This document shows, piece after piece, positions 1 to 64,000 of a DNA stretch of 64,000 bases. The notes under the pieces were generated by a model. The model saw only the letters and a list, made by a program, of their open reading frames with translations, did not search any database and had not been told where the DNA came from. This DNA is from Bartonella grahamii ATCC 700132 (GTDB lineage: Bacteria; Pseudomonadota; Alphaproteobacteria; Rhizobiales; Rhizobiaceae), in assembly GCF_000518085.1 (NCBI RefSeq), contig NZ_JACX01000004.1, positions 62,001 through 126,000 on the forward strand. Direction: 5' to 3'. The position numbers and the translations under genes are program-made. Each line of letters opens with the position of its first letter. The first letter of the stretch is position 1.

Positions 1-1111
1 CAAAAACAGCGTGAGCAGATTCAGAGATTTGTTGTGCCCATATTGAATCATTGCAATAAAATGCGGGGAGATCTGGTCCTAATGCTATACGCGCTGCCCC
101 TGTTAAAGTAGCCATACAAAGCATGAATTGTGGGCTTGCTTCATCACCATAGGCGAGCGCATCGGCAAGGACAAGTCGCCCTTCAGCATCTGTATTACCT
201 ACTTCAACACTTAAGCCTTTACGACTTTTGAGAATATCACCTGGTCGGTAAGCATTCGCAGAAATTGCATTTTCTACAGCTGGAATCAAAACACGTAGAC
301 GGAAAGGCAATTTGGCATCCATGATAAGTTTAGCCAATCCCAAAACGTTTGCTCCACCCCCCATATCTTTTTTCATAAGCAACATGTTATTGGCTGATTT
401 AATATCGAGTCCTCCCGTATCAAAAGTTACCCCTTTGCCTACCAACGTTATTTTAGGATGATGTTCTTGCCCCCAGTGTAACTCAATCAGTCGCGGTGCA
501 GTACTGCCTGCTCGTCCTACGGCATGAATCATCGGAAAGTTATGGGTTAAGAGATCATCTCCACAAATACTTTGGACATGAGCACCGTAGGTTTTTCCCA
601 GTTTTCGTGCTTCTTTTTCGAGAGCATCAGGGGTCATATCACTGGCTGGAATATTGATGAGATCACGGACAAAAAAGACAGCCTCATAAATTCGTTGGAG
701 TTCATTAAGATCAACGTCCTCATTGACATGGATAGACAATGATTTGAAAGAAGAATTTTGACGATAGCGATTAAATTGATAGCTACCGAATGCTAATCCA
801 AGATAGGCATTTATTTCATCAGAGGTTGTACCTTCTAAATGCCATTGACCAGCAGGAAGTTTTTGAGCAAGCAGTCCTGTGATAAAGGGATCGTTCCCAT
901 TTCCAATTCCAAATAAAACTTTTTTTAAATGCCCCGTTTCGTGAGGAACAAAGAGTATTTGTCCTGCTTTACCAGTAAAGTCATTAACTTTTATCCATGC
1001 TGTTGTTGACGCATCAAGTGATAAGTTGGCAAGAGTTCTTTGGTTTACCAAGATGATAGGGCAACTGTTATCGATACGCGTTGAGGTAAAATGAATGTGA
1101 TAATGCTGCAT
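1..1111 (-). CDS. M17 family leucyl aminopeptidase-like protein (C-terminus beyond window)
   Basis: This is a cytosolic metallo-aminopeptidase of the M17 (leucyl aminopeptidase) family, which removes N-terminal residues from peptides using two divalent metal ions. Reading from the ATG at 1109-1111, about 370 codons are open to the edge of the window. The family signature NTDAEGRL lies at about residues 306-313 and supplies metal ligands. Upstream are the conserved VGKGVTFDTGG segment with the catalytic Lys and metal-binding Asp, and later a TLTGA segment. The C-terminal end lies outside the window. The start is only 14 bases from the stop of the pantothenate kinase gene upstream, so the two are probably co-transcribed. 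Family assignment is firm; which M17 paralogue (PepA or PepB type) is not resolved. Confidence 0.92.
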   Translation of the reverse strand, partial: MQHYHIHFTSTRIDNSCPIILVNQRTLANLSLDASTTAWIKVNDFTGKAGQILFVPHETGHLKKVLFGIGNGNDPFITGLLAQKLPAGQWHLEGTTSDEINAYLGLAFGSYQFNRYRQNSSFKSLSIHVNEDVDLNELQRIYEAVFFVRDLINIPASDMTPDALEKEARKLGKTYGAHVQSICGDDLLTHNFPMIHAVGRAGSTAPRLIELHWGQEHHPKITLVGKGVTFDTGGLDIKSANNMLLMKKDMGGGANVLGLAKLIMDAKLPFRLRVLIPAVENAISANAYRPGDILKSRKGLSVEVGNTDAEGRLVLADALAYGDEASPQFMLCMATLTGAARIALGPDLPAFYCNDSIWAQQISESAHAVF

Positions 1112-1124
1112 AGTTATGAGATCC

Positions 1125-2123
1125 TTATAGTCGTCTAAGTGCGACATACTCGACCAAATGATTTTTTCCTTTTCGTAGAATGAGATTGGATCGTGGTCGT
1201 GTTGGCAATATATTTTCTTGTAAATTTTTTAAATTAATTGTTTGCCAAAGATCCTCAGCGATTTTTGAGGCTTCTTTTTCACTGAGCAGGGCATAACGAT
1301 GAAAATAGGATTCAGGATTTTGAAAAGCTGTTTTACGCAAACGTTTAAAGCGCTCTAAATACCAGTGACGAATGACTTCTGTTTCGGCATCGACATAGAT
1401 TGAAAAATCAAAAAAATCTGATACGAAAGGAATAGCTTTCCCGTCTTTAGGAAGATCACTGACCTGTAATACATTAATACCTTCAACAATTAAAATATCA
1501 GGACGGTCAATGGTAATTGTCTGATTTTCTAGAACATCATAGGTCATATGTGAGTAAAGCGGGGCACGGACATTTCCGATACCTGCTTTTATAGCCGAAA
1601 GAAAGCACAGCAATTTTTTAATGTCATAGGAATCAGGAAATCCTTTACGATTCATACGATTTTTTTGCTGTAAGATTGCATTAGGATAGAGAAAACCATC
1701 CGTTGTGATCAGATCAACTTTAAGACTAGATGTCCATCGTTTCAACAGTTCTTGAAGAATGCGAGCCGTGGTTGATTTTCCTACTGCTACAGAACCAGCA
1801 ATTCCAATAATAAAGGGCGTTTTTCTACTCTCTTCTTGATGGAGAAACTGCTGACGTTTGTGAAAAAGTTCCTGTACTGCTTCAACATGGCATGATAACA
1901 GACGCGATAAAGAAAGATAAATGCGTTGGACTTCTTTAAGATCGATAGGATCATCAATAGAGCGCAAACGCTTAATTTCATCAAAAGTCAAAGTAAGAGG
2001 TGTGTCTGCACGAAACTCTGACCATTCTTGTGCAGTAAAAACACGATAGGGTGAATATCGGTCAGAAACGCATTTGACCAGATTATCTTCCTGATTAATT
2101 TTTTGTATAATCGTATCAATCAT
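1125..2123 (-). CDS. coaA: Type I pantothenate kinase
   Basis: The enzyme phosphorylates pantothenate with ATP, the first and regulated step of coenzyme A synthesis, in the cytosol. The 332-residue protein has the usual length for prokaryotic type I PanK. The P-loop GSVAVGKS is at residues 110-117, followed by the [12 protein letters not shown] segment and by [12 protein letters not shown]. The N-terminal region with [10 protein letters not shown] is also typical of the family. It precedes the aminopeptidase gene by 14 bases on the same strand. The start ATG at 2121-2123 fits homologues. No anomaly was seen. Confidence 0.96.
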
Positions 2124-2245
2124 TTGTATTGGTCGAGAATTTTTTGCCGCAGCAATCGATTAAAAGTGGACAAGATGAGCGGCTTGATTTTCAAATAAAT
2201 TTTGTTTTGCATGCTCTCTTCTTTAAGATAATAGATCATTTTTCA

Positions 2246-3235
2246 TTAACTTATAGTCCAGTCATTCCAGTTTGCACGAATTTGTGCTAATGAGTGCCCT
2301 TGCGCTAAAAAAGCCCATAAAAGTAGACGCGCTTTTACGGCTGATAAATAACCAGACATGAGAGCACCAGAAGCAATCATATCGATTTCTGAGCCTTTAT
2401 AGCCATAAGTTATACGAGTTGTTGAGCCATTACAACAACGACTAGCAATAATGATTGGTATTTTTTGTGCATATTGTTGTACAAGGTCTGCTTCTTGAAA
2501 ACTACAGTGTCCTGCACCAAAACCAGCAATAACAACTCCAGCATAATACCCACTTTCAAGGCATAGTTTCATTAATTGTGCATCAGATGATAAAGAGGAA
2601 TAGAGGAGTGCAATTTGATGATCGTGGTTTTGGGGAAGATCAAACGTTGTCGGAAAAAGCTTTTGATCATTGAAATAAATAAGTTTTCCCTCTAAAATAG
2701 TTCCTAAAATACCTGCAAGACCTGATTGAAATGTTTCGACTTTGACGGTATGGCTTTTATAGAGCCAATAAGGTGAATGAATTGTATCATTTATGACAAC
2801 AAGAACGCCCCTGTTACGACTTTGTGGGGCTGCTGCGACACGAGTGGCTGCTAAAATATTGGCGGGGCCGTCTGCGCCTGCTTCATGAGGCATGCGCATA
2901 GCGCCGGTTATGATGAGTGGTTCAGCTTCCTTCCAATAAAGAGAAAGAAAAAAAGCTGTTTCTTCCAGAGTATCAGTCCCTTGTGTTAAAACAATACCTT
3001 CTGCACCAGCATTTATTTGTTGTTTTGCCCACTCGATTATTTCAAAAAGAATTTGAAACGATAAAGATCCACTTGGTATTTGCATTAATGTTTGTGCATG
3101 AATATCAGCAACGTTATTTAAATCAGGAACACTTTTTATGAGGTTATCTGAAGTTAAAGTCGGTTGCATGTGACCAAAACGATCAGCAGTCATTGCAATT
3201 GTTCCACCTAAGGTCCCTATGGCTATTTTTTTCAT
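2246..3235 (-). CDS. L-asparaginase (bacterial-type asparaginase/glutaminase family)
   Basis: The protein hydrolyses L-asparagine to aspartate and ammonia. Two signatures of the bacterial asparaginase family are visible: GTLGGTIAM at residues 7-15 with the nucleophilic Thr12, and LTQGTDTLEETA at residues 83-94 with the second catalytic Thr and Asp. The 329 residues match the family. There is no N-terminal signal peptide, so a cytosolic enzyme is inferred. The gene stands alone: 122 bases separate its stop from the coaA start, and it is divergent from hslV with 220 bases between the starts. Glutaminase side activity cannot be judged from sequence. Confidence 0.93.
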   Translation of the reverse strand: MKKIAIGTLGGTIAMTADRFGHMQPTLTSDNLIKSVPDLNNVADIHAQTLMQIPSGSLSFQILFEIIEWAKQQINAGAEGIVLTQGTDTLEETAFFLSLYWKEAEPLIITGAMRMPHEAGADGPANILAATRVAAAPQSRNRGVLVVINDTIHSPYWLYKSHTVKVETFQSGLAGILGTILEGKLIYFNDQKLFPTTFDLPQNHDHQIALLYSSLSSDAQLMKLCLESGYYAGVVIAGFGAGHCSFQEADLVQQYAQKIPIIIASRCCNGSTTRITYGYKGSEIDMIASGALMSGYLSAVKARLLLWAFLAQGHSLAQIRANWNDWTIS

Positions 3236-3455
3236 AATTTTCCTCTAAAAGGCACAAACTGTTTATATAAAGCTATTTAGCAGTAATTTACATTGACAAC
3301 AATGATATCATTTTTCCATTTTCAACAAATTGAGTTATGCTGAATCATTGTGTTTTGCTGTATATGTTCTTAAATAGGACAATAGTAGTTGAGTTTTACA
3401 TTGTATGAAAAGAAACCAATATTAAAAAGTAAAGTTAATATTAAGGAGTCTCCTT

Positions 3456-4037
3456 ATGACAGAACATAAGCCAGACATAATGTATGGTACAACAATTATT
3501 ACGGTACGAAAAGGTGGAAAAGTCGTGATGGCCGGTGATGGTCAGGTCTCTCTTGGGCAGACAATTATGAAAGGTAATGCACGTAAAGTGCGTCGTCTTG
3601 GAAAGAACGGAGTGGTTATTGCTGGTTTTGCAGGTGCTACGGCAGATGCTTTCACATTACTGGAAAGATTGGAAACAAAGCTTGAGCAATACCCTGATCA
3701 GCTTATGCGTGCATGTGTAGAACTTGCAAAAGATTGGCGAACAGACCGCTATTTGCGTCGTCTCGAAGCAATGATGCTCGTGGCTGATAAGAAAGTAACT
3801 TTGGCTCTAACAGGGCTTGGTGATGTTTTAGAACCAGAAGATGGGGTTATGGCAATTGGCTCTGGAGGAAATTTTGCTCTTTCAGCAGCGCGTGCACTCA
3901 TGGACTTGGATTTGGATGCAGAAACTATTGCTCGTAAAGCTATGGCTATTGCCGCTAAAATTTGTGTTTACACCAATGATCATTTTACGATTGAAACATT
4001 GGATGCAGAATTATCTTCTTTAGAGAAAGCTATTTAA
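3456..4037 (+). CDS. hslV: ATP-dependent protease proteolytic subunit HslV
   Basis: HslV is the peptidase dodecamer of the HslUV (ClpQY) protease, which degrades misfolded and regulatory proteins in the cytosol after unfolding by HslU. The N-terminus is processed so that Thr12, in [13 protein letters not shown], becomes the catalytic nucleophile; the Gly before it and the following Thr are present. The AGDGQVSLG segment and the [14 protein letters not shown] segment are typical. A ribosome-binding site AAGGAG lies just upstream of the ATG. The hslU start codon follows the hslV stop directly, so the two are co-transcribed in the usual order. No clear heat-shock promoter was recognised. Confidence 0.97.
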
Positions 4038-5348
4038 ATGTGTGTTGTATTTTCCCCTCGTGAAACTGTTTCTGAACTTGATCGCTTTATTATTGGCCAA
4101 AATGATGCTAAACGCTCTGTAGCTATCGCACTGCGCAATCGGTGGCGTAGACAACAGCTTGATGAGCCGATGCGTGAAGAAGTTATGCCAAAAAATATTT
4201 TAATGATAGGGCCAACAGGTGTTGGTAAAACTGGTATTGCACGTCGATTAGCAAAACTTTCTGGAGCACCCTTTGTTAAAGTAGAAGCGACTAAATTTAC
4301 TGAAGTTGGTTATGTGGGACGTGATGTTGAGCAAATTATTCGAGATCTTGTTGAAATTGCCATTTCTCTTGTGCGTGAAAAGAAACGGGATGAAATAAAA
4401 GAAAAGGCTCACGTGAATGCTGAAGAGCGCGTTTTAGACGCCCTTGTTGGTAAAACAGCCAGTCCCGCTACCCGTGATAGTTTTCGCAAAAAATTGCGTG
4501 AAGGTGAATTGGATGAGAAAGAGATTGAAATTGAAGTCGCCGATAATAATAGCAATAGTGCTTCAACCTTTGATATTCCTGGTATGCCTGGGGCACAAAT
4601 GGGTATTATGAATTTATCAGATATTTTGGGCAAAATGGGTAGTCGTACAAAAGTTCGTAAGACGACAGTAAGGGATGCTTTTAAGCCGCTTATTGATGAT
4701 GAATCTGAAAAACTCCTTGATCAGGATCAAATTATTCAAGAAGCGCTTCGTGTTGCTGAAAATGACGGGATTGTTTTTATTGACGAGATTGATAAAATTG
4801 CAACTAGGGATGGTGGAGCCAGTGCTGCCGTTTCGCGTGAGGGCGTTCAACGTGATCTTTTGCCTTTGGTTGAAGGAACAACGGTTAGTACAAAATATGG
4901 GCAAATCAAAACAGATCATATTCTTTTTATTGCCTCAGGTGCATTTCATGTTTCTAAGCCATCTGATTTATTACCGGAACTTCAAGGACGTTTGCCCATC
5001 CGTGTGGAGCTAAACCCTTTAACAAGAGAAGATTTACGGCGTATTCTAACGGAACCAGAAGCTAGTTTGATTAAACAATATATTGCTCTTATGGCAACAG
5101 AAGAGGTTCATTTGGAAATTACCGATGATGCAATTGATGCTTTAGCAGATATTGCTGTAGATTTAAATGCAAGGATTGAAAATATAGGGGCACGTCGTTT
5201 GCAAACAGTGATGGAGCGCGTTTTGGATGAAATTTCTTTCACGGCACCTGATAAAGCTGGAACATCCTTTACAATTGATGCCGCTTATGTGAGAAAATCT
5301 ATTGGCGAGCTTGCTGCTGATATCGATCTTTCACGTTTTATTCTTTAG
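4038..5348 (+). CDS. hslU: HslUV protease ATPase subunit HslU
   Basis: HslU is the AAA+ unfoldase of the HslUV protease. The 436-residue protein has the Walker A motif GPTGVGKT at residues 58-65, the Walker B motif FIDEID at 247-252, an intermediate domain between them, and the GYVGRDVE pore-loop segment at about 91-98. The C-terminus ends in LSRFIL, the tail that docks into pockets between HslV subunits and activates them. The ATG immediately follows the hslV stop, showing tight translational linkage. The gene converges on the methyltransferase gene 18 bases downstream. Confidence 0.97.
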
Positions 5349-5366
5349 AGTTATCGCTTTTTTTCT

Positions 5367-6395
5367 TTATCTGCGCGCTTCGATAATTTTGAAACCATGG
5401 GCTTGTTCATGTATCAACACTGTGCGGAAAATATTTTTTAATAATGTTTCATAAGGCAGGTGGCGGTTTGCAACAAAAAGCAGGCTGCCGCTTGGTTTTA
5501 GGCACTTTGCAGCATTTATAATAAAATTTTTTCCTAATGAAATATCTGTCGTTTGTTGCGTGTGAAACGGTGGGTTTGAAATGATTGTGTCATACAGATT
5601 TGTGATAGGTTCATGCACAAGGTCGTGCCAATAAAAATGAATTGAAAAAGGAGCTGTTATGGATTTAAGGTGCTGTTTTGCCGTGATCAAAGCGTTGTAG
5701 TCTGCTTCATAAAGGTCGAGAGCGGTGAGTTTTTCACTTCTTTCAAGCGCAACGTGAGAAAGATAGCCCCATCCAGCACCAAAATCAGCCGTTTTTCCAG
5801 AAATAACTTTGGGCATATAAGAAGCAAGTGCAGCGGATCCTGGATCAATACGTCCGTGTGAGAACATACCAGAAGTGGTTTGAAATGTACCAAAAGTGAG
5901 CGGTGGTGAGCGCAATTGTGCAATGTTATATCTCTCAATTTGTTGAGGAACTTGCAACCAAAATACAAGACCGTGATTTTTAGACAATTTGTTGGTGATG
6001 GGAACAATTGTTTTGATCCACTTCATCATTGAAGCAGCACCAGCAGTTTTATTCCCACTGATTACAATCCATCCATTGGGTTTAACGCATTCTAATAAAT
6101 CAAGAAAACAATTTTGGTTAAAACCACGATATTTGCTCAAATGTAAAAATGCACCATCATAGCTGAAGGTTTTATCTATTTGAGGAGAGCAGTGAAATTG
6201 AGTATCGACAAATTTTAAAAAATCTGGTCGCCAAGGCGTAATAACTTTTAAATTCTGTGCCCATTCTGGAGCTGGGATTTCTGTTAAACCGAAACTTAAC
6301 CAACATTGGTTTAGATCAGGATACGGGAGTTCATGATTTTCAAAAGGCAAAAATAATAACACATATGACTCTTTCAAAGAAAAATGCCACTCCAA
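5367..6395 (-). CDS. rsmC: Class I SAM-dependent rRNA methyltransferase, RsmC-like
   Basis: This protein resembles the RsmC/RlmG family of guanine-N2 rRNA methyltransferases (16S G1207 in the E. coli RsmC case). The 342 residues form two halves. A degenerate N-terminal methyltransferase-like half is followed by a catalytic half with the SAM-binding segment KTADFGAGWGYLS and the N2-guanine motif NPPF at residues 274-277. The N-terminal half contains the VISGNKTAGAASM segment, as in RsmC. It lies tail to tail with hslU and is followed, 39 bases upstream, by pnp on the same strand. RsmC against RlmG specificity is inferred from general resemblance only. Confidence 0.85.
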   Translation of the reverse strand: MEWHFSLKESYVLLFLPFENHELPYPDLNQCWLSFGLTEIPAPEWAQNLKVITPWRPDFLKFVDTQFHCSPQIDKTFSYDGAFLHLSKYRGFNQNCFLDLLECVKPNGWIVISGNKTAGAASMMKWIKTIVPITNKLSKNHGLVFWLQVPQQIERYNIAQLRSPPLTFGTFQTTSGMFSHGRIDPGSAALASYMPKVISGKTADFGAGWGYLSHVALERSEKLTALDLYEADYNALITAKQHLKSITAPFSIHFYWHDLVHEPITNLYDTIISNPPFHTQQTTDISLGKNFIINAAKCLKPSGSLLFVANRHLPYETLLKNIFRTVLIHEQAHGFKIIEARR

Positions 6396-6434
6396 TGTTG
6401 GGATGGCATTTCATGATACGATAAGAGGAAAAAC

Positions 6435-8630
6435 TTACTCTTCTTTTTTCTTGCGGCGGCGCTTATTTTCAGGTTGTTTTTTTTCATCCACGCACTTTTC
6501 TTCATTCATCACTTTATCACCGGTGATTTCCTTTCCGGTTTTTTGATCAACAACCTTCATTGATAACCGAACTTTTCCACGCTCATCAAAGCCCATTAAT
6601 TTAACCCAAACTTTGTCACCTTCCTTCACAATATCGGTTGTTTTGGTGACGCGTTCTGATGCAAGCTGAGAGATATGAACGAGTCCATCACGAGAACCAA
6701 AGAAGTTTATAAATGCACCAAATTCTGCAGTTTTTACAACTGTTCCTTGGTAGATAGCACCAACTTCAGGCTCATCGACAATAGAATGGATCCAACGTTT
6801 TGCTGCTTCAATGGCTTTAGCATCAGCAGAAGCAATTTTAATGGTACCATCATCTTCAATATTAATTTTTGCTCCAGTTTGTTCCACGATTTCCCGAATA
6901 ACTTTACCACCAGAGCCGATAACATCACGAATTTTATCGACAGAAATATTCATAACTTCGATTCGTGGAGAAAATTCACTCAGCTCAGCACGTGCACTGG
7001 TTAAAGCTTTCGCCATCTCATTGAGGATATGGATTCGTCCACCTTTGGCTTGTTCAAGCGCGATTTTCATAATCTCTTCGGTAATACCATCAATTTTGAT
7101 ATCCATTTGCAAGGCAGTAATACCATTTTCTGTTCCTGCGACTTTAAAGTCCATATCTCCAAGATGATCTTCATCCCCTAAAATATCAGATAGAACAGCA
7201 AAGCGTTCTCCTTCTTTAATCAAGCCCATAGCAATACCAGCAACAGGGCGTGCTAAAGGAACGCCGGCATCCATGAGAGCAAGTGAGGTCCCACAAACCG
7301 TTGCCATAGAAGAAGATCCATTGGATTCAGTGATTTCTGAGACAGCACGAATAGTATAAGGAAAAGATTCTTTCGTTGGCAACATGGGGTGAATTGCTCG
7401 CCATGCCAATTTGCCATGTCCAATTTCACGACGACCAGGAGAACCAAGGCGTCCCGTTTCACCCACTGAAAATGGTGGGAAATTGTAATGGAGAAGGAAT
7501 GTTTCCTTATACATTCCCGTTAAGGAATCAACATATTGTTCATCTTCACCAGTTCCTAGTGTTGCAACGACAATAGCTTGTGTTTCTCCGCGGGTAAAGA
7601 GTGCTGATCCATGTGTGCGAGGTAAAATACTTACTTCTGATTGGATAGGGCGCACGGTAGAAAGATTGCGTCCATCAATCCGCTTTTGGGTATCAAGAAT
7701 ATTCCCGCGAACAATTTTTGCTTGCAACTGTTTAAATACGGTTGCAATTTGATCTGCACTAAACTTACAGTCTTCTTCTGTTTCGGGCATAAATTTATTG
7801 AGGATTTCTGTCTTTAGTGCATCAATTGCAGCATAACGTTCTTGCTTATCAGTAATTGTGTAAGCCTTTCGTATATCCTGTTCTGCCATTTTCTGCATTG
7901 CTTTTTCAAGTTCAGAAAGATCTTCAGGAACAAAATCACGAGGATCTTTTGCAGCAACTTCAGCAAGCTTTATAATGGCATCAAGGACAGGTTGAAGGCC
8001 TTTGTGACCAAACATCACAGCACCCAACATGATATCTTCCGGTAATTCTTGTGCTTCTGATTCAACCATCAAAACAGCACTTTCTGTTCCAGCAACAACA
8101 AGATCAAGTTTTGATTCAGGCATTTCATCGATATGAGGATTGAGAACATATTGTCCATTACAATAGCCAACGCGGGCACCAGCTATAGGCCCCATGAAAG
8201 GAACACCTGACAGGGTCAATGCAGCAGAAGATGCAATCATCGCAAGGATATCGGGATTATTTTCGAGATCATGCTGTATAACGGAAACAATCACTTGCGT
8301 ATCATTTTTATATCCCTCAACGAAAAGGGGACGAATTGGGCGATCAATCAAACGTGAAACCAAAGTTTCATTTTCACTTGGTCGACTTTCACGTTTTAAA
8401 TAGCCCCCAGGTATTCTACCAACAGCATAGGATTTTTCTTGATAATTAACAGTGAGTGGAAAAAAATCCTGGTCTGGTTTTGGACTTTTGGCTGATACAA
8501 CGGTTGCTAAGACAATAGTTTCTCCATAGGTAGCAATCACTGCACCATCAGCTTGACGTGCTATTTTCCCTGTTTCAAGGGTGAGAGGACGCCCAGCCCA
8601 TTCAATTTCTATCTTGTGCGTTTTGAACAT
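6435..8630 (-). CDS. pnp: Polynucleotide phosphorylase
   Basis: PNPase is a phosphate-dependent 3'-5' exoribonuclease in RNA decay and part of the degradosome. The 731 residues contain the two RNase PH-like halves, with segments such as [11 protein letters not shown] near the N-terminus and [11 protein letters not shown] with MATVCG in the second half. These are followed by a KH domain ([16 protein letters not shown]) and an S1 domain ([19 protein letters not shown]). A short Lys/Arg-rich C-terminal tail ends the protein. It lies about 250 bases downstream of rpsO on the same strand, the standard rpsO-pnp order. The spacer includes the rpsO terminator. Confidence 0.97.
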
Positions 8631-8843
8631 TTTTTATCCTTAATGACCAGTGTTTAAATCTTTGATTGCTCACATTCTGGTTTTGCGTAGCATATTTCCA
8701 AGCTCTGGGGTGGACAACATACTTTTTATCTTTGTTGCGAGAAGAGAGAAGTAAACTGCCTTAAATGCGAAATGATGAGCAGTCCTATCCCATAATAACT
8801 TGTCAGTTTTTAAATTTTTTAATTAAAAGCAACACGTTGAAAA

Positions 8844-8875
8844 AATGGGTGGTTTTTTTAAACACCACCACCATT
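8844..8875 (-). terminator. Rho-independent terminator of rpsO
   Basis: On the minus strand, directly after the rpsO stop, an AATGG/GTGGT stem with a two-base bulge and an A-rich loop is followed by a run of six T. It separates rpsO from pnp and may be partly read through, as in other bacteria where the two are co-transcribed. Confidence 0.7.
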
Positions 8876-8881
8876 TTTCTT

Positions 8882-9151
8882 TTAGCGACGCAAACCTAAC
8901 TTCTTGATAAGTGTCTGATAACGATTTTGGTCAACTCCTTTAAGATAATCAAGAAGGCGCCGGCGTTGAGACACCATCTTCAAAAGACCACGACGAGAAT
9001 GATTATCCTTTTTGTGAGATTTAAAGTGGTTTGTTAAATTAGAAATACGTTCAGAAAGTACAGCAATCTGTACTTCTGGTGATCCTGTATCACCAACTTT
9101 ATTTGCGTATTCTGCGACAAGAGCTTGTTTACGTTCAGCTGTAATCGACAT
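8882..9151 (-). CDS. rpsO: 30S ribosomal protein S15
   Basis: S15 binds the central domain of 16S rRNA early in small-subunit assembly. The start chosen is the ATG at 9149-9151, giving the standard 89-residue protein beginning MSITAERK. A longer in-frame reading begins 13 codons earlier but has no counterpart in the family. Conserved segments include [11 protein letters not shown], the helix with [13 protein letters not shown] and the YLKGVD segment. pnp lies downstream after a terminator. Upstream, the usual neighbour truB is displaced by an MFS gene on the other strand. Confidence 0.98.
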
Positions 9152-9465
9152 CGTATTATCCTTTCCAAAAACGAAGAAACATAAAGTCACCCATAGCCGA
9201 GATGTCGTTCAGCAGGGGTCTGTGAGGAAACAAGAAGAGTCAAAGACTCTTACCCATTTTCGTCCTTATATAGGAAAGAAGGTTAAAATACTAGTCCTTT
9301 ACAGCATTTTGAAGTCTTTCTTTAAATAAAAGCTTTTGTTTTGAAATATTGATTTAAATAGAGTTTTATGAGAAGTTTTTTAAAGAATTATGCATCCTTT
9401 TGATACAAAGATTATGAGCGTGTGTGTGCTAACAAAGATGATAAATACCGATTTGGAGGAAAAAG

Positions 9466-11094
9466 ATGCAGAGCATTTCAACATTAAAACTTTTTCGTAA
9501 TTCGGTATTTCGAAATCTATGGTCATCTACTCTTATTTCTAATTTAGGGGGGCTGATACAGGCTGTTGGAGCAGGGTGGTTAATGGCGTTGATCAGTTCT
9601 TCCCATTCCATGGTTGGGCTTGTTCAAAGTGCCACAACATTACCACTTGTTATGTTTTCTTTGATGGCAGGGGCATTAGCGGATAATTTTAATCGGCGTC
9701 AAATTATGTTGTGTGCGCAGATTATGATGATGGTCATATCCATGAGTTTATCTGTTCTAGCCTATATGGGATTTCTAACACCTTGGCTTTTGTTATGTTT
9801 TACGTTTTTGATTGGATGTGGCACAGCTTTTTATAATCCTTCTTGGCAAGCAACGATAGGAGATATTGTGAGCAGGGAAAATATTCCTGCTGCTGTTAGT
9901 TTGAATAGTGTAGGCTTTAATTTGATGCGGAGTGTTGGTCCTGCTATTGGCGGTGCCATCATTGCAACTTTGGGGGCATCTGCTGCCTTTTTGTTTAATG
10001 CTATAAGCTATATTCCTCTTATCGGTGCGTTATTTTTCTGGAAGTCGAATTATAAAAAAAACTCATTGCCACGAGAAAGGCTGTTAGGAGCTGTCTCAGA
10101 TGGTTTGCGTTATGTTGCGATGTCACCTAATCTCCTGAGTATTATGGTCCGAGCGTTCCTGTTTGGTATAGGAGCAATTTCTATTTTAGCACTTTTGCCA
10201 ATTGTTGCGCATAAAGTTCTTGGAGGAAGTGCCCTTCTTTATGGTACATTGCTCGGTTGTTTTGGGTTAGGAGCCATGACCGCAGGTATTATTAATGCAG
10301 TTGTACGGCATCATTTTCGTTCAGAAACAATTATTGCAAGTGCATTTATTGGTTTCGCCTTTTCTTGCTTTTTATTGGGAATCAGCCGTTCACTAATTAT
10401 AAGCCATATTGCTTTATTTCCTGCAGGTTTATGTTGGGTTTTGGCATTATCATTGTTTAATACATCTGTACAACTCTCTACACCACGCTGGGTTGTTGCA
10501 CGTTCTTTAGCACTTTATCAAACGGCGTCTTATGGGGGGATGGCTATTGGAAGTGCAATCTGGGGAGGTTTAGCTGATGGTTATTCTCCAACAATTGCTT
10601 TGAGTATTTGTTCTCTATTCTTGATTTTTGGTGCTCTTGTGGGGGTAAAATTTAGAATTCAAGAAATTCCTCAGATAGATTTAAATCCTCTTGATCATTT
10701 TAGAGAGCCGGAACTATTACTCGACCTCAAAGCAAGGAGTGGCCCGATCATGATAATGATTGATTATCAAATTCATGAAAATGATCTCGAAGAGTTTCTC
10801 AAAGTGATGACGCGTCGACGCCATATTCGGTTACGTGATGGTGCGCGTCAGTGGGTTCTTTTACGAGATCTTGAAAGACCTGAGTATTGGACAGAGGCTT
10901 ATCATATGCCAACATGGGTAGATTATTTACGCCATAATCATCGTCGTACAAAAGCGGATGCAGAAGTCAATAAGCGTTTGCGTCATTTAAATTGTGCTCC
11001 TAACGGCATAAGAGTGCATCGTATGATTGAACGCCAAACAATACCCCAAGCCAATGAGATGCTTTTAAAAGCCTCCTCTGATCATCTCCCTTAG
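9466..11094 (+). CDS. MFS exporter, EntS/DUF894-type (MFS_3)
   Basis: The first about 410 residues form a 12-helix major facilitator, with the loop 2-3 motif GALADNFNRRQ at about residues 67-77. This arrangement is typical of the MFS_3 (EntS-like) exporters, some of which export siderophores or drugs. A further 130-residue cytoplasmic C-terminal domain rich in Arg and His follows, of the kind found in the DUF894 group; its role is unknown. The start at 9466 has the strong ribosome-binding site GGAGG. The gene sits in opposite orientation between truB and rpsO, which are usually adjacent, so it looks like an insertion. Substrate cannot be inferred. Confidence 0.88.
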   Translation: MQSISTLKLFRNSVFRNLWSSTLISNLGGLIQAVGAGWLMALISSSHSMVGLVQSATTLPLVMFSLMAGALADNFNRRQIMLCAQIMMMVISMSLSVLAYMGFLTPWLLLCFTFLIGCGTAFYNPSWQATIGDIVSRENIPAAVSLNSVGFNLMRSVGPAIGGAIIATLGASAAFLFNAISYIPLIGALFFWKSNYKKNSLPRERLLGAVSDGLRYVAMSPNLLSIMVRAFLFGIGAISILALLPIVAHKVLGGSALLYGTLLGCFGLGAMTAGIINAVVRHHFRSETIIASAFIGFAFSCFLLGISRSLIISHIALFPAGLCWVLALSLFNTSVQLSTPRWVVARSLALYQTASYGGMAIGSAIWGGLADGYSPTIALSICSLFLIFGALVGVKFRIQEIPQIDLNPLDHFREPELLLDLKARSGPIMIMIDYQIHENDLEEFLKVMTRRRHIRLRDGARQWVLLRDLERPEYWTEAYHMPTWVDYLRHNHRRTKADAEVNKRLRHLNCAPNGIRVHRMIERQTIPQANEMLLKASSDHLP

Positions 11095-11195
11095 GGTTAA
11101 AACAGTTTTTGTAAAATATTAAATACGTTAATATTATTTCGATCGATTTGTTAGCATAATCATAACAAAAAATTGCTGTTTAAATGATTAATAAA

Positions 11196-11412
11196 TTGAT
11201 TTATAATGATTATTTGTCGTTTTTCATGTTGAGTGATAGTCCTAAAAATCTTAAGCTTTTCTCGTTTCAAATCTATTTAGAGTAAATCAGCCCAAATCTT
11301 CGCTTGCACATTACAAATGAGGGTTAAAGTGTGAGTAGAAAACGATTGAATAAGAAATAAAAAGCCTCTTATGAATCCTTTCAAACGCAAGGATTGTTGC
11401 GACATTAAGAGG
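11196..11412 (+). repeat. Decayed copy of the integrase-upstream repeat (plus orientation)
   Basis: This stretch fills most of the gap between the MFS gene and truB (11095-11558). It starts with TTGATTTATAATGATTATTT and ends with a block around AAGCCTCTTATGAATC followed by AAGGATTGTTGCGACATT. It is clearly related to copies at 28527-28740, 33865-34280, 52660-53278, 54705-55107 and 60607-61260. It covers only the region upstream of the integrase and its first codons. No open gene remains. Confidence 0.7.
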
Positions 11413-11525
11413 AAAAAGTGTGTGGTGGTGTTAGCTTATAGCACTGACTTAAATTTTGATATGAATACGGTAAATATAGACAATGAAAAGCACCATATTT
11501 TTCTTAATTGATAGAGAAAAATATC

Positions 11526-11550
11526 TTTCCGCAAAAGGTAGGTGCGGAAA
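11526..11550 (-). terminator. Candidate terminator of truB
   Basis: On the minus strand a perfect eight-base stem TTTCCGCA/TGCGGAAA with a nine-base loop lies nine bases after the truB stop. It is followed by a short T-rich stretch (GATATTTTTC). The U-tract is imperfect, so the assignment is moderate. Confidence 0.6.
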
Positions 11551-11558
11551 AGAATCGA

Positions 11559-12521
11559 TTAAATTGTGAAAATCCGCTTCGGTTTAAATAAACTTTTGTC
11601 GAGGGTGCCAATGGCAAGAAGTTGTTCTTTATAGAGGACAAAAATCTCATCTTCGTCAAGAGGTACTTTGTGATGACTTAAGAGGATAGAATGACCCTTT
11701 ATAATTCTCTGTGCTTGAGTTTCATTAAGGATATAGTGAGGGAGGCAATCCAATGCAGCGCTTGTTTCAATTAAGAGCTCATCGAGTGTTGTGAAGTTTT
11801 TTTCAAAAGAACGATTATTTTTATCTGTAGTGTTTTTATTTGGCGGAACGGCCGCTTTTAGTTCGTCCCATGTAATGAGATCTTCTTCATCAAAAGGTGC
11901 GACAGAAATACGCCTTAAATCAGCAATATGCCCATAGCAACCTAGATCACGTCCCATATCGCGTGCTAAAGAGCGCACATAAGTTCCTTTTCCGCAGGTT
12001 ATTTCAAAGACAGAGTGCTCTTTGGTAGGCATTTCTAATAATTTGAAAGTTTCTATTTCCACTTCACGGGGCGGAATTTCAACAACTTCCCCTTCACGCG
12101 CTAAATCATAGGCACGATTTCCAGCAATTTTTATTGCTGAAAATTGCGGAGGCGTTTGCAAAATAACACCTGTATATTGAGGAAGAAGAGCAAGTATTTC
12201 TTCTTGTGTTGGACGTTTGAGAGAAGTTTTCGTTATTTCGCCCTCTAGATCATCTGTTGAACGCTCTTCTCCCCAAGCGATATGAAAACGGTAAGTTTTT
12301 TTGCCTTGCATCACGTAAGGGACGGTTTTGGTTGCTTCGCCCAATGCAATGGGAAGGAGACCAGAAGCAAGAGGATCAAGTGTTCCTGCATGTCCTGCTT
12401 TTTGTGCATGAAAGAGCCATTTGATTTGTGAGACAGCTTCTGTTGATTTCATTCCTTTTGGTTTATCAAATATGACCCAGCCAGAAACAGGACGCCCTTT
12501 TTTTTTGTGTTGCCGTGCCAT
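11559..12521 (-). CDS. truB: tRNA pseudouridine(55) synthase
   Basis: TruB makes pseudouridine 55 in the T-loop of tRNAs. I chose the ATG at 12519-12521 ([11 protein letters not shown]...), giving 320 residues. An upstream in-frame extension of 34 codons would overlap rbfA and has no family counterpart. The catalytic Asp is D49 in the [11 protein letters not shown] motif. Further family segments are [28 protein letters not shown] and [13 protein letters not shown]. The start lies four bases after the rbfA stop, so it belongs to the infB-rbfA-truB transcription unit. A terminator-like hairpin follows. Confidence 0.96.
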
Positions 12522-12525
12522 ATCT

Positions 12526-12936
12526 TTAATCCTCATCTTTATCACTATGGTGAAGATCGCGAGCAACTTCAGGCGAGCGAAGGAGGGCATCAATTTTTGA
12601 AAAATTATCAAAACTATTATCAAGTCGGAAACGCAGTTCAGGCATATATTTCATTTGTCGCAACGCATGACTGATTTCTCCACGGAGAAAACGACTATGT
12701 TTATTGAGGGTATCAACAACATCGGTATGAGAAACATTTTTAAGAGTGCTGAGAGGTGATACAAAGCAAGTAGCAATTTTTAAATCTGGTGACATGCGTA
12801 CTTCAGAGACAGAAATAACAATATCTTTCAAGATATCATCAAGCAAAATATCACGCTGTAATATATGCGCTATTGCATGACGTACTTGCTCTGCTACTCT
12901 AAGTTGCCGTTGTGATGGCTTTGCATTTTTCATCAA
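12526..12936 (-). CDS. rbfA: 30S ribosome-binding factor A
   Basis: RbfA is a KH-like factor that binds the immature 30S subunit and assists 16S rRNA 5' end maturation. The 136-residue length fits alphaproteobacterial members. The N-terminal segment [19 protein letters not shown] and the segments [20 protein letters not shown] and [10 protein letters not shown] are characteristic. It lies 119 bases downstream of infB and four bases before truB. Two adjacent ATG codons exist at the start (12936 and 12933); either is possible. Confidence 0.96.
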
Positions 12937-13055
12937 AGTTTTATCCTTGCTACAAGATCTCTTTTTTTGACCATTTAGATAAGGAAAAAAAGATATTGTG
13001 TATAAAACCTAATAACCTTCTTCATTTTACAACAGAGTAAAGTTATTGAATTATT

Positions 13056-15575
13056 TTATAATGTGCGATTAATATGTTCGATACGGAAGATCTCAATGAT
13101 GTCTCCTGCGCGCATGTCTTCATAATTTTCAAAGGCGATTCCACATTCTTGACCACTTTGCACTTCATTGACTTCATCCTTAAAGCGCTTGAGTGTTTTC
13201 AGCTTTCCTTCGTGAATAACGATATTATCGCGGATAAGGCGAACACCGGCTCCTCGTTCTATTTTACCTTCTGTAACACGACATCCTGCAACTTTTCCAA
13301 TTTTTGTAATGTTAAAGACTTCTAGAATTTCAGCATTACCAAGGAAAGTTTCACGCTGTTCTGGTGAGAGTAATCCAGACATGGCAGCCTTGATATCGTC
13401 AACAAGATCATAAATGATGTTGTAATAACGAATTTCAATTCCTTGTGTTTTAGCAAAATCACGTGCTTGCTTATTGGCTCGAACATTAAAGCCAATTACA
13501 GCAGAGTTAGAAGCTTCCGCAAGAGAAATATCACTTTCGGTGATCCCTCCAGCACCAGAATGTACAATACGCGCACGAACCTCATCGTTTCCGAGTTTTT
13601 CCAATGCTGAAGCGATTGCTTCAATTGATCCTTGCACATCCCCTTTTATAATAAGAGAAAATTCCTTAACACCAGTCGTTTGCAATTTTGTCATCATCTG
13701 CTCAAGAGAACCACGCGAACCAGTTTGCCGCGCAACAGCTTTATCACGTGCTAATCGTTGACGGTATTCAGAAATTTCACGTGCTTTTGCTTCATGTGTG
13801 ACAACAGCAAAACGGTCTCCGGCTTGTGGCGTTCCTTGCATGCCTAAAATTTCAATCGGTGTAGAGGGAACGGCTTCTTTGACATGGCGGCCATGGTCAT
13901 CAATCAAAGCACGTACACGACCCCATTCATTTCCGGCAACTATAATATCAGAAGGGTGTAATGTACCTTTTTGAACAAGAACTGTTGCAACAGATCCACG
14001 TCCGCGATCCAATTTGGCTTCAATGATAACGCCCTCTGCAGTTCGTTGAGAATCTGCTTTCAGATCAAGCATTTCAGCTTGAAGAAGGATAGCTTCGAGA
14101 AGTTTATCAAGATTTTGACCAGTTTTAGCAGAAACTTCAACGTCCAAAGTTTCTCCGCCCATAGTTTCAACAAACACTTCATGTTGTAAAAGTTCTGTAC
14201 GAACTTTTTGTGCATTCGCAGCTGGTTTATCAATTTTGTTGATAGCAACAATGATAGGTACACCAGCGGCTTTCGCATGATTGATTGATTCAATCGTTTG
14301 GGGCATAACACTATCATCAGCGGCTACAACGAGAACAGCAATATCGGTAACACGAGCTCCACGTGCGCGCATAGCCGTAAATGCAGCATGTCCTGGTGTA
14401 TCAATAAAGGTAATTTTTTGACCGTTTTGTTCTACTTGATAGGCACCAATATGCTGCGTAATACCTCCCGCTTCGCCAGAAACAACATTTGCTTTACGAA
14501 TAGCATCCAAAAGAGAAGTTTTTCCGTGGTCAACATGGCCCATAATGGTTACAACAGGAGGGCGCTGCTGCATGTTTTGAGGATTATCTGTTATATTAAA
14601 GATACCTTCCTCTACGTCAGATTCTAAAACACGTTTAACAGTATGGCCAAATTCAACAGCGATGAGTTCGGCAACATCTGCATCAATAACATCGCCAGGT
14701 TTCATCATTTGTCCTTGTTTCATCAAGAATTTAATCACATCAACAGAACGCTCAGTCATACGTTGTGCGAGCTCTTGAATGGTAATCGTTTCAGGAAGAA
14801 CAACTTCGCGAGAAATTTTTTCTCTTGGTTCTTGATTTTGTGCACGCTTAAACTTTTCCTGTCTACGCCGCATTGCAGCCATTGAGCGTCCACGTGCGCT
14901 TCCTTCTTCATCCAGTGCACTATTCAGAGTTAGCTTTCCGCGTCGCCGCTCATCAGCTCCTTTGACAACTTTTGGTACACGTATTTCTGATTTAGCAGGA
15001 TTAGCACGTCGACTATGCCGTTCTTCCTCTTTATTTTCATCTATTTTGCGTTTTTCAACCACAGTTGTGTTTTTAGGCGCAATAGGAATATCTGTCTGTT
15101 CAATGAGAGGAGGAACAGGGGGAGCCTGTACTGGCGATATTTCTTCTTCTTGTTGGAGATGTATTTCTTTTTCTTTAATTTCTTGCTGTAAAATTTCTTC
15201 ACGCTCTTTAGCGCGTCTTGCGTCTTCTTCGGCTTGTTCTCGCGTTATTCTTTCTTGGATATGTGCTTCTTCTAATGCGCGAAGTCTCGCTTCCATTTCA
15301 GTCGATGAAAGATTGCTTTTGGTCACAGATTCTTGAGGCTTTTTTCCCTCAAAACGCGGCTTAGAGCGCTGGGGGGCCACATGTGGCTTTGTAATGGGCT
15401 GTGGGGTTTCAGCTTTTTCATCAGGTCGCGTAATTTTACGCCGTTTGGTTTCGACAACGACAGCCTTCGTACGGCCATGGCTAAAATTTTGTTTGACCGT
15501 GCTCGTTTCCAAGACAGACCGCTTGAGAGTTAGTGTCTTCTTGACTGTTGTTTTGTCGTTGTTATTTTCACTCAT
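13056..15575 (-). CDS. infB: Translation initiation factor IF-2
   Basis: IF-2 is the GTPase that places initiator tRNA on the 30S subunit and promotes subunit joining. In 839 residues there is a long charged N-terminal region (about 1-250, Glu/Arg-rich between 95 and 200, likely helical) and an IF2 N-domain around 260-310. The G domain follows, with GHVDHGKT at 346-353, DTPGH at 392-396 and NKID at 445-448, then domains II to IV. It overlaps the ylxR-like gene by four bases (ATGA), showing translational coupling inside the rimP-nusA-ylxR-infB operon. Confidence 0.98.
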
Positions 15576-16207
15576 TGTATTTCCTTCACGGCTTGTGCCG
15601 TCATCTCACTAGGCTTACTATGCTTGTCGTCACGATAGCTGATCAATTTATATGTCGTTTTGAGAAATCCCTCAGCAGCTTTTGTGTCCAGTAAGGCCGC
15701 ATGCATTACAGGATTAGAGCCAAAAGCCACTCGCATTTCATCACTTGTAAATAAAGATATGGTTTTTATAGTCCGATTTGTTTGTTGTTGTATTGAATGG
15801 ATGGCCTGTGCAATTTTTCGTTTCCCATCTTCTGTTGTTTCTTTAGCATGAAGTACAAGAATAACTTTACCAGAGCGGATAGCAGCATCAACCTTTGTTG
15901 CTCCCATAACAATTGCTCCCGCTTTTCGTGCCATGGAAAGGCTTGAAAGAGCGGCTTTTAGTAAAAGCGTATCAACAACATGCACAAGATTTGGTGCAAC
16001 CTCAACATCTGTTTTAAAATTTCTATGAAAAGCTTTCTGTTTGATTGCTTTCTCAATAACAGCATGATGGGCAGAAATCCAAACGCCACGCCCTGGTAAA
16101 TTCGCTTTAAGATCAGGAACAATTTGATTATTGGGACCAATAACAAAACGGATCAGCGTTTGTGCTGAAGCATTTTTTCTGGTCACAATGCAAGTCCGTT
16201 CATTCAT
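15572..16207 (-). CDS. YlxR family RNA-binding protein with L7Ae-like C-terminal domain
   Basis: The N-terminal 80 residues match the YlxR (DUF448) domain found between nusA and infB in many bacteria. The start [11 protein letters not shown] and the segment [12 protein letters not shown] are visible. The second half (about 95-190) resembles an L7Ae/L30e-type RNA-binding fold with [23 protein letters not shown]-like features, an arrangement usual in alphaproteobacteria. A role in rRNA or transcript binding is inferred from family and position; no specific function is proven here. The start codon abuts the nusA stop and the end overlaps infB by four bases. Confidence 0.9.
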
Positions 16208-17839
16208 TTAAAGTGTATCCACATCCAAATCATCTGTTTTTTCATTTTCTGCAGAATTTTCATCTTCTACAGGATTTTCTGTAACAAGATCAACTTGGTC
16301 TATCCAGCCTGCTTGTACACGTGCGGCTAAAACCATAGCTTCTGCATCCGCGCGTGTAATGTCAAAAGGGGTTAAAATACCAGAAAAATTCTGTGTTTGA
16401 CCTTCTTTGCGTTCTCTCCAACCAGCTAAATCATCAACGGCATAGCCAGCAAAGTCTTCTATTGTTTTTACACCATCCTCACCTACAGCAACCAACATAG
16501 CACTTGTCATTCCAGGAAGTGTTCGCAATTCGTCAGAAACTCCGAGTTTTTTACGTTTTTCATCAAGTTCTTTTTCTTGATGATCAAGATATTCGCGGGC
16601 ACGACTTTGGATTTCAGCGGCGGTATCATGGTCAAAACCATCAATAGAAGCGATTTCTTCAAGATCAATATAGGCGATTTCTTCAATAGAAGAAAAACCC
16701 TCCGATGCCATAACTTGCCCGATCATTTCGTCAACCTCTAAGGCTTCCATAAACAATTTACTCCGTTCAGTAAATTCTTTTTGACGATTTTCAGATTCTT
16801 CCTTTTCCGTTAAAATATCAATGTTCCATCCTGTTAGTTGCGAAGCCAAGCGAACATTTTGTCCACGTCGTCCAATAGCAAGGCTAAGTTGATCATCTGG
16901 CACAATAACTTCAATCCGTTCAGCATCTTCATCAAGGATGATTTTAGAAACTTCAGCAGGTTGCAGTGCATTAACGACAAATGTTGCCGCATCAGGTGAC
17001 CAAGGAATAATATCAATTTTTTCGCCTTGTAATTCAGCAACAACAGCTTGTACACGACTTCCTCGCATTCCAACGCATGCTCCAACAGGATCAATGGAAC
17101 CATCGCGTGAAACAACGGCGATTTTAGCCCGTGAACCTGGATCACGAGCAACAGATTTGATTTCTATAATACCATCATAAATTTCTGGCACTTCCATAGT
17201 GAAAAGTTTTACCATAAATTGGGGATGTGTGCGTGAAAGGAAAATTTGCGGACCACGCGTTTCACGGTGTACATCATTGACAAAAGCACGAATACGATCT
17301 CCATAGCGGAATGATTCACGAGGAATTAATTCATCACGGCGCACAATAGCTTCACCACGCCCGAGATCAACGATAACATTACCGTATTCCACCCGCTTAA
17401 CTGTACCAGAAATAATTTCACCAACTTTATTTTTGAATTCTTCATATTGCTGTTCACGTTCTGCGTCGCGTACTTTTTGTACAATAACCTGTTTAGCAGA
17501 TTGTGCTGCGATACGTCCAAAATCCATAGGAGGTAAAAGATCAGCAAAAAAATCACCAATTTTTGCTTCTGCTTGATGTTTAAGAGCATCAGACAAAGTA
17601 ATTTCCGTTGTATAGTCTTCAACGACATCAACGATTTTAAGCAGGCGCTGTAATTTAATTTCACCTGTTTTAGAATTGATTTCAGCACGGATATTTGTTT
17701 CTTGACCATAACGAGAACGTGCTGCTTTTTGAATAGCATCAGCCATCGCAGAAATGACAATTTCACGGTCGATTGACTTTTCACGTGCAACAGCATCTGC
17801 AATTTGCAGAATCTCAAGCCTGTTAGCGCTTGTAGCCAT
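16208..17839 (-). CDS. nusA: Transcription termination/antitermination protein NusA
   Basis: NusA binds RNA polymerase and nascent RNA to modulate pausing, termination and antitermination. I chose the ATG at 17837-17839 (MATSANRLEIL), preceded by a clear GGAG site, rather than an in-frame start eight codons earlier. Domains in order are: the polymerase-binding N-terminal domain with DREIVISAMADAIQKAAR, an S1 domain with GTVKRVEYGNVIVDLGRGEA, two KH domains with DPVGACVGMRGSRVQAV and LAIGRRGQNVRLAS, and a C-terminal region of helix-hairpin-helix repeats with an acidic tail. It is the second gene of the rimP operon. Confidence 0.97.
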   Translation of the reverse strand: MATSANRLEILQIADAVAREKSIDREIVISAMADAIQKAARSRYGQETNIRAEINSKTGEIKLQRLLKIVDVVEDYTTEITLSDALKHQAEAKIGDFFADLLPPMDFGRIAAQSAKQVIVQKVRDAEREQQYEEFKNKVGEIISGTVKRVEYGNVIVDLGRGEAIVRRDELIPRESFRYGDRIRAFVNDVHRETRGPQIFLSRTHPQFMVKLFTMEVPEIYDGIIEIKSVARDPGSRAKIAVVSRDGSIDPVGACVGMRGSRVQAVVAELQGEKIDIIPWSPDAATFVVNALQPAEVSKIILDEDAERIEVIVPDDQLSLAIGRRGQNVRLASQLTGWNIDILTEKEESENRQKEFTERSKLFMEALEVDEMIGQVMASEGFSSIEEIAYIDLEEIASIDGFDHDTAAEIQSRAREYLDHQEKELDEKRKKLGVSDELRTLPGMTSAMLVAVGEDGVKTIEDFAGYAVDDLAGWRERKEGQTQNFSGILTPFDITRADAEAMVLAARVQAGWIDQVDLVTENPVEDENSAENEKTDDLDVDTL

Positions 17840-17886
17840 CAATTTTCTCCTTCTTTGTGCCACACGATGGGTATTTCCCAGTGATA

Positions 17887-18513
17887 TTATTTTTTGAAAT
17901 TGAGCGTCTGTATAGAGTCGTTAGCTTTCTCTTCAGCAATGAATTGTTGACTTAACTCTTTATTTTTTTTCAATGCATCGCGAATAAGCTCATCGGTAAG
18001 CACTAAATGCGCATTTATGATATCACAAAAGGAAATAGGGGTATACATGGCTTCTCCATAAGCAGCTTTATCAGTGTTTAAAATAAATCCATCTTGCGTG
18101 ATATTTGTAAGTGTCCCGCGAAATTTTCGGCGCCCATCAATTGTTATTTTGGTTTCAATTTTTGCAAGATGCCCTTGCCAATGAAAAAAGTCAGATTTCC
18201 TTACCAATGGACGATCAATTCCAGGTGATGAGATTTCTAAATGATATTTGCGTTCAATAACATTTTGTACATCAAGAAGGGGGGAAACAGTTCGACTAAC
18301 AGTTTCACAATCTTCTACGGTCATAGAACCATCGGCACGTTCAACCATAATTTGAAGTGTTAAACCATTTTGACCAAGAAGTTTCACACGAACCAAACGA
18401 AAACCTAAAGGTTTAAGTAGTGGTATGACAAGAGCAGCAACCTGTGCTTCGATACCATCTTCTTCAAACAGGCGTGGTTCGTCAAGATTGCTTATTTTTT
18501 CAGCTTCGTTCAT
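17887..18513 (-). CDS. rimP: Ribosome maturation factor RimP
   Basis: RimP is needed for maturation of the 30S subunit. The start chosen is the ATG at 18511-18513 (MNEAEKISN), giving 208 residues. A longer in-frame reading would run back into a terminator-like hairpin. Family features are LGFRLVRVKLLGQNGLTLQI, the segment MTVEDCETVSRTVSPLLDV and YHLEISSPGIDRPLVRKSDF. It is the first gene of the rimP-nusA-ylxR-infB operon, with a 47-base gap to nusA. Confidence 0.95.
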   Translation of the reverse strand: MNEAEKISNLDEPRLFEEDGIEAQVAALVIPLLKPLGFRLVRVKLLGQNGLTLQIMVERADGSMTVEDCETVSRTVSPLLDVQNVIERKYHLEISSPGIDRPLVRKSDFFHWQGHLAKIETKITIDGRRKFRGTLTNITQDGFILNTDKAAYGEAMYTPISFCDIINAHLVLTDELIRDALKKNKELSQQFIAEEKANDSIQTLNFKK

Positions 18514-18558
18514 ACATTTTATCCAAGTTATTTTCATCAGTTTTATGATATTAAAAAA

Positions 18559-18580
18559 GAGCGGGTCCAACGGCCCACCC
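18559..18580 (-). terminator. Strong intrinsic terminator between trmB and rimP (possible leader attenuator)
   Basis: On the minus strand a GC-rich stem of nine pairs (GGGTGGGCC with GGACCCGCTC, one bulged A and a GTT loop) is followed by six T at 18553-18558. It lies 85 bases after the trmB stop and about 40 bases before the rimP start. A promoter-like pair lies between trmB and the hairpin, so the hairpin may sit inside the rimP leader rather than only ending trmB transcription. Confidence 0.75.
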
Positions 18581-18607
18581 TTCATCATAAGACCAAGAAT
18601 TTAGCTA

Positions 18608-18636
18608 TTGATACTCTTAAATTCAAAATTTTTCAA
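18608..18636 (-). promoter_or_regulatory. Candidate promoter of the rimP-nusA-infB operon
   Basis: On the minus strand TTGAAA (five of six matches to the -35 consensus) is followed after 17 bases by TATCAA (four of six matches to the -10). The predicted start of transcription near 18600 would place the terminator hairpin at 18559-18580 within the leader. This is a pattern match only. Confidence 0.4.
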
Positions 18637-18664
18637 GTTGTTTATGAGAAAAGCGCTTGATCAT

Positions 18665-19366
18665 TTATTTCTTGATAAAGGTAAGATAAGCTGGCGTCCG
18701 TCCTTCGCGTAAAGCTTTTGCTTCATAGCGGGTTCCTTTCCATAGTGGATAAGGGAGTTTCCAGTCTTGAGGGCTTTCTGCTTTCCATTCAAAGTGATCA
18801 TGTTGTGCACAATGGTACAAAGTCCAGTTTACATAACTGTCTATATCGCTAGCAAAGCGAAAAATTTTCCCTATTTTAAGAACACGAGCAAAACGGTTAA
18901 GATTTTTTATGTTGATGAAACGTCGTTTCCAGTGTTTCTTTTTCGGCCAAGGATCAGGATAAAAGAGGTCTATTCCATCAAGCGAGTTATCAGGGAGCCA
19001 ATCAAGGAGGCGTGTAGCATCATCATTATAGAGGCGAAGATGATTTTGATAGTTTTGATGCTGTTCAAGGGACAACAATATTTTTGCCATGCCATTGATA
19101 AAGGGCTCGACGCCGATAAAACCGGTTTTTGGAAAATATTCCATTTCATGAAGTAAATGTTCACCTCCACCAAAGCCGATTTCAAGTCGAATTTCTCTTA
19201 CTTTGCTTGAAAATAAGGATGTAAGGTTTGAGGGAGGAGGGACATTTAAATCAATATTTAAATTGGGGAGAAGCATTTTTATACGTGTAAGCTGACTGTT
19301 TCGAAGTTGTTTTCCTTGTCGGCGTCCAAAAAATGCTTCACTCTTGCGTGTATTATATTTAATCAT
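18665..19366 (-). CDS. trmB: tRNA (guanine-N7-)-methyltransferase
   Basis: TrmB forms m7G at position 46 of tRNAs using SAM. The 233-residue protein shows the [11 protein letters not shown]-terminal motif, the SAM-binding segment [15 protein letters not shown] and the family motif [16 protein letters not shown]. The C-terminal segment [12 protein letters not shown] is also typical. Its start overlaps the metK stop by four bases, so the pair is translated from one transcript. A strong terminator hairpin follows the stop. Confidence 0.96.
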
Positions 19367-20631
19367 GGGATTTGGATCATTGTTTGAAGCGTTTTCACGA
19401 GATCAGTTTTTTCCCATGAAAACGAACCATCGTGTTTTGGTTTTCGCCCAAAATGACCATAGGCAGCTGTTTTCGCATAAATAGGTTTATTGAGGTCAAG
19501 ATGTTTTCGAATACCGGTAGGTGAAAGGTCCATTATTTTGCGAATGGCTGCTTCAATAACTTTTTCATCGACTTTTCCTGTTCCGTGAAGATTGAGATAA
19601 ATAGATAAAGGTTGTGCAATACCAATTGCATAAGAGAGTTGAATGGTGCATCGCTCTGCTAAATGAGCAGCAACAATATTTTTAGCCAGATAGCGTGCCG
19701 CATAAGCTGCAGAACGATCAACTTTTGTTGTATCTTTTCCTGAAAAAGCACCGCCTCCATGGGGTGCTGCACCTCCATAAGTATCCACAATAATTTTGCG
19801 TCCTGTTAATCCGGCATCGCTTTGAGGACCACCAATGACAAATTTTCCTGTTGGATTAATATACCAACTGCATTGATCTGCAATGGGAATGTCATGTAAA
19901 GCTTGACGAATGTAAGGTTCAACCACTGTACGTACCTTGTTGGAATCCCAGCTTTCATCGAGGTGCTGCGTTGAAAGAACAATGGATGTGACCTCTATCG
20001 GTTTTCCATTTTTATAGCGTATGGTTATTTGGCTTTTAGCATCTGGTCCTAATTTTCCAGCTTCTCCCTCTCCTTTATGACGGGCTGCGGCAAGAAGTTT
20101 GAGAATTTTATGCGCATAATAAATTGGCGCAGGCATGAAATCAGGTGTTTCACGGCAAGCATATCCAAACATGATGCCTTGATCACCTGCTCCTTCTTCA
20201 CCATGCCGATCCGTAGCATTATCAACCCCTCTTGCTATGTCAGCTGATTGAGGGCGCAAAAGAACATCAATTTTAACAGTTTTCCAATGGAATCCTGTTT
20301 GTTCATAGCCAATGGTACGAATAGCACGGCGCGCTGCTGTACGAAAACGCGTAGGATTAATGAGTGGAAAGCCAGTTTCATCATAGATAAATTCTTTATT
20401 TTTATCTTTTTTTAATAGCGTATCGGGAACACGCACTTCACCAGCGATAACAACACGGTTGACACTGACGAGAGTTTCACAGGCAACGCGTATTAACCAT
20501 GGATCAGTACCAGTCTTTTCAGCTTCTTTATAGATCATATCAACGATTTCATCGGAAATACGATCACAAATTTTATCAGGATGTCCTTCCGATACCGATT
20601 CGCTCGTAAAAAGATAATCTTGATGCGGCAT
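19363..20631 (-). CDS. metK: S-adenosylmethionine synthetase
   Basis: MetK makes SAM from methionine and ATP. The start chosen is the ATG at 20629-20631 ([12 protein letters not shown]), with a GGAG site six bases upstream; the longer reading begins nine codons earlier and is not supported. Signatures are [23 protein letters not shown] and the phosphate-binding loop [10 protein letters not shown]. Length (422 residues) fits the alphaproteobacterial form. trmB follows with a four-base overlap, a pairing that joins SAM production with a SAM-using enzyme. An inverted repeat lies in the leader. Confidence 0.97.
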
Positions 20632-20688
20632 AGGAACTCCTTCAAAAAAGAAAATCAACGATTTAATTAATTTCTTACTAAAGTTGTC

Positions 20689-20716
20689 ACGATTTGCTAA
20701 TTCTACAGCAAATCGT
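20689..20716 (-). promoter_or_regulatory. Perfect inverted repeat in the metK leader
   Basis: ACGATTTGCT and AGCAAATCGT form a perfect ten-base inverted repeat around an eight-base spacer, 58 bases before the metK start. No T run follows on either strand, so it does not look like a terminator. It could be an operator or a leader RNA hairpin. It does not match the SAM-II or SAM-I riboswitch layouts that I know. Confidence 0.45.
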
Positions 20717-20761
20717 CAATGAAAATTTATATGAATAAAAGAGAAAAGATATAATTTTAAT

Positions 20762-21175
20762 TTATAGCTTATTTGTCAAATCTTCCTCAGAAAGTGCTTT
20801 TGCCAAATCAATAATTTTTCGACGCACTTTAGCATCAGATATATTTGTAAAAGCGCGCATGAGCTGAATCCCTTCGCTGCTAGAACAAAAGTCTATAAAA
20901 TTGTGATCACTTTCAGCAAAACCCTCTACTTGTTGGGAGGTAATACCTTTATCAAAAAAATAAGAAACAGGAACATCCATAATTTCCGCTATCGCTTGAA
21001 GACGACTGGCACCAATACGGTTTGTTCCTTTTTCATATTTTTGGATTTGCTGAAAAGTAATTCCTAATTTTTCACCTAGTTTCTCTTGAGTGAGTCCTAA
21101 AATATTACGACGTAAACGGATACGAGTTCCAACATAGATATCTATAGGGTCAGGTTTTTTTCTAGTTTCGGTCAT
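20762..21175 (-). CDS. Helix-turn-helix (Cro/CI, XRE family) transcriptional regulator
   Basis: The start chosen is the ATG at 21173-21175 (MTETRKKPDPID), giving 137 residues; an alternative lies eight codons upstream. A single XRE-type DNA-binding domain occupies about residues 14-70: GTRIRLRRNILGLTQEKLGE, then FQQIQKYEKGTNRI as recognition helix. Helical residues follow at the C-terminus (VRRKIIDLAKAL). Many alphaproteobacteria carry close relatives of this size. Target genes are not evident. It lies upstream of metK on the same strand, separated by about 130 bases that contain an inverted repeat, so regulation of metK is possible but unproven. Confidence 0.88.
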   Translation of the reverse strand: MTETRKKPDPIDIYVGTRIRLRRNILGLTQEKLGEKLGITFQQIQKYEKGTNRIGASRLQAIAEIMDVPVSYFFDKGITSQQVEGFAESDHNFIDFCSSSEGIQLMRAFTNISDAKVRRKIIDLAKALSEEDLTNKL

Positions 21176-21323
21176 AATGCAACTCTTTATTTCCAGCACT
21201 TTTCTTCTAAACCAACATCATATTTATGCGCAGCTGATTTATCATATAATTAAAATAATATGTAATATTTTTTCCCAATATTACTGGTAAACGCAACATA
21301 ATACCGTACAAAGGGCACTTGAA

Positions 21324-22940
21324 TCATTTAAGCTGTTTTGTAGAACCAAAACCAACACGACACAATAGCATAAGGATGAATAAGATAAAAGTAGAGAAAG
21401 TTCTGTATTCATTGCTTCCTATAGGGGTAATGGATGATGGAACTTGTGAATCAATAATGCCCACAGCATTTTGTTGAAGAGCTACAACGATTCGTCCATA
21501 AGAATCAATAACAGCTGATATTCCATTATTGGCTGCTCGTATGAGGGGGATTCCCAGTTCAACGGCACGAAGTTGTGCTTGTTGAAGATGTTGATAGGGT
21601 CCAGGTGTTACACCAAACCATGCATCATTTGTAATATTAATAATTGCTTGAGGCGAGGAGCCTTTAAAAGTTATTTCATGGGGAAATATTGCTTCATAAC
21701 AAATCAAGGGTAGATAAGAAAATCCGTTTGGCATTGTAACAATTTTGCGCACACTTGCAGCACTATATCCACCAATATTATCGGCAAGGGTACGCAATCC
21801 AATTTTTTTCAATAAATCCTGATAAGGAAGATATTCACCAAAAGGAACCAAATGAAGTTTATCGGAAGTATTTAAAATATTACCTTGAGCATTAATGACT
21901 GCAATTGTATTAAAATATTGTGTTTGGGAATGAGGTAGATCATTGCTGGCTCGTATTGCTCCGATAATAGCCCATTGTTTAGGTTTTAAAAGAGAGGCAA
22001 TGCGCATTGTGATAGATGAGTTATCATAGAGAAGGTAAGGAACGGAAGCTTCGGGCCATACGATAAAATCGGGTTCTGAATTTTGGTCGGTTGTTGGCAT
22101 TGCACTTAGATTCATATGCGCTTCCAACATAGCTTCTCGTGTATTATCACGCAATTTTATATTTTGTTGGATGGAAGGTTGAACAATGCGCACCCAATAA
22201 GAACTTTTTTGATTTTCAGCTGTGTTTTCTATAGTATGAAGACGATAAAACCCAAAACCACTGTGAATGAATATAAGTGATAAGCAAAGAGAAAGTGCCA
22301 CTTTCTTTTTTTCATCTGTTAATAAAACAGTTGGCAAACTGTAGGCTAAGACAGCAAGAATATTCATTCCATAAAGTCCCACGATTGCATCAGATTGCAT
22401 GAACATTGGGGTTGGCATGGCTGTATAGCCAAGAGCATTCCATGGAAATCCTGTGAATAAAAACGCACGCAACCACTCGGACAATCCTAATGCAAAGGCT
22501 AAAACAAAAAAGCGTGCTATTCCTTTTGTCCATAATAAACCAACAATGAAACCAGAAAAAAACCAATAAAGAGAAAGGTAGAGTGGAGGAACTAAAATGG
22601 CTAATGGGACTGCCCAACCAAAAGAATCTGGATCTGTTAACAAAGCATTGCATAGCCACCAAAGTCCGCAAATAAAATAACTAAAACCAAAGGTTCCACA
22701 GCTTAAAGCGTAAATAAAAAAATGTTTTTTATTGTTTTTTGCGGCCCGTATTGAGTCAAGTAAAACAATAAAGAGAGGGAAAGTTAAAAAGCAAAGAGGT
22801 GTCAAATAAAAGGGTGGAAGTGCAAAAGAAGTAAGAGCACCACACAGAAATATCCATGCTTGGCGCTTCCAACCGGTAACAGAGGACAAAAAAACGATGA
22901 AATTGTTTAAAAACGCTGGACTATTCTTTAGGGATGACAT
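21324..22940 (-). CDS. lnt: Apolipoprotein N-acyltransferase
   Basis: Lnt is the inner-membrane enzyme that N-acylates the N-terminal cysteine of lipoproteins. The N-terminal about 220 residues are a bundle of hydrophobic helices, and the rest is a periplasmic nitrilase-like domain. The catalytic elements are visible: Glu in the VWPEASVPYLL segment, Lys in SDKLHLVPFGEYLPY and Cys in LICYEAIFP. The chosen start (22938-22940, MSSLKNSP) lies inside the end of the corC-like gene, a 20-base overlap; another ATG occurs six codons earlier. This CorC-Lnt pairing is common in the order. Confidence 0.94.
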   Translation of the reverse strand: MSSLKNSPAFLNNFIVFLSSVTGWKRQAWIFLCGALTSFALPPFYLTPLCFLTFPLFIVLLDSIRAAKNNKKHFFIYALSCGTFGFSYFICGLWWLCNALLTDPDSFGWAVPLAILVPPLYLSLYWFFSGFIVGLLWTKGIARFFVLAFALGLSEWLRAFLFTGFPWNALGYTAMPTPMFMQSDAIVGLYGMNILAVLAYSLPTVLLTDEKKKVALSLCLSLIFIHSGFGFYRLHTIENTAENQKSSYWVRIVQPSIQQNIKLRDNTREAMLEAHMNLSAMPTTDQNSEPDFIVWPEASVPYLLYDNSSITMRIASLLKPKQWAIIGAIRASNDLPHSQTQYFNTIAVINAQGNILNTSDKLHLVPFGEYLPYQDLLKKIGLRTLADNIGGYSAASVRKIVTMPNGFSYLPLICYEAIFPHEITFKGSSPQAIINITNDAWFGVTPGPYQHLQQAQLRAVELGIPLIRAANNGISAVIDSYGRIVVALQQNAVGIIDSQVPSSITPIGSNEYRTFSTFILFILMLLCRVGFGSTKQLK

Positions 22941-23946
22941 TATTCTCAAGATTCTCATTTTTTGGAATGCGAAAAATACGCAATCGCTTAATCCGGCGTT
23001 TATCAGCTTCTAAAATACGAAATCTATAACCAGGTACAGCTTCGACAATTTCACCTTTGGCAGGAATGCGATCAAGAATGGAGACGATCAAACCACCAAT
23101 CGTATCAACATCATCACCATATTCCCCTACGATAAAATCAGGACCAAGAGCTTTCTCCACATCTTCTAGTTCAGTTCTTGCATCAACGAGCCATTTATTG
23201 TTTGGTTCACGTACGATAGCATTGTCGACATTATCATGTTCATCTTCGATATCACCAACGACCAATTCAACAATATCCTCCATTGAAACGAGACCATCTG
23301 TTCCCCCATGTTCATCAATAACTAAAGCCATTTGAGTTCGTGTAGTTTGCATTCGTGTTAATAATTTGCTTGCAAGCATGGAACTTGGAACAAAGAGAAC
23401 AGTTCGGATCAGATCCAATTCACCGATTGGGGTATGTAAGTCTGTATGGTTTAATTGAAGCAAATCGGATTTCTGTTCGGTTTTTGTTGGGTTGACAATA
23501 AAGCGTGTCATATAGTTAAGAATATCGCGGATGTGAATCATGCCGCGCGGATCATCTAAAGTTTCAGCATAAACAGGTAAGCGAGAATGACCAATTTTTG
23601 CGAAACATTTAAGGGTTTCTCCAAGTGAAGTGTTTATTTCCAGTGCTTCGATTTCAGAACGTGGTATCATAACATCATCCACGCGTGCTTCACGTAAGCG
23701 TAAAATATTATGCAACATAGTACGTTCTTCAGGTGAGAAGAGGGCAGTGTCTTTTTCATTGTCAGTCGTGAGTGCAACGGTAAGATCATCGCGCAGTGAT
23801 GTAGACACACAATTACGACCCCGTAAGAATGAAAACAAATGATTCATCAGAGAATATTTTTCTGTATGATTCGTCTGTTGAGAGGTTTTTTTTTCATTAT
23901 TAGAAGATGTTTGACTATTATTTTGTGCATTTGTTTTGTTTGTCAT
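22921..23946 (-). CDS. Hemolysin/CorC family protein with CBS pair and transporter-associated domain
   Basis: The 341-residue protein has a polar Asn/Thr-rich N-terminus, a CBS domain pair (about residues 95-225, starting REARVDDVMIPRSEIEAL) and a C-terminal CorC/HlyC transporter-associated domain (KWLVDARTELEDVEKAL onward, with DVDTIGGLIVSILDRIPAKGE). The membrane DUF21 domain is absent, as in E. coli CorC (YbeX). CorC has been linked to magnesium and cobalt efflux; the 'hemolysin' label (TlyC) is historical. It sits between ybeY and lnt, as in E. coli, which supports the CorC identity. Confidence 0.88.
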   Translation of the reverse strand: MTNKTNAQNNSQTSSNNEKKTSQQTNHTEKYSLMNHLFSFLRGRNCVSTSLRDDLTVALTTDNEKDTALFSPEERTMLHNILRLREARVDDVMIPRSEIEALEINTSLGETLKCFAKIGHSRLPVYAETLDDPRGMIHIRDILNYMTRFIVNPTKTEQKSDLLQLNHTDLHTPIGELDLIRTVLFVPSSMLASKLLTRMQTTRTQMALVIDEHGGTDGLVSMEDIVELVVGDIEDEHDNVDNAIVREPNNKWLVDARTELEDVEKALGPDFIVGEYGDDVDTIGGLIVSILDRIPAKGEIVEAVPGYRFRILEADKRRIKRLRIFRIPKNENLENNVIPKE

Positions 23947-24031
23947 GGTTTTGAAATCTTCTAAACTTTCTTTTTATAATTAGGTGAATGAGAGGCTTTA
24001 AATGGTATGCTCGTAATATTGATTTTAAAAG

Positions 24032-24523
24032 TTAAATTTTATCATTTACAGACAATTCAGCGTAAGGATCTTTTATGGAAAGCTTTTGCAGAATTTCTCT
24101 TTCGAGCTTTTCCATTTGATATGCTTCATTATCAGTTTCATGGTCATAGCCAAGCAGATGCAAGATACCATGAACAATCATATGCGTTAAATGGTCTTGA
24201 AATGTTTTTCCTTGTTTTTCTGCTTCGAGAACAACAGTCTCTCGCGCAATAATAATATCACCGAGCATGGGACCAGGAGGATTTCCAGCTTTAAGTGGAA
24301 AAGCAGGAAAGGATAATACATTAGTAGATTTGTTTTTGTTGCGCCATTGTGCATTGATTTGTGCCATATGTTTATCATCCGTAAAAAGCAGGCTAATCTC
24401 GCTTACAACATTTGCCAATGAAACATGATGCATAGTCGTCATTAATGCTTTTTCAGTGATATTATAAAGCATTTTCTCATCATTCCACCCTCCGCTTTTA
24501 ACCATTATATCAATAATAATCAT
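24032..24523 (-). CDS. ybeY: Endoribonuclease YbeY (rRNA maturation factor)
   Basis: YbeY is a metal-dependent endoribonuclease acting in 16S rRNA 3' processing and ribosome quality control. The zinc-binding motif HGxxHxxGxDH is present as [11 protein letters not shown] in the C-terminal third. The segment [10 protein letters not shown] is also characteristic. The 163-residue length is typical. The start overlaps the phoH stop by four bases, and the corC-like gene follows after about 85 bases, giving the conserved phoH-ybeY-corC-lnt order. Confidence 0.96.
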
Positions 24524-25656
24524 GATGAATCAAATTCATTTTTTAATGCACCGCATGCGAATGATTTTTTTTTATTTTGTATTTCGGAATCGCGATCATA
24601 AGCACGAACGATAGCAGCAACAAGTGGATGGCGTATAACATCTTTTTCATCAAAATGTACAATTGCAATATTTTCTACATTTGAAAGAATGCGAATTGCT
24701 TCAATGAGACCTGATTTTTGCCCTGTAGGCAAATCAATTTGGCTTACGTCACCGGTAACAATCATACGTGTTCCTTCTCCAAGACGTGTGAGGAACATTT
24801 TCATTTGCATGGGCGTAGTATTTTGTGCCTCATCAAGAATAACAGCAGCATGGGCAAGTGTTCGTCCGCGCATAAAGGCAAGAGGAGCAATTTCTATGAC
24901 ACCAGAAGCTAAAATGCGTTCTATTTTTTCAGCGGGCATCATATCATAAAGAGCATCATAAAGTGGTCGTAAATATGGGTCGACTTTTTCTTTGAGATCA
25001 CCGGGAAGAAAACCAAGATGTTCTCCAGCTTCAACAGCCGGACGTGAGAGAATAATTCGCTCAATGATACCACGTTCTAGAAGCATTGCAGCATGAGCAA
25101 CAGCAAGATACGTTTTGCCTGTTCCTGCTGGTCCTACACCAAACACAAGTTCAGTATGCTCCATAGCGCGTATGTAAGCATCTTGTATTGGAGTTCTTGC
25201 ATGAATTATTTTTTTATGGGTACTCAACCGTGCTGGTATACGTTTCGTTGCAGATTTGTGTGTTATTGTGTCTTCTTTCTGCTTCTTTGGTATATTTGCC
25301 ATAGCAAGCGCTCCTTTTATATCTGATAAAGTGAGCTCTTGGTGTGTTTTGGTACGTTCATAAAGTTGCTGTAATACATATTGCGCACGTTTTATAACAG
25401 AAATATTTCCACGGATTAAGACTTCATTACCACGCGGATGAATACTAAGTTCAAGTTTTTTTTCGATATAAGCGAGATTTTCGTCAAATTTACCAAAAAC
25501 TGCTTTTGCATATTTATTATTTTCGAAAATCAAAACAACTTGGCTCGGATCTGAAGCGCTTGTTTGTTTCAAGGTATCAGCCTTTTCAAGGGACATATTT
25601 ACTTTTTCTTTAATACGCTTTATTTTTTCGGTTGAAGCTTTCAGCCTATTCTCCAT
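24520..25656 (-). CDS. phoH: PhoH family ATPase
   Basis: PhoH-like proteins are P-loop ATPases, probably linked to RNA metabolism, usually next to ybeY. The Walker A motif GPAGTGKT is visible around residue 185, followed by [19 protein letters not shown], the Walker B segment [19 protein letters not shown] and [10 protein letters not shown]. The N-terminal about 120 residues form a KH-like region ([11 protein letters not shown]). The start is uncertain: an alternative ATG at 25594-25596 ([10 protein letters not shown]) gives a protein closer to usual length. A four-base overlap couples it to ybeY. Confidence 0.93.
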
Positions 25657-25802
25657 ATCTACATAAATATTGCACGTTTTGTTAAGTAAATTCTATAAAA
25701 GACATTTTTTTAAAAAAGTGCACGTTTTAGATGTAATCATTTTCTTTTAAAATAAAAGAGTTTTCCAAAATATTTATTGTGAACAAGGTTTTAGAAGTAT
25801 GT

Positions 25803-27179
25803 TTATCTATTTGTCACTTCACCAACAAAACTGTTTGAGCTTGCATTTTTAATATGAATTTCTATTACGCTACCTATAGAGGCTTCTGTATCTACGACAA
25901 CAGGTAAAAGCCAAGGGGAACGTCCTACCATTTGCCCTGAGTGACGTCCAGGTTTTTCGATGAGAACGTTAGTTTTTTGACCAATTTTAGAACGCAAAAA
26001 CGCATTTTGTTGCTCAAGGAGAAGGACTTGTAAATGTTGAAGGCGGGCATCTTTTACAGATTCATCAACATGATTTTTCATTGTGGCTCCCACTGTTCCA
26101 GGACGGGGGGAATATTTAAAAGAATAAGCTGAACTGTACTGTACTTGTTGAATAAGTTTAATGGTTTCTTCAAAGTCTTCATCTGTTTCTCCTGGAAACC
26201 CTACAATGAAATCGCCTGAAAAGGCAATATCTGGCCGTGCGGTCCGAATTTTTTCAATAAGATGAAGATAATGAGAGCTTTTGTGTTGGCGGTTCATAGC
26301 TTTTAAGATGCGATCTGAACCTGATTGAACAGGAAGATGGAGGTAAGGCATTAACATATCAAGATCTCGATGCGCGGCAATAAGGCTATCATCCATATCA
26401 CGTGGGTGACTGGTTGTGTAACGCAAACGCTTTAAACCATCGAGTTTTGCAAGATGATAAAGAAGATCGCCAAGACGCCAAGTTTTGCCATCAGCACTTT
26501 GCCCATGCCAACCATTGACATTTTGTCCAAGCAGCGTAATTTCTTTGACACCCGCTTCGATGAGTTGAAGGGCTTCTTCAGTAATTTGCTCAACGGATCG
26601 TGATATTTCGGCACCGCGTGTATAGGGCACAACACAAAAAGTGCAAAATTTATCGCAACCTTCCTGTACTGTTAAAAATGCGCTAACACCTCGTTTTCTT
26701 ACTGCATGTTTATTATGGGGCGGCAAATGAGCAAATTTATCTTCAACAGCATAGTCTGTTTCGATAATTTTTTTTCCTTGTTTGGCTTTCTCTAACAATT
26801 CTGGCAAGCGATGATACATTTGCGGACCAATAACAAGATCCACTGTTGGAGCACGGCGCAAGATTTCACTTCCCTCAGCTTGTGCAACACAACCCGTTAC
26901 ACCAACCATCAGGGGTTTATCAGGTGTGCGCTCTTGACGCATAACGCGCAAACGACCGAGATCAGAATAAAGTTTTTCTGCTGCTTTTTCACGAATATGA
27001 CAGGTATTAACAAGAATAAGATCGGCATCATTGGGAATTTGTGTTGTCACATAGCCTTGCGAACTGAGACTATCAGTCATCCGTTGGCTATCATAAACAT
27101 TCATTTGACATCCATAGGTTTTGATAAAAACCTTTTTCGGAGCAACAGGAGGCGTATTTTTAGGATTTTCTTTATTCAT
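25803..27179 (-). CDS. miaB: tRNA-2-methylthio-N6-dimethylallyladenosine synthase
   Basis: MiaB is a radical SAM methylthiotransferase that modifies A37 of tRNAs that read codons beginning with U. The 458 residues show an N-terminal MTTase domain with three cluster cysteines ([29 protein letters not shown]). The radical SAM motif [15 protein letters not shown] follows, and a C-terminal TRAM domain ([12 protein letters not shown] onward). It is 40 bases from rimI on the same strand, a common alphaproteobacterial arrangement (tsaB-rimI-miaB-phoH). Confidence 0.97.
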
Positions 27180-27219
27180 GGTGCATGTGTAAATGTTTTT
27201 TACACAAATCTCAATCTAT

Positions 27220-27702
27220 TTACTTAAAAGTTTTTTGCATGATAATTGCATCACCACGACCATCTTTTGACGGGTAGTAGGCAAGACGTTCAGAAATTTT
27301 TTGAAATTCAAAGCGTTGATAAAGGTTCAAAGCAGAAAGGTTTGTGGCTTCTACTTCCAAGAATAATTTTATAGCGCCTTTGTCGTGAAGATGGTGCACT
27401 GTGCTTTCGATAAGAAAGGTACCAATTCCTTGTTGACGATAATGAGGGTGAACAGCAATTGTGATGATTTCTGCTTCATCAAGGATGAGGCGGCATAGGC
27501 AAAAGCCTAAAATTTGATCAGAGCGATCAATGAGAAAAACTTTGTATCCGAAGATAGAGTGATCTGTTAAGAAATTATCAAAAGCTTGTTTTCCCCAAGA
27601 CGGAGTAAAACAATGTTGATGAATTTGATGAAGAGGAACACTATCATTAACTTGTAGCGGAGCAATTCCAAAATTCTTTTTTGTCAATGAAAATTTGAGC
27701 AT
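27220..27702 (-). CDS. rimI: Ribosomal-protein-alanine N-acetyltransferase-like GNAT
   Basis: This is a GNAT acetyltransferase of the RimI type, which acetylates the N-terminal alanine of ribosomal protein S18. The acetyl-CoA binding motif appears as HYRQQGIGTFLIE, and LFLEVEATNLSALNLYQRFEF is the usual second motif. The 160-residue length fits. The ATG overlaps the last base of the tsaB stop codon, and this tsaB-rimI pairing is widespread, which supports the identity over other GNATs. Confidence 0.92.
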   Translation of the reverse strand: MLKFSLTKKNFGIAPLQVNDSVPLHQIHQHCFTPSWGKQAFDNFLTDHSIFGYKVFLIDRSDQILGFCLCRLILDEAEIITIAVHPHYRQQGIGTFLIESTVHHLHDKGAIKLFLEVEATNLSALNLYQRFEFQKISERLAYYPSKDGRGDAIIMQKTFK

Positions 27703-28388
27703 TATTTTTTTTGTGGTAAAGCAAAATTGGTTTGTTGTTTTGCATCAGCGCTGCGTAGATAGAGTGGGCGAGGCGAATTTTTTGATTGTTTGTTTGCGGC
27801 AAGATAAGCATAGTTTACAATATCAGCCGCTTCGCAGGGGATTTTTTCTAGGACAATTTTTTCGTTTATTTTATGGCTTTTAATATGCTCCACAACGACA
27901 TCAGCCGCTGGGCCAGTCAGTCGGGTTTTTTTGGGCAAATCTTCGAGGATATTTTCAATTGTTTTTAATCCCGGCGCTCCCAAAGGTGTGAGATCATTAT
28001 GAAAATTTTGATGGTAGAACATCTCTCTTCCTGCTTCAATGACAACAGTAATTGCTGATGCTGTACTTTTACTGTTTATTACTTGTGCTGCTAACGCTTC
28101 AAGAGCACTCACTCCAACAGCAGGTATTTCAAGTGCTAATGCCAAAGCGCGTGCTGTTGCAACACCGACACGTACACCAGTAAATGATCCAGGTCCAATA
28201 TTGACAGCAATACGCTCAACTTGATCAAGCGTCATATTGGCTTGTGTCATTATTTGTGTAATCTGCTCAATAAGTTTTTCAGCATGTCCTTTGTTCATGC
28301 GCTCATTGATACGCGCAATAACAGATTTATGACGAATGAGCGCAACAGCGCAATAAATTGAAGCAGTATCTATAGCAAGGATAAGCAT
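27702..28388 (-). CDS. tsaB: tRNA threonylcarbamoyladenosine biosynthesis protein TsaB
   Basis: TsaB is the ASKHA-fold partner of TsaD and TsaE in forming t6A at position 37 of ANN-decoding tRNAs. Visible features are the N-terminal MLILAIDTASIYCAVAL, the segment INIGPGSFTGVRVG-like (VNIGPGSFTGVRVGVATA) and the following ALEIPAVGVSALEAL. The 228-residue length is typical. It is the first gene of a tsaB-rimI-miaB run on the minus strand and begins next to a 750-base stretch without genes. Confidence 0.95.
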   Translation of the reverse strand: MLILAIDTASIYCAVALIRHKSVIARINERMNKGHAEKLIEQITQIMTQANMTLDQVERIAVNIGPGSFTGVRVGVATARALALALEIPAVGVSALEALAAQVINSKSTASAITVVIEAGREMFYHQNFHNDLTPLGAPGLKTIENILEDLPKKTRLTGPAADVVVEHIKSHKINEKIVLEKIPCEAADIVNYAYLAANKQSKNSPRPLYLRSADAKQQTNFALPQKK

Positions 28389-29140
28389 AAAAATATTTTA
28401 GTTGAATAAAACGATAAACAAAAGTCCTGCTGTATTTTTAATCTTTTTATTGTCGTATATTTCATTTGTAAGAAAGTTACTAGTGCCAATAAGCAACAAT
28501 ATCTTTTTATGGGATAGAACGAGATGTTGATTTAATCCCTATTTGTTGTCACTTTTTGAATGAGTACCTTGAATATTGTAAGATTCTCTTATTTCAAATC
28601 TACTTATGGTGAGACAATTAAAGTTATTAGCTTGTATATTACAAGCGGAATTAGGGTGAGAATCAAAACTGTTGAAGAAAAGAATAAAAACTCCTTTCAC
28701 GAATCTTTTAAATGTAAGGATTGTCACAAACATTTTGAGCTATCAAATAGTATGATGATGCCATTTGTATTCCATAGTAAGTAAAAGTAAGTTAAAAGGG
28801 GGAAAGCCATGACCCCACATTTTTTCCCAATAAGAGCATATTCTATCAGTCTTTATATAAAAACTTCAGCGTAATGAGAGCAGATGAAAGAAATGGCATT
28901 GTTTTGCATGAGTTGCGTATTTTAATACTACGCCGTTGCAAATCATTATGGACTGAAAAGCTAATTGAAAAAGCAAATTTGACAGTTTTCACTTAAATAT
29001 CAGCTCTTTCAATTTTTTTGTATAGAATAATGAGCAGTTTTTTAGAACTTTTTCTGGTTGTATGAAAGAACTGATTTTAATATTAGTGAACCTTTGGATT
29101 GATTGCATGCTCCATTGAAAAATAATAATAAATGCATATT
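28389..29140. other. Gene-free stretch of about 750 bases
   Basis: Between tsaB and the YeiH-like gene I see no supportable gene. The middle (28527-28740) is a decayed copy of the integrase-upstream repeat. A 74-codon open frame across it (28560-28784) is accidental because it runs through sequence shared with the other non-coding copies. The rest is AT-rich with no feature recognised. Confidence 0.6.
28527..28740 (+). repeat. Decayed copy of the integrase-upstream repeat (plus orientation)
   Basis: The block GAATATTGTAAGATTCTCTT followed by TTTCAAATCT, later TTACAAGCGGAATTAGGGTG, and then TTTAAATGTAAGGATTGTCA matches the reverse complement of copies at 52660-53278 and 54705-55107. It also matches 11196-11412 in the same orientation. 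Only the region upstream of the integrase plus its first codons remains. Confidence 0.7.
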
Positions 29141-30169
29141 TCAAAATGTTATATGGTTCAGATCAATCAATCCTATCATGATAAGGCTACAAGCGCCAAG
29201 AAGGAGTATGGAGAAAGTTGAAGCTAAAATAACGCGCCATCCTGCTTTTTTTAATGAGCGGATATCAACACCTAATCCTAAAGCTGCCATTGAAATGACC
29301 GTGAACAGTTGAGCAATAAGTCTGATCGGGTTTATAGCCGTTTCAGGAATAAGTCCGCTTGAACGAATAAGCATCATGATAATAAAACCGATGATAAACC
29401 ATGGGACGAGAGTGTGTAGACGAAAATGTGTTTGTGCTGATCGACGATAGATGATGGCTAGGATAAAAATAACAGGGCCCAACATTAAAACCCGCACCAA
29501 TTTGACAATTGTTGCAATTTGAACGCTCACGAAAGATATTGGCGCTGTTGCTGCTAAGACCTGTGGTACAGCATAAACAACCATGCCAGCAAGCACACCG
29601 TATTGGTTAAATGATAAATTCAAAAGTGGGTGTGAAAAAGGGAGAAATAAAATAATAAGAACCCCTAAAAGAGCGGTAAAAGCAATTGCTGCCGCTACAT
29701 CTTCATGTTTAGCATGGATGACCGGGGCAGTTGCAACGATAGCTGAATTGCCACAAATGGCATTACCACAAGCGACCAGCATTGCTAAATTTGCAGAAAG
29801 TCCAAAAAGTCTGCCTATAACAAAACTAATGAGGATCGTTATAAATATAACGAATACGATGCTTGCAAGCAAATTCCAACCGGCTGAAAGAACAGCATGG
29901 ATGCTAATGCTTGCCCCTAAAAGAACAATAGCAATTTCAAGAAGCGTTTTTGCACAAAAGACTATACCTTTTTGGAAATATTTGGGCAGATTAAAACAGC
30001 TACGAGTAATTGATCCTAAAAGAATTGCCAAAAAAAGGTTTTCAAGCCACGCTTCTGCGAAAAACTGTTTTTCTATTACTTCTAAACCATAAGCTAAGGC
30101 AGATATGAGCAGGCATAATAGAATACCTGGACCAAGGTCGTTCAAAAATGAGAGTTTTTTCTTTGACAT
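29141..30169 (-). CDS. YeiH family putative sulfate exporter (UPF0324)
   Basis: A 342-residue integral membrane protein with about ten hydrophobic segments, of the YeiH/UPF0324 family. Family members are annotated as putative sulfate exporters, but transport is rarely shown. The conserved segment VACGNAICGNSAIVATAPVI in the middle is the family hallmark, and the segment FAKTLLEIAIVLLGASIS-like region precedes it. The gene stands alone with recR about 50 bases beyond its start on the same strand. Substrate is not deducible here. Confidence 0.88.
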   Translation of the reverse strand: MSKKKLSFLNDLGPGILLCLLISALAYGLEVIEKQFFAEAWLENLFLAILLGSITRSCFNLPKYFQKGIVFCAKTLLEIAIVLLGASISIHAVLSAGWNLLASIVFVIFITILISFVIGRLFGLSANLAMLVACGNAICGNSAIVATAPVIHAKHEDVAAAIAFTALLGVLIILFLPFSHPLLNLSFNQYGVLAGMVVYAVPQVLAATAPISFVSVQIATIVKLVRVLMLGPVIFILAIIYRRSAQTHFRLHTLVPWFIIGFIIMMLIRSSGLIPETAINPIRLIAQLFTVISMAALGLGVDIRSLKKAGWRVILASTFSILLLGACSLIMIGLIDLNHITF

Positions 30170-30218
30170 TTTAATATTCCCCCGTCATTAAAGAGCTAAA
30201 GGTGAAGAGGAAAAAGTT

Positions 30219-30824
30219 TTAAAGATTGGTTCGTGCTTGTACAGCTGCTGCTAAAGTTCCATCATCAAGATAATCAAGCTCGCCTCCTACAGGAACACCA
30301 TGAGCAAGTCGCGTAATTTTAACGGAGAAGTTAGAGAGCTGATCGGTGATATAGTGAGCAGTTGTTTGACCTTCGACAGTCGCATTGACAGCAAGAATAA
30401 TTTCCGTAATAGGATTTTGTACAACACGTTGTATTAAGGTGGCAATGTTGAGTTCGTCAGGACCTATTCCATCTAAGGGGGAGAGTCGTCCACCTAATAC
30501 ATGGTAACGTGCGGCTAAAGTTTTTGCGCGTTCAAGAGCCCACAGATCAGCAATATCCTCAACAACGATGATTGTTGTATCATCGCGGCGCAAATCTGTA
30601 CAAATTGAACAAGGATCAATGGTATCGACATTTCCACAAACAGAACAAATGCCGACTTTTTCTATAGCTGCTTGTATAGCTGCTCCTAAAGGCTCCAGCA
30701 ATGTTTCCTTTTTTTTGATAAGATGAAGCGCAGCACGACGCGCTGAACGTGGACCAAGACCTGGTATACGTGATAAAATCTGAATGAGACGTTCAATCTC
30801 AGGTCCTGCAATGTATTTAGACAT
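30219..30824 (-). CDS. recR: Recombination protein RecR
   Basis: RecR acts with RecF and RecO in loading RecA at gaps during recombinational repair. The 201-residue protein has an N-terminal helix-hairpin-helix ([19 protein letters not shown]), a four-cysteine zinc finger ([16 protein letters not shown]) and a TOPRIM domain with [14 protein letters not shown]. The C-terminal segment THYITDQL-like and [20 protein letters not shown] are family features. It is the last gene of the dnaX-ybaB-recR cluster. Confidence 0.97.
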
Positions 30825-30854
30825 ATTTTTGTCCCACGGAAAAAATCCGTTTCA

Positions 30855-31178
30855 TTAAAATGGAAGCTTGAAACCTGAAGGGAGCGGTATCCCTGCCGTT
30901 ATACTTTTGGTTTTTTCTTCTATTGCGATTTCGATTTTTGTTCTTGCTTCATTATAAGCTGCCATAATGAGATCTTCGAGAATTTCAGCTTCCTCAGGTT
31001 TGAGTAATGAAGGATCAATTTGAATTGCTGTTATAATATTTTTGCCATTTAAAGTGATATTGACGAGACCTCCACCTGCAGTGCCGGTAGCTTGCAGATT
31101 AGCTATTTCTTCCTGAATCTTCTGCATTTTTTCTTGCATTTCTTTGGCTTTTTTCATCATACTCATCATTTCACGCAT
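30855..31178 (-). CDS. YbaB/EbfC family nucleoid-associated protein
   Basis: A small (107-residue) DNA-binding protein of the YbaB/EbfC family, which forms tweezer-like dimers and associates with the nucleoid. The Met/Lys-rich N-terminal helix (MKKAKEMQEKMQKIQEEI), then GGGLVNITLNGKN and LIMAAYNEA are family features. It lies between dnaX and recR, separated by 14 and 30 bases, the conserved order in most bacteria. Confidence 0.95.
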   Translation of the reverse strand: MREMMSMMKKAKEMQEKMQKIQEEIANLQATGTAGGGLVNITLNGKNIITAIQIDPSLLKPEEAEILEDLIMAAYNEARTKIEIAIEEKTKSITAGIPLPSGFKLPF

Positions 31179-31192
31179 AGGAATAGGTATCC

Positions 31193-33145
31193 TTATTCAT
31201 CATTGATATCATTTTTATTTTTAAAAATATCAGCATTTTTAAAGGTATTGGGGAGTAAATCAAGATCATTTTCTTCTTTATTGAGTCGAATATCGACAAT
31301 TTTTGCTTCTGGGAAATGGTTGAGGATTTTCGCGATATCAGGATCTGTTTCTGCATTGGAAAAAAGAGTCTTTTGAATCGCTATACTTTCCTCCTGTAAG
31401 GTTGGGCCACCTCCTTCATTAACAAAAGTTATTGTCCAGCGTTTTTCAGTCCATTGAGATATCTTTTTTTCTATATCATGAGCAAGAAATTGTGGGGTAT
31501 TTTCAGAAAGTCTTAAGGTAATATGCCCAGCTTCAAAAGAAACAGGATGAACAAATTCTTTAATAAGAAGTTTGAAAGGGGCATCATTATGCTGTTCGGC
31601 TAATTGAACAATATCGTGCAAAGAATTAATCACTAGAGTTTTAGGTTGAGTAATCTTTTCTGTTGTTTGCGTGACAGAACGCGATAAATTTGCACTCTTT
31701 TCAGAAAGATCAATAGATTGAGAATTTTCAAGAGTTTCTGTTACTTCTTGGACGTTGATTTTGTCAGGGGTTTGATTTTTAACCAAATTTTCCGGTTGTA
31801 AGGAATGATCTAATTGATTTTTCAAGGATGTTTTTAAATCTGATTGATCTGGTAATGTATTTGAAACGCTCGAGGAAGCATGGGCTTCGACCATTGTTTC
31901 TTTTGTTATATTATTTGCATTTGTAGATTCTTGATGAGAAGAGTTTTTAACCAGTGTGAGAGGTGTTTTTTCTTGCGTAAGCTTTTTTAAAGCTTCATCA
32001 AGAGTTGGTAAGTCAGCCGTGTGAGCAAGACGAATTAAAAGCATTTCAGCAGCTTGAAGCGGACGTGCAGTTTGATTAACTTCCTGTAAACCTTTGAGTA
32101 ACATTTGCCAGTTTCGGGATAAAATAGGAACGGAAAGTTTTTTTGAAAAGTCTAAACTTCTTAAACGTTGTTCTTCAGTCAGTGAGAAATCTTCCACTAT
32201 TTCTGGTGTAAAACGTAAACGTGTGACCAAATGATTAAAGTCGGCTAGTTCTGTCAATATAGTAAGAGGATCAGCACCTGCCTCATATTGACTGCGTAAT
32301 TCATGTAATGCATTAACAACATCGCCCTTCATGATAAATTCAAAAAGATCAATAATACGTGCTTGATCCGCTAATCCTAACATTGTACGCACCGCAATGG
32401 CATTAACATTGCCATTGCTATGGGCAATCGCTTGATCAAAAATGGATAATGCATCACGTGCAGATCCTTCTGCAGCACGGGCAATCATAGAGAGTGCTTG
32501 ATCTTCTACTTCTACCTTTTCATATTTCGCAATTTGGCGCAAATGTGCACTCAAAGCTTTTGATTCAATACGCCGCAAATCAAAACGTTGGCAACGCGAA
32601 AGGATTGTAATAGGAACTTTGCGAATTTCTGTTGTGGCAAAAATAAATTTCACATGGGACGGTGGTTCTTCAAGAGTTTTCAATAAACCATTAAAGGCTT
32701 GTGTTGAGAGCATATGTACTTCATCGATAATATAAACCTTATAACGTGCAGAAACAGGACGATAGCGTATTTGTTCAATAATTTCACGAATATCATCAAT
32801 GCCCGTATGAGAAGCGGCATCCATTTCTATAACATCAATATGGCGTCCTTCGATAATTTGTGTGCAATGTTCACCAAGAGAGTCCAATACGGTTGTCGGT
32901 TGGTCAATATCTTTTGTTTTATAATTAAGCGCACGTGCCAAAATACGTGCTGTTGTGGTTTTACCTACGCCACGAATCCCTGTTAACATCCACGCTTGTG
33001 CAATACGACCTTTTTCAAAGGCGTTGGTGAGAGTACGCACCATAGCTTCCTGACCAATAAGGTCAGAGAAGTTTTGGGGTCGATATTTACGAGCAAGAAC
33101 ACGATAGGCTGTTTCTACCGGTACATTTTCCATGAATATTTCCAA
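31193..33145 (-). CDS. dnaX: DNA polymerase III subunit gamma/tau
   Basis: The clamp-loader ATPase of the replicative polymerase. The Walker A motif is GIRGVGKTTTARILARAL near the N-terminus. The segment VIEMDAASHTGIDDIREI and the Walker B region YIIDEVHMLSTQAFNGLLKTLEEPP follow. Only one cysteine (EHC) remains in the region where many DnaX proteins have a four-cysteine zinc site, a loss common in this order as far as I recall. Residues about 380-500 are a Ser/Thr/Asn-rich linker before the tau-like C-terminus. The start may be 33145 or the ATG at 33133. The SRP RNA gene lies upstream. Confidence 0.96.
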   Translation of the reverse strand: MEIFMENVPVETAYRVLARKYRPQNFSDLIGQEAMVRTLTNAFEKGRIAQAWMLTGIRGVGKTTTARILARALNYKTKDIDQPTTVLDSLGEHCTQIIEGRHIDVIEMDAASHTGIDDIREIIEQIRYRPVSARYKVYIIDEVHMLSTQAFNGLLKTLEEPPSHVKFIFATTEIRKVPITILSRCQRFDLRRIESKALSAHLRQIAKYEKVEVEDQALSMIARAAEGSARDALSIFDQAIAHSNGNVNAIAVRTMLGLADQARIIDLFEFIMKGDVVNALHELRSQYEAGADPLTILTELADFNHLVTRLRFTPEIVEDFSLTEEQRLRSLDFSKKLSVPILSRNWQMLLKGLQEVNQTARPLQAAEMLLIRLAHTADLPTLDEALKKLTQEKTPLTLVKNSSHQESTNANNITKETMVEAHASSSVSNTLPDQSDLKTSLKNQLDHSLQPENLVKNQTPDKINVQEVTETLENSQSIDLSEKSANLSRSVTQTTEKITQPKTLVINSLHDIVQLAEQHNDAPFKLLIKEFVHPVSFEAGHITLRLSENTPQFLAHDIEKKISQWTEKRWTITFVNEGGGPTLQEESIAIQKTLFSNAETDPDIAKILNHFPEAKIVDIRLNKEENDLDLLPNTFKNADIFKNKNDINDE

Positions 33146-33359
33146 CTTCGAAGTTCTTTATGCGTACATTTTGATAATACAAAAGCATAGATCAATACTG
33201 TAGTCTCATATAAAAGGATTTTTTCTTAATCAAATTATTTATGGGACAATTTGTTAAAAAATAACAAAACCCCTTTATTTGCTGCATACAAATGCCGCTC
33301 TGAAGATTAAAAGTACCTCGCTAAAAGACAGCATAAAAAATAATTTCTTCAGAAAAATA

Positions 33360-33455
33360 GGAGGTTGGCACGATGACCCGTACCAGAACTCGTTGGGGCT
33401 GCTTCTTTCCAGACCTGACCCAGTTGGCGAGCTGTTCGTCCACCACCAACCTCCC
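33360..33455 (-). ncRNA. ffs: Signal recognition particle RNA (4.5S-type, small)
   Basis: Read on the minus strand, about 96 bases begin GGGAGGTTGG and end CCAACCTCC, pairing with each other to close the hairpin. The apical domain contains GGGTCAGGTCTGGAAAGAAG and then CAGCCC, the highly conserved Ffh-binding core with its GGAA-type tetraloop and asymmetric internal loop. The position just upstream of dnaX-ybaB-recR is the usual alphaproteobacterial location. Exact ends are approximate by a few bases. Confidence 0.94.
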
Positions 33456-33864
33456 AAGTTCATATTGTCGATTTGGAATGAAAAATCAAGCTCAGAAACG
33501 AAAAATATCCTAAGAACGATGAAGAATTTTCCTTTGCGTTTAATTTATTGACATATAAACAACAAAGAGATTATGGATTTATCAGTTTTCATAGCAGTAG
33601 CTCTTCATATTTATTTGGTATGAAAATATTTTTCGCTTAAGATAATCTGAATGTATAATTATTCTCATTCGCTGAAACATGTAAGAGTTTTAGGATAGAT
33701 ATGTCTGTTCTAAAACTACGAAATTGAATCATCAAAAATTTACAACAGTCAAAGAAGCAAATAAAGTAGATAGAGCATGTAATTGGCTAACATTCGAAAG
33801 TTAGGGGGAAGAGTGCTATTTAAATAATTAGCAAATATTGCTTTAATGGTGTTGCTCCTCTCAC

Positions 33865-34280
33865 ACAAAACAGAACATCCCAAACAGAATAACTTAAAGT
33901 TGTCCATTCACATGCTTTTTAAAGAGCTATTTCTCAGTACTCTTAACTATATTTCAAACTCCACTCGTAAATAGTATACATACTTCCCTTGAGGTATAAA
34001 TCCATTGTGCACTACCCTCTTTATGCTTAATAAAAGTATAAATTTGAGCCCTCATACTATTAACAATTCTAAATGTTGCGATCCCTTACACTTGAGAGGC
34101 TTTATAAGAAGCATTTTTATTCCTTTTTTAATCGTTTTTACTCACACACCACTCCCATTTGTAACTTTCAAGGAAACGATTTTAATTGATTCAATATGAA
34201 GATTTAAGATGGGAGGATCTTACTTTATTCGTGGTTGTAATTCAGTATAAAAAAATCAAAGTCTTATAATGATAAGTCAA
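33865..34280 (-). repeat. Decayed integrase 5' region and upstream sequence (minus orientation)
   Basis: From AAACAGAACATCCCAAACAG through GAGGCTTTATAAGAAGCATT to ATAATGATAAGTCAA this stretch lines up with the copies at 52660-53278 and 60607-61260. The part that should encode the integrase arm-binding domain is heavily mutated. Upstream, TTACAAATGGGAGTGGTGTG (reverse complement) matches the copy at 11196-11412 especially well. Confidence 0.65.
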
Positions 34281-34656
34281 TATCTTAAATATCTTATAAG
34301 ACCACCACCTGATTTCTATAGTGAATGAGAATATCAAATACGTAATATTTTTTCTTTTAACATATACGAATATAAATACTGAGTAGATGTTATCGCTCTT
34401 TGCGTGCTTGTTCTTTTAATTAAAAAACATCGATGTTTATCACAAGATGGATCAATATATGAATTTTCATCATTTGAGAAAAGATTTCATATATTTTTAA
34501 GTGACTGTGCTCATACAAGAGAAGATGCAACATTCAACGCTATAGAAATAAGGGGGAGGTACTGGTTTTATAAGCATAAAAATGATTCTTATTCGATATA
34601 AGCGACATTTTATAGTTCCAAATAATTATATTCTTTAACAAGGAGGGAAAAGCGAG

Positions 34657-34746
34657 ATGAATTTTTACAAAGAGCTGAATGAGTATGATTTAAAATGCAG
34701 CGAGGAATGCATCTATAGAGCAAATTTTTCTTTTCTGTTTATCTAA
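34657..34746 (+). CDS. Possible 29-residue peptide or gene remnant
   Basis: An ATG preceded at ten bases by a perfect AAGGAGG opens a frame of 29 codons (MNFYKELNEYDLKCSEE...) rich in charged residues. I do not recognise it. The strong ribosome-binding site without a longer frame suggests the 5' end of a lost gene as much as a real peptide. Confidence 0.2.
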   Translation: MNFYKELNEYDLKCSEECIYRANFSFLFI

Positions 34747-35046
34747 GTGATTTGGGTACGATGTGCTTCATAGCACTTAAAATGAAGCGGTTACGGAGAT
34801 AGAAGTCATATTCTTATTAAAAAAATAGCTCTGATAGTAGAAAATCCAGAACAATTTAAGTTTAGTCTTTTAGCTTTTGCAAAAGTCCTTCAATATCTAA
34901 TGTTCTAAGCAGCTTAAGGTTTTCCATATTAGTATAAAAATACCTCTTCAGTGATCAGTTTTAACAGCTTATCATGCCGTATTTTGAAAAAAAATACCTG
35001 AAAAAAAGAATAACTTTACTCAAATTTAGATGTTATAGAAATATTA

Positions 35047-35454
35047 TTAATCATAATCTCCTGTATCACAATTTGTTCCAACAACTTTTTTCTTCGTAAT
35101 ATTTTTAAAAATATAATGTCCTGACGAAGGAAAAATTATATGAAGAGATTTTATATTTTTTAGTGTAAAGATCTTCTTTTCTTTATCATGGGTTATTTTC
35201 TTTTCATCATCAACAACAATTCTCAATTTGTTTAGATCAGAAGGGGTAGAGTACAATAAAGTGAAGGATACTTTATTAGGTTTAAAGATACTACAAGAGT
35301 ATTCAACTCCTTGATGGACAATATCGGATGGGGTGATCACAACACTTTCATCCAGCGCAAAATTCCATTTTCTCTCACCAAAGCCAGCAAATGCAACACT
35401 AGAGTAGGCGAGAATATTTGCGGCTAATAATCCTTGCGCGAAGATTTTTTTCAT
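35047..35454 (-). CDS. Small secreted protein of unknown function
   Basis: The 135-residue product starts with a clear signal peptide (MKKIFAQGLLAANILAYSSVAFA, cleavage likely after AFA at about residue 23). The mature part is about 112 residues with two cysteines (in EYSCSIF and GTNCDTG) that could form a disulfide, many beta-prone segments and a Lys-rich middle. A ribosome-binding site AAAGGA lies a few bases before the ATG. I do not recognise the family. It stands alone between decayed DNA and pheA, so it may be lineage-specific. Confidence 0.7.
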   Translation of the reverse strand: MKKIFAQGLLAANILAYSSVAFAGFGERKWNFALDESVVITPSDIVHQGVEYSCSIFKPNKVSFTLLYSTPSDLNKLRIVVDDEKKITHDKEKKIFTLKNIKSLHIIFPSSGHYIFKNITKKKVVGTNCDTGDYD

Positions 35455-35758
35455 TATCCTTTCCTTTTTTCTAAAGTGAGATGAATCATAAATCAGTTTT
35501 ATAAAAATGAAATTTCAAACTTAATGCTAAAAGCAGGGCTAAGGTGCATTTTCTAGCTTTAAACCATGTTCAGAATGATATCAGTCTAAGAGATTTGAAT
35601 GCTCTATTATGTATAATAATTTGAATTGTTTTGAGAGCTAAATTTTCTTCTTCAGTGTTTATGAAGGGTGTTGAGTAGAAAAAACAAGCTCTTCCGAGAT
35701 GTGTTGCATCATGAAATTTTTACGATGCTCTTTGATATCAGCAAAAAATGATGGCAGC

Positions 35759-36634
35759 TTAATTGCTTTTATATATATACGATGTTCGATCGTTTTGTGC
35801 GGGATAAGTACCTATAATACGCAATTCTGCAGAAAAGAAAGATAATTCTTCTAAGGCAAGTTTCATCATCGGATCTTCAGGATGTCCTTCAATATCAACA
35901 AAGAATTGTGTTGCATTGAAATTTCCACCAATTTGATAGCTTTCTAATTTTGTCATATTGATACCATTCGTTGCAAATCCTCCCATAGCTTTATAGAGAG
36001 CAGCCGGGACATTACGCACTCGAAAAAGAAGACTGGTGATGATTTTTTCGCCATTTTTAGGCTTGAGAACATGTCGTTTGGAGCGTGAAAGGATGACAAA
36101 ACGGGTAATATTATGAGGGTTATCTTCAACATCCCTTTCAAGAATATCAAGTCCATAGAGTTCTGCTGCGATCAGAGGAGCTAAGGCAGCCTGTGAACGT
36201 TTAGCATTTTTTTTAATAAATTTTGCAGCTCCAGCAGTGTCTGTAGAAACAACAGGTTTCCAACCGTTGTTTCGTATGATTTTTCGACATTGTGCAAGGG
36301 CATGCGTATGGCTGTGAACGGTTTTAATTTCGTCATATGTAACGCCGGGCAAAACCATTAATTGAAAATGGATAGGTAAAAAATATTCATCAATAATATA
36401 AAGAGATGATTGCGGTAAAAGATGATGAATATCTGCAACACGTCCTGCAAGAGTATTTTCAATAGGGATCATAGCAAGATCAACTTTCCCACTTTCCACT
36501 AAATTAAGGGCGTCTTCAAAAGTAGCAGAGGGAACAGCATCCATATTGGGGAACATATTGGAGCAAGCAATATGGGAATTAGCGCCGTATTCTCCTTGGA
36601 AAGAAATTTTATTGGTTTTTTTAAGTATTTTCAT
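35759..36634 (-). CDS. pheA: Prephenate dehydratase
   Basis: The enzyme converts prephenate to phenylpyruvate in phenylalanine synthesis. The 291-residue monofunctional form has the dehydratase domain starting [14 protein letters not shown], the segment [19 protein letters not shown] and the catalytic Thr motif [12 protein letters not shown]-terminal ACT domain ([18 protein letters not shown], then LESYQIGG) senses phenylalanine. It overlaps kdsB by four bases. The last codons cross a (TA)5 tract at 35770-35779, beyond which another frame stays open for about 37 codons. Confidence 0.95.
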
Positions 36635-37362
36635 GCTAAAATCTTACGAACTCTATCGAGATCACGTTGTGTGTCTACGCCTAAGGGAATTGTATCAACT
36701 ATCTCCACATCGATGCGCATATTATGTTCTAATGCACGTAATTGTTCAAGTTTTTCGCGTTGCTCGAGTGTAGAGGGTTTGAATGATATAAATTTCTCAA
36801 GTGCTTCGCGCCGATAAGCGTATATTCCAATATGATGATAAAGAGGACCATCTCCATAAGGTGCTGTGGTGCGCGTAAAATAAAGAGCACGAAGGCGATT
36901 TTGAGAAAGAGGTGTACCAATGATTTTGACCACATTGGGATCTCTTTTTTCATTTTCTTCAATGATTCGAGCACCCAAGGTTGCAATGTCAGTAAAGCTA
37001 TTTTCTAAAGGGCGTAGCGCATGAATGATTTCACGAGGCATTATTGTTGGTAAGTCACCTTGTATATTTAAAATGGTATTGTAACGTTGTTCAGGATCAA
37101 TACGCATTAAAGCTTCATAAATACGATCAGATCCAGACTTATGATCACCTTGTGTTATGATACATTCATGCCCATAATCTGCAACAGCTTTAGCAATATC
37201 ATTATGATCTGTTGCAACGATCGTACGCCCTATTGCAGCTTTTTTGGCTTGTTCTGCGACATGTACAATCATCGGCTTTCCGCCAATTTCAGCGAGAGCT
37301 TTTTGAGGAAGACGGGTTGAGCCTATACGAGCAGGAATAAGAATAATTGGTTCAAGAGCCAT
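36631..37362 (-). CDS. kdsB: 3-deoxy-manno-octulosonate cytidylyltransferase
   Basis: KdsB activates Kdo as CMP-Kdo for lipopolysaccharide inner core synthesis. The 243-residue protein has the nucleotide-binding N-terminus [20 protein letters not shown], then [13 protein letters not shown], the segment [10 protein letters not shown] and the motif [15 protein letters not shown]. pheA follows with a four-base overlap, a pairing common in Hyphomicrobiales. It is divergent from the cytochrome gene, with about 100 bases between starts. Confidence 0.96.
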
Positions 37363-37466
37363 TGTAAGATTCCAAATGTCATCTGTGATGCATTTATGAT
37401 GTTGTGTGTTATAAAGAAAAAGCTTAAACTAAAAATGGTAATGAAACCGTGAACATTTGAGTTTTT

Positions 37467-38030
37467 ATGAATCGCCCGAGATTTATTTATTTTATTTGTG
37501 CTTGTTTATGTGTGCTGGTCATTATTGTGGGGATTTCTACACTCAGCAATATAGTTTACGATCATCCTACATCAGTCCAATATTATCATACAGTTGCCAA
37601 GAATGATACATTTCAAGAAAAACAAAAAGCACCTGATGTTTCTCTATCACTAAATAGCCGTCTTCGACAAGGCAATTTTGAAAATGGCCGTAAACTTTTT
37701 CGCCAATGTGCCATATGCCATACTTCTGGACGCAATGAAGCAGGGCGTGTTGGTCCAGTTCTCTGGGAGATTGTTAATCGCCCTTTGGCATCAGCAGCAG
37801 GTTTTGCTTATTCACGGGCATTGCGTTCTCATTCTGATCAAAAATGGGATTTTATCACTTTGGATCGTTATTTACATTCTCCACGTGAAGCTTTTCCTGG
37901 GACTATTATGTCTTTTCGTGGAATTAAAAATGATCAAGATCGTGCCGATCTTTTGCTTTATTTACGCAGTTTATCCGATCATCCTGTTCCTTTACCAATG
38001 GATAATAATAAAGCGAACGAGCCAAATTAA
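37467..38030 (+). CDS. Membrane-anchored class I cytochrome c (CycM-like)
   Basis: An N-terminal hydrophobic segment (residues about 5-27, FIYFICACLCVLVIIVGIS) serves as uncleaved membrane anchor. A periplasmic linker and then a c-type cytochrome domain follow. The haem attachment site is CAICH (about residues 88-92), preceded by NGRKLFRQ. The distal Met ligand is probably in PGTIMSFRGI, as in mitochondrial-type cytochromes c. The layout resembles CycM (cytochrome c552) of rhizobia, which passes electrons to the aa3 oxidase. Exact partner is inferred. Confidence 0.9.
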   Translation: MNRPRFIYFICACLCVLVIIVGISTLSNIVYDHPTSVQYYHTVAKNDTFQEKQKAPDVSLSLNSRLRQGNFENGRKLFRQCAICHTSGRNEAGRVGPVLWEIVNRPLASAAGFAYSRALRSHSDQKWDFITLDRYLHSPREAFPGTIMSFRGIKNDQDRADLLLYLRSLSDHPVPLPMDNNKANEPN

Positions 38031-38199
38031 CTTATACCATAGATGTTAATTTTAGAAAGAAGTCTGATTTTTTGTAATTTTAGTTTCACGGTTTTATCAA
38101 AGGAGCTCTTATCGATGTTTTGTTAGGGGGAACGTCCCTCATTCAAAACAGAACACATTTAATGTTATATATTTACTCGCTTGTTTTAAAGAGATCTTT

Positions 38200-38491
38200 T
38201 ATAAAAATGCACTCTTTACGCTGTCATCTGCAGATTGATTTTCAAGATTCGTTTTCTTCACTTTTTCTACATATGCTTGTCTGTGAAATTATTGCTGAAG
38301 GATTATAAATTCATGAGCCGCAGCTTTCTTCTTCTGAATGCAATAATTATGTAATTAAAGCTCTCCATGAGGTTTATCTTAATCTTTCTGTACACATCAA
38401 TACCCATGTATTTTTCTTATGGACAGAGACAATTGATTATTCTTATACGTGCAATAATCCTAAGCTGCGTTTTATGATGCTTGATGAATAG
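38200..38491 (+). pseudogene. Unidentified coding remnant with an in-frame stop
   Basis: One frame reads open through HLQIDFQDSFSSLFLHMLVC, a TAA at 38306-38308, and then continues for 59 more codons (HEPQLSSSECNNYVIKALHE, later HVFFLWTETIDYSYTCNN) to a TAG at 38489-38491. The composition is protein-like on both sides of the stop. I do not recognise the family. No proper start codon with ribosome-binding site is seen. Confidence 0.4.
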
Positions 38492-38724
38492 ACGTTTTCT
38501 CTTGAGGTTAGAGGTGTAGGGACAGATCATTGATCTTTTATAGTATCGATAACTAAACTATGATTTAGATTATTTATTTACAGGTTATGGTTTGAAGTAA
38601 GCACTTTCATGTGAAGCAATTTTTATGTGTAAATAGTAAAATAGAGTTCTGCTGATTATATTTTTATCTACTTCGAAAATTTTTTACACAAGAATACTGA
38701 TGGCAGCTAAGTTTGCACGAGTCT

Positions 38725-38850
38725 TTGTTCATTTATAGACGATGACATGAAATTATGCTGATAAGCTATTATAGAGAATTATTGTTTTCACAAAAGGTCT
38801 TCCATATTTGTGATAAATTTAATAGTTTCCATTGGTTACAGTGTTTCGAT
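38725..38850 (-). pseudogene. Decayed duplicate of the 3' end of the adjacent moeB/thiF-like gene
   Basis: The stretch around ATAAGCTATTATAGAGAATT and TTCCATATTTGTGATAAATT matches the 3' part of the neighbouring gene (38975-39105, for example TAATCCATTGTAGAGAAGAA and CACCAATATTTGTGATCATT) with many substitutions but the same order and spacing. It lies directly downstream of that gene in the same orientation, so it looks like an old partial tandem duplication. Confidence 0.65.
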
Positions 38851-38923
38851 GACTTACGATAAAACATCAGTATTTCAATACATATTGCGAGAGTGCTAAA
38901 AATTAATGCGGGAGGAGACATAA

Positions 38924-39718
38924 TCATGATTCCCCAAGCTTCTTAATAACTATGGCATTTTCCTTATAATTTGAGCGTTTATAAGTAATAATATTAAATT
39001 GCGCTAATAATCCATTGTAGAGAAGAATTTTTCCCACTAAGGGTTCACCAATATTTGTGATCATTTTAATAACTTCCATTGCTTGTAGGGTTCCAATAAC
39101 GCCAGGTAAAACACCGATGATTCCAGTTTCAGCGCATGTTGGGATAGTTCCGTGAGCCGGAGGCGTGGGAAATAAATCGCGATAGTGAGGATTATTGTCT
39201 TTATACGGCATAAGGACGGTTAATGAGCCATTAAAACGTTCTACAGCACCACTTATTAAAGGTTTTTTGCATTGGGCAGCGTGATCAGCAAGAAGATAGC
39301 GTGTCGTAAAATTATCACTTCCATCAACAATGATGTGGTAAGCATTGAGCAGTTTATCCACATTACTTTTATCTAAGCGTAGGGTGTGTTTTTCAACTAC
39401 AACATGGGGATTTATTGCTTTTATAGTGGTTTCAGCACTGTCTGTTTTTCTTTTGTTTATTGCATTTGTTTTATGAATAACTTGGCGTTGTAAATTGGAA
39501 AGTGAAACGATGTCGTTATCGACAATTCCAAGGGTTCCAACACCTGCGGCAGCCAAATAGGTTAAGACAGGAGCACCAAGACCACCAGCGCCCACAACAA
39601 GAACACGTGCTTTTTTTAGCTTTTGTTGCCCTGCACCACCAATCTCAGGCAAAATGATGTGGCGTGCATAGCGTTCGATTTCTTTGTTGTTTAATTTTGT
39701 ATCTGTTTCTTGTGTCAT
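38924..39718 (-). CDS. moeB: HesA/MoeB/ThiF family adenylyltransferase
   Basis: E1-like enzymes of this family adenylate the C-terminal Gly-Gly of MoaD or ThiS for sulfur transfer. The ATP-binding motif is VVGAGGLGAPVLTYLAAAGV (about residues 41-60). The segment DNDIVSLSNLQRQVIHKT and the conserved Asp in HIIVDGSDNFTTRYLL are present, and the segment PTCAETGIIGVLPGVIGTLQAMEVIK is typical. Two CxxC zinc pairs found in E. coli MoeB are not visible, which is frequent in alphaproteobacteria. MoeB against ThiF role cannot be decided from this window because no moa or thi genes are adjacent. Confidence 0.85.
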   Translation of the reverse strand: MTQETDTKLNNKEIERYARHIILPEIGGAGQQKLKKARVLVVGAGGLGAPVLTYLAAAGVGTLGIVDNDIVSLSNLQRQVIHKTNAINKRKTDSAETTIKAINPHVVVEKHTLRLDKSNVDKLLNAYHIIVDGSDNFTTRYLLADHAAQCKKPLISGAVERFNGSLTVLMPYKDNNPHYRDLFPTPPAHGTIPTCAETGIIGVLPGVIGTLQAMEVIKMITNIGEPLVGKILLYNGLLAQFNIITYKRSNYKENAIVIKKLGES

Positions 39719-39805
39719 AAATTTTCTCTTGTCATAGTTCTTTTATTGTTTACTAAGTTTATGGTGCATAGACCAGTCTGCTTTTAGGATAGGGAGGATT
39801 TATTT

Positions 39806-40744
39806 ATGAAAATTGCCATTCAGATGGATCATATTTCAACAGTTCGGATTCAAGGAGATACGACATTTGCACTCGCTTTAGCAGCACAAGAACGTGGACA
39901 TTCTCTCTTCCATTATACACCAGATCGTTTATCTCTGTGTGATGGTTGTGTGATTACACGACTAGAGCCATTGATTGTGCATGATAAAGAGGGAAGCCAC
40001 TATCAATTAGAAAAGCCTGTTCGCACGGAATTAACAGATATGGATGTGGTTCTTTTACGCCAAGATCCACCTTTTGATCTCAATTATATCACGACGACTC
40101 ATTTGTTAGAACGTATTCATCCTAAAACACTCGTTGTGAATGATCCAGCATGGGTACGCAATAGCCCAGAAAAAATTTTTGTTACTGAATTTTCTGATCT
40201 GATGCCAGAAACATTAATTACCAAAGATATTGAAGAAATAACAGCTTTTAGAGAGACATTTGGCGATATTATTGTTAAACCACTTTATGGAAATGGGGGC
40301 GCTGGTGTTTTTTATTTAAAACAAGATGATCGCAATTTAGCATCATTGTTGGAAATGTTTGCAGAAATTTATCATGAACCTTTTATTGTTCAGCGCTATT
40401 TAGAGGCAGTACGAAAAGGAGATAAAAGGATTATTTTGCTTGATGGTACACCCGTTGGAGCTATTAATCGAATTCCGACAAAAACAGATGTGCGCTCTAA
40501 TATGCATGTTGGAGGTCGCGCGGAAAATGTTGAGTTAACAAAACGTGATTATGAGATTTGTGAACGCATTGCTCCAGCCTTAAAGGAACGTGGTCTTCTT
40601 TTTGTGGGGATTGATGTGATCGGAGATTATATAACAGAAATTAATGTGACGTCTCCTACAGGAATTCGTGAAATTAAACGCTTCTGCGGTACAGATGTTG
40701 CTCATTTGTTTTGGGATGTTATTGAGTTCAAGCGTTCAAATTAA
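39806..40744 (+). CDS. gshB: Glutathione synthetase
   Basis: GshB joins gamma-glutamylcysteine and glycine with ATP. The 312 residues show the prokaryotic GSH synthase N-terminal domain ([20 protein letters not shown]) and an ATP-grasp domain with [15 protein letters not shown], the segment [20 protein letters not shown], and the metal/ATP site [26 protein letters not shown] ribosome-binding site precedes the start. It is divergent from the moeB-like gene, with 87 bases between, and is followed by a terminator hairpin. Confidence 0.97.
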
Positions 40745-40763
40745 TTTATTTGACAGAGGACAA

Positions 40764-40801
40764 AAACATGGTTTTAAAAAAATGATCCATGTTGTTTTTT
40801 A
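40764..40801 (+). terminator. Terminator after gshB
   Basis: AACATGG and the later CCATGTT pair around a long A-rich loop, and a run GTTTTTT follows. It separates gshB from the pst operon. Confidence 0.6.
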
Positions 40802-40886
40802 TATTTGTTATGTTGCAAATGTGAACTAGAATGACCGTATGATATAAATTAAGAGGCTTTGTCCTCAATTTTTAGGGAGTTTATAG

Positions 40887-41933
40887 ATGAGCAGAGTATT
40901 ATCAATTGGAGTGGGATTGATTTTTGCGCTACTGCTGTCAGCAAATGGAGGCAATGCGCGCGATCAAATACAGATTACTGGTTCATCTACAGTTTTACCT
41001 TATCAAAAGATTGTTGCTGAGACATTTGGAGAAATTTATCCCCATTTTAAGGTTCCTGTTATCGAATCGGGTGGAACAGGAGCTGGTATTAAGGAATTCT
41101 GCCGTGGGATTGGGGAGAACACCGTTGATATTGTCAATGCTTCGCGAGCAATGAAACCGAGTGAATTACAGTCTTGTTTTGATGCTGGTGTAAAAGATGT
41201 TGAGGAAATACGTATTGGGTATGATGGTATTGTTTTTGCAACAGATGTTAAGGGTCCTGATTGGAAATTAAAGCCAGTAGATGTTTATAAAGCTCTTGCT
41301 GCTCGAATTATTATAGACGGAAAGTTGCAACCGAATAATGTTTTGAAATGGAGTGCAGTTAATAGTGCTCTTCCTGATTGGACGATAGCAGCGTATATTC
41401 CTGGAGAGAAGCATGGGACGCGTGAAGTTTTTGAGGAAAAATTACTTACTGAGGGGTGTAAAGAGAGTGGGGCAGTTGAGGTGATGAAGTCTTTAGGAAT
41501 GGATGATAAGGAGATACACACTGCTTGTATTGCAGTACGTAAGGATGGAAAAGCGGTTGATATTGATGGTGATTATTCTGAAACATTTGCGCGTCTAACT
41601 TCTAATAAAACAGGGGTTGGTATTTTTGGTTTGTCTTTTTATCAAAATAATGCTGATAGGCTAAAGGTTGCCGATATTAACGGTTTTGCGCCAACAGTTG
41701 AGACGATTTCTAGTGGACAATATCCAGTTTCTCGACCGCTTTTTTTCTATATTAAGAAAGCACATTTAGATATTGTTTCAGGTTTGCGAGAGTATGTTGA
41801 CTTTTTTCTTTCTGATCAAATGATTGGTCCAGATGGTCCTTTGGCTGAATATGGTTTGATTGTTTCTCCTGAAAAGGAGCGTCAAGCACAGCGTTCTGAT
41901 TTTTCTACTGGTCGAGTAATGACATTGAAATAA
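40887..41933 (+). CDS. pstS: Phosphate ABC transporter substrate-binding protein
   Basis: PstS captures phosphate in the periplasm for the Pst importer. A signal peptide covers about residues 1-24 (MSRVLSIGVGLIFALLLSAN, cut near GNA|RD). The mature protein starts with the phosphate-site segment QITGSSTVLPYQKIVAE; the segment ESGGTGAGIKEFC and NASRAMKPSE follow. The 348-residue length is typical of the PstS form in Hyphomicrobiales. A GGGAG site precedes the ATG. It leads a complete pstSCAB-phoU operon. I could not recognise a clear Pho box in the 140 bases upstream. Confidence 0.95.
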   Translation: MSRVLSIGVGLIFALLLSANGGNARDQIQITGSSTVLPYQKIVAETFGEIYPHFKVPVIESGGTGAGIKEFCRGIGENTVDIVNASRAMKPSELQSCFDAGVKDVEEIRIGYDGIVFATDVKGPDWKLKPVDVYKALAARIIIDGKLQPNNVLKWSAVNSALPDWTIAAYIPGEKHGTREVFEEKLLTEGCKESGAVEVMKSLGMDDKEIHTACIAVRKDGKAVDIDGDYSETFARLTSNKTGVGIFGLSFYQNNADRLKVADINGFAPTVETISSGQYPVSRPLFFYIKKAHLDIVSGLREYVDFFLSDQMIGPDGPLAEYGLIVSPEKERQAQRSDFSTGRVMTLK

Positions 41934-42008
41934 TTTGCAGGGAATAATTGGTTGGATTTCTGGGATAGGAAATTTAGGTGCTATTTTTTATAAAAACTGA
42001 AAGATAAA

Positions 42009-43469
42009 ATGCGCATTTCCTTCATTATTTTGTTATTATTGATTTTTGGATTTTGTGGCTTTTGTATTTCTTATATGCGAGCACGCATTCTTGAATACAA
42101 ACAACATAAGATGCATTCTCGTGCGTATTATTATGGCTGGGGGACATTTTTGATTACTGTTATTCCAGCTTTTATTTTTTTAATTGTTTGGGATGCTGGG
42201 AGTACAATTTATTTAGAATATAATGCCTCTCGAGAGCTTGGGGCGTATAGTGCGCATGGAACAAAGTCTGTAAATCATGATCTACTTTGGGAGATACTTC
42301 GAAGTCTCGTCAAAATGATTCATCGCTTTGAGGGGAATCTTTCTACCGCTTCCTATAAGGAAGTGCAGGCACAGTTATTCGCGAAGGGATTGATTTTACC
42401 TAGTGAAGCATCGGATGATGTGTTCAAAATAGCACAGTCGTGGGTATTCTTTTCTGAAAAGCTTAAGTTTATAGGTTATGGTTTCCTTTTTGTTATTGCG
42501 TCTTTGGGTTTTATCTGTGGAATGGTGCAAATTGCGCCTCATCAGCGTGCGCGCAATAAGGTTGAATCTTTTATTATTATTGGATTAATTTGTGCATCTA
42601 TTGTTGCAGTCTTGACAACAATAGCCATTGCGCTTTCTATGCTTTTTCAGACAGTAAGCTTTTTTCAGTCTGTATCATTTTCAAATTTCTTTTTAGGAAC
42701 AGTTTGGGATCCGCGTTTTTCCGCGAGCGGCTCAAGCGATGAAGTAGGACAATTTGGTTTAATACCGCTTCTTGCTGGTACGCTTTATATTGCATTTGTC
42801 GCCATGCTTTTTGCTGTACCTATAGGGCTATTTTCAGCTCTTTATATGGCTGAGTATGCTTCTGCGCGATTGCGAGCAATTGTAAAACCATTATTAGAAG
42901 TTCTTGCTGGCATTCCAACCATTGTTTATGGTTTTTTTGCTTTGAAGGTTGTAGGACCATTTTTACGTGATCTCTCTGTTTCTCTCTCAGATGGGGTTGG
43001 GTTTATTATGGCACAAAGTGTTTTGACCGCTGGAGTTGTGATGGGAATTATGTTGATACCTTTTGTTTCCTCTTTATCGGATGATGTTATTACGGCTGTT
43101 CCACGCATTTTACGTGAAGGTTCTTATGGTTTAGGCGCAACGCAATCTGAAACAATTAAAAAAGTTGTTATACCAGCAGCGCTTCCAGGGATTATGGGGG
43201 CCATTTTGTTAACGGCATCGCGTGCAATTGGAGAAACAATGATTGTGGTTTTGGCGGCAGGTGTTGCAGCAAACTTAACACTCAATCCTTTCGAAGCAAT
43301 GACTACGATGACTGTTAAGATTGTTAATCAATTGACCGGTGATTTTGAGTTTAATTCTCCACAAACTCTGGTGGCTTTTGCCTTAGGGATGACGCTCTTT
43401 GTTATGACACTTTTGATGAATATTCTGGCTCTTTATATTGTGCGTAAATATCGGGAACAATATGAATGA
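42009..43469 (+). CDS. pstC: Phosphate ABC transporter permease PstC
   Basis: PstC is one of the two inner-membrane permeases. The 486 residues contain an extended N-terminal part with two or more extra membrane segments (about 1-200), a form common in alphaproteobacteria. The permease core follows, with YIAFVAMLFAVPIGLFSALY and the ATPase-contact loop EGSYGLGATQSETIKKVVIP. The stop overlaps the pstA start by four bases. A 75-base gap from pstS is short enough for one transcript. Confidence 0.95.
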   Translation: MRISFIILLLLIFGFCGFCISYMRARILEYKQHKMHSRAYYYGWGTFLITVIPAFIFLIVWDAGSTIYLEYNASRELGAYSAHGTKSVNHDLLWEILRSLVKMIHRFEGNLSTASYKEVQAQLFAKGLILPSEASDDVFKIAQSWVFFSEKLKFIGYGFLFVIASLGFICGMVQIAPHQRARNKVESFIIIGLICASIVAVLTTIAIALSMLFQTVSFFQSVSFSNFFLGTVWDPRFSASGSSDEVGQFGLIPLLAGTLYIAFVAMLFAVPIGLFSALYMAEYASARLRAIVKPLLEVLAGIPTIVYGFFALKVVGPFLRDLSVSLSDGVGFIMAQSVLTAGVVMGIMLIPFVSSLSDDVITAVPRILREGSYGLGATQSETIKKVVIPAALPGIMGAILLTASRAIGETMIVVLAAGVAANLTLNPFEAMTTMTVKIVNQLTGDFEFNSPQTLVAFALGMTLFVMTLLMNILALYIVRKYREQYE

Positions 43470-44755
43470 ATGAAGATTTTTTTCCTCGTCGCAATATTAG
43501 CCTCAAGCGTCGGTATTGGGCTGAACGTCGTTTTCGTGCCTATGGTTTGATTGCTATTTTTATTGGTTTGTTTTTTTTATTTACGCTTTTATGGTCTATC
43601 ATTAGTCAGGGTTATACAGCTTTTTTTCAAAGTGAAATGACATTATTGATTTATTTGGATGAAAAGATCATTGATCCAAGTGGTCAACATAAAACAAAAC
43701 CGCGAGTGCTCATGACGGCGAATTATCCACTTCTTGTACGCAATGCTTTAGCAAAGAAACTTAATATAGATCAAAATGACCGCGCCTCTCTTCGAGAAGT
43801 TAACCGTATGTTTTCAAATGGTGTCCGCGTTCAGCTGCGTGAAATGGTAACAAAGAATCCAAAACTGATTGGCACAATGCAAAAAGTTAAGGTTTTGGCA
43901 TCTGCGGATATTGATTCTGCTTATAAGGGACAGATTGATCTGCGTGTAGCAGAAAAAAACCGTAAAGTTTCTAATCGACAAGTAGAATGGATAAAGCGTT
44001 TAGCGCATGATGGTACGCTTTATAAAACATTTAATATTGGTTTTTTTACATTTGGCGCTTCAAGTCGTCCTGAGACTGCGGGATTAGGTGTTGCGATTAT
44101 TGGTTCTCTTTATATGATAGGCATCGTTTTATTAGTTTCACTTCCGATAGGCATAGCAACGGCTCTTTATTTGGAAGAATATGCACGCAAAAATAAATTT
44201 ACAGATTTTATAGAGGTTAATATCAATAATCTTGCAGCTGTTCCTTCAATTGTGTTTGGTCTTTTAGGACTCTCTTTTTTTGTTAATTTTTTAGGATTAC
44301 CACGTTCAGCCTCTTTTGTTGGTGGTCTTGTTTTAGCGCTCATGACTCTTCCCACGATTATTATTGCAACACGTTCTGCTCTGCGTGCTGTTCCTCTCTC
44401 TATTCGTGCAGCAGCTTTAGGACTGGGAGCATCAAAAACACAAATGATTTTTCATCATGTTGTTCCTTTAGCTGCGCCTGGTATTTTGACAGGCACAATT
44501 ATTGGAGTCGCACAGGCTTTGGGTGAAACAGCGCCTTTGCTTCTGATTGGAATGGTTGCTTTTGTTGTTAATATTCCTACAACCCCCATGGATCCAGCAA
44601 CGGCTTTGCCTGTTCAAATTTTTATGTGGGCGGGTGAAGCAGAGCGCGCTTTTGTTGAAAAGACGTCAGGTGCTATTATTGTATTAATGATTTTTCTTGC
44701 AATCATGAATATTTCTGCGGTTTTTTTACGTCGACGATTTGAACGCCGCCAGTAA
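43466..44755 (+). CDS. pstA: Phosphate ABC transporter permease PstA
   Basis: PstA is the second membrane subunit. It has 429 residues, with an N-terminal helix (about 30-52), a periplasmic DUF3333-type insertion (about 60-190) and a C-terminal permease core starting GLGVAIIGSLYMIGIVLLVS. The EAA-like loop is RAAALGLGASKTQMIFHHVV. The periplasmic insertion is usual in alphaproteobacterial PstA. The ATG overlaps pstC by four bases, and pstB follows after about 50 bases. Confidence 0.95.
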   Translation: MNEDFFPRRNISLKRRYWAERRFRAYGLIAIFIGLFFLFTLLWSIISQGYTAFFQSEMTLLIYLDEKIIDPSGQHKTKPRVLMTANYPLLVRNALAKKLNIDQNDRASLREVNRMFSNGVRVQLREMVTKNPKLIGTMQKVKVLASADIDSAYKGQIDLRVAEKNRKVSNRQVEWIKRLAHDGTLYKTFNIGFFTFGASSRPETAGLGVAIIGSLYMIGIVLLVSLPIGIATALYLEEYARKNKFTDFIEVNINNLAAVPSIVFGLLGLSFFVNFLGLPRSASFVGGLVLALMTLPTIIIATRSALRAVPLSIRAAALGLGASKTQMIFHHVVPLAAPGILTGTIIGVAQALGETAPLLLIGMVAFVVNIPTTPMDPATALPVQIFMWAGEAERAFVEKTSGAIIVLMIFLAIMNISAVFLRRRFERRQ

Positions 44756-44806
44756 TTTTAATAAAATAACAGTTTTGATAAGATTTTTGTAAGGTGAATT
44801 TTTGTA

Positions 44807-45565
44807 ATGAAGATTAAAATGCGAGGTCAGGATGTGAAGGTTTCTTATGGAGACAAAGAAGCACTCCACGGTATTACACTTGATATTCCTGAACATCAAG
44901 TAACAGCTTTGATTGGTCCATCAGGATGCGGAAAGTCGACTTTTTTGCGTTGTTTTAACCGTATGAATGATACGATTGAAGGCGCTAGAACAACCGGTCT
45001 TATTACTTTAGATGGGGAAAATATTTATGACCAGAGGATTGATGTTGTAGAATTGCGCGCTCGTGTTGGAATGGTTTTTCAAAAGCCTAGTCCTTTTCCA
45101 AAATCTATATTTGAAAATGTTGCGTATGGTCCACGCATTCATGGTTTAGTTAAAACGCGCTCTGAATTGCATGATATAGTTGAAAAGAGTTTGAGGCAGG
45201 CAGGTTTATTTGAAGAAGTAAAAGACCGTCTTCATGATCTTGGAACAAGTTTATCAGGGGGACAACAACAGCGTTTGTGTATTGCACGTGCTATTGCGGT
45301 TAGTCCTGAAGTTATTTTGATGGATGAGCCCTGTTCAGCTCTTGATCCCATTGCGACGGCACGGATTGAAGAGCTTATCGATGCATTACGGCAAAATTAT
45401 ACAATTGTTATCGTAACGCATTCTATGCAACAGGCTGCACGTGTTTCTCAATATACGGCTATGTTTCATTTAGGGCATTTGGTAGAAGTTGGTGCGACTG
45501 AAATGATCTTTACCTCACCAAAAGAGCAACGGACGCAAGATTATATTACGGGGCGTTTTGGATAG
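44807..45565 (+). CDS. pstB: Phosphate ABC transporter ATP-binding protein PstB
   Basis: PstB drives phosphate import by ATP hydrolysis. The 252 residues show Walker [10 protein letters not shown] at residues 37-45, the Q-loop segment [14 protein letters not shown] typical of PstB, the signature [16 protein letters not shown] and Walker [14 protein letters not shown]. The switch His is in [14 protein letters not shown]. The start at 44807 follows pstA closely and phoU follows after 21 bases. Confidence 0.97.
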
Positions 45566-45586
45566 GTGAATTGAGGAGTGTAAGAT

Positions 45587-46309
45587 ATGTCTATGAACCA
45601 TACTGTCCGTTCTTATGATGCAGAACTAAAATATTTAAAAGCAAGGATTACAGAAATGGGGAGCCATGCAGAAAGGATGATTGAACGTTCTGTCGCATCG
45701 GTTGTGTGTAGTGATCTTCAACTTGCAACGACAGTGATTGCCGATGATGTGTTTTTAGATGAAGCAGAACGTGACATTGATGAAAAAGCGGTTGCTATTA
45801 TTTGCAAACGCCAACCGATGGCTGTTGATTTGCGTGAAATTATTGGAGCCATTCGTATTTCTTCTGATCTTGAGCGGATTGGGGATATGGCTAAAAACAT
45901 TGCTAAAAGGACAGTTGCACTTTCAGAAATACGTCAATCTGCTTCTGTTTATCATGGGCTTGAAACAATTACAGCTTTAGCACTCAATCAATTAAAAGAA
46001 GTCTTAAATGCTTATACGAGTCGCCTATTAGAGCGTGTTGACGCTGTGCGTGAGCGTGATGAGAAGATTGATGCTTTGTATACTTCTCTTTTTCGTGAAC
46101 TTTTGACATATATGATGGAAGATATGCGCAATATTACGGTTTGTACACACTTGCTGTTTTGTTTAAAGAATATTGAACGAATTGGTGATCATGTTACGAA
46201 TATTGCTGAAATGCTGCATTATATCATAACGGGTTACCATATGTCTTCTGATCGTCCTCGCGATGACCTTACTTATAAAGTTGGGGTAGGTGAGAAGAAA
46301 ATAGATTAA
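45587..46309 (+). CDS. phoU: Phosphate transport system regulator PhoU
   Basis: PhoU is the negative regulator that links the Pst transporter to the PhoR/PhoB two-component system. The 240 residues form two PhoU helical repeats, with metal-binding motifs visible as SSDLERIGDMAKNIAKR (first) and LKNIERIGDHVTNIAE (second). It ends the operon. PhoB and PhoR genes are not in the window. The stop is followed by AT-rich DNA with only a weak hairpin. Confidence 0.96.
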   Translation: MSMNHTVRSYDAELKYLKARITEMGSHAERMIERSVASVVCSDLQLATTVIADDVFLDEAERDIDEKAVAIICKRQPMAVDLREIIGAIRISSDLERIGDMAKNIAKRTVALSEIRQSASVYHGLETITALALNQLKEVLNAYTSRLLERVDAVRERDEKIDALYTSLFRELLTYMMEDMRNITVCTHLLFCLKNIERIGDHVTNIAEMLHYIITGYHMSSDRPRDDLTYKVGVGEKKID

Positions 46310-46893
46310 AATTTTTCTTATATGTATAAGATAAGTTTGTAGATACTATGAGTATTTTCTTACAGTGCGGCTATAGAAAGAATAAGATAGCCATATTATG
46401 GAAAAGTACAAAGAAGCAACAAAGAGTTTTTTCAGAGAAGCATGGCAGATTGCTAACTCTTGGTTTGACATATTTGTATATTGGATGATATCATCACTCG
46501 TATTATGGCCGGAGGGGAGTTTTCTAGGGGAATTTTCTTCCAGATCATTTTGTTAAAATTTTATGTTTTTATATTAAAGGGGATATCTGTATTATTTTTT
46601 TCAATATCGATGCAAAGAGTTTTGGTATCCAAATTTTTTCGGATGTAGAAGAAGTGATAGTGTTGCTTTATTGTAATTGAAACGTGTGGGTTATTATGGC
46701 CTATATTGGACCATGAAGAATAACAATATTGATCTGTAAATTAAGAGTTTTTTATTTTTTATTTTGCATAGATATTTTTTTATTACCTCTTGTATTAAAA
46801 TTTTACTGAGTGGTAACAATCGGCTATGTACTTTATTAAGAGATACATTTAAAGCTCATTTCAAAATTTGAATAGCTCAGAGATTATAGGAAT
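46310..46893. other. Gene-free stretch of about 580 bases
   Basis: Between phoU and the SleB-like gene nothing firm is seen. A 52-codon frame at 46398-46556 (MEKYKEATKSFFREAWQIAN, then hydrophobic residues) reads like the start of a membrane protein, but it has no ribosome-binding site and stops early; it is probably a remnant. The rest is AT-rich. Confidence 0.5.
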
Positions 46894-46905
46894 GTGTTGC
46901 ATAAG

Positions 46906-47742
46906 ATGAAAAAAAATCGTTGGAATGTTTTTGTTACCTGTTGTGTAGCGCCGTTAGTTGTTGTGGGGTGTGCTTCAAATCGTTTAGATACTGGAAAAGT
47001 AAATAACAATAAGACAAAAACAGTTACTTATCCATTGACAGAGCGTCAATGTCTTATGCGAGCGATGTATTTTGAATCAAATCGCACAAGCCGTGAAGGA
47101 ATGATTGCCGTTGGGACGGTTGTTATGAATCGTGTTAATTCAACCGCCTATCCTAAGACGATTTGTGGTGTTGTTGGTCAATATAAGCAGTTTGCTCCTG
47201 GTGTTTTAACGCGTCCTATGACGGAGAAAGCATCTGTTGCTCGTGTAAGAGAGGCGGCTGATGCTGTTTTACGGGGTGAACGAGATAAGAAAGTTAAACA
47301 CGCTAAGTTTTTTCATACCGCTGGTTTGTCTTTTCCGTATAAAAACATGCATTATGTTCAGGTTGCAGGGGGAAATGCTTTTTATGAAAAACGATCACGT
47401 AATGGGGAACTTCAAGTTCCTACAAATAATCGCCCTTATGATGTTGCTTATGCTTTTGCTCAAGAACGTTCTGGTCATGCGCCAAGCTTTATAGATGAAG
47501 GCACAGAAAGTAGGGGAGTAAAGGTAGAGAAAAGTGCATCTCCTTCGATAGAAGTAGCACAGTCCAAAACGGCACATCCTGCGCATTTTGCTATGGTACA
47601 GCTTGATAAAGTTCCTATTCCTGCCTACGCACCTCAACATCTAGCTAGGAAAGAGGAAAATAAAACGATTATGACTTTGCCTTCATCAGATCAGTTAAAT
47701 GCAATTGTTGCAATGTTAGAAAAACGACACAGAAACTGGTAA
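46906..47742 (+). CDS. SleB-like cell wall hydrolase lipoprotein
   Basis: The start chosen is the ATG at 46906 (MKKNRWNVF), four codons after another ATG. The N-terminus is a lipoprotein signal, with a lipobox VVVGC placing the lipidated Cys near residue 22. The domain from about residue 45 to 150 matches Hydrolase_2 (SleB): CLMRAMYFESNRTSREGMIA, VVMNRVNSTAYPKTICGVV and the downstream HAKFFHTAG. The conserved Glu in YFES is present. Family members cleave peptidoglycan, in spores for the founding member and in envelope growth in Gram-negatives. The C-terminal 90 residues are polar and not recognised. Confidence 0.87.
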   Translation: MKKNRWNVFVTCCVAPLVVVGCASNRLDTGKVNNNKTKTVTYPLTERQCLMRAMYFESNRTSREGMIAVGTVVMNRVNSTAYPKTICGVVGQYKQFAPGVLTRPMTEKASVARVREAADAVLRGERDKKVKHAKFFHTAGLSFPYKNMHYVQVAGGNAFYEKRSRNGELQVPTNNRPYDVAYAFAQERSGHAPSFIDEGTESRGVKVEKSASPSIEVAQSKTAHPAHFAMVQLDKVPIPAYAPQHLARKEENKTIMTLPSSDQLNAIVAMLEKRHRNW

Positions 47743-47781
47743 GTTTTCACGACAAAAGAAGGGTTATACCCCCATTGCGGT

Positions 47782-47892
47782 TTATAAATTAAGTGATCCT
47801 TTAGCGATAATGACACGCATCAATATACGTAGAGAAAGTAAACTCAAAGGATCTAAAAAACGATTTATAATATGACGACGTAAAGAACGCAT
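47782..47892 (-). CDS. Possible 36-residue peptide
   Basis: A minus-strand frame of 36 codons (MRSLRRHIINRFLDPLSLLS, then RILMRVIIAKGSLNL) lies in the gap before the M29 peptidase gene. It is basic and hydrophobic, which could be a small membrane peptide, but there is no ribosome-binding site. I report it only as a possibility. Confidence 0.2.
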   Translation of the reverse strand: MRSLRRHIINRFLDPLSLLSLRILMRVIIAKGSLNL

Positions 47893-47916
47893 TTTATTTA
47901 AAGAAGGGTATTGGTA

Positions 47917-49164
47917 ATGTACTTTGATATTCATGAGACAATTTCGCCTGAAATGCTTAATCGTCTTGCAGAAATTACAGTAAAAGTGGGGTTGAATTTA
48001 CAAGAGGGGCAGGATCTTGTTTTGACTGCTCCAGTTTCAGCATTACCTTTTGTTCGGCGTATTGCATATCATGCTTATAAGGTTGGTGCTAGTGTCATTA
48101 CACCAATTTTTAGTGATGATATGTTATCGCTTACACGTTTTGAAAATGCCCATACAGCTAGTTTTGATTGTGCCCCTTCTTGGCTTTATGAGGGAATGGC
48201 GAAGGCTTTTGAAAATGGGGCAGCGCGTTTAGCAATTGTTGGTGATAATCCTTTGCTCCTTTCCAATCAAGATTTTGATAAGGTTGCGCGTTTGAATAAG
48301 GCGACTTCACTAGCTTACCAGCCTGCTCTCAAAAAAATATCGAATTTTTCTATAAATTGGTCAATTGTTGCTTATCCAACAGCAGGATGGGCTGAGGCAA
48401 TGTTTCCTTCTTTACCACTGAATGAGGCGATTAAAAAATTAGCCGATGCAATTTTTTCTGCTTCACGTGTTACAGAAGAAGATCCAGTACATGCGTGGGT
48501 TGTCCATAACGAGAATTTAAAGAAACGATCATCTTGGCTTAATGAGCAGCGTTTCTTTGCCTTACACTTTACAGGTCCAGGGACTGATTTAACTGTTGGT
48601 TTGGCAGATGATCATGAATGGCATGGTGGTGCATCCGTTGCTCAAAATGGTGTTATTTGCAATCCGAATATTCCGACAGAAGAAGTTTTCACGACTCCTC
48701 ATGCTCATAAGGTTGAAGGTTTTGTTCGTTCGACGAAACCACTTTCCTATCAAGGAACACTGGTTGATAATATTGAAGTACGTTTTGAAGCAGGGCGTAT
48801 TGTTGAGTCTCGTGCATCAACGGGTCAGGAAGTTTTGCAACAGGTTTTGCAAAGTGATGAGGGTGCAAGCCGATTGGGCGAAGTTGCTCTTGTGCCCCAT
48901 TCTTCACCAATTTCTAAGAGTGACCTCCTTTTTTATAATACCTTATTTGATGAAAATGCTGCATGTCATATTGCTTTAGGGCAATGTTACTCCAAATGCT
49001 TTTTAGATGGGGCATCTTTGACGTCAGAAGAGATTGCAGCACGTGGTGGTAATAAAAGTGTCATTCATATTGACTGGATGATTGGTTCTGGCGAAATTGA
49101 TATAGATGGCATTACCCAAGATGGTGTAAGAGTTCCTGTGTTTCGTAAGGGTGAATGGGCTTAA
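47917..49164 (+). CDS. M29 family aminopeptidase (aminopeptidase T-like)
   Basis: A cytosolic metallo-aminopeptidase of family M29. The start chosen is the ATG at 47917 with AAGAAGGG eight bases upstream; a TTG two codons earlier is less likely. Family features are the N-terminal VKVGLNLQEGQDLVLTAPV, the ligand region LHFTGPGTDLTVGLADDHEW, NIPTEEVFTTPHAHKVEGFV with metal-binding Glu and His, and the C-terminal HIDWMIGSGEIDIDGI with a further ligand. The 415-residue length is typical. No operon partner is obvious. Confidence 0.94.
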   Translation: MYFDIHETISPEMLNRLAEITVKVGLNLQEGQDLVLTAPVSALPFVRRIAYHAYKVGASVITPIFSDDMLSLTRFENAHTASFDCAPSWLYEGMAKAFENGAARLAIVGDNPLLLSNQDFDKVARLNKATSLAYQPALKKISNFSINWSIVAYPTAGWAEAMFPSLPLNEAIKKLADAIFSASRVTEEDPVHAWVVHNENLKKRSSWLNEQRFFALHFTGPGTDLTVGLADDHEWHGGASVAQNGVICNPNIPTEEVFTTPHAHKVEGFVRSTKPLSYQGTLVDNIEVRFEAGRIVESRASTGQEVLQQVLQSDEGASRLGEVALVPHSSPISKSDLLFYNTLFDENAACHIALGQCYSKCFLDGASLTSEEIAARGGNKSVIHIDWMIGSGEIDIDGITQDGVRVPVFRKGEWA

Positions 49165-49435
49165 TCCTGTTATGCCGCATTCGATGTGGAGTGGGATGTA
49201 AGCCTCATTGATACGTTAAGTATTTTAGAGTGTCTGGTGAATATTCAAGGCAGGGCTTGGCTATAAAGCCTTTAGTTAAGTGACTCATATGAGTAGGACG
49301 CCAAGAGAAATCCACTCATCAAAAATTTGTTTCTTATAGAGCAGATGTAGAGGAAACCTTCGTTCTTTGAGGGGGGAAAAGGAGTCAATTTATTGGTGAT
49401 ACAATTGGAACGTGTATAATTATTAAAGAAGAGAG

Positions 49436-50311
49436 ATGCCTGAACTTCCTGAAGTAGAGACAGTTCGTCGTGGACTTGAGCCTGTTGTAACTGATGCAAA
49501 GATAGTATCTGTCAGACTTAATCGTAGAGATTTGCGCTTTCCTTTTCCTGAGGCTTTTTCTGAGCGCCTTATTGGCAGAACAATTATAGAACTTGGTCGG
49601 CGTGCGAAATATTTATTATTTCATCTTTCTCAGGATGAAACGATTTTAAGCCATTTAGGAATGTCTGGTTCATGGCGTATAGAGAATGATCTTTTAAGAA
49701 CAGTTTTTTCAACGACAAGTAAATTGATTAAGCATGATCATTTTGTCATGGATATTCAAACAAGGGATGGTGAAGTTTATCATCTTATTTATAATGATGT
49801 GCGTCGCTTTGGATTTATGCTTTTAGTCAATACGGACAAGCTTTATGAACATCCACTTTTAAATAAGCTAGGGCTTGAACCTATGAGTAATTCGTTTTCT
49901 GGTCGTTATTTACAAAAGGCTTTTGTTAATAAAAAAATGTCTCTCAAGAGCGTTTTACTTGATCAGTCTATTGTTGCAGGTCTTGGGAATATTTATGTTT
50001 GTGAAGCACTTTGGCGGAGTCGTTTGTCGCCACAACGTGGTGCATTTACATTGGCATCAAAAACGGCACGTGCATGTGAATTTGCAGATTCTTTAGCACA
50101 AAATATACGCAATGTGATTTCTGAAGCCATTTTGTCTGGTGGCTCTTCTTTACGTGATTATATGCATATAGATGGTTCACTTGGTTATTTTCAACATGCT
50201 TTTTCAGTTTATGGACGAGAAGGTAAGCAATGTTTGGAATGTGGAACGCCTATTGTGCGTATTTTACAGGCTGGACGTTCAAGTTTTTACTGCTCACAAT
50301 GCCAAAAATGA
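49436..50311 (+). CDS. mutM: Formamidopyrimidine-DNA glycosylase
   Basis: MutM (Fpg) removes 8-oxoguanine and other oxidised purines and cuts the abasic site. The catalytic N-terminus MPELPEVETVRRGLEP (Pro2 nucleophile, Glu3) is intact. The segment LSHLGMSGSW and the helix-two-turn-helix QSIVAGLGNIYVCEALW are present. The C-terminal zinc finger has four cysteines (CLECGTPIVRI, then FYCSQCQK). The 291-residue length is normal. The ATG has an AGAAGAGAG purine-rich site upstream. Confidence 0.97.
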   Translation: MPELPEVETVRRGLEPVVTDAKIVSVRLNRRDLRFPFPEAFSERLIGRTIIELGRRAKYLLFHLSQDETILSHLGMSGSWRIENDLLRTVFSTTSKLIKHDHFVMDIQTRDGEVYHLIYNDVRRFGFMLLVNTDKLYEHPLLNKLGLEPMSNSFSGRYLQKAFVNKKMSLKSVLLDQSIVAGLGNIYVCEALWRSRLSPQRGAFTLASKTARACEFADSLAQNIRNVISEAILSGGSSLRDYMHIDGSLGYFQHAFSVYGREGKQCLECGTPIVRILQAGRSSFYCSQCQK

Positions 50312-50394
50312 ATAAGGTGTCTTGCAAAATCTTACAAGAGGCTTAAAGTCGTCGTATCTATAATATAATTACACAAGGCTTGAGAGGTTTTTTT

Positions 50395-51789
50395 ATGCTG
50401 AATAAAGTACTAACACATCTTGATGGAAATATAGAAAAGAGCCTTGAACGCCTTTTTTCTCTTTTACGTTTTCAATCGATTTCTACAGACTCGGCTTACA
50501 AGGATGCATGTCGTAAAGCAGCTGATTGGTTAGTAGAGGATTTAAAAAGCATCGGTTTTGAGGCTTCACGCCGTGATACACCGGGTCATCCAATGGTTGT
50601 TGGGCATCATCCAGGACCTTCGGATGATTGTTTGCATGTGTTGTTTTACGGACATTATGATGTTCAACCTGTTGATCCTTTGAGTTTATGGGAGGATGAT
50701 CCATTTACACCTTCTTTAAAAGAGAGAGATGGAGAGAAAGTTATTTGTGCTCGTGGAGCTTCAGATGACAAAGGTCAGTTGATGACTTTTATTGAAGCAT
50801 GTCGTGCATTTAAGAAAGAAACAGGGCATCTTCCTGTTAAAGTTACTGTTTTATGTGAAGGTGAGGAAGAATGTGCTTCTCCTTCCCTTATTCCTTTTTT
50901 AAAAGAAAATAAAGATGAACTTAAGGCAGATTATGCATTGGTTTGTGACACGTCAATGTGGGATGCGGATACACCATCTATTGCTCTTTCTCTTCGGGGA
51001 ATTATGGCAGAAGAGATGATTATTACAGCAGCGAATCGTGATTTGCATTCTGGTTATTTTGGAGGAGTAGCAGCTAATCCCATTCGTATTTTAACGAAAA
51101 TTTTAGCAGGACTTCACGATGAAAATAATAAGGTGACGCTTCCTGGTTTTTATGATGGCGTAGAAGAAACACCTCCCCATATTTTAAAATCATGGAATGC
51201 GCTTAATTGTACTGCTGAAAATTTTCTTGGTCCTATAGGTCTTTCTACTCCTGTTGGTGAAAAAGGGCGGAGCATTTTAGAGCTTGTATGGGCACGTCCT
51301 ACCATGGAAATTAATGGTATTAGTGGCGGCTATGAAGGGGAAGGGATGAAAACGGTTATTGCTTCTCAAGCGAGTGCAAAAGTATCGTGTCGTTTGGTGC
51401 ATAAGCAAGATCCAGAGAAAATACGCCAAGCGTTGCGTGATTATGTACGTAGCTCAATTCCTGCTGATTGTAAGGTTGAATTTAAGAATCATGGTTCTTC
51501 TCCGGCACTTCAGATTTCTGATGATTCATCTTTTATCAAGGAGGCGAAGGATGCCTTATCACAAGAGTGGGAAGTGCCTGCTGTCTTGACAGCCATGGGG
51601 GGCTCGATCCCAATTGTAGCAGATTTTCGGTCAATTCTTGGTATGGAGACTCTTTTGGTTGGTTTTGGACTGGCTGATGACCGTATTCATTCTCCTAATG
51701 AAAAGTATAATTTAAAATCGTTTCATAAGGGGCAGCGGTCTTGGGCGCGTATTCTTGCAGCTTTAGCAAGTAGGAGGGTAAATGGCTGA
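50395..51789 (+). CDS. M20 family metallopeptidase (dipeptidase)
   Basis: A zinc peptidase of family M20 that probably hydrolyses dipeptides in the cytosol. The start chosen is the ATG at 50395 with a GAGG site; a TTG five codons earlier is possible. Metal-site segments are LFYGHYDVQPVDPLSLWEDD, ARGASDDKGQLMTF, and VLCEGEEECASPSL. The dimerisation domain occupies about 200-360, and AMGGSIPIVADF and ADDRIHSPNEKYNL complete the site. The stop overlaps the next gene by eight bases. Confidence 0.93.
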   Translation: MLNKVLTHLDGNIEKSLERLFSLLRFQSISTDSAYKDACRKAADWLVEDLKSIGFEASRRDTPGHPMVVGHHPGPSDDCLHVLFYGHYDVQPVDPLSLWEDDPFTPSLKERDGEKVICARGASDDKGQLMTFIEACRAFKKETGHLPVKVTVLCEGEEECASPSLIPFLKENKDELKADYALVCDTSMWDADTPSIALSLRGIMAEEMIITAANRDLHSGYFGGVAANPIRILTKILAGLHDENNKVTLPGFYDGVEETPPHILKSWNALNCTAENFLGPIGLSTPVGEKGRSILELVWARPTMEINGISGGYEGEGMKTVIASQASAKVSCRLVHKQDPEKIRQALRDYVRSSIPADCKVEFKNHGSSPALQISDDSSFIKEAKDALSQEWEVPAVLTAMGGSIPIVADFRSILGMETLLVGFGLADDRIHSPNEKYNLKSFHKGQRSWARILAALASRRVNG

Positions 51790-52402
51790 GATTCGTGTTC
51801 ATCAAGGTGATTTACCAAACTTAGACAATTATAAAACTGATGCCATTGCGATTGATACCGAAACTTTAGGGTTACAACCACATCGTGATCGTTTATGTGT
51901 TGTTCAGCTTTCTTCTGGAGATGGTACTGCTGACGTTATACAGATTTCTAAAGGACAAAAGAGTGCACCTAATTTGGTCAAGCTTCTTGGAGATAACGCA
52001 GTCATCAAAATATTCCATTTTGGGCGTTTTGATCTTGCGATTTTAGCGCATACATTTGGTGTTATGCCAGAGGCTATTTTTTGTACAAAGATTGCTTCGA
52101 AACTCACGCGTACTTATACGGATCGTCATGGCTTGAAAGAAATTTGTAATGAATTGCTGAATGTGAATATTTCTAAACAGCAACAATCTTCGGATTGGGC
52201 GGCAGAAACGTTATCACAGGCACAAATTGAATATGCTGCGTCGGATGTGTTATATTTGCATCGTTTAAAAGTTATATTTGAAGAACGTTTAAGACGTGAA
52301 GAGCGGGAAAGTGTTGCCAAGGCGTGTTTTCAATTTTTGCCTATGAGAGCTAAGCTTGACCTTTTAGGATGGGCGGAAGTGGATATTTTTGCGCATAGCT
52401 AA
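51782..52402 (+). CDS. Ribonuclease D-like 3'-5' exonuclease
   Basis: A 206-residue DEDDy-type exonuclease domain like the catalytic part of RNase D, without the C-terminal HRDC domains. Exo I is IAIDTETLGLQPHRDRLCVV (Asp and Glu ligands), Exo II is KIFHFGRFDLAILAHTFG, and Exo III includes the YAASDVLYL segment with the Tyr-Asp pair. Such short forms are common in alphaproteobacteria. It is translationally coupled to the M20 peptidase by an eight-base overlap. A strong terminator hairpin follows. Confidence 0.92.
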   Translation: MAEIRVHQGDLPNLDNYKTDAIAIDTETLGLQPHRDRLCVVQLSSGDGTADVIQISKGQKSAPNLVKLLGDNAVIKIFHFGRFDLAILAHTFGVMPEAIFCTKIASKLTRTYTDRHGLKEICNELLNVNISKQQQSSDWAAETLSQAQIEYAASDVLYLHRLKVIFEERLRREERESVAKACFQFLPMRAKLDLLGWAEVDIFAHS

Positions 52403-52441
52403 CTTTAAAATTGGTTTTTAAAAGGAGTTAATTATTGATGT

Positions 52442-52484
52442 GAGAGGACAAAATGCTTGTACATTATGGGCATTTTATCCTCTC
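52442..52484 (+). terminator. Terminator after the ribonuclease D-like gene
   Basis: GAGAGGACAAAATGC pairs with GCATTTTATCCTCTC over 15 positions with one mismatch, loop of 13 bases, then CTCTTTTC. It closes the transcription unit of the M20 peptidase and exonuclease genes. Confidence 0.7.
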
Positions 52485-52659
52485 CTCTTTTCTGATAAGA
52501 GTTATAATAAATTCTTAAGTGCTATTTCATTTGAAGTTTAGGTAATCAAAGTATTTTTGCGAATTCATATTTTTTATTTTTGTAACAGCTTTTATTTGAA
52601 AAAAGAAATTTTGAGGAGAGTTTGGAAACATATGGTAGGTTGGAAGACTTAAATCTCTG

Positions 52660-53278
52660 AAACCAGTATACAGCCTAATTGGGGGAGAATATGAAGGCGT
52701 AAATATAAAAACAAAATCTCATTTTTACCATCATTTTTAATTCTGCTTTACGACTTTCAAAAGTATCTAAAGCAATGTCTGTTAAATAATAGAGATTACG
52801 CATTGCCTCACGCTTTTGTTTCTCACGTTTTTAATGGATTTACGTTCTTCATGTAAAACAGAACGCCTTAAACGGAATATATTTGTATCGCTAATTCATG
52901 TGCTTTTTTTTAAAGAAACCAGCCCCCAAGCCCACTTCACGGCGGCGCTTATGAGTGGTATAACAATAAAGCCCCGAAATATGATATAAAATTCGTTGAG
53001 CACTTCCATCTTTACGCTTATGGAGTAACAAGCCGCTACCATCACACAATTTGCCAGCTCCCAATATTTGTGTGTCCCTTGGCACTTAAGACGGTTTATA
53101 AGAGGCATTTTTAGTCTTTTTTCAGTGTTTTTTGTTTATACGCCTCTCCCCACTTGTAACATGCAATCAAATGGTTTTGATAGATTCAACATGAAAAAGA
53201 TTTGGATGAGAGAATCTTACGGTATTCAGGGTTTTTATTCAATATGAATAACGCTAAACTATCATTATAAATCAATAT
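52660..53278 (-). pseudogene. Decayed P4-type tyrosine integrase, 5' part with upstream region
   Basis: Read on the minus strand, pieces of an integrase arm-binding domain are recognisable: GAGKLCDGSGLLLHKRKDGS and then HKRRREVGLG near 52920-53070, and further on IALDTFESRKAEL near 52740-52780. Frames change between the pieces and stops interrupt. The catalytic C-terminal half with the Arg-His-Arg-Tyr residues is absent. Upstream (53080-53278) is the non-coding part shared by all copies of this repeat. No intact att site or tRNA gene was seen beside it. Confidence 0.7.
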
Positions 53279-53509
53279 ATTATATGATTAATGTATACAG
53301 ATAACTACGATTGTATTGAACAATGCAAAGAGCAACTCCTAGAAAAGTGTGCTAGAAACAAGTCAGCAAGAGTGCTTTTTACTAAGTCAAAACGTTGCAA
53401 TAGCTTTTGCATTTAAACAGATTCGTAAGAATCCCCCTGTTTTCAAGAGTTTTATCCATATACAAACGTCATTTATGATGTGGAAGCGAATAAATTTGCT
53501 TAATGTATA

Positions 53510-53600
53510 ATGAACAAGTTTGGAATGAGAGAATATTCTGATATTCGAGGCGCTCATTTTGTGTGAGGAAATATAAATTATATTTATAAATCAATATGTT
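53510..53600 (-). repeat. Short fragment of the integrase-upstream repeat
   Basis: AAGTTTGGAATGAGAGAATA and GATATTCGAGGCGCTCATTT match the upstream part of the copy at 54705-55107 (CAGTTTGGAATGAGAGAATC, GATATTCGGG). Only about 90 bases are conserved. Confidence 0.5.
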
Positions 53601-53843
53601 TATGTGAGGCTCGTATAGTTTATTATTTTCAGACGATACTTCGTGCCTTTGTTTATTACTCAATAAGTGATTTCTATGTTGGTAGAGTAGGGCAATTTGC
53701 TTTTATTTTAAAATTAAAAGGGCTCCAAAGCTTTATTTGTAAGGATTTTCACTTTTTATCTATAAACATATTATTTTTCTCTAGAAATTTGCAATGAAGG
53801 CACTAGGTAAAATCCATTATGGATATTTGATGAGGTTAAATTT

Positions 53844-54173
53844 ATGAACATAAAATATTTTATTACAGCTTTTGCTACTTTTGCTTCAATTTCTATCGCT
53901 CAGGGGGCGAGTTTTTTAGCGTCTCAAAACCTTATACAGAGAGCATCTTCGGCTGTTCCTCCAATAGGTCTTTTTTCTAGTGAACAGCTTCGCAAGGTCT
54001 TATATGAAGTTTTTCAAATAGAACTTTCTTGCACAAATAACAGTGAATACATAACAGCAGCTAAGTTAGTACCTGTGTCACATTCTGGTAAAAAAAGAGG
54101 ATATAATCCTAAAAAAGGACCAGGGAAAAGAGGACGGCCAAACCTATTTACACGAAGTCCAATGAGTTTTTAA
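53844..54173 (+). CDS. Secreted small protein of unknown function (possible frameshifted longer gene)
   Basis: The product begins with a signal peptide (MNIKYFITAFATFASISIAQ, cut near AQG|AS) resembling those of the nearby Hbp proteins (MNTKYLIATS...). The 109-residue frame ends in a basic tail GKKRGYNPKKGPGKRGRP. After the A6 tract at 54111-54116 the -1 frame stays open, beyond this stop, to 54343. A -1 shift or a one-base change there would give a 166-residue protein. I do not recognise either form. The gene lies between decayed repeats, upstream of the hbp array. Confidence 0.6.
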   Translation: MNIKYFITAFATFASISIAQGASFLASQNLIQRASSAVPPIGLFSSEQLRKVLYEVFQIELSCTNNSEYITAAKLVPVSHSGKKRGYNPKKGPGKRGRPNLFTRSPMSF

Positions 54174-54343
54174 AAAGTGAGAAAACAACATTGAGAGGTG
54201 TAACGTATGTTCGAGAATTGAAAAAGGAGATATTATCACCTGAAAACAGGGGGGGAGCTATTTGTTTAAAGGGTGTTATGATTGTGCATGGTGAGAATGA
54301 AGAGGATTGTTCGGAAAAGATACGAGCAGGAAGATTTCAGTGA
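54116..54343 (+). other. Alternative-frame continuation of the secreted small protein
   Basis: In the -1 frame relative to the upstream gene, 75 codons are open with protein-like content (KRTAKPIYTKSNEFLKSEKT, then RGVTYVRELKKEILSPENR, later GVMIVHGENEEDCSEKIRAG). There is no start codon of its own with a ribosome-binding site, so it is best read as the second half of the preceding gene after a frameshift. Whether that is decay, sequencing error or programmed slippage is open. Confidence 0.5.
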
Positions 54344-54539
54344 ACGAATAACACAGTATAATAGCAATCAGTCATTACAAAATTCATGGGTTTAGATGAA
54401 TATAGCCTAGAGATTTTGAGTTATTTTGTTATGCCGTAAATATCGTCATTTTAAGTGTGATTATATAAGGCATGTAAAACGCCTTGATAAGTGTTTTTAG
54501 AGTACGTGGCGGGATTAATGAAGGACTTGTCTATAGGGA

Positions 54540-54655
54540 ATCTTTGGTTAAGTGAATTACATGAATGGGAAGCTAAAAGAAACCCACTCGACAAAAATCT
54601 GGACTATTGGAAGATAGGGTCTGATAGGACGCTTCGTCCAAATCGAGAAGAAAGC
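54540..54655 (+). repeat. Short repeat shared with 49262-49380
   Basis: TTTGGTTAAGTGAATTACAT, AAAAGAAACCCACTCGACAA and ACGCTTCGTCC here correspond to TTTAGTTAAGTGACTCATAT, AAGAGAAATCCACTCATCAA and AACCTTCGTTC at 49262-49380, same orientation, roughly two-thirds identical by eye. In this copy a frame reads LHEWEAKRNPLDKNLDYWKI, which looks protein-like, so both may be tails of a lost gene. Confidence 0.45.
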
Positions 54656-54704
54656 CAAGTATTTATTTTAATGTTAAACTTTTGATCTTAGTGTGTTTCA
54701 AAGA

Positions 54705-55107
54705 ATAAAACGCCATTGAGTTGCATACCTACGTGCGCTTGTTTTAAAGAAACATTTCTCAATGCTCTCAAGCCCATTTCGCGACGCCATTTATGAAGGG
54801 TATAATGGTAAACCCATTGAGTACCACTATCTTTATACTTATGAAGGGGGCAAGACGGCATTCATCACACACTTTGCTAGCTCTCAATGCTGTGACAGCC
54901 TCTGGTATGTGAGACGATTCATAAGAGGCATTTTTAGTCCTTATCTTGTACAGTTTTTATCCACACGGCTTTTCCTGCTTGTAACATGCAATCAAATGGT
55001 TTTGAGTGATTGCAACATGCTACCAGTTTGGAATGAGAGAATCTTACGATATTCGGGTTTCTTATTCAATATGCGAAATAATGAATTATGTTTATAATCA
55101 ATCTATT
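54705..55107 (-). repeat. Decayed integrase 5' region and upstream sequence
   Basis: The stretch from AATAAAACGCCATTGAGTTG through AAGCCCATTTCGCGACGCCA, CTATCTTTATACTTATGAAG and GATTCATAAGAGGCATTTTT to TAATCAATCTATT follows the order of the copy at 52660-53278, but the coding part is more mutated. The upstream half (TTGTAACATGCAATCAAATG, GGAATGAGAGAATCTTACGA) is the best conserved. Confidence 0.65.
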
Positions 55108-55675
55108 ATTCGACTTATATTTAAAAATATTTTTTATTTATCTATGATGCAATATCAGATATTTTTTCTGCCAAATTGTTTGCTCAATTAATGACTTTCA
55201 AAGCAAAGTTTGGTGTGAACACTTTAAGAAAGATCTCTCATCTTTTTTGCTTTAGGGAGAGTTTTAATATAGATGTCAGCATTTATCATACCAGTTGCCT
55301 GTCTTGAGGCATTTTTTACAGTTTAGTTTATAAAAGAGTATGAAATAGATAGCCTACAAATAAGACTGAAACCCTGAAAAAGACTTTCTATGAGGTTGAG
55401 ATAAGCAAAAAATGGTAAATATTTAAAAACAATAAATGCCTAAAGTAAAAACAAAGAGCAGGCAAGTTGCATGTGATCTTGTTTCAATCCGTGGATTATT
55501 GGAAGTCTTGTTTATGTGTGATACAAGTTTATGTATGATATAAGTATCCTTTTTATGAAAAAAAACAAATACATAGACTTCACATTTTGTCATGCTAAGG
55601 ATGAAGGTAAAAACATTATTTGTATAAATTTAAATAGAACGATTGCATTTGACTGTTCTTGATATTGAAAACATT

Positions 55676-55810
55676 AATAAGTGACATTTTTAGTTTTTTA
55701 ACGGTTTCACATACTTGCTCGTTTGTAATGTATAGAGGGATGATTTTTGTTGCTTGAATATACAATGGTTTAAGATGAGAGCATTTGAATTTAATATAAA
55801 AGGATAATTT
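55676..55810 (-). repeat. Fragment of the integrase-upstream repeat
   Basis: GTGACATTTTTAGTTTTTTA, then ACTTGCTCGTTTGTAATGTA and GATGAGAGCATTTGAATTT follow the same order as GAGGCATTTTTAGTCTTTTT, CACTTGTAACATGC and GATGAGAGAATCTTAC in the copy at 52660-53278. Similarity is low but collinear. Confidence 0.4.
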
Positions 55811-55985
55811 TTCATTAGACAAGAGCACATGCTTTCCACGGTGAGAACGCAGATATTTTTGAAAAATTTATAAAGAAGAGCAAATGTGACAAGAGAAAAT
55901 CATTTGTGCATTGGCATAGTTCAATTCTTATTTATTAAGAGATCAAGCAATTCAGGATGCTTTCATTGGCTTTTTGTTTTTTTTA

Positions 55986-56008
55986 TGAGTGTATCATTTT
56001 TGCTACAG
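55986..56008 (+). promoter_or_regulatory. H-box-like motif upstream of the first hbp gene
   Basis: TGAGTGTATCATTTTTGCTACAG is shared, with few changes, by all five hbp upstream regions in this window and ends about 67 bases before this start codon. It matches the position of the Irr-bound H-box described for Bartonella hbp genes. Confidence 0.6.
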
Positions 56009-56075
56009 ATATCTGAAGTTTGGGCTCTATATGAAATGATGTGTTCAAATAAATATTCAGCTATGGAGAGAAAAT

Positions 56076-56909
56076 ATGAATATGAAATGGTTAATAACAG
56101 CTTCTGCTTTCGCTTTTGTTTCAGTTTCAGCGGCGCAAGCAGCAGATGTTATTGTTCCCCCAAGTCCAACACCTGTTGCTCCCGTTATTGTTGCTCCAAC
56201 TTTTTCTTGGACAGGTTTCTACCTTGGTGGGCAACTTGGTGGTTTTTCGGGTAAAACGAAAATGGATATTCTCAGTAACGGAAAAAAGATTCCAGCGCCT
56301 GATGACCTTTTGCCTAAACTATCTGGTTTCATGGGTGGTCTTTACGCAGGTTCCAACGTTGATCTCGGCAATGGCCTTATTCTAGGTGTTGATACAGATA
56401 TCATGTGGTCTAATAAAGATGACACGAAGACAGGAAACACATATGTTATTCTTCCAGATCACATAAATTATATTAAGAAGATATTAACAGAATCTGGAAT
56501 TAATATTGGTAAAGATGCGCTTGAAGCTGGTGCTAAACGAACCCACAGTTTCACTTTTAAAGAAAAGTGGGCTGGTGCGACACGTGTACGTATTGGTTTT
56601 GCAGCTGAACGCATTATGCCTTATGTTGCTGGTGGTATCGCCTATACGCAGCTTCAAGATACTGCATCGATTTCAATAACAGGCAAAGATTCAGATAAAG
56701 TAATAGCTTCTGGTACCTTGTCTGATGAAACAAAGACCCTTGTTGGTTACACTCTGGGTGCTGGTGTTGATTTAGCAATGACCAATAACGTTATTGTCCG
56801 TGCGGAATATCGTTACTCTGATTTTGGTAAAAAGAAATTCTCAAATGATAAATATGAGACATCTTACAAAACCAATGATTTCCGTGTTGGTGTTGCTTAC
56901 AAATTTTAA
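56076..56909 (+). CDS. Hbp/Pap31 family haem-binding outer-membrane protein
   Basis: The 277-residue protein has a signal peptide (MNMKWLITASAFAFVSVSAA, cut at AQA|AD) and a mature part beginning with a Pro-rich stretch and SWTGFYLGGQLGG. An eight-stranded beta-barrel ending in Phe (DFRVGVAYKF) for BAM recognition is expected. Family members bind haemin at the cell surface and act in haem uptake and adhesion. Family blocks are LDLGNGLILGV-like VDLGNGLILGVDTD, KWAGATRVRIGFAAE and RAEYRYSDFGKKKF. Among the array it is most like the last gene (61760) in using GVDTD and TFKEKWAGATR. A hairpin follows. Confidence 0.93.
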   Translation: MNMKWLITASAFAFVSVSAAQAADVIVPPSPTPVAPVIVAPTFSWTGFYLGGQLGGFSGKTKMDILSNGKKIPAPDDLLPKLSGFMGGLYAGSNVDLGNGLILGVDTDIMWSNKDDTKTGNTYVILPDHINYIKKILTESGINIGKDALEAGAKRTHSFTFKEKWAGATRVRIGFAAERIMPYVAGGIAYTQLQDTASISITGKDSDKVIASGTLSDETKTLVGYTLGAGVDLAMTNNVIVRAEYRYSDFGKKKFSNDKYETSYKTNDFRVGVAYKF

Positions 56910-56928
56910 CAGATGATAAGTTAAATAA

Positions 56929-56957
56929 CAGAGGCGCTGTCTTTGACAGCGCCTCTG
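56929..56957 (+). terminator. Strong hairpin after the first hbp gene
   Basis: CAGAGGCGCTGTC and GACAGCGCCTCTG form a perfect 13-base stem with a TTT loop. The following TTGCTATATTA is only weakly T-rich, so termination may rely on the stem. Confidence 0.7.
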
Positions 56958-57153
56958 TTGCTATATTATCACACAATACATAATTTATTATGGATGTGGA
57001 AAGATATTATTCAGATTTTCTTAAAAAAATCATAAAAAATAAACAACAATTACATTTAAAAATCAATAAGTTATTTATATATACAGTTTGTAATTTCTCG
57101 TACAAAACGAAGCTATAAAGTGGTTTTGTCTTGGATGTGCCCTCCATTTTCTG

Positions 57154-57176
57154 TGACTGTATCATTTTTACTACAG
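57154..57176 (+). promoter_or_regulatory. H-box-like motif upstream of the second hbp gene
   Basis: TGACTGTATCATTTTTACTACAG, the clearest copy of the shared motif, ends 57 bases before the start codon at 57234. Confidence 0.6.
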
Positions 57177-57233
57177 CTTTTCTTTCTGTAATCTTGTAGC
57201 ACTGTGCTCATAAATAAATTAGGAGCAAAGTTT

Positions 57234-58070
57234 ATGAATATAAAATCTTTAGTAACAACTTCTGTTATCGCTATGGCAGCAGCTTCTGCAGCACAAGCTG
57301 CTGATGTTATCATCCCTCGTGAAACAGCCCCAGCAGTCATCTCAGCAGCCCCTTCATTTTCTTGGACAGGCTTTTATATCGGTGGTCAAGTTGGTAACTT
57401 TTCAGGTAAAGTTGATGAATTTGATTCAGAAACAAAAAAGAAAATTACAGATAAAGACTGGACACCTAAGCCTTCCGGTTTCATGGGTGGTATTTATGTA
57501 GGTTCCAACGTAGATCTTGGTAATGGTCTCATTCTAGGTGTTGAAACCGATGCAGTCTGGGCAGATCGCGAAGATTCAAAAACGCATTCAGCAGTTATTG
57601 GAGAAACTGGCCTTGCTGCTTTCAAAAATAAGCTTACAGCTGCTGAAGCTACATTTGCTTCAGGAAAAAATATTGATAATGTCACGAAGGATGGCAAACG
57701 TGTAGAGGGCACCTCTATAAAAGAAAAGTGGTCTGGTGCAACACGCGTTCGTATCGGTTTTGCAGCAGTTGACCGCATTTTGCCTTATTTCGCGGGTGGT
57801 ATTGCTTATACGCAGCTGCAAGTGGTTAATTCCCTTAAGGCGGAAGGAGCTGATGGTGCCGAAATCGCTTCTGCTAAAATGTTTGATCAATCAAAAACAA
57901 TGGTTGGTTTCACTGTAGGTGGTGGTGTTGACTTTGCAATGACAGACAATGTTCTGTTGCGTGCAGAATACCGTTACTCAGACTTTGGTAAAAAAGCATT
58001 TGTAAAGGATGAGGATAAAATAGCTTACAAAACCAATGATTTCCGTGTTGGTGTTGCATACAAATTCTAA
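57234..58070 (+). CDS. Hbp/Pap31 family haem-binding outer-membrane protein
   Basis: The start chosen is the ATG at 57234 (MNIKSLVTTSVIAMAAASAA) with AGGAGC upstream; an earlier in-frame ATG at 57204 lacks a signal-peptide context. The 278 residues have a signal peptide cut at AQA|AD, the block SWTGFYIGGQVGNFSGK, VDLGNGLILGVETDAVWADR, KWSGATRVRIGFAAVDRI and the C-terminal barrel strands ending DFRVGVAYKF. Residues about 115-160 form a charged loop unique to this copy. It groups with the gene at 59432 and the pseudogene at 58413 by the shared GVETDAVWADRE. Confidence 0.93.
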   Translation: MNIKSLVTTSVIAMAAASAAQAADVIIPRETAPAVISAAPSFSWTGFYIGGQVGNFSGKVDEFDSETKKKITDKDWTPKPSGFMGGIYVGSNVDLGNGLILGVETDAVWADREDSKTHSAVIGETGLAAFKNKLTAAEATFASGKNIDNVTKDGKRVEGTSIKEKWSGATRVRIGFAAVDRILPYFAGGIAYTQLQVVNSLKAEGADGAEIASAKMFDQSKTMVGFTVGGGVDFAMTDNVLLRAEYRYSDFGKKAFVKDEDKIAYKTNDFRVGVAYKF

Positions 58071-58097
58071 TTTCATAAAAAACGAAATAAATTTCCA

Positions 58098-58124
58098 AGA
58101 GGCTCTGTCAAAGACAGGGCCTCT
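58098..58124 (+). terminator. Terminator after the second hbp gene
   Basis: AGAGGCTCTGTC and GACAGGGCCTCT pair with one mismatch around AAA, followed by ATTATTTTCT. The stem resembles the hairpin after the first hbp gene. Confidence 0.7.
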
Positions 58125-58331
58125 ATTATTTTCTGTTGTTATATTATCACATACCCTATATTTATTAGGGAAGTAAAAGATATTATTCAGATTTTATTAA
58201 AAAGATTTTTATAAACGACAGATAAGAATTATGACATAAAATCAATAAGTTATACGTACTTGTAACTTACAATTTCTCGTACGAAGTGAAGTTATGAAAT
58301 GATTTTATCTTCCGTCATCTTTCGTTTCCTA

Positions 58332-58356
58332 TGATTGTATCATTTTATTACTACAG
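58332..58356 (+). promoter_or_regulatory. H-box-like motif upstream of the hbp pseudogene
   Basis: TGATTGTATCATTTTATTACTACAG is the shared motif with a two-base insertion, ending 56 bases before the old start codon at 58413. Confidence 0.5.
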
Positions 58357-58412
58357 CGTTTTTTCTGTAGTCGTATAACACCGTGCTCGTAAATAAATAA
58401 GAAATAAAGTTT

Positions 58413-59248
58413 ATGAATACAAAATCTTTAGTCAAACCGTCTATTATCGCTATGGCTGGAGCGTTTACGACATAAGCTGCAGACATTATTATTCTTCGTG
58501 AAACAATCCCAGCAGTTATCACAGCCCTTTCGTTTTCTTGGATAGATTTTTATCTTGGTGGTCAAGTTAGCAACTTTTTAAGTCAAAGTTGATGTATTTG
58601 ATTTAGAGACAAAAGAAAAAACTTCATAAAGGTGGACTACCTAAGCCTTCAGGTTTCATCGGTTGTATTTATTTAGGTTCCAACATAGATCTTGGAAATG
58701 TCCTCATTCTAGGTGTTGAAACCGATGCAGTCTGGGCGGACCGAGGAGAGACGAAGACGGTTTCAAAGATTCTTGCGATTAATAAATTTAATGATGTTAA
58801 TGATGAATTTGAAGATGCTGGTGTTACATTGGATGAAGATGAAAAGTTTCAAAAGGGTGATACAGTAGTGTAGCACATTGGTTTTAAAGAAAAAAGGTCT
58901 GGTGAAACACGGGTTCGTGTAGGCTTTTTCGTCGCTGACCGCATTATGCCTTATGTTACTGGTGGTATTGCTTATGCGCAAATACAAAGTGTTGGTAAAG
59001 TTTCAGAAACAAAAAAGTCGGCAAATGGTAAACCGAGTAAAGCAGTTTCTGCTACGGTATTTCATAAAACAAAAGCGATGGTGGGTTTCACCCTTGGTGG
59101 TGGTATAGATTTTTCGATGACAAATCATATTCTGCTTCGTGCGGAATACTGCTACTCAGACTTTGGTAAGAAGGAATTTAAAAAGGATTACCTTAAACTA
59201 GGCTACAAAACCAACGACTTTCATATAGGTGTCGCTTACAAGGTTTAA
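58413..59248 (+). pseudogene. Decayed hbp/pap31 gene
   Basis: The old ATG (MNTKSLVKPSIIAMAGAFTT) is followed by a TAA within the signal peptide (about codon 21), a frameshift after the GGQVSNFLSQS region and a further stop (TAG at 58871-58873). The Hbp blocks remain recognisable: LGNVLILGVETDAVWADRGE, then from 58946 an open frame of 100 codons PYVTGGIAYAQIQSVGK ... LLRAEYCYSDFGKKEF, ending GVAYKV instead of GVAYKF. Sequence on both sides matches the neighbouring hbp genes, so it is an inactivated tandem copy. Confidence 0.9.
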
Positions 59249-59353
59249 TTTAATCAAAAGTGCGATTATGAATAAAAAGTATTAATAAAAAATTAAATTT
59301 TCAAGAGATCTTGACTTTGAAAAAAGCGCTGTTTTTCTGGGTTTTTATTTGTA

Positions 59354-59376
59354 TGACTGTGACATTTTTACTACAG
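59354..59376 (+). promoter_or_regulatory. H-box-like motif upstream of the hbp gene at 59432
   Basis: TGACTGTGACATTTTTACTACAG differs from the second copy by two bases and ends 55 bases before the start codon. Confidence 0.6.
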
Positions 59377-59431
59377 CTTTTCTATCTATAATCTTGTAAG
59401 GTCATTTTATAGTTAATTTAGGAGCAAAATT

Positions 59432-60322
59432 ATGAATACAAAATATTTAATAGCAACGTCTGTTGCCACTTTAATTTCAGCTTCTGCAGCACAAGCTGCT
59501 GATGTGATGATCCCTCATGAAGTCGCACCAGCAGTTATCGCAGCAGCCCCTTCGTTTTCTTGGACGGGTTTTTATCTTGGTGGTCAAGTTGGCAACTTTT
59601 CGAGTAAAACTAAAGTAACTATTCCAGGAGAAGAGAGAGAACTTTTCAAAAAAGATAACATACCTAGTCCTTCTGGTTTCATGGGTGGCATTTATGCAGG
59701 GTCTAACGTAGACCTCGGAAATGGTCTCATTCTCGGTGTTGAAACCGATGCAGTTTGGGCAGATCGTGAAGAATCAAAAAAAGCCCGTGAATTGACGCTT
59801 ACTGAAAAAAATGCAGCAGATTTTAATGCTGCCCTTGAAAAAGCTAAGGTTGAATTAAAAGATCAGCAACAGTTTCAAAAAGATGACAAGGTAACAGAAA
59901 CGCACAGTTACAAAGAAAAATGGTCTGGTGCGACACGTGTCCGTATCGGTTTTGCTGCTGTTGACCGTATTATGCCTTATGTTGCTGGTGGTATTGCCTA
60001 TGCGCAGGTACAGGGCATTCAATCCGTTGCAGGAAAAGGAGAGAGAGCTAAAGTTGAGCAGAAAGCTGGCGGGGATGAAATTGTGCCAGAAGCAGGAGCT
60101 AAGCAAAGCATAGATTTGACTGGTGGTACTTGGGCTGATGACACGAAGACAATGCTTGGTTTCACTATTGGTGGTGGAGTTGACTTTGCAATGACAGACA
60201 ACGTTCTTTTACGTGCAGAATACCGTTACTCCGATTTTGGTAAAAAGAAATTCGCAAACGACACACGTGAATTCAATTACAAAACCAATGACTTCCGTGT
60301 AGGTGTCGCTTACAAATTCTGA
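59432..60322 (+). CDS. Hbp/Pap31 family haem-binding outer-membrane protein
   Basis: The 296-residue protein has a signal peptide (MNTKYLIATSVATLISASAA, cut at AQA|AD), then VMIPHEVAPAV and SWTGFYLGGQVGNFSSK. Barrel blocks include NVDLGNGLILGVETDAVWAD, KWSGATRVRIGFAAVDRIMP and RAEYRYSDFGKKKF, ending in DFRVGVAYKF. Two charged loops, at about residues 120-150 and 205-235 (GKGERAKVEQKAGGDEIVPE), are longer than in the other copies and are the likely extracellular variable regions. An AGGAGC site precedes the ATG and a terminator hairpin follows. Confidence 0.93.
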   Translation: MNTKYLIATSVATLISASAAQAADVMIPHEVAPAVIAAAPSFSWTGFYLGGQVGNFSSKTKVTIPGEERELFKKDNIPSPSGFMGGIYAGSNVDLGNGLILGVETDAVWADREESKKARELTLTEKNAADFNAALEKAKVELKDQQQFQKDDKVTETHSYKEKWSGATRVRIGFAAVDRIMPYVAGGIAYAQVQGIQSVAGKGERAKVEQKAGGDEIVPEAGAKQSIDLTGGTWADDTKTMLGFTIGGGVDFAMTDNVLLRAEYRYSDFGKKKFANDTREFNYKTNDFRVGVAYKF

Positions 60323-60358
60323 TTTCGTAAAAATGAAATTAGAAGCATAAAAAATACT

Positions 60359-60381
60359 AAGGCCTCGTTTAACGGGGCCTT
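60359..60381 (+). terminator. Terminator after the hbp gene at 59432
   Basis: AAGGCCTCG and CGGGGCCTT pair with one mismatch around TTTAA, followed by TATTTTATT. Confidence 0.7.
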
Positions 60382-60606
60382 TATTTTATTAGCTCTCTAT
60401 TCTATATCTCTTAATCCCTTCTATTTTTACTTGTATCATTTTGTGCTATAAGACTTTAAAGAAAAAAGTTTTATATTATAGAGGGCTAATTGGTGGTATA
60501 TATGGATTTTATAGCTACTGATTACATAAAATCTTATATCACGGCTATCATTTTACGCATAAGGAAAAGTATTCAATTAATCTCAGAAATAGGAAAAGAT
60601 CATAAC

Positions 60607-61260
60607 CAGTGACTAACTTTATTCTGCATATGCCAGATTAGAGCGAGCGTATTGTGTATATCTGTTGGAGTAAGCTTTGGGAAATACAGTTTCATTGGGG
60701 AAGAATATGAAGATGTAAAGATAGAAACCAGTTTCCAACTTTACCATTTTCTTTTAATTTAGCTTTACGATTTTCAAAAGTATTTAGAGCAATGTCTTCT
60801 AAATAATGAAAATGAAGATGACGCATTGTCTTAACAGAACGCCCCAAACGGAATACACTTGTTGTTGTGTATTCACACATTTGTTTTAAAGAAATATTTT
60901 TCCAAGTACATCAAGCCCACTTCATGTCAGTATCCGTGAGTGATATAAGACGGTAAAACCTCCCAATGAAATAATATAAAGTCTATAGAGCACCACTATC
61001 TTTACACTCTTAATCAAAAGAGCCAGCTAGCATCATCATACAACTTTGCCAGCCACCAATGTTGTGGACAGACCTTGGCTGTTAAAAGCGTTCATAAGAG
61101 GCATTTAAAATTCTTTTAATGTTTTTATCCGCAGACTGTTTCCGCTATCGAGAGATATGGTTTTGATTAATAAAACATGGAACAGGTTTTAAATGATAGA
61201 ATCCTAAAGTATTAGTTTTTTTATTCAACATGAAAACAATAAATTATTCTTATAAATCAA
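60607..61260 (-). pseudogene. Decayed P4-type tyrosine integrase, longest copy
   Basis: On the minus strand the integrase reading can be followed in pieces: near 60770-60720 DIALNTFENRKAKLKENGKV, then GNWFLSLHLHILP, then TPTDIHNTLALIWHMQNK near 60660-60610. These correspond to the core-binding domain that follows the arm domain in P4-type integrases. The arm domain (60900-61110) is badly mutated. Upstream (61110-61260) lies the conserved non-coding part. The catalytic domain is missing. It lies between two hbp units and is followed by an hbp 3' fragment. Confidence 0.72.
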
Positions 61261-61418
61261 ACTAATGTGTCAGGATGAAGATGTTTATGCAAAGAATCTA
61301 AAAGTTTTTTTTGTGAGTGTTTGAATAAGTCCTTTGTTTTTCTTAATTTTAGATACAAAATACTATCGCTAAAGCACCAAAAGTAGATCATGCTGATAAA
61401 TAGATGAAACTTTGATGG

Positions 61419-61579
61419 CGCTTGGTTTAAAAAAGGCAACATTTGATTTCACTGTTTGCACAGGCATTGATTTTGCAATAACAGATGATAGTTTATTACA
61501 TGCAGAATACGGTTATTCAGATTTCGGTAAAAAGAAATTTATAAAGAATATTATCATTAACAGTTATGCAAAAATTTAA
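61419..61579 (+). pseudogene. 3' fragment of an hbp/pap31 gene
   Basis: The stretch reads LGLKKATFDFTVCTGIDFAI, then TDDSLLHAEYGYSDFGKKKF, matching the last barrel strands of the intact Hbp proteins (VGFTVGGGVDFAMTDNVLLR, AEYRYSDFGKKKF). About 160 bases remain. The 5' part is gone and integrase-repeat sequence lies just upstream. Confidence 0.8.
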
Positions 61580-61680
61580 TGAAAATGAATCCAACTTTAA
61601 GACACATAATTCTAGTGTGATTTAGTTTACAAATTTTCATTGAATGCAAAATTAAAAGTTTAAGAAGCTTTATTTTTTTG

Positions 61681-61703
61681 TGAGTGTGTTATTTTTGCTA
61701 CAG
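61681..61703 (+). promoter_or_regulatory. H-box-like motif upstream of the last hbp gene
   Basis: TGAGTGTGTTATTTTTGCTACAG is closest to the copy of the first hbp gene and ends 56 bases before the start codon at 61760. Confidence 0.6.
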
Positions 61704-61759
61704 ACCTTTCAAAAAAGATGCTCTATATACATTTCATTTTGGATATTTGGAGAGATTTT

Positions 61760-63508
61760 ATGAATACAAAACGTTTAATAACAGCATCTATTTTTTCTTT
61801 AATTTCAACGTCTACAGCGCTAGCTGCTGATGTTATGATTCCTCATCAACCAGCACCATCGACATCTTCTGCCATTGTTGCGCCTACTTTTTCATGGACA
61901 GGTCTTTATTTAGGTGTCCAAGCTGGTGGTTTTTCGAGCAAATCTGATATGGCTCTTGTTGATCAAGAAAAGAATTTGCCACTAGATAAAGAGTTCTCTC
62001 CTAAACTTTCAGGTTTTGTAGGTGGTTTTTATGCAGGTTCTAATATTGATCTCGGTGATAACTTTATTTTTGGTGTCGATACGGATTTAATGATATCTGG
62101 TAAAAAACACACAAAGACAATTACCATAGGTGCAGCTGATAACACTACAGTAGAAAATGCAGTCGTAAGATCCCGCAGATCCACAAAACCACAAACGTCT
62201 CCAACCCCTCCAGCCCCACAAGTAGCAACAGGAACACCGGCACCAGCACCAAAAGCCGCTTCAGGAGGATCTGCAGGTGCAGGAACACCTGCAGCAAGCC
62301 CTGCGTCAGGAACAGAATCCTCCAAACAAGTGACAAAATCATCAGAAGTAAGAGGAACGCCAACGTCAGCAGAGGGCAAAACACAAGCTGTTACATCTAA
62401 ACAAACCTCCTCACAGACAGAGGGAAGATCAGTGCAAGAATCGTCGGGATCATTGGCAAGATCAGATACAAGACAGCCATTGGTAGTAGTAGGGGGAAAT
62501 GGATCAAATCCAGTTACACCTAAACCAACAGCTATTGGCGCAGGGGCAGGAGCAGCAGGGCAGCCATCATCGTCCTCATTGGGAAGATCAGATACAGGAG
62601 GGGCATCGTTAGGTGGGGTAGGTAGATCACAACCATCTGTGCAGTCAGCATCGCGATCAGCTACTGTATCAGTAGAGTCCGCACAAGTACAACCTACACT
62701 GGTAAAATCTAGCGTAACCGCACCAGCAGTACAGCCAGCAGCAAAAGCGCCTACATCGGTACAATCAGCATCACAACCATCAACAGCAGAAAAAACAGTA
62801 CCGAGCGCACCACTTGTACTCGCGAGATCAGGATCATCCTCTGAACCAGCAAAAGCTTCCAATGGAACAAGCGGAGCCCAAAACGGAGCTCATCATGGTG
62901 CCCATGGTAGCGGAAGTGATGCTAATCCGCATGGTGCATCTCATGGAGGTGGGCATGGCTCTGGCGCTCATGCGCATGGTGCTAATCCACATGCTTCTCG
63001 TTCTCATGGTGGACAGAATATGGCTGGACACGGTGCACAAAGTACACAAGCGGTGGATAAGAACAATTCCAGTGTATATGGTATAGAACAAATGAAAAGG
63101 GTGGCTTCTGAACTTGGTCTTGATCAAGAGGATGAAGTTGAAACTTTAAATCATACTTTCAAACAAAATTGGGGTGGTGCTACACGGGTACGTATTGGTT
63201 TTGCTGCTGATCGTTTTATGCCTTATCTTGCTGGTGGTATTGCTTATGGGCAGTTCCAAGACACTATATCAATATCCGTTAAGGATGAGGATGGAAGAGT
63301 CGTTTCTTCTAAGAACTTAGCTGATGAAACAAAAACCATGATTGGTTACACACTTGGTGGTGGCGTTGATTTCTCGGTGCTGGATAATGTGATTGTACGT
63401 GCAGAATACCGTTACTCTGATTTTGGCAAAAAGAAATTTGCAAAGGAAAAATTTGAAGTTAACTACAAAACCAATGATTTCCGTGTTGGTGTAGCTTATA
63501 AATTCTAA
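61760..63508 (+). CDS. Hbp/Pap31 family protein with a large Ala/Ser/Pro/Gly- and His-rich insertion
   Basis: The start chosen is the ATG at 61760 (MNTKRLITASIFSLISTSTA) with GGAGAG upstream, giving 582 residues, about twice the usual family length. Residues 1-133 match other Hbps: signal peptide, SWTGLYLGVQAGGFSSK, IDLGDNFIFGVDTD. Residues about 134-434 are an insertion rich in Ala, Ser, Thr, Pro and Gly, ending in a stretch (378-424) with 11 His among Gly, Ala, Ser and Asn. Residues 435-582 resume the barrel: NWGGATRVRIGFAAD, RAEYRYSDFGKKKF, GVAYKF. The insert replaces the charged loop that varies among paralogues, so it is probably extracellular. Its base composition is richer in G and C than its surroundings. 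Confidence 0.92.
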   Translation: MNTKRLITASIFSLISTSTALAADVMIPHQPAPSTSSAIVAPTFSWTGLYLGVQAGGFSSKSDMALVDQEKNLPLDKEFSPKLSGFVGGFYAGSNIDLGDNFIFGVDTDLMISGKKHTKTITIGAADNTTVENAVVRSRRSTKPQTSPTPPAPQVATGTPAPAPKAASGGSAGAGTPAASPASGTESSKQVTKSSEVRGTPTSAEGKTQAVTSKQTSSQTEGRSVQESSGSLARSDTRQPLVVVGGNGSNPVTPKPTAIGAGAGAAGQPSSSSLGRSDTGGASLGGVGRSQPSVQSASRSATVSVESAQVQPTLVKSSVTAPAVQPAAKAPTSVQSASQPSTAEKTVPSAPLVLARSGSSSEPAKASNGTSGAQNGAHHGAHGSGSDANPHGASHGGGHGSGAHAHGANPHASRSHGGQNMAGHGAQSTQAVDKNNSSVYGIEQMKRVASELGLDQEDEVETLNHTFKQNWGGATRVRIGFAADRFMPYLAGGIAYGQFQDTISISVKDEDGRVVSSKNLADETKTMIGYTLGGGVDFSVLDNVIVRAEYRYSDFGKKKFAKEKFEVNYKTNDFRVGVAYKF

Positions 63509-63530
63509 TTTTTTAAAGAGTAAATTTCTA

Positions 63531-63557
63531 AAAGGCTCCACTGTCAGTGGAGCCTTT
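63531..63557 (+). terminator. Terminator after the last hbp gene
   Basis: AAAGGCTCCACT and AGTGGAGCCTTT form a perfect 12-base stem with a GTC loop, followed by ATTTTTT. It separates hbp from ileS. Confidence 0.85.
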
Positions 63558-63756
63558 ATTTTTTAAAAGATCACTTTTTGGTTTCTTTTCTTGTGAATTT
63601 CATGATAAAGCCCATAGAGTGTGATGATATATTTTCCTGATCGCTGCTTAATACGAATGATAAGCTCGGCTTTCCCTATAGATAAAAACCAGAGTTGCAG
63701 GGTTCAGGGAAGTTATGCAAAAATGAAACCGTAAAAGTGGACAGGGATATTTCACA

Positions 63757-64000
63757 ATGACTGTGAAAAATGAAACAATAGATTATTCAAAAACTCTTTA
63801 TCTCCCACAGACAAATTTTCCTATGCGTGCAGGGCTTCCGCAAAAAGAGCTTGAATTGATGGCGCGTTGGGAAAATATGGGGCTTTATGCGCAATTGCGC
63901 CAACAAGCAAAAGATCGTCCATTTTATATTCTTCATGATGGTCCACCTTATGCAAATGGTCATATTCATATTGGGCATGCTTTAAACAAAGTTCTAAAGG
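63757..64000 (+). CDS. ileS: Isoleucyl-tRNA synthetase (N-terminal part, runs off the window)
   Basis: About 81 codons of a class I aminoacyl-tRNA synthetase are present. The N-terminus [20 protein letters not shown], then [11 protein letters not shown] and the segment [20 protein letters not shown] with the HIGH nucleotide-binding motif are characteristic of bacterial IleRS. The start is the ATG at 63757 with AGGGATATTTCACA before it, a weak ribosome-binding site. The KMSKS part lies outside the window. It charges tRNA-Ile in the cytosol. Confidence 0.95.

Follow-up and report, generated by a model that had tools for sequence, protein, structure and literature searches.

The closest described relatives of the gene discussed here are the HbpB proteins of Bartonella quintana and B. 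henselae, members of the HbpA-E family of haem-binding proteins. The larger size of HbpB and its extra central part have been in print at least since 2012 (PMC3483173). All four B. henselae Hbps, as His6-tagged proteins, bind haem on blots (PMC3483173); those that lack the insert bind it too, and binding therefore does not require the insert. For HbpB the published results disagree, as B. quintana HbpB is reported not to bind haem (cited in PMC3483173). Escherichia coli expressing B. henselae HbpB forms red colonies on Congo red, and the greatest rise in HemR-mediated haem use in E. coli was obtained with HbpB (Table 3 of PMC3483173), an advantage that, according to the authors, could reflect more protein. 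Knocking down any one of the four Hbps cut the period of detection in flea faeces from 10 days to 6 (PMC3483173), and the hbpB and hbpC transcripts of B. quintana increase at high haem and at low temperature (PMC3483173, PMC3799009, PMC10936683). B. henselae HbpB was undetected by western blot and is also absent from the outer-membrane proteomics cited there (PMC3483173). The passages of published text that were consulted gave no function for the extra central part. PMC3483173 contains no word beginning with "histidine", and a literature search for histidine-rich hemin proteins of Bartonella returned no match; an earlier publication of the histidine-rich segment described below is possible.

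The window analysed here is the whole 64-kb stretch of Bartonella grahamii DNA, and the last gene of its hbp array is hbpB.

61760..63508, + strand: hbpB orthologue, 582 amino acids, last gene of the hbp array and 5' of ileS (from translation, Pfam, position and the start MNTKRLIT)
61760..61828, + strand: signal peptide, residues 1-23 (by inspection; helix 3-24 in the orthologue model)
63757..64000, + strand: first part of ileS, the neighbouring gene directly 3' of hbpB by which the position is recognised

The gene lies next to ileS, begins with the same MNTKRLIT that is encoded by the B. henselae hbpB primer (PMC3483173), and specifies a barrel like that of B. henselae HbpB; it is therefore hbpB, and its insert as such was already known. 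The same features hold for the HbpB orthologue group, which has the Hbp-type outer-membrane barrel, a central part absent from other Hbps (as HbpB is described in the text seen of PMC3483173), and the place before ileS and the start shared with B. henselae hbpB. The exact 25-base primer is present in 7 of 71 Bartonella genomes. One genome (G063) was taken as B. henselae because the cloning fragments computed for its hbpC (881 bp), hbpA (890 bp) and hbpB (1235 bp) have the printed sizes (PMC3483173); its antisense fragments of 831, 840 and 1176 bp, computed without primer tails, are each 6 bp below the printed size. The HbpB of this genome (L114) has 391 residues, with 10 histidines in the insert core, and also has a histidine-rich segment. 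The second loop is much longer in the window protein (357 residues) than in B. henselae HbpB (166 residues).

Profile searches agree with the first-pass annotation, which had placed Hbp barrel sequence at both ends of the protein. Pfam Porin_2 (52.6 bits, curated cut-off 22) and OMP_b-brl (51.4 bits, cut-off 28.7) both match the 582-residue product, and the barrel families cover its two ends. No Pfam family lies above cut-off over the insert, where a Cdc27 match at residues 101-234 is sub-threshold, and all 4 NCBIfam matches of the protein are far under cut-off. Searches for solved structures related by sequence (E 0.01), for Rfam families in hbpB or its leader (gathering scores), and for a second copy of the variable arm elsewhere in the same genome (E 0.001) each returned nothing.

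Upstream of the gene, the 91-bp leader (61669-61759) is strongly conserved among 41 orthologues, with 74 of its 91 columns at least 90% conserved and a mean of 0.91, and the 240 bp further upstream have mean conservation of 0.50-0.76. The leader contains a short box:

61691..61704, + strand: leader box ATTTTTGCTACAGA, inside the conserved hbpB leader 61669-61759

The general form of this box, ATTTTTNCTACAG[AC], occurs at 55996-56009, 57164-57177, 59364-59377 and 61691-61704, once ahead of every one of the four intact hbp genes, its end lying 54-66 nt from the gene start. With up to one mismatch allowed there are 4 matches against 0.25 expected, and none of 100 shuffles had 4. The exact form ATTTTTNCTACAGA is found at 97 of 124 retrieved loci, a set with overlaps and repeats. 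The shared hbp box may be the published Irr-bound H-box (PMC3799009). The array also holds a degenerate hbp copy with stops (58413-59242) and a C-terminal hbp remnant just 5' of hbpB (61433-61552). Elsewhere in the window, the bacterial small signal recognition particle RNA matches at 33357-33454 on the minus strand (Rfam).

Within the protein, the conserved blocks stop near residue 142 and restart near residue 434, leaving a variable core of 297 residues, close to the low-complexity insert of about 300 residues that had first been described. The insert has two modules, a variable arm and a histidine-rich segment, held between conserved edges:

61889..62131, + strand: barrel strands 1-3, residues 44-124 (mean column conservation 0.83; modelled strands)
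62132..62185, + strand: conserved N-terminal edge of the insert, residues 125-142, a short helix followed by RSRRS (alignment; helix 128-139 of low confidence)
62186..62869, + strand: hypervariable arm rich in proline, alanine, serine and threonine, residues 143-370 (composition, divergence and alignment)
62870..63058, + strand: histidine-rich segment, residues 371-433 (11 histidines in residues 378-424)
63059..63139, + strand: conserved C-terminal edge of the insert, residues 434-460, with the VYGIEQ helix (alignment and model)
63140..63505, + strand: barrel strands 4-8, residues 461-582 (Pfam, orthologue model and alignment)

In the N-terminal edge, R137 is invariant and R140 and S141 are at least 90% conserved among 26 HbpB sequences. 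The sequence details reported at first reading are all present: LARSDT at residue 232 and LGRSDT at 274, SVQSAS at 293 and 333, and 11 histidines in 47 residues. Among the 42 stop-free stretches of at least 200 codons in the window, no other reaches this histidine density, the next best having 6 in 47 residues. A long antisense open reading frame (62029-62862) covers part of the insert. We rejected it as a gene: antisense frames span at least 90% of the loop in none of the 41 orthologues, reaching about 80% in some and 267 of 357 codons in the window gene, and the frame looks like a by-product of composition.

The full-length model of the 582-residue protein was poor (mean pLDDT 43.7) and was used for secondary structure only. 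It has short helices at both edges of the insert, and residues 140 to 441 lack regular structure. A low pLDDT is by itself no proof that the insert is disordered. The model of B. phoceensis HbpB (356 residues; 79 Hbp sequences) is better, with a mean pLDDT of 74.2 and 144 residues at 90 or above. It has eight strands, mostly of high confidence, and the insert connects strands 3 and 4. The turns after strands 2, 4 and 6 have 2-4 residues and lie on the opposite side from the insert; the last outer loop, between strands 7 and 8, is also short. Periplasmic turns of barrels usually have 2-4 residues. Because the turns opposite the insert are of this periplasmic type, the insert is placed on the outer side, in the second outer loop, and HbpB is predicted to be an eight-strand outer-membrane barrel. 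The suggestion that the insert leaves the barrel on its outer face is consistent with this orthologue model and with the Congo red colonies described for B. henselae HbpB (PMC3483173). Foldseek gave 117 matches at E ≤0.001, and among the 50 listed are OmpA, NspA and Ail and also larger barrels, OmpT and FadL being examples. The eight-strand barrels OmpA, NspA and Ail have the barrel fold in common with the HbpB model, with 8-12% identity among the matches listed. Barrels of this type are not known to have a comparable long histidine-rich loop.

The first-pass annotation had pictured a stalk with a histidine cluster at its tip, and the orthologues do not bear this out. Among 41 orthologues, loop length ranges between 125 and 431 residues and core length between 66 and 372, which supplies the comparison of insert length across genomes that had been proposed. 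Of the 402 histidines in these cores, two of which are shorter than 75 residues, 387 are within the last 75 residues. The distance from the last histidine to the conserved YGIEQ edge is 8-24 residues (16 in 20 of 41) regardless of arm length, and the histidine fraction is 12.6% in the last-75 stretch versus 0.24% in the arm. Core length and histidine number have no clear relation (Spearman 0.18, p 0.27). In the window protein, the cluster at residues 378-424 is 36-82 residues before strand 4 (modelled at 460), and the loop has its midpoint near residue 290. Because the histidines stay at the strand 4 end whatever the length of the core, the histidine-rich segment is not the tip of a stalk; it is held at the C-terminal end of the loop, near the barrel. 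Conservation of the histidines in relatives, which had been named as a check, is seen in 40 of 41 orthologues, with at least 5 histidines in some 47-residue stretch. The exception (G057) has only 2 histidines in its insert core.

The composition of this segment brings to mind the His/Pro region of histidine-rich glycoprotein, which is likewise rich in histidine and contains His-Gly and Pro-His. His-Gly occurs 190 times in the orthologues against 44.8 in shuffles, and the last-75 stretches of 36 of the 41 orthologues contain 60 copies of NPH, against 1.5 expected from shuffles of sequences that are related and not independent. The likeness implies no common ancestry; the HbpB segment belongs to a bacterial outer-membrane loop, and the tandem (G)HHPH(G) repeats of histidine-rich glycoprotein are absent from the window protein. 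The ligands of histidine-rich glycoprotein include haem, metals and heparin (PMC7762548). By this analogy, and with His-Gly and Asn-Pro-His both enriched, the segment could be a site for zinc, copper or nickel and not for haem, serving metal uptake or metal-bridged adhesion to host proteins. We consider this unlikely, given that the gene belongs to a haem-binding family and that hbpB transcription in B. quintana follows haem and temperature (PMC3483173). Nevertheless, histidine-rich segments bind many ligands, and the present data do not separate haem from zinc, copper or nickel; haem as the ligand is inferred.

The arm behaves very differently from the barrel. An alignment of 26 HbpB sequences has mean column conservation values of 0.83 and 0.89 for the barrel portions before and after the insert, 0.72 and 0.71 for the insert edges, 0.55 for the histidine-rich segment and 0.29 for the arm. 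For the 40 closest pairs, chosen for the most similar C-termini among all pairs of the 41 and not independent, median amino-acid identity is 0.92 in the barrel, 0.67 in the histidine-rich segment and 0.35 in the arm, and median dN/dS is 0.16, 0.59 and 0.85, respectively; the arm values are rough because low-complexity alignment is unreliable. In one pair (G045 and G049), the barrel is 0.99 identical and the arm 0.40. The proposal of a variable region thus holds between species. Proline, alanine, serine and threonine make up about 59% of the arm, internal repeats are found in 15 of 39 arms, and a motif of a hydrophobic residue followed by [AGSV]-R-S (as in LARSDT, LGRSDT and VLARSGS) is seen in 33 of 41 cores, with 60 copies in all against 3.1 expected from shuffles that ignore relatedness. 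Of the third codon positions counted, A fills 66.5% in the arm and 24.4% in the barrel, whose commonest third base is T (53.9%); the last-75 stretch falls in between. We rejected recent shuffling of arm pieces among species as the main cause: with one genome per species, 39 arms shared only 3 blocks (at least 45 nt and 90% identity), and each of these was at most 0.2 points more identical than the last 345 nt of the gene. Comparison of these sequences points to growth by repeats and rapid change, and not to recent exchange among the sampled species.

One explanation of such an arm gives the insert a mainly immune role as shield or decoy, in which the arm hides the barrel or draws antibody and the histidine-rich part is a by-product or extension. 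The divergence of the arm beside a constant barrel, its repeats and its composition all fit, as does a B. henselae fragment with many SNPs that carries hemin-binding genes, the gene not being named (PMC3483213). However, a shield leaves the NPH motif unexplained, as well as the confinement of the histidines to one end of the loop and their retention, and we regard it as possible but doubtful as the main role. Neutral low-complexity growth, in which an unconstrained loop was enlarged by repeats and has no function of its own, would account for the repeats, the high arm dN/dS and the arm-specific codon habit. It would also fit three other Hbps (L070, L071 and L072) with long second loops, of 152-191 residues, and only 0-4 histidines. 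Against it are the conservation of the insert edges and histidine-rich segment and the presence of the insert in all 42 genomes of the long-HbpB group, and we find it quite improbable.

The distribution of the insert was followed in 71 Bartonella genomes, in 70 of which the nearest hbp gene before ileS was located. This gene is an intact long HbpB in 41 genomes, a long HbpB interrupted by a run of N in one (G024), and a short Hbp or fragment in 28 (partial frames only in G003 and G059). In the remaining genome (G065), the ileS pattern was unmatched and the locus has short Hbps only. In a midpoint-rooted ileS tree of the 70 genomes, built on a short alignment of 78-80 codons, the 42 long-HbpB genomes form one group with no short one inside, and one gain of the long insert with no loss is the simplest reading. 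The script left 114 Hbp-like open reading frames without the HbpB label. L064, one of these, is an HbpB that the pattern overlooked; in the remaining 113 the second loop has 23-191 residues and never more than 4 histidines per 47. The ileS-adjacent Hbp is short in the genomes of L070-L072, and growth of the second loop seems to have occurred more than once. An Hbp paralogue on another contig of the B. grahamii genome (L004, contig C5) has a second loop in which G[SA]GTE is repeated in a run and histidines are few.

We postulate that the second outer loop of HbpB has grown into a long, disordered surface insert of two modules. The arm, which varies freely, would probably be a flexible shield or decoy. 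The histidine-rich segment and the conserved edge that follows it would probably form a multivalent, low-specificity sponge for haem (or for zinc or copper) close to the membrane. Such a sponge could concentrate haem locally for the haem receptor and could bind toxic haem in the arthropod gut. We give this reading, a membrane-close haem or metal sponge combined with a variable shielding arm, about an even chance of being correct. More specifically, and more tentatively, we speculate that one loop carries two devices, an antibody-shielding hypervariable arm and a membrane-close histidine-rich haem trap, that together make a tethered and shielded haem collector; in this full form we doubt the idea more than we credit it.

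The extra central part of HbpB was known beforehand. What is added here is its anatomy across the genus and the correction of the stalk-and-tip picture. The anatomy, with a variable arm, a histidine-rich segment near the barrel and conserved edges, shows which stretch to remove or test, and a His-tagged HbpB construct could mislead. If the arm is as variable among isolates as it is among species, it would be ill suited as a typing or serology target. If HbpB is indeed a shielded collector, it would feed the haem receptor in blood and protect against haem in the arthropod gut.
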